From a bacterium (GTDB taxonomy: Bacteria; Vulcanimicrobiota; JABDET01): DNA of 37,499 nucleotides. Under the pieces are notes generated by a model. That model searched no databases and was not told the origin of the DNA. It worked only from the letters and a program-made list of their open reading frames with translations. Position numbers and translations under genes: made by a program. The stretch covers positions 1-37,499 of the forward strand of contig JAKAVV010000023.1 in the NCBI GenBank assembly GCA_021817145.1, in the 5' to 3' direction. Within the stretch, counting starts at the first letter, position 1; every line of letters starts with the position of its first letter. Positions 1 to 37,499 of the stretch are shown piece by piece.

Positions 1-172
<172 letters not shown>

Positions 173-178
173 TCACAC

Positions 179-223
179 TTTGAAATTCGGCAGAGCAACT
201 CGTTTTCCTTACACTCTACAAGA
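179..223. repeat. 45-bp direct repeat, copy 1
   Basis: Identical to 1129-1173 except for one base (T200 versus C1150). The two copies are 950 bp apart in the same orientation and bracket the first MNT/HepT module. On the minus strand both copies are open in one frame (VECKENxLLCRIS), so the repeat may be a scrap of an old coding 3' end. Confidence 0.85.
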
Positions 224-229
224 GCTAAC

Positions 230-386
230 CCAATGGCAATCCCTTCCTGTCCTCCTAATGTCGCAACTCCAAACTTTGCTGGAGGGTGTAGAGTTGGGAG
301 CCATTCACAGCGTTTAGGGTGATTTGATTGGTGCCAGTGCCAACTGTGGTATACCCCGTGGAAGTGATGGTCCCAGTAATTTGTTA
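230..386 (-). other. Non-genic stretch with overlapping open frames, probable relic
   Basis: No convincing gene. On the minus strand one frame is open for 42 codons between stops (386 to 254; it includes ITGTITSTGYTTVGTGTN, which looks like a secreted beta-rich protein). A second frame is open through 230-386 and continues into the 45-bp repeat until a stop next to the ligA start. Neither has a sensible start codon and ribosome-binding site. The most likely explanation is decayed coding sequence; which frame was real cannot be decided here. Confidence 0.3.
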
Positions 387-406
387 GCTTTTCTCCCCTG
401 CCTTTG

Positions 407-778
407 TTAATGAGTTTCTTTAATCATTTTTTCAATTATATTTGCAAGATGTGGCATCTCTATAGTACAAGCATGAAACACAACTTCAGCATCTACATCA
501 AAATACTGATGGCTAATTATATTTCTCATCCCTACTACCTTTTTCCATTCAATTTCTGGATATTTTTTTAAAAGTTTGCCTTCTGTGATTTTGTCGAGTT
601 TTTTAAGAGATTCACCTATTACTATAAGCAGCATACAGATAGAATCCAATTTTTCCATACCTGCTGGCGAATCAGTAAAATCGGCAGCTTTCTTAATAGG
701 TTCAATCCTAAATAAAATTGTTTTTGCCAATTTATGAATTTGTTCTAAGCTTTCAGCAAGCAGCTCTTTGTCATACAT
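407..778 (-). CDS. hepT: HepT-like HEPN-domain toxin (DUF86)
   Basis: A 123-residue all-helical protein. Near residues 91-99 it carries GMRNIISHQYF, the RX4HXY motif of HepT toxins. In this family Arg and His form the RNase site, and the Tyr is the residue modified by the partner nucleotidyltransferase, which neutralises the toxin. The ATG at 778 overlaps the stop of the upstream mntA by 8 bp, so the pair is translationally coupled. An in-frame TTG at 796 could extend it by six residues but is less likely. The module is bracketed by a 45-bp direct repeat and sits beside a second, different MNT/HepT pair. Domain and motif calls are strong. Whether it acts as a toxin in this host is inference from the family. 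Confidence 0.85.
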   Translation of the reverse strand: MYDKELLAESLEQIHKLAKTILFRIEPIKKAADFTDSPAGMEKLDSICMLLIVIGESLKKLDKITEGKLLKKYPEIEWKKVVGMRNIISHQYFDVDAEVVFHACTIEMPHLANIIEKMIKETH

Positions 779-1073
779 ATACTGCTTCCTTATCAATCCT
801 TTTTTTCAAAAAACTGTTCATATTTTCACGATATCTAATAATATCAACAGACACGCTAAATATTTCTTCAAGGTCTTGTTTTATTCCCAACATTATAAAC
901 AAATCCGGCGTCTTCAATTTCACAACCACATCTATGTCACTGTCGAGATTTATTTCATTTCTTGCCGCTGAACCGAATATGCCTAAACCTAAAAGCCCTA
1001 AATCTTTCTCGTGTTTATCTTTATATGCCTTAAGTACATCTATTATCTGATTTTGATTTAATTTATTTTTAAT
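771..1073 (-). CDS. mntA: MNT-type minimal nucleotidyltransferase antitoxin, AUU start
   Basis: About 100 residues in the frame directly upstream of hepT. It contains GIFGSAARNEINLDSDIDVVV, the GSxAR...SDxDxxV signature of pol-beta-like minimal nucleotidyltransferases; the two Asp residues bind metal. MntA proteins AMPylate HepT and silence it. The frame has an in-frame TGA at 1086-1084 and no ATG, GTG or TTG before the catalytic motif. The best start is therefore ATT at 1073-1071, nine bases after a GAGGTGA ribosome-binding sequence, giving MKNKLNQNQIID. It could instead be an inactivated gene that lost its ATG, or the site of a sequencing error. The coding frame and its overlap with hepT are intact, which favours a living gene. 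Confidence 0.75.
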   Translation of the reverse strand: MKNKLNQNQIIDVLKAYKDKHEKDLGLLGLGIFGSAARNEINLDSDIDVVVKLKTPDLFIMLGIKQDLEEIFSVSVDIIRYRENMNSFLKKRIDKEAVYV

Positions 1074-1128
1074 AGAAATAAGTCACCTCGATTAAAATTA
1101 TATCTCTCAATTCATGATCTTCCTCCAT

Positions 1129-1173
1129 TTTGAAATTCGGCAGAGCAACCCGTTTTCCTTACACTCTACAAGA
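1129..1173. repeat. 45-bp direct repeat, copy 2
   Basis: Second copy of the element at 179-223 with a single mismatch, lying between the 5' side of mntA and the truncated hicB remnant. Homology ends abruptly at both edges, as expected of a duplicated or recombined junction. Confidence 0.85.
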
Positions 1174-1230
1174 TGACTGGGGCGCCCTTCGTTTACACGG
1201 CTTCCATCTGTCCACTTCTTGGCCTTTGAT

Positions 1231-1374
1231 TTAAATCAATTCCATTGATAATGGGAAGAAGGCAACCACCCTTTTGCAGGGAGGTATTTTGCCAAAGTAT
1301 GTTCCATCTTCCAATTTCTCGTAAATGGCTTTTGCCAGTGATCCATCAATGTATTCGGTAAGCGCTAATCGCAT
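1231..1374 (-). pseudogene. Truncated hicB-like antitoxin relic (hicA lost)
   Basis: The ATG at 1374 begins the same protein as the intact hicB at 32450-32716. The first 34 residues are identical (start MRLALTEYID, ending PPCK). About 85 bp present in the intact gene are then missing, which shifts the frame and ends the protein at 47 residues. The DNA remains homologous through the hicB stop and the start of hicA (GGAAGCCGTGTAAACG), then homology ends near 1190, so hicA is gone. The upstream palindrome is also kept. This copy is inverted relative to the intact one and about 31 kb away. It cannot encode a full HicB; a truncated product could still bind the operator, but that is speculation. 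Confidence 0.85.
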
Positions 1375-1381
1375 GATTAAA

Positions 1382-1417
1382 TTTTTTAACAGATGGAAGC
1401 AAAATCCTGTTAAAAAA
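1382..1417 (-). promoter_or_regulatory. Palindromic operator of the hicB relic
   Basis: TTTTTTAACAG and CTGTTAAAAAA form an 11-bp perfect inverted repeat with a 14-base spacer, just upstream of the relic start. The same element is at 32407-32442 before the intact hicB. HicB proteins commonly autoregulate by binding an inverted repeat over their promoter; the operator role here is inferred from position. Confidence 0.6.
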
Positions 1418-1526
1418 CCGGTTTTTCATGAATAAGGGCTGGGATTCCCCCTGCTGCTGCCAATCCTATTTCGTTAACTCTCTCGATTATCCAAGCGATT
1501 ATTTTGTGGGCGCTAGACCTGCGCGG
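1410..1526 (-). other. Open stretch in frame with the hepT-2 stop codon, probable relic
   Basis: Immediately after the hepT-2 TAG at 1529-1527 the same frame stays open for 38 codons to a TAA at 1412-1410, including IIAWIIERVNEIGLAAAGG. It could be leftover coding sequence or readthrough space. No start codon and ribosome-binding site support a separate gene. Confidence 0.25.
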
Positions 1527-1955
1527 CTACTTCCATTTTGCGCTCGTGTTTAAAAATTTTAAGATAGATTTTTTAAATAATTCAAAATCATTGAGTCTGC
1601 GCGCAAGTATTCCAAAAATAATTTCATCTTCAATTTCTCCATACTCATGGACCAGTAAATTTCTCAATCCTTTCATCTCTTTAAGTCTTCTTGAAAGAGA
1701 TGGATCAATGATTCTTGTTTTTTCTAATTTTTTGAAAAAATCGTCTTGTTCTCCTGGGAGCCCAAGTTTTAATCCGGAAACGATAAGACTGCAAATATCC
1801 AGAACACACTCAATGGAAATTTGCAAAAGCCTTTCAGATGCTCTTTTTTTTTCGCTCTTTTGATACTCTGAAAACTGCTGCGGGAAAATTTGGCGAAGTT
1901 CTTTTAAATAGCCATTCAGAGTATCAACTTTTTTAAGAATTCTATCTTTATCCAC
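1527..1955 (-). CDS. hepT: HepT-like HEPN-domain toxin, second module
   Basis: A 142-residue helical protein with GLRNLLVHEYGEIED near its middle-to-end, again the RX4HXY motif of HepT. It is clearly a different lineage from the HepT at 407-778: the two share the motif but little else. The GTG at 1955 gives an 8-bp overlap with the upstream nucleotidyltransferase stop, the same coupling as the first module. An ATG at 1973 would add six residues. The likely role is a ribonuclease-type toxin held inactive by its partner, by family analogy. Two unlike MNT/HepT modules side by side suggest a site that accumulates such modules. Confidence 0.85.
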   Translation of the reverse strand: MDKDRILKKVDTLNGYLKELRQIFPQQFSEYQKSEKKRASERLLQISIECVLDICSLIVSGLKLGLPGEQDDFFKKLEKTRIIDPSLSRRLKEMKGLRNLLVHEYGEIEDEIIFGILARRLNDFELFKKSILKFLNTSAKWK

Positions 1956-2418
1956 TGCGAAGCATCTCGGCAAGATACTCTTGATAATAAGGTTTTAAGT
2001 CTTCCCACTTCCTCAGTGTGTCGAAAGCTGCTTCATAAATGAGATCCTCATTTTTAGTAAAGAGCAATTTCCCTTCTTTCATAACTCTGTGGCGAATGTA
2101 TAAAGGAAGGGTATGAAAGAAGTGAACATCAAGACCAAAGTCAATATAAGAAAGTTTATTTAAAAAAAAATTGACAGGAGACTTTTCCCATGCATCAGGC
2201 ATAAATAAGAGACAGACGTCCAAATCTCGATACTGTTTTCCTGAGGTTCTTGCCGCGCTGCCAAAAAGGAATGCGGCAAACACATCAGGATCTTGGCTCA
2301 AAACTTTCAAAAGCTGTTTTAGTTTTTTAACATCTTTCTGCTGCTTCAAGTGAAGGTTATCGGGGTAAACATACAGTTTTGAGCGAACAGGATTCTGCAA
2401 CTCTGCCTTTGTGACCAT
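1948..2418 (-). CDS. mntA: MNT-type nucleotidyltransferase antitoxin, second module
   Basis: About 156 residues from the ATG at 2418 (the open frame extends upstream to 2496, but that part is not typical of the family). The core FLFGSAARTSGKQYRDLDVC carries the GSxAR and DxD elements of a pol-beta-like nucleotidyltransferase; the Asp pair should bind metal. The rest is a helical C-terminal region. It pairs with the overlapping HepT downstream and should modify its motif tyrosine. This protein is longer than the first MntA (about 100 residues), consistent with a separate origin. About 96 bp separate its start from the end of lptD. Confidence 0.85.
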   Translation of the reverse strand: MVTKAELQNPVRSKLYVYPDNLHLKQQKDVKKLKQLLKVLSQDPDVFAAFLFGSAARTSGKQYRDLDVCLLFMPDAWEKSPVNFFLNKLSYIDFGLDVHFFHTLPLYIRHRVMKEGKLLFTKNEDLIYEAAFDTLRKWEDLKPYYQEYLAEMLRSG

Positions 2419-2514
2419 AAGAGTATTTTCGATGACAGCAGCGAACCCCCTGCGCTTTAAAATTTCATTTCTAGAGAAGCAGACCAAGCAGAACAAATTA
2501 GCAGTACGACAACC

Positions 2515-4698
2515 TCACGGGAAAGTGGTAGGAATAGTCATGGGATTAGATTCAATAATCGGATTAAAACCCATTTGAACAGACTGCTGCGGGAAAGCCT
2601 TTAAACTAAATGACAGTAAAACCTCTCTCATGTGCCAGCGGTAAATGATCTGCCCAATCCAGTCATGCCAGTTTTTTGTAATGGCGATATCCTGATATCC
2701 AAGCTGACCTGTGGGAAGATTAAAATCTGCCCAGTACTGCAGCCTGATCCCATTTAAAAGTGTTTTTGGCAGGGGCCAGAAATCTGCATTAACAATAAAA
2801 CTGTCCCATCTCTTTAGATTAGGATCATAATACCCGTCAAAATGGAAATACCAATTCTTTTTAGGATGCAGCTGGAGTCTTGCCACCAATTCCTGATAAA
2901 ACTTATTTTTATAATCATAAGCAGAACCCACATCAATTCTCCAGAGATTTTTATCATGAAGAGAAAATTCCGCGCTCAGCATTTTGTAAGGTTGAACGAT
3001 GTCAAAAATAAGAGGATCGTACCCAATGTCGCTTTGAGAACGATAATCCAATAAAGCGTCAAAATGATTCCACAAATGAGCTGACATTTGAGCCTCTCCC
3101 CCTAAAATATATCGAGCCGAATACCTCTGGGTGGGGTAAAAATCGCCTGTATCATAGAAATCCTGCTGATACAATCCTGCTGTCATCAACTGTAAAGAAT
3201 GTCCAAGAGGGTAAGTTTTCTGAGGAATGTTCAATAAAAAATCAAGTCTGTCAGCAGCAAGGCTGTTAAATGATTCAAAATATCTTCCATAAGTCAAAGT
3301 CATTTGATAGGGGAGTGACAGAGGTTTAAAATTCAGATTCGTACTCTGGATGGTAAGAGCAGGAAGCTGGTTTAAAAACCCCCCATTCGAAAGAGTGGAA
3401 TTTGTCTTTTCATAGATTAAATTTACCGTGAGATCTTTGAACTGCTTTGTGATCTGGGTTAAATTATGCAGAGTGCTGTCCCCAATTCCTGACTGCACAG
3501 AATGAAAATAATTTTCAGTAAAATTCAAGGTTAACTGATCTCCAAAATTTTGCAGACGATGATAAGAAATGGTTTGACTATTACTGATCCCGCTGGTAAA
3601 ATTACTGTTATCACTCAAATTCCAGGAGTAATTTTTGCTCTGACGACTCAGTCCCCCAGAAAAAGTAATATTCTCAGGGGAAACAATAGGAGGAACGTTA
3701 AATCGAAAAAGACTGAAACTCCCCTGAGCCTGCAAACTCCCAAAATTATAGTGAAAATTTCCTGAATCCTGTTCTCGGGTATAATGCTGGAAATTCGTGC
3801 CATTCTGCTGCAGAATATTCAAAGAAACATCCCCTTTTCTCCCTAATTGAATGCTTTGATCCACTCCTAATGCCAGTCCAGTTTTTTGATAATAATCAAA
3901 AAGGAAATCCCCGCTGTTGTGCCCGAAAACAGTGTAATTGGTAACGGTTTTAATAAAAACCCCGTCAATTTGATCATATCCAAAAGTAGGGAAATAAGAT
4001 TGACGTTTCGGGTGAGGTTTTAAGCTGATCACGATCCTTTTTCTTTCTAATAAAGGGAAATTGCCAATCCATAATCTTCCATTGGTAATCACCATTTTGT
4101 CACCTGGAATCACTTTGATTTTTTCCCCTGAAAAACGATAATGTTTTTTCCCCCATGGGAAATCACAGGTGGTTGCCTGAGCCTTGGCAAGAGAAATAAC
4201 CCCCTTTTTTATCGTAATTTTCTCTGCTTTATAAAATAGAAATCCATGAATTTTCTCCCCTTGAAACCAGATATTGCTGGTTTTCCCTGCTGCGGAAAAA
4301 ATCTCGCCGCTTCGAGTTTTAAGATTATACACAAGCCTTTTCCCGTGAGTAATCTCCCCCGGCTGTTGAAAAATCACACCGTGTTCAGTGCGAACAACTC
4401 CTGTTTTAAAATTATAAATAAGAACAGGGGTCTTCACAATCAAGCCTTGATACATAAACACAACATGACCATTGGCAGCAACGTATGGCTTTCTGTACCA
4501 GATTCTATCAGCGGTAACCTGAGCCATCCCTTTCCCAATAACAATTCCTTTTTTTATAGTAGAGAGAGGTTTTTGAGACTGTCCCAACTTCTTTTGAACA
4601 GGTTTATCTGTCTTAACAGAAGTAGAAGATAAGACAGCAGAAAAAGCGATGCCGCATAAAATCAAAAACATAGAAACGAAAAATAAGACTCGCTTCAT
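2515..4698 (-). CDS. lptD: LptD/OstA-like LPS-assembly outer-membrane protein
   Basis: 727 residues. It has a Sec signal peptide (residues 1 to about 23, hydrophobic core FFVSMFLILCGIAFS) and then an OstA/LptA-type beta-jellyroll (about 50-190), with the recurring pattern of a stretch naming a modified substrate form (YVAANGHVVFMYQG, LIYNFKTGVVRTEHG). A long region of alternating hydrophobic, aromatic-rich strands (about 240-727) follows, as in the LptD barrel. In LptD the jellyroll accepts lipopolysaccharide from the periplasmic bridge and the barrel inserts it into the outer leaflet. It starts directly after the stop of the LptF/LptG-type gene (TAAATG), so the two are coupled and likely act in the same export pathway. 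LptD is usually 750-800 residues, so this is slightly short. The fold call is good; the exact substrate in this organism is unknown. Confidence 0.8.
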   Translation of the reverse strand: MKRVLFFVSMFLILCGIAFSAVLSSTSVKTDKPVQKKLGQSQKPLSTIKKGIVIGKGMAQVTADRIWYRKPYVAANGHVVFMYQGLIVKTPVLIYNFKTGVVRTEHGVIFQQPGEITHGKRLVYNLKTRSGEIFSAAGKTSNIWFQGEKIHGFLFYKAEKITIKKGVISLAKAQATTCDFPWGKKHYRFSGEKIKVIPGDKMVITNGRLWIGNFPLLERKRIVISLKPHPKRQSYFPTFGYDQIDGVFIKTVTNYTVFGHNSGDFLFDYYQKTGLALGVDQSIQLGRKGDVSLNILQQNGTNFQHYTREQDSGNFHYNFGSLQAQGSFSLFRFNVPPIVSPENITFSGGLSRQSKNYSWNLSDNSNFTSGISNSQTISYHRLQNFGDQLTLNFTENYFHSVQSGIGDSTLHNLTQITKQFKDLTVNLIYEKTNSTLSNGGFLNQLPALTIQSTNLNFKPLSLPYQMTLTYGRYFESFNSLAADRLDFLLNIPQKTYPLGHSLQLMTAGLYQQDFYDTGDFYPTQRYSARYILGGEAQMSAHLWNHFDALLDYRSQSDIGYDPLIFDIVQPYKMLSAEFSLHDKNLWRIDVGSAYDYKNKFYQELVARLQLHPKKNWYFHFDGYYDPNLKRWDSFIVNADFWPLPKTLLNGIRLQYWADFNLPTGQLGYQDIAITKNWHDWIGQIIYRWHMREVLLSFSLKAFPQQSVQMGFNPIIESNPMTIPTTFP

Positions 4699-5781
4699 TT
4701 ACCCTGAGGGAAGCTCTTCTAAAATTAAGAAAAATATTCCCGCTCCTCCAAGCAGAAGATTTGGCAGCCAGGCAGCTGCCAAAGGAGGTAGAATCCCTGT
4801 AATTCCGAGAACGCGGCAGAGAGAAAACAAACAGTAATATACAAATAAAAGAGATACTGCCAGAGCAATACTGATAAATCTTCCCCCTTTCGGAAATTTT
4901 ACGCCCAGTGGAACACCAATAAGACTGGCGATTAAACAGCCAAAGGGGATGCTGAATTTAAGATAGTAGTCTGTTGACATTTGGGCAGTGGAAATTCCGC
5001 TTTTTTTAAAAAGCTTAATCTGCTTTTTAAGCTGTTCAGCAGTCATTTCAAAAGGGGTTCTTTCTCCGCGCAGGAACAAACGCGGATCTATGGTCACAGG
5101 GATAATCATTTCTTTAAAGCTGGCTTCATACCGGGTCAATCCTTTCTGATTGTAATCATGAATAGAACCATGATAAAGATAGAAATCTCTCCCATTATAC
5201 CGAGCTTTGCTTGCAATCACCAACTTGGGATAAGAGCCGCTGGAGGGCTCGTAAATCATCACGTGATAAAGAAAATGATGAACTCTATCCACCCCTCCAA
5301 TATAAAAAACGGTATGATTTGGTCCATGAATAAAAACATTGGGTTGAACAGGAGGGATTGTTTCTCTCATCAATATTCTTCTTACGATATCCTCGGATTT
5401 ATGGGTTGTCCAGGGGGCAATATCATTATTTGTGACAAAAGCGGCAAGAGCGAGAAAAAGAGCGAAAATAAAAATGGGGAGAGAGAGCCTGATAAAACTG
5501 ATCCCGCTTGTTCTCATTGCCATGATTTCATGATCAGCAGCCAGTTTTCCCAATCCCAGTAAACTGGCAAACAGCATGGCTACAGGAAAAGTCAAAACAA
5601 GAATGGCGGGAATTCTGAGGATTAACATCTCAATAATAGCCGAAAAAGGGATCTGTTTATTGACAATTTGATTCACCAGCAGAAAAATAATATTAGCCAC
5701 CATGAACAAAAGAAAACCGCCGGAAGCTAAAAACAAAGGTCCAAAAATCTCGGAAAGGAGATACCTATCAGCTAGTTTCAC
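4699..5781 (-). CDS. LptF/LptG-family LPS export permease
   Basis: 360 residues with the YjgP/YjgQ layout: three N-terminal membrane helices (the first begins near residue 12), a periplasmic beta-rich domain (about 130-240) and three C-terminal helices. Family landmarks include RIPAILVLTFPVAMLFA in the third-helix region and MRTSGIS in the coupling region. In the Lpt system this permease and the LptB ATPase extract LPS from the inner membrane. Only one permease gene is here; its partner must be elsewhere. The start is GTG at 5781, inside the end of the HD-GYP gene (14-bp overlap), and the stop abuts lptD. LptF and LptG cannot be told apart from this sequence alone. Confidence 0.88.
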   Translation of the reverse strand: MKLADRYLLSEIFGPLFLASGGFLLFMVANIIFLLVNQIVNKQIPFSAIIEMLILRIPAILVLTFPVAMLFASLLGLGKLAADHEIMAMRTSGISFIRLSLPIFIFALFLALAAFVTNNDIAPWTTHKSEDIVRRILMRETIPPVQPNVFIHGPNHTVFYIGGVDRVHHFLYHVMIYEPSSGSYPKLVIASKARYNGRDFYLYHGSIHDYNQKGLTRYEASFKEMIIPVTIDPRLFLRGERTPFEMTAEQLKKQIKLFKKSGISTAQMSTDYYLKFSIPFGCLIASLIGVPLGVKFPKGGRFISIALAVSLLFVYYCLFSLCRVLGITGILPPLAAAWLPNLLLGGAGIFFLILEELPSG

Positions 5782-6868
5782 GAGAGATAATCTTTAAAAA
5801 AACTTGAACAATAATTGGATCGAACTGTTTTCCTGCCCCATTTTTAATCTCTGCTTTAGCTGTCTCTTCAGGCAGAGCTTTCCGATAAGCTCGATCACTG
5901 GTCATAGCATCCCAGGAATCAGCCACTGCGATCACACGCGCAATTAAAGGAATCTCTTCACCAAGCAGCCGATCTGGATAACCTGAGCCATCAAATCTTT
6001 CTTGATGGTGCAAAATTCCAAGCCGCACATTTTCAGAAAGCCCAAGAGGTTCTAAAATTTCAAACCCCATCCCCGGATGTTTTTCGATTTGTTCTCTTTC
6101 CTCACGAGACAGGTCTCCCGGTTTGCGGAGAACAGATTCCTCAATCCCAATCTTTCCCACATCATGCAGAAGAGCTGAAATCTCTATTTCTTGTGTCAAT
6201 TCTTCATCAAGCTTTAATTCCTGAGCGATCTTTTTCGAATATTCTGATACTCTTTGACAATGTTCAAGAGTATAGTTGTCTTTATATCCAATTGAACGAG
6301 CCAAACACCTAACCGCTCCCAGATAACTTTTTTCAAGTTTATGATAGAGCCAGGCATTATGCATAGCCACAGAACCCTGATCCGCCAGAGCCGACACCAT
6401 CTGTAAATCAATTTCATTGAAAACCCTTGAAGAGGCTTTGGAATCAAGATAGATCACTCCGATTGTTTCACCTGTGGATTGAACAAGAGGAACACAAAGA
6501 ATGGATCTCACTGCGCTCAATCGAAGAGATTGGCTTGCATTAAAATCTTTTGGAGCATTGTCACTGACAACCGCTTTTTTCGACTCAAGAACCTGATTGA
6601 TAACCGTTATAGAGGCTTGAAAATCCTTGTTATGAAGAGTATCTGCTTGAATTTCTCTCCCAAGCTGGAATTCTGGAGGTTCTGGACCAGGCTTTTCTTT
6701 AAACAAAATCCCCCCACGTTCAGCCCCTGCTGCTCGAATCGCCATATCCAGCAGAATTTCCATAATCTCCCCAATATCAAGAGTTGAATTAATGGTTTTA
6801 CTTCCCTGGCAGATCGCTGCGAAAAGGGCTTTTTCTTCAGGAATAAGTCCGGGATTTATATTTTTCAT
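5768..6868 (-). CDS. GAF-HD-GYP protein, probable cyclic-di-GMP phosphodiesterase
   Basis: 366 residues from the ATG at 6868; a TTG at 6964 could extend it but would run into the divergent cyclophilin gene. Residues about 10-180 form a GAF sensor domain. Residues about 195-360 form an HD-GYP domain with [10 protein letters not shown] near 235 (the metal-binding HD) and [12 protein letters not shown] near 288, the GYP signature. HD-GYP enzymes hydrolyse cyclic-di-GMP. Together with the PilZ protein at 16382-16741 this implies cyclic-di-GMP signalling in the organism. It is the first gene of the unit leading into lptF/G and lptD and overlaps lptF/G by 14 bp. The GAF ligand is unknown. Confidence 0.88.
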
Positions 6869-6949
6869 CCCTGTTCTGGTTTTCCAATATTTGAGAAATC
6901 CCTCCACAAAAAAGGGTTTTATTCGCACATTGTGAAAGTTAAAACTCTT

Positions 6950-7666
6950 ATGAGACAATTTCAAAAGCAGCTTAAACCTTATTTCTCAGCGTTTTTCGCA
7001 TTAACCTTTTTGTTCACCTTGTCATCATGTGCTCACTCATCCAATAAAATCGCTCCAATCTCAGCTCAGAAAGAAGAAACCTCTGCTCTAGCCAGCAGCA
7101 GAAATATAAAGAAAGGATATGATTCATCCAATATGACAGATAAAAGCGCAGCTGACAGCAAACAAAATCCAGTGGTTGAGATGACCACTTCCTTAGGAAC
7201 CATTAAAATCGAGCTTTATCCCGACAAAGCTCCGATTACCGTCCAAAATTTTTTAGATTACGTAAAAGAAGGTTTTTACAACGGGACAATCTTTCATCGA
7301 GTAATTCCCAACTTTATGATACAAGGGGGAGGTTTTACTCCTGATATGAATCAGAAACCTACCCGTCCTCCCATTAAAAACGAAGCGGATAATGGATTAA
7401 AAAACCTGGAAGGAACCATTGCAATGGCGCGAACAAATGAGATCAACAGCGCCACTTCCCAATTTTTTATCAATACCGCAAACAACTATTTTTTAGACCA
7501 TAGGAATGATACACCTGAGGGGTATGGATACGCTGTTTTTGGAAAAGTCATCAGCGGTATGGCTGTCGCCCATAAAATTGAACACGTGCAGACAAAAACC
7601 ATTGGACCTTTCCAGGATGTGCCTGTTCAACCCGTGGTCATTGAATCCGTGAAGATCGAAAAGTGA
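6950..7666 (+). CDS. Cyclophilin-type peptidyl-prolyl isomerase, lipoprotein
   Basis: About 238 residues. The N-terminus has a basic start, a hydrophobic stretch (FFALTFLFT) and a lipobox LSSC, so it is probably lipid-anchored at the cell envelope. A polar linker (to about residue 75) precedes a complete cyclophilin domain. [13 protein letters not shown] supplies the catalytic Arg and surrounding residues, and [11 protein letters not shown] is the second family block. These enzymes speed prolyl isomerisation of exported proteins. I chose the ATG at 6950 because it gives a normal signal peptide; an in-frame GTG at 6932 adds six residues. It is divergent from the HD-GYP gene, with about 80 bp between the starts. 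Confidence 0.92.
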
Positions 7667-7689
7667 ATCACTAGCCTCTTTTTTATTTT

Positions 7690-8871
7690 GTGCTGCGAAA
7701 CAAAGAAGTAACGATTTCTAAAAAAGCAAAAAAAAGAATTGAAAAGGGTGGATTATGGATTTATCGCAGTGAAATCCAGGAAGATATCTCTTCTATCCCA
7801 GTTGGTGAACTGGTTCAGGTAAAAACAGAAACAGAATACATTGGCAGAGGATATATCCATCCTAAGCAGACCATTTCCATAAGGCTATTAACTCAAAAAA
7901 ATGAACCCATAACTTCCGATCTTTTTGAAAAAAAAATCTTAACAGCTCTGGACTTAAGAGAAAAGATTCAATTTCCTGCTGATGAACCCAGACGCCTTAT
8001 TAACAGCGAAGGGGATAATTTGCCAGGATTAGTCCTTGATCAATACGGTAAAATTTTAGTTTTCCAAATTTTCACTCAAGGAATGGAAAAATGGAAGAAT
8101 CTTTTATTGAACCTTTTTAAGAAAATCTTTCATCCATCCGCACTTCTTGAGAAAAGCATAGGCGCGCTTAGAAAACAGGAGGGGCTGGAAGAGATCTGCT
8201 ATCTCCATTTTGGCGAAATTCTACAGCCTGCACTTTTTAAAATCGACGGCTTATCCTTCTGGATTGATTTATTAGAAGGGCATAAAACGGGGTTTTACCT
8301 GGACCAAAGAGAGAACCGAAAAAAATTAAAAGATTATGTCAAAGGAGGGGCTTTTTTAGATCCATTTTCTTATACAGGCGGGATGAGTCTTTATGCCGCA
8401 GCTTTTGGAGCAGCCCATGTAGAAGCAGTAGAAGATTCACACAAAATCATCCCCTTGCTTGAGAAAAACATCCAAGAAAACAAAATGAAGGATAGAATTC
8501 TGTTTTTTCAGGGGAATGCTTTTCACTTTTTGCGAGAAAAAATTTTAGAAAAAAAAGTGTATGACACAATTCTCCTGGATCCATCCTCTTTCGCGAAGAA
8601 CAAAAAGGATTTTAAAAAAGCTTTGAGCGGATACAAAGAAATTCATCTTTCCGCATTAAAATTGCTTCATTCAGGGGGATTTCTAATCACTTATTCTTGT
8701 TCGCAAAATATAACTGAAAAAGATTTTTTAGAAATGATCCTGGAAGCTGCAGCAGACACCAAAAGATCTCTTCAAATCATAGAGAGACAGGGGGCAAGCA
8801 GGGATCATCCTGTCAGAGGTGGAATGCCTGAAACAGAATATTTAAAAGGATTCATTTTCAGAGTTGTTTAA
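7690..8871 (+). CDS. RlmI/RlmK-like class I rRNA methyltransferase
   Basis: 393 residues. It has an N-terminal PUA-like RNA-binding domain (opening with KKAKKRIEKGGLWIYRSEI), a central helical and beta linker, and a Rossmann SAM-binding domain with FLDPFSYTGGMSLYAAAFGA near residue 222 and LLDPSSFAK near 297. This is the architecture of the RlmI family, which makes m5C in 23S rRNA. Motif IV here is DPSSF rather than the common DPPSF, a tolerated variant as far as I recall. TYSCSQNI near 337 supplies the Cys of this family. The start is GTG at 7690, 23 bp after the cyclophilin stop. The exact target nucleotide is not assignable. Confidence 0.87.
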   Translation: MLRNKEVTISKKAKKRIEKGGLWIYRSEIQEDISSIPVGELVQVKTETEYIGRGYIHPKQTISIRLLTQKNEPITSDLFEKKILTALDLREKIQFPADEPRRLINSEGDNLPGLVLDQYGKILVFQIFTQGMEKWKNLLLNLFKKIFHPSALLEKSIGALRKQEGLEEICYLHFGEILQPALFKIDGLSFWIDLLEGHKTGFYLDQRENRKKLKDYVKGGAFLDPFSYTGGMSLYAAAFGAAHVEAVEDSHKIIPLLEKNIQENKMKDRILFFQGNAFHFLREKILEKKVYDTILLDPSSFAKNKKDFKKALSGYKEIHLSALKLLHSGGFLITYSCSQNITEKDFLEMILEAAADTKRSLQIIERQGASRDHPVRGGMPETEYLKGFIFRVV

Positions 8872-8891
8872 TCCAATAGACGATCGTACAT

Positions 8892-10979
8892 ATGCTTTTA
8901 CCCTCTCCAGTTTATTCTAACCTTGCTCACCTTAAGGAAAGGCCTGCTTTAAAGTTTTCTATACAAGAGGGGAAAACCAAAAATTGGTTTTTCAAAAATT
9001 CAAAAGTGGCTGTGCAGTTAGTTGTCACATCAGGAAGGAAATCTTGCATTATTGCTGCTTTCCCCGCAGGGAACAGCGGAATTGGATTATGGTTCAAAGG
9101 CAGACCAACCCTGAAACTTTCAAATGCTCAAGCTGGAGCAGGCCAATCGGGGGAAATCATAAACTTTTCGATTCAAACTCCTTCTAAAAAACTGATTTTA
9201 AAAAAAATAATTTTAAATAATATTCGAATTCTGAGAAATGCGCCTCCAGAAACAGCGCTCATTCCCATTGAAGAAAAATACGCGTTAGAACATCATATTA
9301 AAGAAATAGGGAGTATTTTCCCAAAGGTTAAGCTTGTAAAAAGTTCTTATGGAACAAACCTGATATTTATCAGAAAAGACTTCAATTTGAACAAACCTTA
9401 TCAGGCGATTTTAACTTTCCCGCGGAAAACAGCGATAAAAAAAATAAAAACAGGATGGGAATTCACTAATTTATACGGATTCATCTCTTTCCAAGCGCAA
9501 TTTTCAATACCTTTTAAGCCTTTAACCCCTATCTCCTTAAATCGCCTCATTCTTCCTCAAGTCTTATCTGAAATAAGGCAGAACAGCAGTCCATACTTGC
9601 GGCAGTCTCTCAGAAACCTGGAGTTTTTAAGCTTTAAACAAAAATTTCTAGCTGGGGGATGGAGATTTTTCACTTATTTCGGAAGGGATACAGAAATGAC
9701 CCTTTTAATGATGCAAAATGTCTTAACGCCAAAAGCTTATGGAATCGGGATCCAGGCGATCCTGAACCGAATTTCACCACAAGGCGAGGTGGCGCATGAA
9801 GAAGATGCGGGAAGCTTAAAAGAGTACGATAAAATATCGGGAAAGCCTTTTCTACATTACCCTATGCTTGACGAAAATTTCCTGCTCCCCATACTGTTTT
9901 TACAGTATCTTGACAAACTGACTCCAGGGCAGGCAAAAAAGTTTTTGAATCGCGCAAACCCTTCTCATGAAACAAATGGAGAAACTCTTCTGAAGAATTT
10001 CCACTTGATTCTTTCTGAAACCCTTCCTTTCGCTCTCTCAGAGAAAGCGCAAAACTTGATCCGCCTGAATAGAGGAGAAAATGCTGGGGATTGGAGAGAT
10101 TCACAGCAAGGGCTTGCTTATGGAAAATATCCTGGAGATGTCAACTGCTGGCTCGTTCCTCTTGCTCTTAGATCCATTGAAAAAATCTCACAAAAATTTC
10201 CGAAAATTTTCCCCCTTTCAAAGCAAGCAGGAAGATTAGAAACAGTATGGAGAAAATCCCAAAAGTTTTTCCTTGTTCATTACTCTACTGAGCAGGTTAG
10301 AAAAATCATGAAAATCTACTTAAACAGCCCCCTTTTTACACGGCAAGAAAAAAAATACTTTTTATCTGAAAAGATCCAGAAAAGAATAACACTCTCTAAA
10401 TTTTTGCGAGGGGAAACGCCTGCGATCCTAAAACATGGATTATCATTCCCTGCTTTGTCTTTAAATGCTCAAGGGAAACCGATCCCTGTGATGAATTCAG
10501 ATCCTGTTTTTGAATTGTTTTTAGGCCGTCCTTCCGACAAAGAGATAAAAAAACTGCTTCCTATTTTCACTCTCCCCTATCCTATTGGATTAAAAACACA
10601 AGTTGGTCTTTTAGTTTCAAATCCAGCTTATACCTTAAACCCAAAAGATTGGAAAAACCTGAATTATAATGCTTATCAAGGAACTGTTATCTGGGTTTGG
10701 GCTCAGGAAATGCTGAGATTAGGATTACTGAAACAAGAAAAAAGAGAAGTTTCAAATCCCCCTTTAATTTCGGAATTAAAAGCAGAAAACCGCTTTTACG
10801 CTCATACAGAAAAAGAGCTTGGACCTCTTTTATTAAGCGAGCTTTACACTTGGCAGGTGAAAAACAAGAAGATGAACCCTGTTCCTTATGGAGTGCTGAA
10901 AGGAAGCCAGACAGAAGCAGATGCCATTCAACTCTGGAGCAGCATTCTTCCTGCCATTTATATGGCAGAGCATAAGTAA
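8892..10979 (+). CDS. Six-hairpin glycosidase-like protein (amylo-1,6-glucosidase-related)
   Basis: 695 residues, no obvious signal peptide. The N-terminal quarter is beta-rich. From about residue 235 there is a helical (alpha/alpha)6-type region with TYFGRDTEM near 265, GEVAHEED near 300, AGDWRDS near 400, YPGDVNC near 413 and YQGTVIWVW near 595. These acidic and aromatic blocks resemble debranching-enzyme and related glycoside hydrolase families, in which Asp and Glu in such motifs act as acid and base. The true substrate is unknown. It follows the methyltransferase by 20 bp and converges with the TPR gene, whose end is 5 bp away. Function is by fold resemblance only. Confidence 0.6.
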   Translation: MLLPSPVYSNLAHLKERPALKFSIQEGKTKNWFFKNSKVAVQLVVTSGRKSCIIAAFPAGNSGIGLWFKGRPTLKLSNAQAGAGQSGEIINFSIQTPSKKLILKKIILNNIRILRNAPPETALIPIEEKYALEHHIKEIGSIFPKVKLVKSSYGTNLIFIRKDFNLNKPYQAILTFPRKTAIKKIKTGWEFTNLYGFISFQAQFSIPFKPLTPISLNRLILPQVLSEIRQNSSPYLRQSLRNLEFLSFKQKFLAGGWRFFTYFGRDTEMTLLMMQNVLTPKAYGIGIQAILNRISPQGEVAHEEDAGSLKEYDKISGKPFLHYPMLDENFLLPILFLQYLDKLTPGQAKKFLNRANPSHETNGETLLKNFHLILSETLPFALSEKAQNLIRLNRGENAGDWRDSQQGLAYGKYPGDVNCWLVPLALRSIEKISQKFPKIFPLSKQAGRLETVWRKSQKFFLVHYSTEQVRKIMKIYLNSPLFTRQEKKYFLSEKIQKRITLSKFLRGETPAILKHGLSFPALSLNAQGKPIPVMNSDPVFELFLGRPSDKEIKKLLPIFTLPYPIGLKTQVGLLVSNPAYTLNPKDWKNLNYNAYQGTVIWVWAQEMLRLGLLKQEKREVSNPPLISELKAENRFYAHTEKELGPLLLSELYTWQVKNKKMNPVPYGVLKGSQTEADAIQLWSSILPAIYMAEHK

Positions 10980-10984
10980 TACCG

Positions 10985-11689
10985 TTATCTCGGCTGTGCT
11001 TCTCGACTCAATTTTTGAATTCGAATTAAAGCAGGGCCATATCCAGGGAGAATTTTTAAAACTTTTTTCCAGGTTTGAATCGCTTTTTTCTTGCTGCCAA
11101 CAGTTTCATAGCAGTGCCCTAAAATCTGCAAATCATCGCTTTGAATAAATTTATATTTTTGCCCAAGAGAAAGCTTTGTTCCTGCGATTTGAACCGCTTT
11201 ATTGAGATAAGGGATGGCTTTAGGACAGTTATGCAGATCGAAAAAATACATGGTCCCAACAGTATCATATAATCGGGCGCTGTCAGGATTATGAGAGATT
11301 CCTTTTTTTAAATACTGAAAACCCTGTTTAAATTTTCCAAGACTGCTGATCAGCCTCCAGGCTCCGACGTCATACGCAGGAATAAAATGGGGATCCAGAC
11401 GGGTAACAAGTTGACATAATCCTAATATCTCTCCGATTTTTTTCGGATTTCCAGTTCCTATTCGAGATGTCACAACTGTCAATCCTAATTCATGATGATA
11501 AATTTCAACATCCATCCAGAGATAAGAAGCAATGGTGTATCGGAATTGTCCTAAAAATCTCAATATAAAATTGGACATTGTCACTTTACGGTTCTGCTCT
11601 AAGCCAAGGCGTATTCTTTCCTTTCCTATATATGGTTCTACCAAGAAAAGAACGGCAAGAAGAAGGAAGCCAAGCGCAGCCTTTCTCAT
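10985..11689 (-). CDS. Membrane-anchored TPR-repeat protein
   Basis: About 234 residues. One N-terminal membrane helix (AALGFLLLAVLFLVEPYIG) is followed by a conserved-looking stretch (YTIASYLWMDVEIYHHE). Tetratricopeptide-like helical pairs follow from about 100 (GEILGLCQLVTRLDPHFIPAYDVGAW; YLKKGISHNPDSARLYDTVGTMYF; KKAIQTWKKVLKILPG). I chose the ATG at 11689 because it overlaps the stop of the small upstream gene as ATGA. It is the last gene of an ABC-transporter operon and probably scaffolds or assists that exporter. No enzymatic motif is visible. Confidence 0.75.
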   Translation of the reverse strand: MRKAALGFLLLAVLFLVEPYIGKERIRLGLEQNRKVTMSNFILRFLGQFRYTIASYLWMDVEIYHHELGLTVVTSRIGTGNPKKIGEILGLCQLVTRLDPHFIPAYDVGAWRLISSLGKFKQGFQYLKKGISHNPDSARLYDTVGTMYFFDLHNCPKAIPYLNKAVQIAGTKLSLGQKYKFIQSDDLQILGHCYETVGSKKKAIQTWKKVLKILPGYGPALIRIQKLSREAQPR

Positions 11690-11931
11690 GACTGATTTTT
11701 CCTCTTCCAATTATAAAACCAGACAATACAGCAGGCAAGCAGTAAATAACCTGACTGCTCCAAAATACGAATAGGAGTATCAGGGAGACGCCAGGGTTGA
11801 TGCCAATAAGCCTGGTAGTAAAATTGACCTGGACCAGGGTTCTCCTCAGCCAGCTTATTAACAGCTTCAGCATGAACGCTGAGACACAAGAAAAAAAAGC
11901 CAGAAATAAAACTTAAGACTTTTTTAATCAT
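11686..11931 (-). CDS. Small exported/membrane protein of the ABC operon, unknown function
   Basis: 81 residues. A cleavable-looking signal sequence (FISGFFFLCLSVHAEA) is followed by a short polar segment rich in Trp, Pro and Tyr, then a C-terminal membrane helix (YLLLACCIVWFYNW) and a basic tail. It sits 7 bp after the permease gene and overlaps the TPR gene start by 4 bp. The operon position, rather than any motif, ties it to the transporter. I do not recognise the family. Confidence 0.65.
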   Translation of the reverse strand: MIKKVLSFISGFFFLCLSVHAEAVNKLAEENPGPGQFYYQAYWHQPWRLPDTPIRILEQSGYLLLACCIVWFYNWKRKNQS

Positions 11932-11938
11932 CTTCTCC

Positions 11939-12694
11939 TCATAAATCTCTTTTCAAAAAGACCGCTTCCGCAAAAAGCATGGCTAAAACAATATATAAGA
12001 ACCCATAAAGAGTCGTGGAGGCAAAATATGAGAAAGAAACAGAGTAATTGTGAGTGACTGCAGCTCGAATAGAAAAGTAATCGAAATAAGGAATAATACT
12101 TTTAACTCTCAAAATAAAAAATTGCATAATCGGGTTCCCTGTGGTAAATGTTTCAGCATAAATATGGGATAAATCTCCAAGAATATATAAAAGGACCATA
12201 CTGGCAAATGATACAGGAGCAGTCATAAAAGTGGAAAACCATATAGAAAAAGCAGTAACAACCATATCTTCAATCCAAAATAAGAGGCAGGCTCCTAGAA
12301 TAAGAGGATGAGCAGTTCCTGTGCTTAATTTTAAAATCAACATTAATTCCAGTCCAAGAACAAGGTTGAAAAACCCTAAAATCGAAGAAATTCCAACGAA
12401 CTTTCCCCATAAATATTTTCCTCTTGAAATTCCTCTTGCTAAAAAAGGATACAGCAATTTTCGCTCCATTTCATTGGGGAGAAAAGTGGAAGCAAGAGCT
12501 AAAGAGAAAAAGACACCAAACAATTCGATAAAAAGAAGAGATATATCCCGCATTAATTCCCCTTGCATCCCAAGGGTAAAGGGATTGGATAAAAGCCCTG
12601 TTCCAGCCACAACCAGCATCATGATGAACAGCACAATTAAAACTTTTCTACGATAATACTCTTTAATCGTTAAACCGCTTAACGTTAAAATCAC
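11939..12694 (-). CDS. ABC-2 type transporter permease
   Basis: 251 residues with about six hydrophobic segments, starting with VLIVLFIMMLVVAGTG near residue 19. The cytoplasmic loop FLPNEMERKLLYPFLARGISRGKYLWGKF is the typical amphipathic coupling region of ABC-2 permeases (NosY/GldF-like). It overlaps the ATPase gene by 4 bp (ATGA). The complex probably exports a lipid, polysaccharide or protein substrate, not assignable from sequence. Confidence 0.8.
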   Translation of the reverse strand: MILTLSGLTIKEYYRRKVLIVLFIMMLVVAGTGLLSNPFTLGMQGELMRDISLLFIELFGVFFSLALASTFLPNEMERKLLYPFLARGISRGKYLWGKFVGISSILGFFNLVLGLELMLILKLSTGTAHPLILGACLLFWIEDMVVTAFSIWFSTFMTAPVSFASMVLLYILGDLSHIYAETFTTGNPIMQFFILRVKSIIPYFDYFSIRAAVTHNYSVSFSYFASTTLYGFLYIVLAMLFAEAVFLKRDL

Positions 12695-13656
12695 GGCGCT
12701 TTACTCCCCGCATGTTTAGAAATCAATTTTACGAAAATCTCCTCAAGTGGAAATTTCTGAGGAAAAACCGCAACCACCTCGCCGCCTGAAGAATGAATGT
12801 CATTTAAAGCTTTATCCAGCAGATTTCTTTCAACCCCTATTTCTTGAACATGATCTTCCAAATTTCTTTGAAACAAAAGAGGGAAATTAAAAGAAATTCT
12901 CTGTTCAGAAGAGAGTTTTAGCCGAATTAAAAAAGGAGAATCTGTTTCCTGAGCTTCTAATTCAGCCAGAGTTCCCCGAAAGATTAAATCTCCTGAATCA
13001 ATAATACCGACGTAATCGCACAGACCTTCTACCTCAATTAACTGATGAGAGCTGAAAAACAGGGTCAACCCTGTTTTCTTTAAGTCATGCAAAATTTTCA
13101 ACACTTCTTGTCTTCCAATAGGGTCTAACCCTGAAGTAGGCTCGTCTAAAATTAAGATGGAAGGATCGTGGAGAAGAGCTTGAGCAATTCCAAACCTCTG
13201 CAGCATCCCTTTAGAAAACTCTCCCAGCCTACTTTTCCTTCTATCATAAAGCCCAACCATTTTTAAAAGCTTTTCTGCTTTTTCTTGAGAAGCGGAAACA
13301 GCGAGGTTCTGTAGTTTCCCATAAGCTGTCAATAATTCCTCAGCCACAAAATAAGGGGAATAAGAAGCCACTTCTGAAAGATAGCCGATTGATTTTCGAG
13401 CTTCGGGAAAAGCAGATGGTTTCCCCATCAATAATGCTTTCCCACTTGTTTGGAACCCTAAACCACAGAGAATCTTAATGGTGGTCGTTTTCCCTGCTCC
13501 ATTGGGACCGACAAACCCAAAAGTCATTCCCTGTTCAACAGAAAGATTCAAAGAATTTAATGCCTGAATCTGTTTTTTCTTTTTTCCTTTATAAATTTTT
13601 ACCAAATCAAGGGTTTGAATTGCCGGGATGCTGGAAGGATTCACTAAACTTGCCAT
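12691..13656 (-). CDS. ABC transporter ATP-binding protein
   Basis: About 321 residues. It has Walker A GPNGAGKTTT (near residue 50), an ABC signature region LGEFSKGMLQRFGIAQAL with FSKGM in place of the consensus LSGGQ, Walker B ILILDEPTSGLDP and an H-loop SSHQL. A C-terminal extension of about 90 residues is typical of the DrrA/NosF/CcmA-like group that works with ABC-2 permeases. I prefer the ATG at 13656 over the TTG at 13671. Its start is only 18 bp from the start of the divergent glycosyltransferase, so the promoter must overlap that gene. Confidence 0.9.
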   Translation of the reverse strand: MASLVNPSSIPAIQTLDLVKIYKGKKKKQIQALNSLNLSVEQGMTFGFVGPNGAGKTTTIKILCGLGFQTSGKALLMGKPSAFPEARKSIGYLSEVASYSPYFVAEELLTAYGKLQNLAVSASQEKAEKLLKMVGLYDRRKSRLGEFSKGMLQRFGIAQALLHDPSILILDEPTSGLDPIGRQEVLKILHDLKKTGLTLFFSSHQLIEVEGLCDYVGIIDSGDLIFRGTLAELEAQETDSPFLIRLKLSSEQRISFNFPLLFQRNLEDHVQEIGVERNLLDKALNDIHSSGGEVVAVFPQKFPLEEIFVKLISKHAGSKAP

Positions 13657-13674
13657 ATAATAAGACACCAAACC

Positions 13675-15276
13675 ATGCGTTTTAGACTGTTGTCAATTTT
13701 CGCTCTTTTTGCCACGATCACCTTTTTTATTGGAAGCCATTTTTTTGGAAATCAATTCATTAAACCAGACGAATCTCTTTACACACAAATCTCTTTAGAG
13801 ATGTACAAAACGGATCACTGGATTGTTCCTGTCCATTATGGAAGACCTGATTTTGTAAAACCCCCTTTTGTTTATTGGATGGAACTTCTGGGTTTCCATC
13901 TTTTCGGAAAAAGAATCTTTTCGGCTAAATTCTTGATCTGGATTACAGGTATTTTAACGATTTTATGCACTTATGGGATCGGGCTTCTCATTTTTAATTC
14001 AGAGACAGCTGCCCTTGGAGCTTTTTTTCTTCTTGCCAATTTTTTCTTTTTCCCTTACAGCCAAGCTGATATGATGGATGTCCCTCTTGTTTTTTTCCTT
14101 GTTTTATCAGTCTATGCCTTTATTCTTGGAATTAAAAAAAATCGTCTGTGGTTTCTTGTGTCAGGAATCAGTCTTGGACTAAATACTTTAACAAAAGGAC
14201 CTGTCGGAATTTTATTGACCCTTTTCCCGCTCCTCTTTTATACCTGGGCATTTAATGAGTGGAAAATCATAAAAACCAGAGAATTTGCTGCCGCTTTCTT
14301 TTTAGCCTTTTTTTTCAGCTGGATCTGGCCCCTTCTCCTTTTTTTTAAAGGATACTGGAAACCCTGGTTTGACCAGTTTATTCTAGTCCAGAACTTCGGA
14401 AAATTTTCGGAAAAATCAATTCCATTTTATGTCCTATTAACAGGGCTTTTTGGAGGAATGATTCCATGGAGCTTTCTACTCTTAGAAAGCCTGGTAAAAG
14501 GAATCCATTCCATTGTAACAAGAGCAAGTAAGTCAGGCAAAACAACAGACAATATGACGGTTTCAAAAAACGCCATTTTTCTTTTAGGATGGACTGCAGG
14601 AATTTTTTTTATTTACTCTCTCCCTGCGAGAAAACTTCCACATTACGTTCTTCCCGCTCTTCCTGCCTGCTGTTTGCTGATGGCTTCCCTATCAGAATTC
14701 AGCCTCTTTTCAATTTGGCCAACCCGACTCCTTCTTGTCATCATAGGAATCTTTTCGTTTATAGGAATACGGTTAACCCACAACCTTTTCATTCAAAGCT
14801 TGCTGATTATCAGTGGACTTGCCGTACTAACAGCAGCAGTCCTCTTGAAAAACAGAAAAAGAGTTTTTTGGTCAGTTCTGTTATTTGGAATCTCCCTTTC
14901 TTTCAGTCCAATCGTGATTCCAGCTCTTTCTTTCCCCCATCAAAAAAAGATTATCCAGCAATTTTCTCAAAAAAAAGTAGGGGTCTTCTCTCCTCTTGAC
15001 ACGGATCCAAAAGGATTCGAATTGTCCGCCGCCTTCTCTACTTGCAAAACCATCCCATGCTCTCGTAAAATTCTGAAAGACAAGGGGATTTTAATCTTTC
15101 CTTCTCATGACAAACCGCGGCTGAACAGAATCCCTTTAAAAATAATAAAAAAATGGAAAAGATGGAAATCAGGACTTGGATTAGGGGATATCCTCCATGC
15201 CTTATGGACTGAGAATACAGCGCCATTAATGGCAACCATGAATGCAGCTGTATTGAAAAAGAAAAGGGAGTTTTAA
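13675..15276 (+). CDS. ArnT/PMT-like membrane glycosyltransferase
   Basis: 533 residues with about eleven hydrophobic segments. After the first helix comes KPDESLYTQISLEMYKTDHW, matching the DE-containing first periplasmic loop of the GT39/GT83 families, where the Asp is catalytic. VKPPFVYWMELLGFHLFG also matches. These enzymes move a sugar from an undecaprenyl or dolichyl carrier onto lipid A, a protein or another polymer. The C-terminal 130 residues are soluble or weakly hydrophobic. Whether the acceptor is LPS or protein is unknown; nearby lpt genes only hint at LPS. Confidence 0.82.
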   Translation: MRFRLLSIFALFATITFFIGSHFFGNQFIKPDESLYTQISLEMYKTDHWIVPVHYGRPDFVKPPFVYWMELLGFHLFGKRIFSAKFLIWITGILTILCTYGIGLLIFNSETAALGAFFLLANFFFFPYSQADMMDVPLVFFLVLSVYAFILGIKKNRLWFLVSGISLGLNTLTKGPVGILLTLFPLLFYTWAFNEWKIIKTREFAAAFFLAFFFSWIWPLLLFFKGYWKPWFDQFILVQNFGKFSEKSIPFYVLLTGLFGGMIPWSFLLLESLVKGIHSIVTRASKSGKTTDNMTVSKNAIFLLGWTAGIFFIYSLPARKLPHYVLPALPACCLLMASLSEFSLFSIWPTRLLLVIIGIFSFIGIRLTHNLFIQSLLIISGLAVLTAAVLLKNRKRVFWSVLLFGISLSFSPIVIPALSFPHQKKIIQQFSQKKVGVFSPLDTDPKGFELSAAFSTCKTIPCSRKILKDKGILIFPSHDKPRLNRIPLKIIKKWKRWKSGLGLGDILHALWTENTAPLMATMNAAVLKKKREF

Positions 15277-15303
15277 TTTGGCGTAGAATTCCGATTTATG
15301 CAA

Positions 15304-15388
15304 GCGGGGGTGGCGGAACTGGCAGACGCGTACGTTTGAGGGGCGTATGGGTTAAACCGTGTGGGTTCAAGTCCCACCCTCCGCACCA
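15304..15388 (+). tRNA. tRNA-Leu (anticodon GAG)
   Basis: 85-nt class II tRNA. The acceptor stem GCGGGGG pairs with CCTCCGC (one G-U pair) and CCA is encoded at 15386-15388. The D stem is GCG/CGC, the anticodon stem TACGT/GCGTA, with GAG at 15338-15340 in a seven-base loop. There is a long variable arm and a T arm GTGGG-TTCAAGT-CCCAC. It reads CUC and CUU leucine codons. It lies 27 bp downstream of the glycosyltransferase stop. Confidence 0.95.
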
Positions 15389-15399
15389 GATTCTTTAGC

Positions 15400-15471
15400 C
15401 TTAACATGCTGACTTAACTTGGAAGGGAAATTTCTACAGACTTAACATGCTGACTTAACTTGGAAGGGAAA
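15400..15471 (+). repeat. 31-bp tandem direct repeat, two copies
   Basis: Two exact 31-bp copies at 15400-15430 and 15441-15471, starting CTTAACATGCTGACTTAAC and ending in GGAAGGGAAA, with a 10-bp spacer. Each copy carries a ribosome-binding sequence (GGAAGGG); the second immediately precedes the ATG at 15472. Its closeness to the tRNA 3' end suggests either a local duplication or an integration scar. Confidence 0.85.
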
Positions 15472-16074
15472 ATGATATACGGAATCATTTTAGTTATTGG
15501 GTTGGTCTCTATTATTGCCTATATCTACCTATCACAAAAATCGTATGATTTTTTCTACAAATTGAAAGAAGATTTAAATGGAGAAACCAATCTCTTATCC
15601 TCTCTTATTTGCCCTAATTTTTCAGCGCATTATGAAGGATCCCTTTTCCGATGTTTTTATTACAAAGGAGAGAGCCCAGATCGTTCTGGTACAAGCACCC
15701 TATCCTGGTTTAAAATTGAGGCTCCAATCTCTTTTCCTGGAAATTTCATCATATCTCCTAAACAGGGCAGTTTAGGGATGAAATTACTGTCCCTGCCAAT
15801 CTTGGGCCATAAAATTCAAATTGGAATACCAGAAATAGACGAATATTACACCATTAAAAGCAGCATCCCTGATTTTGCCAAAAATTACTTTTCAAAAAAA
15901 AATCAAAGAGATATTCTTAAAGATCTCTTTCATCAATATCAAATCAACAAACTAGAAATAAAATCAGACAAAATAGAAGTCTCTGTGCTTGGGACTCGTA
16001 TCCATACAGTTGTAACATCAAATTGGGTGAGAGAAGTGGTAAAAAAAATCAAAGAAATTGACAGCAAAAGTTAA
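15472..16074 (+). CDS. Membrane-anchored hypothetical protein
   Basis: About 200 residues. A single N-terminal membrane helix (YGIILVIGLVSIIAYIYL) is followed by a soluble domain of mixed alpha/beta character. I do not recognise a family. The ATG at 15472 has GGAAGGG four bases upstream, so I chose it over the TTG at 15460. It stands alone on the plus strand between tRNA-Leu and the YjfB-like gene. The soluble part probably lies outside the cytoplasmic membrane if the basic residues after the helix are not topogenic; this is uncertain. Confidence 0.65.
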   Translation: MIYGIILVIGLVSIIAYIYLSQKSYDFFYKLKEDLNGETNLLSSLICPNFSAHYEGSLFRCFYYKGESPDRSGTSTLSWFKIEAPISFPGNFIISPKQGSLGMKLLSLPILGHKIQIGIPEIDEYYTIKSSIPDFAKNYFSKKNQRDILKDLFHQYQINKLEIKSDKIEVSVLGTRIHTVVTSNWVREVVKKIKEIDSKS

Positions 16075-16181
16075 GCCTTTGTGCTTGCAAATTCTTTTCC
16101 GCTGTCGGCGTTTAATTCTTTTTTGTTCCATCCCACATTGTTTTTTCCCCAATGAAGAGTATAATAGGAGAAGAGGATGAT

Positions 16182-16376
16182 ATGAGTTCTTTAAATTCTA
16201 TTTCAGGGATTCAGGCAGCCCAGGCGCAGTCCGATATTGTGCTCAGCCTTTTAAAAACGACCCAAAATTTTGCAGCTCAAACGCAAGAAAGTTTAATCAA
16301 TAAAACAGTTGATTCTTTAAACCAGATGATGCTGTCAAGCGTAGGAATCGGAAAAAACTTCAATTCTTTGGCTTAA
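16182..16376 (+). CDS. YjfB-like putative motility protein
   Basis: 64 residues from the ATG at 16182, preceded by a strong purine-rich ribosome-binding site (GGAGAAGAGG). An upstream in-frame ATG at 16152 is less likely. The sequence SGIQAAQAQSDIVLSLLKT...SLNQMM is helical and resembles the small YjfB family annotated as putative motility proteins and found near flagellar genes in several phyla. It is monocistronic and converges on the PilZ gene with 5 bp between them. The biochemical role of the family is unknown. Confidence 0.65.
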   Translation: MSSLNSISGIQAAQAQSDIVLSLLKTTQNFAAQTQESLINKTVDSLNQMMLSSVGIGKNFNSLA

Positions 16377-16381
16377 CTTTT

Positions 16382-16741
16382 TTAAATTAATCCCCTCCGT
16401 CTAAGTTCTAATGATTTGGTATTGATAAATTTTACGATTTTCTCTCTAGCCGCTTCCTCCAACTGAATGAATTCAACCCCCATGCTCCACTTTTTATTTT
16501 CCAGAGGTTTTACCCACTTTACCAATCCAACGGCTGAAATAGGAAAACTCTCCCCTTCCAGGTTAAACTGCAGCTTAAGATAGCTGTTGACAGGGAATCC
16601 ACCCTCTGCAACAAGATTCATGCCCCCAGCGCTTAAATCATGGGTATTCAAAGAATATTTTACTCCTGATGGATCAAAAACATTAACCTGCATTCTAACC
16701 GGAAGCCTGAAATATCTCCTTTTTTGAGGGATATCAGTCAT
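16382..16741 (-). CDS. PilZ-domain cyclic-di-GMP receptor protein
   Basis: 119 residues forming a single PilZ domain. The KRRYFRLP motif at about 7-14 supplies RxxxR, and THDLSAGGMNL near 33-43 supplies the (D/N)xSxxG motif; both contact cyclic-di-GMP in this family. VGVEF-like GVEFIQL near the end completes the barrel. It lies 1 bp downstream of the HEAT-repeat gene and is probably co-transcribed. It likely relays the second messenger to motility, pili or polysaccharide systems, but the output is not determinable here. Confidence 0.88.
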   Translation of the reverse strand: MTDIPQKRRYFRLPVRMQVNVFDPSGVKYSLNTHDLSAGGMNLVAEGGFPVNSYLKLQFNLEGESFPISAVGLVKWVKPLENKKWSMGVEFIQLEEAAREKIVKFINTKSLELRRRGLI

Positions 16742-16742
16742 T

Positions 16743-18011
16743 TTAGTTATTAGAAAAGTTCAAATTTGTTAAATGCCAAACTTTCTGTAAAAAGCCCGTA
16801 AAGTATCCGATAAGGAAAAAATGATTCGCTCTCTCGGATTGTTTCCGCAAACTTAAATTCAGCTGCAGAAGAATAGAAGAAAGAGGTATAAAAAAGGGGT
16901 TCTCAGAAATGATAGATGTCAGATTGGGAATTTGATCTGAAAGAAAAGAAAAAGGAACCGCTGATTCAATACTTCCAATTTCTCTTTCCAAGAAAATTTC
17001 TAAAGCATAGAAAGTTTTCCATCCCAGAAGAAAACGCTTCCTCAAAATATCTTTCTCTTCTTTCTTGATCCCATGCAAGAGAAAGCTAAAAAATTGAAAA
17101 ATACCCGGGCATGGATTAAAAAGAGCAGCTTCTCTGCTGGAAATCCACTGTTTCAATCTTTCCACAACAAGCTCCTGAATATCTAAAATCGCTTCCGCGC
17201 TGTCAAGATTAGCGCGGACTGCGGAATCAGGTTTGATTCGAGATGACAACATGTACAAAGCAACTGCTTTTTCAGAATCGCCCACAGAACACAAAACATT
17301 GGCAAGATTGTTTAAAATGGCTCGAGTTGTATTAAGGGAAGATTTTTTATAATGAGAAAGAGAAGACCAGTATTCTTTTACGGCAAATTGAAAGAGATTG
17401 GATGCGGAAAAAAGATTCCCTAATTTAAACGCGTCATACAAAGCTTTGTTTTTCTTTTTCAAACCATTTGACACAGGGAAAAAATGCCTTTTCTTTTCCT
17501 GCATTAAATAATAATAACCGCTCAAATCTCCCATATAAGCGAGAACGACAGCGGACTCGCTGATCGGTTTAACTTTTCGAGTTAATAAATTGAAAAGAAG
17601 TTCCTTTATTTCAGGAGTTTTAATTTGTCCGAGAGCAAAAGCAGCCCCTTTTCGAACATAAGAATGGTTATCTTCTAAAAGTTTCAATAGAGAGTTCGCA
17701 GCTTTAGAATCCGCAATCCACCCTAATGAAACCGCGGCATTTAACCTCTCCTGCCAGGAAGGAGCGGAAAGGCGCTCCATTAAAGGCAGAACAGCTTTTT
17801 TGTCTCCAATCATTCCAAGGGCAATGGCCGCATTATTCCGAACAGAAACAACTTTGTCGCTTAACGCTTTAATGAGAACTTCAGTAGCTTGTCTCCCGCC
17901 AATCTTCCCAAGAACAAGAGCAGCGTTTTTCCTAACTTTACTGTTTTTGTTCTTTTGAAGTTCTCTAACTAAATGAGAGACAATTTGTTTATCATGGAAG
18001 TTAAGACTCAT
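16743..18011 (-). CDS. HEAT-repeat scaffold protein with TPR-like C-terminal part
   Basis: 422 residues. Residues about 20-165 contain about four HEAT/PBS-lyase-type repeats (e.g. VRNNAAIALGMIGDKKAV, VRKGAAFALGQI), which form a protein-binding solenoid. A helical region with a TPR-like pair (ILNNLANVLCSVGDSEKAVALYMLSSRIKP) is near 230-275, and the final 150 residues are of unknown type. No catalytic residues are evident. The ATG overlaps the accD stop by 11 bp. It probably serves as an adaptor for the neighbouring regulatory genes. Confidence 0.8.
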   Translation of the reverse strand: MSLNFHDKQIVSHLVRELQKNKNSKVRKNAALVLGKIGGRQATEVLIKALSDKVVSVRNNAAIALGMIGDKKAVLPLMERLSAPSWQERLNAAVSLGWIADSKAANSLLKLLEDNHSYVRKGAAFALGQIKTPEIKELLFNLLTRKVKPISESAVVLAYMGDLSGYYYLMQEKKRHFFPVSNGLKKKNKALYDAFKLGNLFSASNLFQFAVKEYWSSLSHYKKSSLNTTRAILNNLANVLCSVGDSEKAVALYMLSSRIKPDSAVRANLDSAEAILDIQELVVERLKQWISSREAALFNPCPGIFQFFSFLLHGIKKEEKDILRKRFLLGWKTFYALEIFLEREIGSIESAVPFSFLSDQIPNLTSIISENPFFIPLSSILLQLNLSLRKQSERANHFFLIGYFTGFLQKVWHLTNLNFSNN

Positions 18012-18792
18012 GATAATCCCCCTTTCCGTATTCCAAAAGTTTTGCAGCAGTCTCTTTTAACATTCTTCTTTCTACAATCATGTCAATCATCCCGTGAGCT
18101 AAGAAAAATTCGCTGAGTTGAAATCCAGGAGGAAGCTTTTGTCGAATGGTTTCTTCTATCACCCGCTGCCCTGTAAAACCAATCAGCGCCCTTGGCTCAG
18201 CTAAAATAACATCTCCAAGAGACGCAAAACTAGCCGCAACTCCGGCTGTCGTAGGATCGGTTAAGACGCAGAGATACATTAGTCCAGCTTCATTCAATTT
18301 AGCGACTCCAGCGCTGGTTTTAGCCATTTGCATCAAGGAAAGAGTTCCTTCTTGCATTCTAGCCCCTCCAGATGCTGTTATCATGACAACAGACTTATGA
18401 GATTCAATGGCCGCTTCAATCGCACGAGTTATTTTTTCCCCCACAACAGATCCCATTGATCCACCTCTATAATAAAAATCCATAACCCCTAAAACAACAG
18501 GGATGCCGGCAATCTCAGCAGTTCCGGTGAGAACTGCCTCTTTCAGCCCGGTTTTTCGCTCATCTTCAACACATTTGTCTGTGTAAGTTTTTCCAATTTC
18601 AAGAGGATCAGCTGGTGACAAAAAAGGATCCAATTCTCTAAAACTCTTTTCATCTGCGATTAAATCAATTCGTTCGAATGCTGTTAACCTGTGATGATAT
18701 CGACATTTTGGACAAACTTTCAAATTTTCATCCAGGGCTTTCCGATAAACGACTTCTTTACACTGCGGGCATTTTACCCATAAGTCTTCCAT
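18001..18792 (-). CDS. accD: Acetyl-CoA carboxylase carboxyltransferase subunit beta
   Basis: 263 residues. A C4 zinc ribbon (Cys8, Cys11, Cys27, Cys30) is followed by the crotonase-fold carboxyltransferase domain with GGSMGSVVGEKI, ITASGGARMQEGTLSLMQMAKT and DPTTAGVAASFASLGD. The beta subunit, with AccA, transfers the carboxyl group from biotin to acetyl-CoA in the first step of fatty-acid synthesis. It is slightly shorter than the E. coli protein (304) because the N- and C-terminal tails are reduced. The start is fixed by the zinc ribbon, which means the upstream KaiC-like gene overlaps it by 35 bp. accA is not in the window. Confidence 0.95.
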   Translation of the reverse strand: MEDLWVKCPQCKEVVYRKALDENLKVCPKCRYHHRLTAFERIDLIADEKSFRELDPFLSPADPLEIGKTYTDKCVEDERKTGLKEAVLTGTAEIAGIPVVLGVMDFYYRGGSMGSVVGEKITRAIEAAIESHKSVVMITASGGARMQEGTLSLMQMAKTSAGVAKLNEAGLMYLCVLTDPTTAGVAASFASLGDVILAEPRALIGFTGQRVIEETIRQKLPPGFQLSEFFLAHGMIDMIVERRMLKETAAKLLEYGKGDYHES

Positions 18793-20002
18793 TTTTTCCC
18801 CCTTTTATTACCTGCAGGCGATAAGTCTCCTCTTTTTGGGCTGCAGCTAAAACCAGATCGCACAATTCTTGAAATACTTCGATATAAGGGCCATTCCCAT
18901 AAGAAAAGAGAACCGTTAAATGAGCCAGTTTAAATAATTGGAAAATCAGATAGATAGACCGCAAAGCCTCATGAGCAGGGCCGCTGTAACACCGAAAAAA
19001 AGAATGCAAATCATTAATAAACAACCGTTCTATTCCGTTTTGACGGACCGTTTGCACGATTCTTAAAGCCAATTCATCTAAATTCATGTCTGTTGGCGAC
19101 TGAAACCAGAAACTGGTTCCCCCTTTTTCAATGGAATCTTCTATATTCCAATTGATACGCTGACTTAAAGCGGCAAGATCAGGCAGGTCTTCTTTGAAAC
19201 TTACAATGCTTCCTTTTTCCCCTTTAGAAACCCCTTCTGCGATAAAACGCAAGCCCAAACTTGTTTTCCCCGTCCCTGAATCCCCTTGAACCAGGATGCT
19301 GTCCCCTTTTTCATCTGATTTTCTAGAGCGAGCAGCTGATAGAAGTCTTGGTGTTACACGGATCCCCTGTTCAGTGATATGAAAGCGATTCCTGCCTTGA
19401 ATAAAAGCCGATCTCCCCAACTTCAAAACTTTTAAATTCCTTTCCCCCTGTTCATCCATAGAAAGATAAAGCAGATTATCGCAAGAATTTGCTTCATGGG
19501 CAAGTGAAAGCTGAGCTTCTGTAAAAGTCCCAAGCCAAAATGTCGCGCAGCGGTAAGCCGAAAAAAGACCGGTCAATTCATATAAAAAAGATTCATATTC
19601 AGGGACAGTACTGCTCAAATCTTTTAATCGATCGATTCCATCAATACAGTAAAAGCGAGGAGAATAATTGAGAAGAGTATAAGAAACGAAATCAATAAAT
19701 TTCTTCAACCCTTCTTGGGAAAGCAAAAAGCCTGTGTCTTCGTAAGAGATAAAACGAGTTGCTGTTGTCGAATCGAAAAATTCAAAAGCTTGCATATTTT
19801 TGATAACTTTATAAACCGGTTCGCCCAGGGTTGTCAGATAAACACCATGAAAATCCTCTTTTAAATTTGAAAAGAAAATTTGATGCGTCAAAACGCTTTT
19901 CCCTGATCCGGCAGGCCCAGCAATTAAAGTAATGCTTTCTGAAGGGATTCCACCCCCTAAGATAATGTCCAGGTTTTTGCTGCTGGTTGAAATTCTATTC
20001 AT
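18758..20002 (-). CDS. KaiC/RadA-like dual RecA-fold ATPase
   Basis: 414 residues with two RecA-type ATPase modules. The first has Walker A GPAGSGKS (29-36) and a Walker B-like FYCIDGIDR. The second has Walker A GDSGTGKT (about 236-243) and RLFINDLHSFF as Walker B. The start LDIILGGGIPSESITLIAG is typical of KaiC-family proteins. Such proteins act in circadian timing in cyanobacteria and as signal-transduction ATPases elsewhere. It overlaps the receiver gene by 4 bp and accD by 35 bp. The receiver may regulate it. There is no KaiB or KaiA here, so a clock role is not implied. Confidence 0.82.
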   Translation of the reverse strand: MNRISTSSKNLDIILGGGIPSESITLIAGPAGSGKSVLTHQIFFSNLKEDFHGVYLTTLGEPVYKVIKNMQAFEFFDSTTATRFISYEDTGFLLSQEGLKKFIDFVSYTLLNYSPRFYCIDGIDRLKDLSSTVPEYESFLYELTGLFSAYRCATFWLGTFTEAQLSLAHEANSCDNLLYLSMDEQGERNLKVLKLGRSAFIQGRNRFHITEQGIRVTPRLLSAARSRKSDEKGDSILVQGDSGTGKTSLGLRFIAEGVSKGEKGSIVSFKEDLPDLAALSQRINWNIEDSIEKGGTSFWFQSPTDMNLDELALRIVQTVRQNGIERLFINDLHSFFRCYSGPAHEALRSIYLIFQLFKLAHLTVLFSYGNGPYIEVFQELCDLVLAAAQKEETYRLQVIKGGKNGRLMGKMPAV

Positions 20003-20415
20003 TCATTCAACTCTTTTACCTGAACAGGCAGGAAACGAGAAACAGCCTTCGCAAATTCTTTTTCATCAAAAGGTTTAAGCAGAAAAGAATCAGCGCCAGA
20101 ATCCAGCGCCTCTTCTTCAATTTCTAAAACACTAAAAATAATAATAGGCATATCTGAAATTCGCCTATCTGTTCGAATATGACGACAAAGGGTTAATCCA
20201 TCCACTTTAGGGAGGATCGCTTCCGAAATTAACAAATCGGGTTTTCGTGTTTTCACCTTTTTTAGAGCTGAAACCCCATCTTGAACAAATTCCAGTTCAA
20301 TGTGAACTTTTTTAAAAAAACTGTCAATGAATCCTCGATAAAATGGATCCCGCTCAATCACTAAACAGATCTTCCCTTCTTTTTCAACTTTAGGAATTTT
20401 TAATGGGGAGTCCAC
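19999..20415 (-). CDS. Single-domain response-regulator-like receiver, phospho-Asp replaced by Glu
   Basis: 138 residues forming one receiver domain. Strand beta1 and the acidic site read VIERDP (about 19-24). The usual phosphorylated Asp position in PDLLISEAILPKVDG is Glu65. The conserved switch residue is Ser95 and the conserved Lys is Lys114 (LLKPF). With Glu in place of Asp it probably cannot take up phosphate and may be locked in an active-like state. There is no output domain, so it likely works by contact, perhaps with the overlapping KaiC-like ATPase. The start is GTG at 20415, inside the end of mtaB (26-bp overlap); a later start is possible. Confidence 0.85.
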   Translation of the reverse strand: MDSPLKIPKVEKEGKICLVIERDPFYRGFIDSFFKKVHIELEFVQDGVSALKKVKTRKPDLLISEAILPKVDGLTLCRHIRTDRRISDMPIIIFSVLEIEEEALDSGADSFLLKPFDEKEFAKAVSRFLPVQVKELNE

Positions 20416-21709
20416 TTAAACCTCTTCCATAAACTTTATCATCCTCAATTCGATCTAATAAAACAGTCACAAGCTTTCCTTTTAAAGAATCAGCGCCATC
20501 CAGCAGAACAGGAATATAATTAGAAGTGTATCCTTGCAACAGTCCACTTTTTTGATCACGCATCTGTTCAATTAAAACTTCCTGTGTGGTTCCAAGGCAG
20601 GAAGAATAAAACTCGATAGAAAGCTGCTTTGAAATCTCTAAAATCTTCTTCTCTCGTCTATGTTTGATATTTTGGGGGACTTTCCCTGCATGTTTGACAG
20701 CGCCAGTCCCTTTTCTTTCTGAATACGGAAAAACATGTATTTTAGAAAAAGCAATTGTTTTAATATAAGAGCAAGCCTCCAGAAAATCTTCTTCTGTTTC
20801 TCCAGGAAATCCAATCATCAAATCTGTTGTAATGGCAAGATGAGGCACTTTTTGTTTCAAGGTATGACATAGAACAAAAAACTCTTGAGTGGTATAATCT
20901 CTTCCCATGCGCTTTAAGATGCGATTGCTCCCATGCTGCAGGGCTAGATGAAGGTGCTTGCAAAAATTTGGACGGTCAACAAGCAATTGAATCAATTTTT
21001 CATCCATATCGCAGGGATCAATGGAACTTAACCTCCATCTCACTTCTGAACTAAGAGAAAGCAAACTCTCCATTAATTCAGACAAAGGAGATCTGACTGC
21101 CAGATCTCTTCCATAATCTCCAACACAAATTCCAGTAACAACAATCTCATTATGCCCTTTTTGAATTAAATTCTCAGCTTCCATCAGGGCTTGTTTAACA
21201 GGCATAGAGCGGGATCTGCCTCGAATAAATGGAATAATGCAGAAACTGCAGAATCGATCGCATCCATCTTGAATTTTTAAATATGCCTTTGTCCGCAAGG
21301 GAAGCGGAGAAATCGTGTGATAATCAATTTCATCAGAAATTTCAGGGGTTATTCCGAACAGCGTTTCTTCCACCTTTGCAAAAAGATTTTCTTTTTTCTG
21401 CTGCGGAATTTTTAAAACACTGCGGTTAGGGAGAGAAGAATCATCCCAGGATTCAGCATGACAGCCCGTAACAACAATTAAAGCATTCGAGTTTTCCCGC
21501 GCTGTTCTGCGAATCATCTTACTGCTGGTGCGATCAGCAGTACGAGTCACAGTACAGGTATTAACAATATACACATCGGCATTTTCGTGCGGCTGACACA
21601 ACTGGTAGCCCCTCTTCAAAAATTGGGAAGACAATTTTAATCCTTCCAACTGATTCACTTTGCACCCAAAACTTTGAACAGCAACTCGAACTTTTTCTCT
21701 CTTGTTAAT
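20390..21709 (-). CDS. mtaB: tRNA t6A37 methylthiotransferase MtaB, probable AUU start
   Basis: About 439 residues. The UPF0004 domain needs three Cys for its extra iron-sulfur cluster: QSFGCKVNQ, VNTCTVTRTAD and VTGCHAES. The radical-SAM motif DGCDRFCSFCIIPF follows, then a TRAM-like C-terminus (LDGADSLKGKLVTVLLDRI). The enzyme adds a methylthio group to t6A37 of tRNAs reading ANN codons. The first canonical start codon in this frame, GTG at 21658, would cut off the first cluster Cys. The conserved VRVAVQSFGC segment is encoded upstream, so the start is probably ATT at 21709-21707, nine bases after AAGAGG. It begins 5 bp beyond the atpH stop. Confidence 0.85.
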   Translation of the reverse strand: MNKREKVRVAVQSFGCKVNQLEGLKLSSQFLKRGYQLCQPHENADVYIVNTCTVTRTADRTSSKMIRRTARENSNALIVVTGCHAESWDDSSLPNRSVLKIPQQKKENLFAKVEETLFGITPEISDEIDYHTISPLPLRTKAYLKIQDGCDRFCSFCIIPFIRGRSRSMPVKQALMEAENLIQKGHNEIVVTGICVGDYGRDLAVRSPLSELMESLLSLSSEVRWRLSSIDPCDMDEKLIQLLVDRPNFCKHLHLALQHGSNRILKRMGRDYTTQEFFVLCHTLKQKVPHLAITTDLMIGFPGETEEDFLEACSYIKTIAFSKIHVFPYSERKGTGAVKHAGKVPQNIKHRREKKILEISKQLSIEFYSSCLGTTQEVLIEQMRDQKSGLLQGYTSNYIPVLLDGADSLKGKLVTVLLDRIEDDKVYGRGLSGLPIKNS

Positions 21710-21714
21710 CGCCT

Positions 21715-22251
21715 TTATCCTCTTAGAAGATCCTCTTTCAGCCCCTGAAGCTTTGTTTTCAGCGATCCATCTAGAACTCTGTCTCCTATTTGAATCGCCA
21801 TACCGCCAATTAAAGAAGAGTCAATGGATGGAATCAACTCGACTTTTTTCCCAAGTTTTCGAGAAAGAGATTCTCTCAATTGGGCTTGAATAGTTTCTGA
21901 TAACGGAGCGGCCGTTTTCACTTCGACAAAGACCTGATTGTAGAAATCAAGGAGCAGAGCATGATATTCTTTTATACAGGATAAAAGGATAGCTTCTCTC
22001 CTTTTGTCAATCAAAAGATACAAAAAGTGAAAAACAAGAGAGGAAAGGCCGGGAAAAACCTTTTTCGTAAAATCTTTCTTCGTCTCAGGGTAAAGTCTTG
22101 GAGAAGCCCAGATCTGGTACAACCGTTTCTCTTTGTCAAAAGCTTTCTGAATCTCTTCTAAATCGCGATTTGCGCTGTCCTGAGACTTTTGAGACAAAGA
22201 AGCATTAAAGAGAGCTTTTGCATATCTCCTGGCGATTGTTTCAGTTAACAT
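21715..22251 (-). CDS. atpH: ATP synthase F1 subunit delta
   Basis: 178 residues from the ATG at 22251, which overlaps the atpF stop by 11 bp; an upstream start at 22281 is less likely. It starts TETIARRYAKALFNAS, the classic opening of the delta/OSCP family, and ends with KVELIPSIDSSLIGGMAIQIGDRVLDGSLKTKL, matching the conserved C-terminal block. Delta joins the F1 head to the peripheral b stalk. It is the last atp gene in this cluster. The genes for alpha, gamma, beta and epsilon, which usually follow, are replaced by mtaB. Confidence 0.93.
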   Translation of the reverse strand: MLTETIARRYAKALFNASLSQKSQDSANRDLEEIQKAFDKEKRLYQIWASPRLYPETKKDFTKKVFPGLSSLVFHFLYLLIDKRREAILLSCIKEYHALLLDFYNQVFVEVKTAAPLSETIQAQLRESLSRKLGKKVELIPSIDSSLIGGMAIQIGDRVLDGSLKTKLQGLKEDLLRG

Positions 22252-22735
22252 GAGCCTCCGGAATTCGCTGCATGAAATCAAGGATTAATTTTTCCTGCAT
22301 ACCTCTGTCAAGGGTGTCTTCCAAAATCTTTTGGGTTGACTGAATCGTTAGATCCACCAGATAACTCTTAACTTGAGCCATTGCTTTTACTTTTTCAGAA
22401 GCGATATCTAGTTCTGCCTGCTTGCGAATACTGGCAGCTTCTTCTTTCGCTTCGGTAAGGATCCGTTCTTTAAGCCTTTCTCCATGGCGGGCAGCCTCTT
22501 TTAAAATATTCTGAGCTTCTTCTTTTGCTTTTGCAATCTGCTCTTCATATTTTACTTTCAAATCTTTTGCTTCCTCATTGATCCCTTCAGCTTCTTTAAT
22601 CTTAAATTCGATGCTCTTTGAGCGATTTTCAAGGGTTTGCATTAAAGGCTTCCAGAGCGCCCATCTTAAGAAAAAAAGCAGGATAATAAAATTGATAATT
22701 TCAATAACAAGAGTAGGATTTAACTGTAAAAGCAT
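22241..22735 (-). CDS. atpF: ATP synthase F0 subunit b
   Basis: 164 residues. One N-terminal membrane helix (LVIEIINFIILLFFLRWALWKP) is followed by a long charged helix of the peripheral stalk (KEAEGINEEAKDLKVKYEE onward). It starts 3 bp after atpE. Length and layout are normal for b. Confidence 0.93.
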   Translation of the reverse strand: MLLQLNPTLVIEIINFIILLFFLRWALWKPLMQTLENRSKSIEFKIKEAEGINEEAKDLKVKYEEQIAKAKEEAQNILKEAARHGERLKERILTEAKEEAASIRKQAELDIASEKVKAMAQVKSYLVDLTIQSTQKILEDTLDRGMQEKLILDFMQRIPEAHVN

Positions 22736-22738
22736 GTC

Positions 22739-22975
22739 CTATTTTCCAAAAACGAATAACAGAACAAGAGCAATCACAAGAGCGTAAATGCTGATGGATT
22801 CAATAAAAGCAAGTCCCACATAAAAAGTTCCACCCATTGTTTTTGAAGATTCGGGATTTCTGCCAATCGCTTCAAGAGCTTTGCCCACCGCATTTCCCAT
22901 TCCCATTCCAGGGCCAATTGCACCTAGCCCCATACACAATCCTGCCGCAAGAAATGCCATTAATTTTGGTTCCAT
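22739..22975 (-). CDS. atpE: ATP synthase F0 subunit c
   Basis: 78 residues, two membrane helices. Helix 1 has the GPGMGMGNAVGKALE packing motif, the loop is RNPE, and helix 2 has FIESISIYALVIAL with the ion-carrying Glu59. The Gln typical of Na+-binding c subunits is Met here and the Thr after ES is Ile, so a proton enzyme is more likely. A strong AAGGAGG ribosome-binding site precedes the ATG, consistent with the high copy number of c. Confidence 0.96.
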   Translation of the reverse strand: MEPKLMAFLAAGLCMGLGAIGPGMGMGNAVGKALEAIGRNPESSKTMGGTFYVGLAFIESISIYALVIALVLLFVFGK

Positions 22976-23024
22976 TTTTGCCTCCTTTTATTTTTTTTAA
23001 TTTTTAAAAACAACTTTTTAAACA

Positions 23025-23837
23025 TTAGTGAAGTTCTGCTACTGCTCCTGCAATATAAGCCAGGGTCAGTAAAGAAAAAATCAAAGCCTGGACAATAGAA
23101 GCAATAAGCCCAATCAACCATACAAAAATAGGGAGAGGATCGAAAATCAAAGTGATATAAGCGGCTAATCCCAGTAAAACGGCTATTACAATATGTTTCC
23201 CCATAATATTTCCAAAGAGTCGCATAGAGAGCGAAACAATCCTAACCGTTTCCTCAACAATATTTAAAAAAATAAAAAATGGGAATAAAAGAGGGATCAT
23301 CAGATATTTTAAAGCTCCATCCAAAGAATGGGCAAGCTCTGGGATCGGATGCATAAAATGCTTAATCCAGTTAACAATTCCTTTTTTCTTTAATCCATAA
23401 TATGTAAAAGCGCAGAAACTGTAAATCGCCAATCCAACCGTTGTATTGGCATCTCGAGTATAAGGATTAAACAAGGGAATTAATCCAAAAAGATTGCCCA
23501 TGAGGACAAAAAAGAAAATGGTCATAATAACAGACATATATTGATACGCTTCCTCACCCAGCATTTCTTTAGCAATCCCCTCGTGAAAATCCCAAATCCA
23601 CTCCACAATATTCTGCAAACTGAAAGGTTTAGGAATAAGGTTTAAATTTTTCCGAATAATAAAAGCGGCCAAAATCAGCAGTCCCATCCCAATCCATGTC
23701 CAGACAACAGTGTCCCAGTGCACAACGTAAGGATTAATAATCGCCCCTTTTGCCACGTGATGATATCCAAATGGATAAGCATTTTCAAACTTAATGGCGT
23801 TTTGAATATGATGAGATAACTTCGAAAAATTAGACAT
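23025..23837 (-). CDS. atpB: ATP synthase F0 subunit a
   Basis: 270 residues, about five to six membrane helices. The essential Arg is in SLSMRLFGNIMGKH, and LIGLIASIVQALIFSLLTLAYI provides the terminal helix hairpin with the conserved Gln. This subunit forms the ion half-channels against the c ring. The start overlaps the AtpI-like gene by 8 bp. Confidence 0.95.
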   Translation of the reverse strand: MSNFSKLSHHIQNAIKFENAYPFGYHHVAKGAIINPYVVHWDTVVWTWIGMGLLILAAFIIRKNLNLIPKPFSLQNIVEWIWDFHEGIAKEMLGEEAYQYMSVIMTIFFFVLMGNLFGLIPLFNPYTRDANTTVGLAIYSFCAFTYYGLKKKGIVNWIKHFMHPIPELAHSLDGALKYLMIPLLFPFFIFLNIVEETVRIVSLSMRLFGNIMGKHIVIAVLLGLAAYITLIFDPLPIFVWLIGLIASIVQALIFSLLTLAYIAGAVAELH

Positions 23838-24123
23838 GAATTTCCCTCCAAAAATAGTAGCGCAAAACGACTGAAGAGATGAAATAGCTCAACAAAAAGG
23901 GGAAGACATTAAGTTTTAACTTCACTAAAAAGAAAAAAACAAGCGTTAAAAACAAAGCAATAATCCCAAATCGTTTAAGAAAGAGAAATATCAACCCTTT
24001 TCTAAAATGGGGATCCATTCTTTTTAAAAGAGAATCCGCCTGAAACCGCAGAGATTTAAACTGAGCCCAGCTCAAACCAAGCCCGAGAAAAATCTCCAAA
24101 GATGTCATTCTTGAGAAAATCAT
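23830..24123 (-). CDS. AtpI-like small membrane protein of the atp cluster
   Basis: 97 residues with two or three hydrophobic segments (GIIALFLTLVFFFLVKLKLN; FPFLLSYFISSVVLRYYFW). It starts as ATGA overlapping the previous gene and overlaps atpB by 8 bp. Position and size match ATP synthase subunit I, a c-ring assembly factor, but the sequence is too divergent for a certain call. Confidence 0.6.
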   Translation of the reverse strand: MIFSRMTSLEIFLGLGLSWAQFKSLRFQADSLLKRMDPHFRKGLIFLFLKRFGIIALFLTLVFFFLVKLKLNVFPFLLSYFISSVVLRYYFWREIHV

Positions 24124-24410
24124 GGTCCTTTCCCGCCCAAAAACAGGCGAATCACTTCAACGCATCCAACTCCACCAACAAGGAGGCCGATTAGAATCCC
24201 TGTAAGAGTAAACCATGGTTTTGTATGCCATTTCTGGTCTAGATAATCTCCCCCGAAAATGCAGAGGCCAAGAGAACCTGCCATTGTAAATCCAATGGAA
24301 CCCATCATTCCCAGCCCTTTCATAGGAGAAATGCCAGAATCGTTTTCCGATCCTTTAAATCGCTTAATTCTTTTTTCTAATTGGACGCGTTTTTGCTCTT
24401 CGTTTTTCAT
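24120..24410 (-). CDS. AtpZ/AtpI-family protein
   Basis: 96 residues. A charged N-terminus is followed by two membrane helices (GFTMAGSLGLCIFGGDYLD and TLTGILIGLLVGGVGCVEVI). The GDYLDQKW...PWFTLTGILIGLLVG pattern is that of the AtpZ/putative F0F1-ATPase subunit family. It is the first gene of the atp run, with a terminator-like hairpin upstream that separates it from the accessory region. Confidence 0.75.
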   Translation of the reverse strand: MKNEEQKRVQLEKRIKRFKGSENDSGISPMKGLGMMGSIGFTMAGSLGLCIFGGDYLDQKWHTKPWFTLTGILIGLLVGGVGCVEVIRLFLGGKGP

Positions 24411-24471
24411 CAGCCAATTTTAAATTGAATAATGAAAATAAAAATCCTTTCTTTTCATAAAAACTCCCCCT

Positions 24472-24506
24472 AAAAAGCGGAACGAGCCCCCAAGCGGCTC
24501 GTTCCG
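24472..24506 (-). terminator. Rho-independent terminator-like hairpin
   Basis: CGGAACGAGCC (24478-24488) pairs with GGCTCGTTCCG (24496-24506) around a 7-base loop. On the minus strand the hairpin is followed by CTTTTT. It should stop transcription coming from the accessory cassettes before the atp genes. The 100 bp between it and the peptidase relic hold only degraded cassette sequence. Confidence 0.75.
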
Positions 24507-24590
24507 GGTCTTGTTAGTTCGACAAGTAACTGGAGAATTCCAGCGCTGTTTCGAACAACATCCTCTTCATTATACCCAGAATTTTGGAAA

Positions 24591-24834
24591 TCAATCCCCT
24601 GTATAATCAAATAATCCACCAAGGGGAAGACTCATGTCATTGATCAAAAAAGTTTCATTGGGAAATCCTGAATATGTTTTCCCTTTAATTGTAAATCCAT
24701 TTTCAAAATCGTTTACAATCTGAACAATGTCCTGGTCAAATACAGGAACCCCATAATGGTCTGTGTCAATTCCAGGATACCCTATCACATAATTGATTCA
24801 TGAAAACAATCACCCAGAAAAGCCTTCGACCCAT
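24591..24834 (-). pseudogene. Relic of a LAS-type secreted peptidase (cassette A)
   Basis: The leader and start codon are like those of the other cassettes (ATG at 24834, MGRRLFWVIVFMN), but after about 13 codons the gene jumps, with a frameshift, to the C-terminal domain: GYPGIDTDHYGVPVF and NDMSLPLGGLFD. These segments match the peptidases at 31564-32118 and 35246-37399. It then stops at 24593-24591 before the zinc-ligand His/Asp region. Signal peptide, Ig-like part and active site are thus deleted. Below the stop, another frame stays open for about 40 codons and runs into the terminator hairpin; no gene is credible there. Confidence 0.85.
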
Positions 24835-24972
24835 AAACACCATCCCCTTTCAAAAAGAAATGCCATTCCATGAGAGAAAAATTCCATCCGTGAAGTGATC
24901 TCATTCTATCACATTACCCCCCCATAAATGTCAAGTCCCTTTTTTAAGCTCAATAAAATGTTGAAATAGGCA
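24799..24972 (-). repeat. Cassette leader repeat A with promoter
   Basis: Nearly identical to 32083-32256 over its whole length, and to the inner parts of copies B and D. Candidate promoter: TTGACA (24934-24929), 20-base spacer containing seven consecutive G (complement of 24923-24917), TAGAAT (24908-24903). AAAGGGG precedes the ATG at 24834 by nine bases. The spacer is longer than the usual 17, so it may be weak or off as sequenced. Confidence 0.7.
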
Positions 24973-24983
24973 AGAAAACAATA

Positions 24984-25235
24984 TCAATAGATATCTTTTC
25001 TATGGGCAGCATGAAGGAGATAAATCAATTTTAAAGATGCATTTACTTCATAAGTCACGCGGTAATTTCCAATTCTAAGCCGCCAAGTACTTTCTTCCCC
25101 TGAAAGTTTTAAGGAATTTGCTGGAAAAGGATTGTCAGGCAGTGAGTCAACTTCCAACTTTATTCTTTTTTGAATATCAGAATAGAGTTTTCTTAAGTCA
25201 CGTCCAAAGGCTGGAGTATAAACCACTCTGAACAT
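24984..25235 (-). CDS. RelE/ParE-family toxin
   Basis: 83 residues. The family fold is indicated by LRKLYSDIQKRI, LKLSGEESTWRLRIGNYRVTYEV and the terminal LHAAHRKDIY. RelE-type toxins cleave mRNA on the ribosome, while ParE-type toxins poison gyrase; the sequence does not decide which. The ATG overlaps the antitoxin stop by one base (TAATG). The module is inserted between cassette A and the pilin relics of cassette B. Confidence 0.88.
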   Translation of the reverse strand: MFRVVYTPAFGRDLRKLYSDIQKRIKLEVDSLPDNPFPANSLKLSGEESTWRLRIGNYRVTYEVNASLKLIYLLHAAHRKDIY

Positions 25236-25405
25236 TACTTAAGTTTGAGGCTGTCCCAGAGTTCCTTTACAGGTTTTGCCAAATGTTTCTCTTTTTTTCT
25301 TTCTCTTGCAATTTGGGAAAGAAAAAAATCTTCCAGAAGTTCTTCAACTTGTTCTTTCCCAATCTTTTTCCTTAAAAAATCTAGTAAGGATTGTTGTGTT
25401 TTCAC
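25235..25405 (-). CDS. Small antitoxin partner of the RelE/ParE-like toxin
   Basis: 56 residues from GTG at 25405: starts MKTQQSLLDFLRKKIGKEQ, ends KELWDSLKLK. It is helical and highly charged, with an acidic then basic middle, as in toxin-neutralising partners. No clear DNA-binding domain is visible. The stop shares a base with the toxin start, which is the main evidence for the pairing. A TAGAAT box about 12 bases before the GTG may be its -10. Confidence 0.7.
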   Translation of the reverse strand: MKTQQSLLDFLRKKIGKEQVEELLEDFFLSQIARERKKEKHLAKPVKELWDSLKLK

Positions 25406-25530
25406 AAAATAAATATTCTAACGATAAAGTGAGTATCCCTCTCAAACAAAGGAATGATTCTTCCAATTTATTAAGATCTGGAATGGGGAAGACTGTAGAA
25501 ATATTGAAATTTTATATAGATCTTAATCCC

Positions 25531-25692
25531 TTAATTCCCCACAATTCGTTCAAGAGTTACTTTTGTATGGTCTGGTCCACTAACTGTAATCGTGAGAACA
25601 GTTAAATCAGGTTCATTGGGGATTGACTGCTTTTTTATTCTCCAGGAGTAAGCTTGAAAAGGGGATGAAAATGTGGCATGGGTTCTCTGGAG
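25531..25692 (-). pseudogene. 3' fragment of a pilV-like minor pilin gene
   Basis: In one minus-strand frame this encodes SSPFQAYSWRIKKQS ... SGPDHTKVTLERIV, almost the same as the last 50 residues of the intact PilV-like protein at 32955-33299. Its 5' part is missing; it is fused at about 25692 to pilW-like sequence in a different frame. Between here and the antitoxin gene (25406-25530) I see no gene. Confidence 0.85.
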
Positions 25693-26110
25693 CTTGAGTC
25701 AGTGAAAAGGTATTGAAAGCAGGATAATCTTGTTCTATCAAGTGATGATCCATGAAAGAAAAAGTATGGAAGCTGTCAGAATGATAAAGGCTTGAGAACT
25801 GCTCCACCGTTATTTTGGAAGAAGGCTCTCCAACAAGAAAATTGAGATTGGCTTTGACCAGATAAATCGATCCTGTTGAAAGTTTGTCAGAAAGAGTCTG
25901 TGGTTTGCCATTCACCAGAGGTGGAATCCCATAAGCTTTGTAGTAGGCAAGACCAGATCGAGCAGTCTCTTCTGCCTGCAAGATTTCTTTCTCATGTTTG
26001 ACATACTGAATATTCTGCATAGTACTGGAAAGCAGAACAGCCCCTAAAATGGAAACAATCAAGAGAACAAAAAGAACGGTTACAAGGAGGAAGCCGCGGT
26101 GGAACTGCAT
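25613..26110 (-). CDS. Chimeric minor pilin (PilX-like start fused to PilW-like middle)
   Basis: 165 residues. Residues 1 to about 71 match the PilX/GspK-like protein at 33835-34233 (prepilin-type start RGFLLVTVLFVLLIVSILG). Residues about 72-140 match the middle of the PilW-like protein at 33296-33838 (LSDKLSTGS to FNTFSLTQA). The last 25 residues are pilV-derived DNA read out of frame. The joints fall at short shared sequences (CAGA and CTC), consistent with two internal deletions that collapsed three pilin genes into one. The start has a good AGAGGGAG ribosome-binding site 8 bp after the FIMAH gene. It may be non-functional or an unusual pilin. Confidence 0.8.
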   Translation of the reverse strand: MQFHRGFLLVTVLFVLLIVSILGAVLLSSTMQNIQYVKHEKEILQAEETARSGLAYYKAYGIPPLVNGKPQTLSDKLSTGSIYLVKANLNFLVGEPSSKITVEQFSSLYHSDSFHTFSFMDHHLIEQDYPAFNTFSLTQAPENPCHIFIPFSSLLLENKKAVNPQ

Positions 26111-26117
26111 GCTCCCT

Positions 26118-27137
26118 CTACTGAAAATTGGTTACACCCAGTTTGTATAAGATGAATTCAGCATTGGGTTTGAGCAAGTAATACGCATTATCAGTAACAT
26201 GTTTGCGGCTTGTTTGCGCATTTCCAGTGGAGGCTCCCTGCCCCTGCCCTGTTTGCCCTTGATGCTGGGCTTCCAGATCTAAAATAAAAGATTTCAGAAG
26301 ATTGATGGTTACTTGGGTTTCCCCTTCCTGCAGCTTTTTCTTCGCTTCATTTAATTTGGCATCCAGGCTGTTCGCCACCCCTGCATTGGTAATCCAGCCT
26401 AACTGGAATGCCTGCTCTTTTTCATTCAAGAGAAACTGCACCATGCAGGCAGGATCGCAGTTAAGAGGAAGGGCAGTGGGAGCAAGAGATTTAGTAAAAA
26501 ATTGCACAGCGCGGAGGGCTTGTGAATACGCTGCCAGGATTTTATTCATTTGCGGGATGGTCATGGTGAATTGATTGATATGAAAATATTTTCCAACACT
26601 TCCTTGTTCATCATCGGGATCAAATCGAAAAGTTCTAATTCCAACTATGCCGTGACTCTGAATCACAAAAGGTCCTGTGCTTGCGCCTGGATGTAAGGGA
26701 CCTCCTGGGCTTTCAGGACTACCGAAAGCTGCTGGTCCATCCCCTGTATAACCTCCATCCCATCCTGAAGGGGCTTCTGTAAAAGCAATAGGAACAACCT
26801 CTCCTTTCACTTCTTGATATGTATCCTGTTCAGACCCCTCACTTAAAACAACAGCAATATTATCCCTTAATCCCTGGGTACTTGGAAGTTGAGCCCCTTT
26901 GGGAAGATAAATATCAAACCAAACCCCACTAATGGATCCAATACTGTTCGGAAAATTAGTGATGATATACTGGTAAGTAAAGATTCCTGTGCTTGAATTA
27001 AATGCGACTTTTGGATTGATAGTCGCCCCTTTGATATAGGGCAAAGGCAGAGACTGAGCTTTCAGGACTGGGAATAAAAAAAGTCCAATACAAACAATCA
27101 TGGTAATTCTAACAAAAAGGCGCAGTTTTCGATTCAT
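26118..27137 (-). CDS. Secreted FIMAH-like-domain protein, copy 1
   Basis: 339 residues. Signal peptide (about 1-27, ending LKAQS) and a beta-rich N-terminal domain that shares the PKVAFN...GIFTYQY opening with the other copies and an APSGWD...HPGAS...GIVGIRTF pattern. From about 235 a helical FIMAH-like C-terminal domain follows (QAFQLGWITNAGVANSLDAK, FILDLEAQHQ, KHVTDNAYYLLKPNAEFIL). The linker inside the helical domain is Gly/Gln-rich here but Glu/Lys-rich in the other copies. It is the most divergent of four paralogues. AAAGGAGG lies before the ATG. It follows the peptidase-like gene by 21 bp. FIMAH-like is by recalled consensus; function unknown, perhaps surface binding. Confidence 0.75.
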   Translation of the reverse strand: MNRKLRLFVRITMIVCIGLFLFPVLKAQSLPLPYIKGATINPKVAFNSSTGIFTYQYIITNFPNSIGSISGVWFDIYLPKGAQLPSTQGLRDNIAVVLSEGSEQDTYQEVKGEVVPIAFTEAPSGWDGGYTGDGPAAFGSPESPGGPLHPGASTGPFVIQSHGIVGIRTFRFDPDDEQGSVGKYFHINQFTMTIPQMNKILAAYSQALRAVQFFTKSLAPTALPLNCDPACMVQFLLNEKEQAFQLGWITNAGVANSLDAKLNEAKKKLQEGETQVTINLLKSFILDLEAQHQGQTGQGQGASTGNAQTSRKHVTDNAYYLLKPNAEFILYKLGVTNFQ

Positions 27138-27158
27138 ATTCTTCCTCCTTTCTGCTTT

Positions 27159-29201
27159 TTATGGCAGCAGCGCAATTTCAGGGGATTGAGAAGGAAACCA
27201 CTCATACTCTAAAACTCCTTCATTGTGGAATCCTGTATTCTCCAAAAAATGATATCTCCACATTTTGCTACGTAATATTTTGATCTCTTCCTCGGTTAAT
27301 CCCTGAATATCAATGCTGACACTGTTTCCAATTCGATGGAAAGAATGAGGGGGGATCCAGTTGCTGCAAAGATCAAATACACCTCCATCTGGAAGACTTA
27401 GATCCCCAATCTGGAGAGGAATTCCACCAGTTCTTTCATAAAATTTTTGGGCTGCTCGAGCAAGATCGCTGAGCATCTCAAAAATAGCATAGTGTCCAAC
27501 ATAACGATGTCCATTTGTTACTGTACACTGAAAAAGCGGATTGGTATAACTGGAAGTTGGTCCATCCCCTCTGATTACAAAATATTGAGAATAAGTCTGC
27601 AGAAGGAATGAATCTTTTTCTAAATTATCAAAAGGAAGATTGGCAAATTGCAAAAGAAAAGAAGAGGTGTTTCCTAAACTCCCAGGAACCTGGACATGAA
27701 ACTCTGGTTTATTTTCAACAGTGGCTCCAGAGGCAGTTACTGAAATTTTCACTTTTCCCCCAACTTGAGGAGGGCGATAAGCAATAGTAAAGCAGTTTCC
27801 AACGGCAACTTTTCCCTGACAGGCTGAAGGATTGTTCTCTCCGACAATAGTGAATGGAATCGTGCTCCCTAAAAAAGTATGAGAACTCTGAGGAGAGACA
27901 AAAGATCCATTGGGACGATCCGTGTCATAGAAATGCCCACCTGAATCTCTAACTGCTTCGGCTTTTAGAAAAACAGTTAATGGTTGCCCCACAGGAAGAT
28001 TATTCACGGAAACAAAGACCACTCCATATTGTGTAGGGACACTGGTCACTGTAAGATTGCCTGAAATTCCGTTTTCATGTAAGTAAATCAGATTGCGAGG
28101 ATGAATTATTTTTGGTGAAAGATCTACTTTAATTTGTTCCTGTCCGACTTGTACGGTCCCTCCAGCAGCCGCAAAAGTTCCTTCTGCTGTGTAACCATAC
28201 ATCTCATAAGTATAAGTCCCTGCAGAAGCCACAAGAGGACCGCTGCCAGAGGAAGCAGGCGCCACTGTATTCATTGTCCCATCCCATGCAATAGGTGAAA
28301 TTCCGCTCCCCACATCTGCAAAGATCACTTCTCCGCTCGAATCCAAAATGTCTAACTCCCACTGCACAGGGGTCGGTGTCCAGGGATTTATCCCTAATCC
28401 CACAAAAGACGGGGTAAACTCAAGCTTTTGTCCAAGCTGGGGAGAAAAAATGGTCGTATTCGATTGATTCCCTTGTGCATCCACCTGCTCAATCACAGGT
28501 TTCATTACCAATTCTCTCAACTCATAACTTTTCTCTTGCTGACTTTCAGAACTCCCAACTTGGATTGTTCCTGTCTCATACCACTGCCCATACCGTTCCG
28601 CCGCATTGTCTGCTGCCCCTGCTTTCAACTCCACTCCTGAAACTTCAAATTCCGCAGGACTTGGAACAAAAGAAGAATTCCCTAAACTGTCACTGATCTG
28701 AGCATAAATCCCTTTCGAGGTTTTCACTAAGACAACTGTAAAAGAAAAACTGGCATACTCCTCAAAAACCGATGTAGGAGTGTTGGTCGTATAATCATAT
28801 CCTGGACGATACTGTTTCAATGTCCAGGTCATCGGAGTAGAAAGGGTGGCTTCATTCGGAATGGTCCAAAATGTATTCACTCCATAATCCGTGGAGTAAG
28901 CGATATTGTTTGACATTCCTGTAAAATAATTAAGAAAAATCTCTCGCGTAAAAGGAGGCCCAGAGGGGCTGACAGGAGGGAAGTTTTGGGTAATAAAACT
29001 CTGAAAAGCGTTTTCGAGAAGAAAAGGGTCTTGCTGCAGGGCAGGGGAAGGGTAATCGGTTGGAGTAAGAGTGATGAGAACTTTGGGATAAGGTTGTGAA
29101 ATATAGGTGTATTGAGAAGTATAAACAGTTTGAGCAAAACAGAAAGGGGAGAAGCAGAATAAGTTCATCACAAGAATCACCCAGAAAAGCCTTCGACCCA
29201 T
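27159..29201 (-). CDS. Secreted Ig-like protein with a degenerate LAS peptidase domain
   Basis: 680 residues. Signal peptide ending FCFAQ; repeated beta-sandwich domains, including one with FlgD-like WDGTMN...GTYTYEMYGY near 300-350 and one with GGHFYDTDRPNGSF near 425-440 that is also in the 35246-37399 protein. The C-terminal 120 residues align with the LAS-type domain of its paralogues (SLPDGGVFD, then PHSFHRIGNSVSID). The usual HxxGxxxD is stretched to HxxGxxxxxD, and the final HWH is replaced by EYEW, so zinc ligands are missing. It is probably a pseudoenzyme that keeps the binding scaffold. The start at 29201 (second ATG) lies nine bases after AAAGGGG; an ATG nine bases earlier abuts the ribosome-binding site. 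Confidence 0.75.
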   Translation of the reverse strand: MGRRLFWVILVMNLFCFSPFCFAQTVYTSQYTYISQPYPKVLITLTPTDYPSPALQQDPFLLENAFQSFITQNFPPVSPSGPPFTREIFLNYFTGMSNNIAYSTDYGVNTFWTIPNEATLSTPMTWTLKQYRPGYDYTTNTPTSVFEEYASFSFTVVLVKTSKGIYAQISDSLGNSSFVPSPAEFEVSGVELKAGAADNAAERYGQWYETGTIQVGSSESQQEKSYELRELVMKPVIEQVDAQGNQSNTTIFSPQLGQKLEFTPSFVGLGINPWTPTPVQWELDILDSSGEVIFADVGSGISPIAWDGTMNTVAPASSGSGPLVASAGTYTYEMYGYTAEGTFAAAGGTVQVGQEQIKVDLSPKIIHPRNLIYLHENGISGNLTVTSVPTQYGVVFVSVNNLPVGQPLTVFLKAEAVRDSGGHFYDTDRPNGSFVSPQSSHTFLGSTIPFTIVGENNPSACQGKVAVGNCFTIAYRPPQVGGKVKISVTASGATVENKPEFHVQVPGSLGNTSSFLLQFANLPFDNLEKDSFLLQTYSQYFVIRGDGPTSSYTNPLFQCTVTNGHRYVGHYAIFEMLSDLARAAQKFYERTGGIPLQIGDLSLPDGGVFDLCSNWIPPHSFHRIGNSVSIDIQGLTEEEIKILRSKMWRYHFLENTGFHNEGVLEYEWFPSQSPEIALLP

Positions 29202-29301
29202 GAACACCATCCCCTTTCAAAAAGAAATGCCATTCCATGAGAGAAAAATTTCATCCGTGAAGTGTTAATTCTGAGGATACCACATTACCCCCCCATTTCA
29301 A
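29202..29301 (-). promoter_or_regulatory. Cassette leader B: promoter and 5' untranslated leader
   Basis: Same leader as copies A, C and D up to the G tract, but with a different -10 region. Candidate promoter: TTGAAA (29301-29296), 16-base spacer with seven G (complement of 29294-29288), TATCCT (29279-29274). This spacing is close to ideal, so copy B looks more active than A or C. The further stretch to the FIMAH-2 stop (29302-29418) holds only cassette flank. Confidence 0.65.
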
Positions 29302-29366
29302 TTGACCAAAAGGAGGATTTTTGTATTGTTCTTTTGGAGGGGTGTCATCGTTCTTTTGGGCAGCAG

Positions 29367-29418
29367 CAGGGTTCTCAATAAAATGATGCGCTCTGAATTT
29401 TGGCTGGAAAATTCGCGG
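29367..29418 (-). repeat. Shared 3' flank of FIMAH genes, copy 1
   Basis: The stretch from CAGGGTT through AATAAAATGATGCGCTCTG to the FIMAH stop is repeated at 30561-30612 after FIMAH copy 3 with essentially one change. It marks the duplicated unit boundary. Confidence 0.75.
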
Positions 29419-30447
29419 CTATTTTTCATCCTCTTTTTGGTTCTGCTCTTCTTGTTCTTTCAGTTTTAATAAAATAAATTCGGCGTTGGGTTTAAGCAAA
29501 TAATAGGCGTTATCTGTTACATGTTTATGACTCTGCTCCTCCTCTTTTTCTTGTTCCTGTTTCTGCCCTTCTTCATTTTCCGGTTCTTCTTTTTGATGCT
29601 GGGCTTCCAGATCTAATACAAATGACCGCAGAATATTTCCCGCTGTTTGAAGATGCCCTTCTTTTATCTTTTTCTTCACTTCCTCCAGCTTTTTATCCAG
29701 ACTGTTCGCCACCCCTTTGTTAGTAATCCAGCCTAACTGGAATGCCTGCTCTTTTAAGTGAATTAACCGACTTAAAAGCTGTTCTAGAGTTAATCCTGTG
29801 GGAAGAGTATCAGGACCTGGAGTCTTAAGAATAATGCTGTCTCTTGGAGACCAATCGTCTGGAAGGCAGTGAAGATCCATCACACCTTCAGGAACCACTG
29901 GAATTGGGGCATTTCCTTGTGTCCAAGTGCGAACAATTCCAGGAAGCCCATTGTCCTTAAACCCAAAAGGACTTGCTGTATGACCTGGAGGAAGAAAATC
30001 TACGGGACCGTTCCAATTAACTGGAATTGAAGTAAATGCAAACCAAGTTTCACTATTGTTGGGGGCATTGTTGTTGTTGGGGGCATCACAGGCCTGGCAT
30101 GATTTCATATCAACTGCTGGGGAAGGGATTGGCGCCCAATCATGAGGAAACATAATGGAGGAATTAATAGGAACGGCTTTATCACTGATAAATTCAACTG
30201 TAAAATCAGACACTTTCTGCTGACTGTCTGGTTTGCTGTAAAGGGACCATTGATAAGTAAAATACCCGTGGGCTGGGTTTTTCCAATTAAAAGTTACTTT
30301 TGGGGTTAAAACAATGTCAATTTTATTGGCGGGCACAAAAATCACACCGGGTGGAAGAGGACACTTTGGCTGCGAAAATCCAACCCTGCAAAAAACTAGA
30401 AAAAGAATGCAGAACAGCAAACCTTTTAGATGTTTTTTTAAAATCAC
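29419..30447 (-). CDS. Secreted FIMAH-like-domain protein, copy 2
   Basis: About 342 residues from GTG at 30447 (eight bases after AGAGG; an earlier GTG at 30456 is possible). Signal peptide (LLFCILFLVFCRVGFSQ), beta-rich N-terminal domain (KVTFNWKNPAHGYFTYQW; PVNWNG; LPPGHTASPFGF; GLPGIVRTWTQG), then the helical FIMAH-like domain with a Glu/Lys/Gln-rich linker before KHVTDNAYYLLKPNAEFIL. It is almost the same as copy 4 over its full length, apart from clustered changes and an APNNNN duplication near residue 127. Directly upstream lies a relic of the peptidase 3' end, so this gene once belonged to a full cassette. It now depends on the copy-3 transcript. Confidence 0.78.
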   Translation of the reverse strand: MILKKHLKGLLFCILFLVFCRVGFSQPKCPLPPGVIFVPANKIDIVLTPKVTFNWKNPAHGYFTYQWSLYSKPDSQQKVSDFTVEFISDKAVPINSSIMFPHDWAPIPSPAVDMKSCQACDAPNNNNAPNNSETWFAFTSIPVNWNGPVDFLPPGHTASPFGFKDNGLPGIVRTWTQGNAPIPVVPEGVMDLHCLPDDWSPRDSIILKTPGPDTLPTGLTLEQLLSRLIHLKEQAFQLGWITNKGVANSLDKKLEEVKKKIKEGHLQTAGNILRSFVLDLEAQHQKEEPENEEGQKQEQEKEEEQSHKHVTDNAYYLLKPNAEFILLKLKEQEEQNQKEDEK

Positions 30448-30459
30448 TTTTCTCACCTC

Positions 30460-30559
30460 TCACAATTTTAGATAAGGGGACCATCCTGGAACAGATGTCC
30501 ATACATGCCAGTGCCGTGGAGCCCCATCACAAGATGGTCCTTCTTTATAAACATGCAAG
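30460..30559 (-). pseudogene. 3' relic of a LAS-type peptidase gene
   Basis: The last 32 codons of the peptidase at 35246-37399 are present almost unchanged (HVYKEGPSCDG, PRHWHVW, GWSPYLKL then TGA at 30462-30460). Homology stops at about 30559, where it is joined to the 3' flank of FIMAH copy 3. The rest of the gene is missing. Confidence 0.88.
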
Positions 30560-30560
30560 G

Positions 30561-30612
30561 CAGGGTTATCAATAAAATGATGCGCTCTGAATTTTGGCTG
30601 GAAAATTCGCGG
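30561..30612 (-). repeat. Shared 3' flank of FIMAH genes, copy 2
   Basis: Matches 29367-29418 (AATAAAATGATGCGCTCTG core). Its junction with the peptidase relic shows that FIMAH copies 2 and 3 arose through recombination between cassettes. Confidence 0.75.
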
Positions 30613-31551
30613 CTATTTTTCACCCTCTTTTTGGTTCTGCTCTTCTTGTTCTTTCAGTTTTAATAAAATAAATTCGGCATTGGGTTTGAGCAAATAATAG
30701 GCGTTATCCGTTACATGTTTATGGCTCTGCTCCTCCTCTTTTTCTTGTTCCTGTTTCTGCCCTTCTTCATTTTCCGGTTCTTCTTTTTGATGCTGGGCTT
30801 CCAGATCTAATACAAATGACCGCAGAATATTTCCCGCTGTTTGAAGATGCCCTTCTTTTATCTTTTTCTTCACTTCCTCCAGCTTTTTATCCAGACTGTT
30901 CGCCACCCCTTTGTTAGTAATCCAGCCTAATTGGAATGCCTGCTCTTTTAAGTGAATTAACCGCTCCACAAGCTGGAGATTCGTGATATTGACAGGGAAG
31001 AGATCGGATCCAACAGTTTTTTGAATTTCATTCATTTGAGGAGAATACCCTTGATCCGGACATTTAGCGGTTAAAGCAGGATTCACATCTGGGACAGAAG
31101 GAGGGAATGGAACATCTCCTTGACTCCAACTTCTCACAATCCCTGGAAGCCCAAGGGATTTTAAAAAGAGTCCTTTACGAGTCTCCCCAGGAAAAATGTC
31201 ATCACTTTCTCGATCTGCTGCCCAAGCCGCATCGTTAGCAGGCGCCATGGAATGCCGCCCCCCTCCAACACTAGGAGTGACAAATGAGAAATCCCATCCT
31301 CCAATTTTATAAGGGAGCGCGGGAAAATTGGGAACTTCTACATCAAAGCTCTGTACATTTTGGATACTGTCTGGTTTGCTGTAAAGGGTGTAGTTGTATT
31401 GAAAAGAAGCATGTTTGGGATTGAAAACTATTCTGGGTTTTATCACCACATCCACTTTATTGGCATCTTGCATGCACTGCTGCCCTTTTACCTGTTTAAA
31501 TCCCCATATCAAGAAGAATACAACTGTCCCAACAAAAATTTTTTTAAACAT
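30613..31551 (-). CDS. Secreted FIMAH-like-domain protein, copy 3
   Basis: About 312 residues from the ATG at 31551 (eight bases after AAGGGG). It has a signal peptide and a distinct N-terminal domain (FNPKHASFQYNYTLYSKPDS; RKGLFLKSLGLPGIVRSWSQG), but the C-terminal 115 residues, from LIHLKEQAFQLGWITNKG onward, are the same as in copies 2 and 4. Such an abrupt switch from different to identical sequence suggests gene conversion or recombination inside the gene. It follows the short peptidase gene by 12 bp and shares its transcript. Function unknown. Confidence 0.78.
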   Translation of the reverse strand: MFKKIFVGTVVFFLIWGFKQVKGQQCMQDANKVDVVIKPRIVFNPKHASFQYNYTLYSKPDSIQNVQSFDVEVPNFPALPYKIGGWDFSFVTPSVGGGRHSMAPANDAAWAADRESDDIFPGETRKGLFLKSLGLPGIVRSWSQGDVPFPPSVPDVNPALTAKCPDQGYSPQMNEIQKTVGSDLFPVNITNLQLVERLIHLKEQAFQLGWITNKGVANSLDKKLEEVKKKIKEGHLQTAGNILRSFVLDLEAQHQKEEPENEEGQKQEQEKEEEQSHKHVTDNAYYLLKPNAEFILLKLKEQEEQNQKEGEK

Positions 31552-31563
31552 TTTTCTCACCCC

Positions 31564-32118
31564 TTAAAATTGACCAGGTTTCATTTGAATGTGCCAGTGA
31601 TCCCCTTCCACATGAATATTTAAGTGTTGTTTTTTAATAAACTTTGCAAGTCTTTCAGCTTCAACAGAAGTAGAATTAAACCCCAGAGGGAAATACAGCA
31701 GATTGTAATCTACAGCTTCCCCTTCCTGATGGTCTAAATGAGGAGGTTCCCAATCCCCATTAATATCGAATACTCCTCCAAGAGGAAGACTCATATCATT
31801 GAGGAGAACAGTCTCACTTGGAAACACCGCTTTAAACTCTTGAGTAATTGCCACAATTTTATCCATAAACAGGGGGTTCCCATAATGATTGATGTCAATA
31901 TTGGGATACCCTTCCGTATAATCAGTGTTTGGATCGCATTCTTCCCAAGGAGAGGCAAATTGGGGAAGGCAGGGTCCTGGATGATCATAGGTTCCTCCTG
32001 TTTTGGTATAAAGAAGAGAGGGCTCTAAGCCAGGACTGCACGCCAGCGAAGGTTTTAGAAGTAGAGTAAAAAAGGAAATACCCATGAAAACAATCACCCA
32101 GAAAAGCCTTCGACCCAT
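31564..32118 (-). CDS. Secreted LAS-type metallopeptidase, short form
   Basis: 184 residues. A signal peptide (cleavage near SLA-CSPG) is followed directly by the peptidase domain without Ig-like modules. Conserved blocks are GYPNIDINHYGNPLF, LNDMSLPLGGVFD, PHLDHQEGEAVDY and GDHWHIQM. His130, Asp137 and His176 (counting from the ATG at 32118) fit the HxxxxxxD...HxH zinc ligands of LAS enzymes (M15/M74-like), which cut peptide bonds in peptidoglycan. The active-site set is complete. The closest family name cannot be fixed without a search; the substrate (own or foreign cell wall, or a protein) is unknown. It is co-transcribed with FIMAH copy 3. Confidence 0.75.
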   Translation of the reverse strand: MGRRLFWVIVFMGISFFTLLLKPSLACSPGLEPSLLYTKTGGTYDHPGPCLPQFASPWEECDPNTDYTEGYPNIDINHYGNPLFMDKIVAITQEFKAVFPSETVLLNDMSLPLGGVFDINGDWEPPHLDHQEGEAVDYNLLYFPLGFNSTSVEAERLAKFIKKQHLNIHVEGDHWHIQMKPGQF

Positions 32119-32256
32119 GAACACCATCCCCTTTCAAAAAGAAATGTCATTCCATGAGAGAAAAATTTCATCCGTGAAGTGATCTCATTCTATCACATTA
32201 CCCCCCCCATAAATGTCAAGTCCCTTTTTAAGCTCAATAAAATATTGGAATAGGCA
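32083..32256 (-). repeat. Cassette leader repeat C with promoter
   Basis: Near-identical to copy A. Candidate promoter: TTGACA (32219-32214), 21-base spacer holding eight G (complement of 32208-32201, one more than copy A), TAGAAT (32192-32187), and AAAGGGG before the ATG at 32118. Between 32257 and 32406 I see no gene; this is the divergent spacer toward hicB. Confidence 0.7.
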
Positions 32257-32406
32257 TGGCTGTTGATTGAAAATAAATGCAATTGAAGTTTTATGCGTGT
32301 TAATAAAAGGAGATTACAGCACTGTTTAAATCCATAATGCTTTCAAGGAAAACTCAAGACCAGGGAAAAAATTATGGGCTCCCTGGAGTTTTAAAGCTGA
32401 CAGTAA

Positions 32407-32442
32407 TTTTTTAACAGGATTCTGCTTCCATCTGTTAAAAAA
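32407..32442 (+). promoter_or_regulatory. Palindromic hicBA operator
   Basis: TTTTTTAACAG (32407-32417) and CTGTTAAAAAA (32432-32442) form an 11-bp perfect inverted repeat, ending 7 bases before the hicB ATG. It is conserved at the hicB relic (1382-1417), spacer length included, whereas upstream sequence is not. HicB or HicAB binding is the likely role. Confidence 0.65.
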
Positions 32443-32449
32443 TTTAATC

Positions 32450-32716
32450 ATGCGATTAGCGCTTACCGAATACATTGATGGATCACTGGCAAAAGCCATT
32501 TACGAGAAATTGGAAGATGGAACATATTTTGGCAAAATACCTCCCTGCAAAGGGGTGGTTGCTTTTGCAAAAAATTTAAAAAAATGTGAAGAAGATCTGC
32601 GTTCTGTCCTGGAAGATTGGATTATTTTAGGGCTAAAAATGGGACACCACCTTCCCATTATCAATGGAATTGATTTAAATCAAAGGCCAAGAAGTGGACA
32701 GATGGAAGCCGTGTAA
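32450..32716 (+). CDS. hicB: HicB-family antitoxin
   Basis: 88 residues. The ALTEYIDGSLAKAIYEKLEDGTYFGKIPPCKGVVAFAKN segment has the partial RNase-H-like fold of HicB with the typical alternating strands and GVVAFAKNLKKCEEDLRSVLEDW helix. HicB binds and blocks HicA and represses the operon. It comes before hicA and overlaps it by 23 bp. A truncated twin lies inverted at 1231-1374. Confidence 0.87.
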   Translation: MRLALTEYIDGSLAKAIYEKLEDGTYFGKIPPCKGVVAFAKNLKKCEEDLRSVLEDWIILGLKMGHHLPIINGIDLNQRPRSGQMEAV

Positions 32717-32924
32717 ACGGCGAGAATTCATTCGAAAACTTCGAAAGATTGGATTCAGTGGACCTTTTTCAGGAGCAAGGCACCAGTTTTTAATTTATGG
32801 AAGCCATCGCCTTGCGATTCCATCCAATCCTGAGTATTCTGTTAGTCAACTCAAAATGATGCTTCGGGAAGCCGAAATCATTCTTGGAACCTCTATTACC
32901 GCTCAGGAATGGGAGAGATTATAG
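32694..32924 (+). CDS. hicA: HicA-family mRNA interferase toxin
   Basis: 76 residues starting at GTG 32694 within the end of hicB. KRREFIRKLRKIGF, FSGARHQFLIYGSHRLAIPSNPEYS and SQLKMMLREAEI match the double-stranded RNA-binding-like fold of HicA; the His in ARHQF is the catalytic residue. The toxin cleaves mRNAs when free of HicB. It stands on the plus strand between two minus-strand cassettes, 30 bp from the end of the pilV-like gene. Confidence 0.87.
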   Translation: MDRWKPCKRREFIRKLRKIGFSGPFSGARHQFLIYGSHRLAIPSNPEYSVSQLKMMLREAEIILGTSITAQEWERL

Positions 32925-32954
32925 AAGCACTAAGTTTTGTGTGGATATCAGTCC

Positions 32955-33299
32955 TTACTTCTCGACAATTCGCTCCAGTGTCACTTTTGTGTGATCTGGT
33001 CCACTAACTATAATCGTGAGAACAGTTAAATCAGGTTCATTGGGGATTGACTGCTTTTTTATTCTCCAAGAGTAAGATTGAAAAGGGGATGAAAAAGTGG
33101 CATGGGTTCTCTGGAGAGGGGCATGGGTTTCTGCTGCAAGATCCAGCTTCCCTTTTGCCAGCCACAATTCAGTCAGAAGAAGACGAGATCTTTTCGTTTG
33201 AGTAATGCTGCTGGCATACAGCGACATCCCACCTAAGATGAAAAGAGTTAAAAGAACTAAGGAGATTAATACTTCTAAAAGGGTTAATCCTGTTCTCAT
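32955..33299 (-). CDS. PilV/GspI-like minor (pseudo)pilin
   Basis: 114 residues. Type IV prepilin start RTG|LTLLEVLISLVLLTLFILGG with Glu at +5, cleavage expected after Gly4. The remainder is a short beta domain. It overlaps the PilW-like gene by 4 bp (ATGA). Such pilins prime or cap a pilus or a type II secretion pseudopilus. No assembly ATPase, peptidase or platform gene is in the window, so it must use machinery encoded elsewhere. Confidence 0.8.
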   Translation of the reverse strand: MRTGLTLLEVLISLVLLTLFILGGMSLYASSITQTKRSRLLLTELWLAKGKLDLAAETHAPLQRTHATFSSPFQSYSWRIKKQSIPNEPDLTVLTIIVSGPDHTKVTLERIVEK

Positions 33300-33838
33300 G
33301 AATGAAACTCCAGAGAAAATTTGATCGTGGAAATTTCAGTTTGGAGAATCAAATGCTTCTCTTGAAAAGTGATGAGGAGTGAATGAGGAGGTTTAAAGGT
33401 AAAAGTGACAGAGTGAAGATGGGAAGCAAGAATTATCTTCTTGTCAGGCTTCTGCAGAGCTTGAGTCAGTGAAAAGGTATTGAAAGCAGGATAATCTTGT
33501 TCTATCAAGTGATGATCCATGAAAGAAAAAGTATGGAAGCTGTCAGAATGATAAAGGCTTGAGAACTGCTCCACCGTTATTTTGGAAGAAGGCTCTCCAA
33601 GAAGAAAATTGTGATTGGCTCTCACCAGATAAACCGATCCTGTTGAAAGTTTGTCAGAAAGAGTCTGCATGGCAGTTCCAAGGGACCGCAGCTCTTCTGA
33701 AGCATTCCCTTCCCCAAAGAAGATCTTCTGACTGTGAGTAAACAGAAGAACCAGGGTCAGGAGTAAAAGAGAAGCAGTCCCAATTGAGAGCAGGATTTCA
33801 AGAAGGGTTGCGCCGCTGCTGTCCCTTTTTCTTTTCAT
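33296..33838 (-). CDS. PilW/GspJ-like minor (pseudo)pilin
   Basis: 180 residues. Prepilin start SSG|ATLLEILLSIGTASLLLLTLVLLF with Glu at +5, then a beta-rich globular domain (VYLVRANHNFLLGEPSSKI...). It overlaps the upstream and downstream pilin genes by 4 bp each. Its central part is copied into the chimeric gene at 25613-26110. Confidence 0.8.
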   Translation of the reverse strand: MKRKRDSSGATLLEILLSIGTASLLLLTLVLLFTHSQKIFFGEGNASEELRSLGTAMQTLSDKLSTGSVYLVRANHNFLLGEPSSKITVEQFSSLYHSDSFHTFSFMDHHLIEQDYPAFNTFSLTQALQKPDKKIILASHLHSVTFTFKPPHSLLITFQEKHLILQTEISTIKFSLEFHS

Positions 33839-34233
33839 GGTTTTATGATCTGCATACTTTCCGCTTTTTCGAAATCATGCAAATCCCAGAGAGGAACCTG
33901 ATAAGTGGTTTGGGCTGCAGTGAAAGAGCCTTGTGCAGTCATCCCAATCAAGATAAGAGTATTCCCCTGCCGCTTGATTTCAAGAATCCAATTTTTCTGT
34001 GGAAACAGATGCAGCTTCTGTGGTTTGCCATTCACCAGAGGTGGAATCCCATAAGCTTTGTAGTAGGCAAGACCAGATCGAGCAGTCTCTTCTGCCTGCA
34101 AGATTTCTTTTTCATGTTTGACGTACTGAATATTCTGCATAGTACTGGAAAGCAGAACAGCCCCTAAAATGGAAACAATCAAGAGAACAAAAAGAACGGT
34201 TACCAGGAGGAAGCCGCGCTGACTATTTTTCAT
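33835..34233 (-). CDS. PilX/GspK-like minor (pseudo)pilin
   Basis: 132 residues. Prepilin-like start QRG|FLLVTVLFVLLIVSILGAVLL with Thr instead of Glu at +5, as in PilX and GspK proteins, which sit at the tip of the fibre in type II systems. A helical segment (QYVKHEKEILQAEETARSGLAYYKA) and a short beta part follow. It overlaps the FIMAH gene by 11 bp, coupling it to that protein. Its first half is reused in the chimeric gene. Confidence 0.8.
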   Translation of the reverse strand: MKNSQRGFLLVTVLFVLLIVSILGAVLLSSTMQNIQYVKHEKEILQAEETARSGLAYYKAYGIPPLVNGKPQKLHLFPQKNWILEIKRQGNTLILIGMTAQGSFTAAQTTYQVPLWDLHDFEKAESMQIIKP

Positions 34234-35233
34234 CCTCTTTTTGGTTCTGCTCTTCTTGTTCTTTCAGTTTATATAAAATAAATTCGGCATTGGGTTTGAG
34301 CAAATAATAGGCGTTATCCGTTACATGTTTATGGCTCTGCTCCTCTTCTTTTTCTTGTTCCTGTTTCTGCCCTTCTTCATTTTCCGGTTCTTCTTTTTGA
34401 TGCTGGGCTTCCAGATCTAATACAAATGACCGCAAAATATTCCCAGCTGTTTGAAGATGCCCTTCTTTTATCTTTTTCTTCACTTCCTCCAGCTTTTTAT
34501 CCAGGCTGTTCGCCACCCCTTTGTTAGTAATCCAGCCTAACTGGAATGCCTGCTCTTTTAAGTGAATTAACCGACTTAAAAGCTGTTCTAGAGTTAATCC
34601 TGTGGGAAGAGTATCAGGACCTGGAGTCTTAAGAATAATGCTGTCTCTTGGAGACCAGCTGTCTGGAAGGCAGTGAAGATCCATCACACCTTCAGGAACC
34701 ACTGGAATTGGGGCATTTCCTTGTGTCCAGGTGCGAACAATTCCAGGAAGCCCATTGTCCTTAAACCCAAAAGGGCTTGCTGTATGACCTGGAGGAAGAA
34801 AATCTACGGGACCGTTCCAATTAACTGGAATTGAAGTAAATGCAAACCAAGTTTCATTATTGTTGGGGTCATTACAGGTCGGGCATAATTTCATATCAAC
34901 TGATGGGGAAGGGCTTGGCGCCCAATCATGAGGAAACATAATTGAGGAATTAATAGGAACGGCTTTATCACTGATAAATTCAACTGTAAAAAAAGCCACT
35001 TTCTGCTGACTGTCTGGTTTGCTGTAAAGGGACCATTGATAAGTAAAATACCCGTGGGCTGGGTTTTTCCAATTAAAAGTTACTTTTGGGGTTAAAACAA
35101 TATCAATTTTATTGGCGGGCACAAAGATCACACCGGGTGGAAGAGGACACTTTGGCTGCGAAAATCCAACCCTGCAAAAAACTAAAAAAAGAATGCAGAA
35201 CAGCAAACCTTTTAGATATTTTTTAAAAATCAC
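34223..35233 (-). CDS. Secreted FIMAH-like-domain protein, copy 4
   Basis: About 336 residues from GTG at 35233 (an earlier GTG at 35242 is possible). Signal peptide, beta-rich N-terminal domain and helical FIMAH-like C-terminus are nearly identical to copy 2. It lies just after the large peptidase gene and directly before the three pilin genes, in the one cassette that seems complete. The order suggests that the peptidase, this protein and the minor pilins form one surface complex, with this protein as an adhesin or stalk adaptor. That is inference from position. Confidence 0.78.
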   Translation of the reverse strand: MIFKKYLKGLLFCILFLVFCRVGFSQPKCPLPPGVIFVPANKIDIVLTPKVTFNWKNPAHGYFTYQWSLYSKPDSQQKVAFFTVEFISDKAVPINSSIMFPHDWAPSPSPSVDMKLCPTCNDPNNNETWFAFTSIPVNWNGPVDFLPPGHTASPFGFKDNGLPGIVRTWTQGNAPIPVVPEGVMDLHCLPDSWSPRDSIILKTPGPDTLPTGLTLEQLLSRLIHLKEQAFQLGWITNKGVANSLDKKLEEVKKKIKEGHLQTAGNILRSFVLDLEAQHQKEEPENEEGQKQEQEKEEEQSHKHVTDNAYYLLKPNAEFILYKLKEQEEQNQKEDEK

Positions 35234-35245
35234 TTTTCTCACCTC

Positions 35246-37399
35246 TCACAATTTTAGATAAGGGGACCATCCTGGAACAGGTGCCCATACATGCCAGTGC
35301 CGTGGAGCCCCATCACAAGATGGTCCTTCTTTATAAACATGCAAGTGAAATTTCTTAATAATATCATACAGTTCTTGCTGTGATGGGGCTGTGATTTCAC
35401 AGTGAAGGGGGAAGGGTTCCTGCTGGATATCAGCCGCTCTCCCTGTTCTGTGATCCCCATGAGGAGGATGCCAGTATTGACCATAAGGAGGACCAATATC
35501 AAATAATCCGCCTAATGGAAGGCTCATGTCATTCACATAAACTGTTTCAGTGTCTCCAACCCCAGGTAAAGAGACCCTTGTAGATGAATATCCTATATTT
35601 TTGTAAATATTAATAATTTCGTGGATTTTCTTCACAAAAGGGGGATATCCCCAATGATCCGTGTCAATCCCAGGATACCCAGGAGTATATTCCCCTTCAT
35701 ACAGTGGTCCTGGATGGACTGGGGTTCCCCCATCCTTTATGTAAAGAGAAGGATCATCCGGTAAAAGAATAAACCCAGGCACTTCCACATCAATCTCAGC
35801 AGACGGCTTCTTGATTGGGGAAGGTGGTGGATGGCAGGTAGAACAAATACCAGCTCCCACCTCTAGAATTTCATTTGTCAGAAAACCTGCTACTGAGAAT
35901 GAAGCCAGAGGCGACCTAATAGAGCCCAGTGGTTTTATGGGAGAAAAACTGAGTGAAGCAGGAGACCCAGTTTCAGCGCTGGAAGAGCAAAAGGGAACGG
36001 ATTGATGGGTGACTGTATCAATGACTTTTACCACAGTAAGGCGAATGGTTCCACTGACTGCAGAGGTCCTGTACCCGACAGTCAGGCTGCCGCTGTCATC
36101 ACTGACACAGGCTGCGCATGAAAAAGTGACTCCATCCCCTCTTTTAATTGTTTTAGAGAATGAGGTTCCACCAATCGTAAAGGTCCCCAGGGGCCATCCT
36201 AGTGAATGTGTATGTCCTCCACGGCGATTAAGATTTTTCTGGGTTGGAGGAGAAGCAAGCTTTGGCACAGATGCTCTAAAAACAAATTTTACAGGACGAC
36301 TCAAAGGAGTCCCATCACAGTTTGCGGCATGAATCGTAAAGGTTGTTTGATTCCTCTCTTCTACATCAATCGGCTTCCCTTGAAAACTGGGGGAAAGCTT
36401 AACTTTTGAAGGAGTTATTGTAACTTGAACCCCAGTTGGTCCGCCAATGGTGAGAGAGGCGACTCCGCTTGCGCCGACATTTTCTACAGGATCATTGGCT
36501 GTCAAATCAACATCATACTGTCCCGGCGGGAAAAATTTGTTCAAACTTCCAAAGGGAACACTTCCATCATAAGTCTCTGATAGAGATAAGCCGCTCCCCG
36601 AGATGGAGGCAGCAGGACCACCTGCTGCAGGCGCAATGGAAAGAGTCCAGTTCACTGAGGAAGGGGTCCATGCGCCCGGATCAGGAGGTAAAGGCAGTCC
36701 CACAATATTCGCTGTAATAAAGGTTTGCTGATTAGGGGGAGTAATTGTACTCGGCGAAACTGTAAAATTTTCAATCCCTAATGCTCGAATATAAAAAGGC
36801 TCAATGAAATTGGGACCACTCCCTCCAGATGTCCCAATGCTAATTTTCCAGTCGCCTGGGGTAGTAACAGCACTAGAAATAGAGGTCACATTTAAGGGGA
36901 AAAGAAGGGTAAAGGCGCCAACAGAACCACTGATGGTGGATGACAGATTCCATACCTGGGGCTGATAGACGGAAAGAATGGTATTTGGCGCCTGGCTCTT
37001 GGAATCTACTCCAATGGTGTATCCACAGGTACTTCCATCTGGGGAAGTTAGCTGAAGTGTCACAGTGGTATTTCCAGAAGTATTATCAAAGGATTGAATA
37101 GTCCATAAGGCTGTATCCCCTACATAAACAACAGGCGGTTCACTAGAAATATTTTGAAAGGTAACTCCAATTTGACGAACCCAGGTAAAATTTAAAGGTG
37201 GTAAAGCCGAAGAAGAAACTGAAATAGGAGGAGTTGGTCCAATCGCATAATTTTGTCCATTGATGCTGATAATGGGAGGAGACTCAAGCATGACATCACA
37301 AAGTGATACTTGGAAGATAGCTGAAGCTGGCACTGGGAAAACGAAGAGAAACAGAAAAACCAACACAAAAACTATCACCCAGAAAAACCTTCGACCCAT
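35246..37399 (-). CDS. Large secreted Ig-like/LAS-type metallopeptidase
   Basis: 717 residues. Signal peptide (MGRRFFWVIVFVLVFLF, cleavage near PASA-IF) and several beta-sandwich modules through about residue 530 (WTPSSVNWTLSI; PPGQYDVDLTAN; GGHTHSLGWPLGTF). A Pro-rich hinge comes next, then the peptidase domain from about 575 with GYPGIDTDHWGYPPF, NDMSLPLGGLFD, PHGDHRTGRAADI and RHWHVW. His650, Asp657 and His703 fit LAS zinc ligands. LAS enzymes (M15/M74-like) cleave peptidoglycan cross-links. The Ig-like part likely extends the enzyme from the surface. The second ATG (37399), nine bases after AAAGGGG, is the probable start. It is the first gene of the complete cassette, 12 bp before the chosen FIMAH start. 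Confidence 0.77.
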   Translation of the reverse strand: MGRRFFWVIVFVLVFLFLFVFPVPASAIFQVSLCDVMLESPPIISINGQNYAIGPTPPISVSSSALPPLNFTWVRQIGVTFQNISSEPPVVYVGDTALWTIQSFDNTSGNTTVTLQLTSPDGSTCGYTIGVDSKSQAPNTILSVYQPQVWNLSSTISGSVGAFTLLFPLNVTSISSAVTTPGDWKISIGTSGGSGPNFIEPFYIRALGIENFTVSPSTITPPNQQTFITANIVGLPLPPDPGAWTPSSVNWTLSIAPAAGGPAASISGSGLSLSETYDGSVPFGSLNKFFPPGQYDVDLTANDPVENVGASGVASLTIGGPTGVQVTITPSKVKLSPSFQGKPIDVEERNQTTFTIHAANCDGTPLSRPVKFVFRASVPKLASPPTQKNLNRRGGHTHSLGWPLGTFTIGGTSFSKTIKRGDGVTFSCAACVSDDSGSLTVGYRTSAVSGTIRLTVVKVIDTVTHQSVPFCSSSAETGSPASLSFSPIKPLGSIRSPLASFSVAGFLTNEILEVGAGICSTCHPPPSPIKKPSAEIDVEVPGFILLPDDPSLYIKDGGTPVHPGPLYEGEYTPGYPGIDTDHWGYPPFVKKIHEIINIYKNIGYSSTRVSLPGVGDTETVYVNDMSLPLGGLFDIGPPYGQYWHPPHGDHRTGRAADIQQEPFPLHCEITAPSQQELYDIIKKFHLHVYKEGPSCDGAPRHWHVWAPVPGWSPYLKL

Positions 37400-37499
37400 G
37401 AACACCATCCCCTTTCAAAAAGAAATGCCATTCCATGAGAGAAAAATTTCATCCGTGAAGTGTTAATTCTGAGGATACCACATTACCCCCACCCCCACC
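37400..37499 (-). promoter_or_regulatory. Cassette leader D: -10 region and 5' leader, cut by the window edge
   Basis: The leader matches copy B up to TATCCT (37477-37472). The G tract is split here into runs of five, five and at least two (complement of 37486-37499, separated by single T on the minus strand). The -35 box is beyond the window. Confidence 0.6.

Follow-up and report, generated by a model that had tools for sequence, protein, structure and literature searches.

A promoter-like leader with a poly-G tract of variable length is shared by secreted peptidase-like genes in an uncultured bacterium

In Neisseria meningitidis, one-base steps among 11, 10, and 9 G's change the expression of porA (PMC3639595). 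In the tpr genes of Treponema pallidum, transcription starts 4 nt downstream of a poly-G run, and reporter expression has been compared at 8 and 10 G's (PMC7864442). Also relevant are the extended -10 promoters, which have TGn just before the -10 box: these tolerate spacers of at least 18 bp and can make up for poor contacts at the -35 box (PMC2613000). Here we describe a family of poly-G leaders from an uncultured bacterium of the Vulcanimicrobiota. Most of the family lies within one contig of 37,499 nucleotides, which we refer to as the window.

On its minus strand, the window contains four copies of the leader (A to D). Copy A (24799-24934) has the order TTGACA-TTTAT-G7-TAATGTGA-TAGAAT, with TTGACA at 24934-24929, the G run at 24923-24917, TAGAAT at 24903-24908, and a spacer of 20 bp. 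Its -10 region with TGn, TGATAGAAT, ends at 24903, and is followed by the 5' UTR and a start codon (ATG) at 24834. Copy C (32083-32219) has the identical layout but with G8: TTGACA is at 32219-32214, the run is at 32208-32201, TAGAAT is at 32187-32192, the spacer is 21 bp, TGATAGAAT ends at 32187, and the ATG is at 32118. Copy B (29166-29301) has the order TTGAAA-T-G7-TAATGTGG-TATCCT, with TTGAAA at 29301-29296, the run at 29294-29288, TATCCT at 29274-29279, a spacer of just 16 bp, a -10 region with TGn (TGGTATCCT) that ends at 29274, and the ATG at 29201. For these three copies, the boxes, tract lengths, and spacers given in an earlier note on this DNA were correct to the base. Copy D (37364-37499) lies at the end of the contig and has the interrupted run that the earlier note described, GGTGGGGGTGGGGG, then TAATGTGGTATCCT (37472-37499); the -35 region lies beyond the contig and is unreadable, and the run should be read with caution. 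Its -10 region with TGn is TGGTATCCT and its ATG is at 37399. We looked for the missing upstream end of copy D in the other contigs and did not find it. A search of the whole assembly identified a fifth leader, copy E, on contig C9 (34623-34653), with the order TTGAAA-T-G10-TAATGTGG-TATCAT and a spacer of 19 bp.

Thus, A, B, C, and E have a homopolymer between recognizable -35 and -10 boxes. In all five leaders, TGn directly precedes the -10 box (TAGAAT, TATCCT, or TATCAT), the core GGGGGTAATGTG is unchanged, and the distance from the G run to the start codon (ATGGGTCGAAGG) is 82-86 nt. It seems reasonable to read the leader as a promoter, and from the boxes we infer a transcription start about 20 nt downstream of the run.

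Long G runs are not unusual in this DNA. The window has 3 runs of at least seven G or C, and dinucleotide shuffles predict 2.96, so we rejected the idea that the window has an excess of long runs. Across the genome, there are 47 distinct runs of G8 or longer, mostly inside open reading frames. What is not expected by chance is where the runs lie: each of the three in the window occupies the equivalent place in a homologous leader. The -35 box of copies A and C matches TTGACA at 6/6 positions. The chance of such a match at a spacing of 15-21 from a given position is about 0.003. For 5/6 or better it is about 0.04, so a match of that quality would not be very surprising. On the other hand, a simple consensus scan of the region found promoter-like sites at about the frequency expected by chance, and detected only copy B. 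We also searched the genome for TTGA-N2..8-G6-N6..14-TANNNT and found six matches, of which four are these leaders; the reversed control pattern had five matches. A wider regulon of poly-G promoters was rejected, as just two matches lie outside the leaders, the one that we inspected resembles coding sequence, and the count does not exceed the reversed control.

Each of the five leaders precedes one gene or gene remnant of a set that has a peptidase-like C-terminal domain in common. Behind leader A is a dead gene, of which a 25-amino-acid reading frame remains (24766-24843, minus strand). The genes behind leaders B to D are also on the minus strand. Gene B (27159-29201) encodes a secreted protein whose C-terminal domain is M74/M15-like but degenerate, gene C (31564-32118) encodes a secreted protein with an M74/M15-like peptidase domain (HLDHQEGEAVD ... 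HWH), and gene D (35246-37399) encodes a large secreted protein with a C-terminal M74/M15-like domain as in B and C. The final 150 residues of gene C are 93% identical to those of gene E (contig C9), and gene C appears to be a relative of E that has been shortened internally. The assignment to peptidases is based on weak similarity: hits to the M74 profile (PF03411) were below the cut-off (E = 0.009-0.015), and a low-confidence structure model had Sonic Hedgehog and MepA as its best folds (E = 0.04). The zinc-ligand motifs HxxxxxxD and HxH (HWH) are present in genes C, D, and E and in a gene of the sister species on contig C28. The predicted zinc ligands have been lost from gene B and from the gene on contig C14 (locus L024, 3314-4603), which suggests that these two members are non-catalytic versions of the domain.

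The peptidase-like genes are followed by genes for FIMAH-like proteins and, in places, by genes that resemble type IV prepilins (an assignment made partly by eye). The FIMAH-like genes are on the minus strand at 26118-27137 (downstream of gene B; just under the cut-off for Pfam FIMAH), 29419-30456, 30613-31560 (downstream of gene C), and 34223-35242 (downstream of gene D). The 3' 300 nt of the last three genes (29419-29718, 30613-30912, and 34223-34522) are 96-98% identical, and their 5' parts differ, so the locus has variable bodies that are flanked by shared leaders and shared tails. This arrangement is a possible substrate for cassette exchange. Among 98 relatives and a named genome collection, we found the FIMAH-like family only in this genus. 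There is also a broken FIMAH-like copy away from the cluster (locus L075, C30:70341-70990), with a disrupted frame and without a leader. In both species, the assembly breaks within the repeated cassettes (at 37499 in the window, at 37021 in C9, and on contigs C11, C14, and C28 of the sister species). A collapsed repeat probably connects the end of C9 to the D cassette.

Toxin-antitoxin modules adjoin leaders A and C (24984-25405 and 32450-32925) as well as the leaders of the sister species (L024 and L025). A gene for a ParE-type toxin (24984-25235, minus strand) is directly upstream of leader A, as it is upstream of leader L025. The other type has a HicB-like (UPF0150) gene and, by eye, a HicA-like reading frame. 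An inverted repeat (1190-1417 and 32407-32719; 97-100% complementary and 31 kb apart) covers the HicB-like gene and would be a second copy of that module, or what remains of one.

The conserved part of the leader is about 120 nt long and ends, beyond the 5' UTR, with the initial codons of the signal peptide (MGRRLFWVIV). Its upstream limit is generally the G tract; in the A/C pair the -35 box is included, with about 50 nt upstream of it, and in the B/E pair similarity begins over 120 nt upstream. Over 120 nt, the leader copies are 77-100% identical, and identity falls to the level of unrelated DNA (40-49%) inside the gene. Within one leader group, identity is 90-100%, while the gene bodies are unrelated. 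These patterns would fit a copied and homogenized module of promoter plus signal peptide. The same patterns could also arise if the leader served chiefly as an anchor of homology in cassette recombination and gene conversion, with the poly-G as a passenger and the genes perhaps read from elsewhere. The similar tails of the FIMAH-like genes are consistent with this, as are gene C and remnant A, which seem to derive from an E-like gene by internal deletion. Also, leaders B and E each follow a gene of the same orientation by about 100 nt, which would allow read-through. However, no cassette gene of the same orientation lies upstream of A or C, and the repeated unit in the sister species starts at TTGAC, which implies that the box itself is part of the preserved module. 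We consider the anchor explanation very unlikely. Each of the two species of the genus is represented by a single genome. Among 58 relatives, we found leader DNA in these two genomes only, and we found no match in viral contigs, nor in plasmids with the cassette protein as the query. The 5' UTR has no notable RNA structure (z-score of -0.07), and an Rfam scan of the window found only a tRNA.

To return to the copied module, the tract is G7 in A and B, G8 in C, G10 in E, and interrupted in D (these are paralogous copies in one genome). A and C differ by G7 versus G8 and by 5 substitutions, without any indel in the 120 nt downstream. Similarly, B and E differ by G7 versus G10 and by 13 substitutions, without any other indel over 240 nt. 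The sole other indel in the conserved flanks is in an A run upstream in A/C. Two of three indel events are in the tract, a part that makes up less than 4% of the alignment (nominal p = 0.004), and indels in the tract exceed those in the flanks. Also, just two of the 47 long G runs are G10: one is in copy E and the other is in a repeat that resembles the end of an insertion sequence.

Those repeats provide a control from the same genome. Repeats that resemble IS21 ends (a putative family with a G run and TGACATTTTCGCGTGG motifs; loci L105, L106, L107, L108, and L111 on contigs C3, C18, C11, C20, and C26) have G runs of 6 to 10 between copies. In two sets of copies, the lengths are 6/9/10 and 6/8/8. 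The leader tract is not more mutable than these comparable non-promoter runs, although higher mutability would be a supporting rather than a strictly defining feature of a phase-variable tract. Because the control runs vary as much, drift of the tract does not require a role in a promoter. Variation in homopolymers is expected, and the differences between paralogs are not evidence of a selected switch. Loss of mismatch repair as the cause was rejected, as the genome contains mutS.

The earlier note proposed that these leaders are a family of phase-variable promoters: slippage in the G tract would shift the register of the -35 and -10 boxes, so that different cells would express different secreted members of the family. 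The leader family, its promoter-like layout, and the variation in the tract from copy to copy all hold up, and copy E with its G10 adds to them. On/off switching by spacing, in the form proposed, is not supported. The near-identical pairs do differ mainly in the tract, the G10 of copy E is rare, the layout is like that of porA (PMC3639595, PMC2791445) and the multi-gene tpr family (PMC7864442), and B (16 bp) and E (19 bp) are one or two slips from a spacing of 17, so that one-base slips would cross the 16-18 optimum in these two copies. But this fails for A (20 bp) and C (21 bp), which are 3-4 bases from the optimum and would have a spacing of 17 bp only with a tract of four G's. A slip of one base would not turn these copies on, and copy A heads a dead gene. 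TGn is present in every leader, and because extended -10 promoters tolerate long spacers, a spacing of about 17 bp would be less necessary than the earlier note supposed. The equal variability of non-promoter G runs, the interruption in copy D, and the interrupted and invariant run in the sister species (see below) also argue against a switch. For a contingency locus in a mutS+ cell, runs of 7-8 are short. By analogy with the known systems, phase variation is a fair hypothesis, and we consider it doubtful here. Translational phase variation was rejected: no open reading frame of at least 60 amino acids spans the run in C or E, and the runs in the window are upstream of every candidate start codon.

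Instead, we tentatively favor a sigma70-type promoter, with a -35 box (TTGAC or TTGAA) and a TGn extended -10, that would drive each cassette gene. The homopolymer in the G-rich spacer would drift in length by replication slippage, and because of the extended -10 box, this would probably alter promoter strength gradedly at most, not on or off. We infer both that slippage produced the length differences and that these have only a small effect. Compared with phase variation, graded or neutral drift at a promoter with an extended -10 seems to fit somewhat better; jointly with the copied-module reading of the leader, it is plausible but not quite probable. The extended -10 may not count in this lineage, and if the -35 contact is essential, then spacing would matter after all.

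The sister species (G001) is the only congener. It has two leaders, both TTGACT-GGGGAGTGGGG-TAAAAG-TGGAAT and with an identical spacer of 17 bp to a weak -10-like box, TGGAAT. The run GGGGAGTGGGG is interrupted, non-slipping, and the same in both leaders, and TTGACT is kept directly before the G-rich spacer. Within the genus, then, conservation extends to the -35 box beside a G-rich stretch but not to the pure run that is prone to slippage. Nor is there clear conservation of the -10 box (TGGAAT lacks a TGn), which counts against the drifting extended -10 promoter.

Conservation of a G-rich core that is no longer a pure run raises another possibility: the stretch might be a binding site or a structural element, such as an operator for a repressor or activator or a MerR-type promoter (19-20 bp spacer), and its length would be irrelevant. 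The invariant core in the five copies fits this idea. Also, the spacers of E (19 bp) and A (20 bp) resemble those of MerR-type promoters; the mer spacer is 19 bp (PMC11049809). However, the spacer has no evident dyad, and no regulator gene was identified beside the leaders. MerR promoters are not known to tolerate spacer variation of 16-21, and the leaders have this whole range. We think that an operator or structural element is unlikely.

In our view, the shared promoter-like leader module with a G tract that drifts in length is real, as judged from the sequences. What it means depends on whether the tracts switch. If they do, this would be a multi-copy family of poly-G promoters in an uncultured lineage, while the mechanism is known mainly from host-associated pathogens, and it would suggest selection for diversity in a set of secreted, pilus-associated proteins. 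A stronger version is that a surface family of secreted, peptidase-like, pilin-linked proteins is expressed combinatorially, by slipping poly-G promoters for each cassette together with bodies made exchangeable by the shared leaders and tails. This is improbable, but if true, it would be phase variation plus variation of the antigenic type outside of the host-associated lineages where these are known, in an uncultured bacterium for which no host is known. If the tracts do not switch, then the lesson is one of caution: neutral drift is expected to make homopolymers differ in length between paralogs, even when they lie between a -35 and a -10 box, and such differences call for a control from the same genome.

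It is useful to compare the leaders to the known systems directly. The closest precedent is porA: in both, a G homopolymer lies between the -35 and -10 boxes of a gene for a secreted or surface protein, and the tract ranges are similar (9-11 G's in porA and 7-10 here). In porA, however, expression changes stepwise with each base (PMC3639595), whereas the leaders have spacers of 16-21 bp, an extended -10, and several paralogous genes. The tpr genes of T. pallidum (such as tprL) are also paralogous genes for secreted or outer-membrane proteins, each with a varying poly-G near the promoter (PMC7864442). There, the run is just upstream of the transcription start, whereas in the leaders the predicted -10 box lies downstream of the run. 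Finally, the leaders resemble extended -10 sigma70 promoters, as TGn precedes the -10 box in all five, and in this they differ from the leaders of the sister species.
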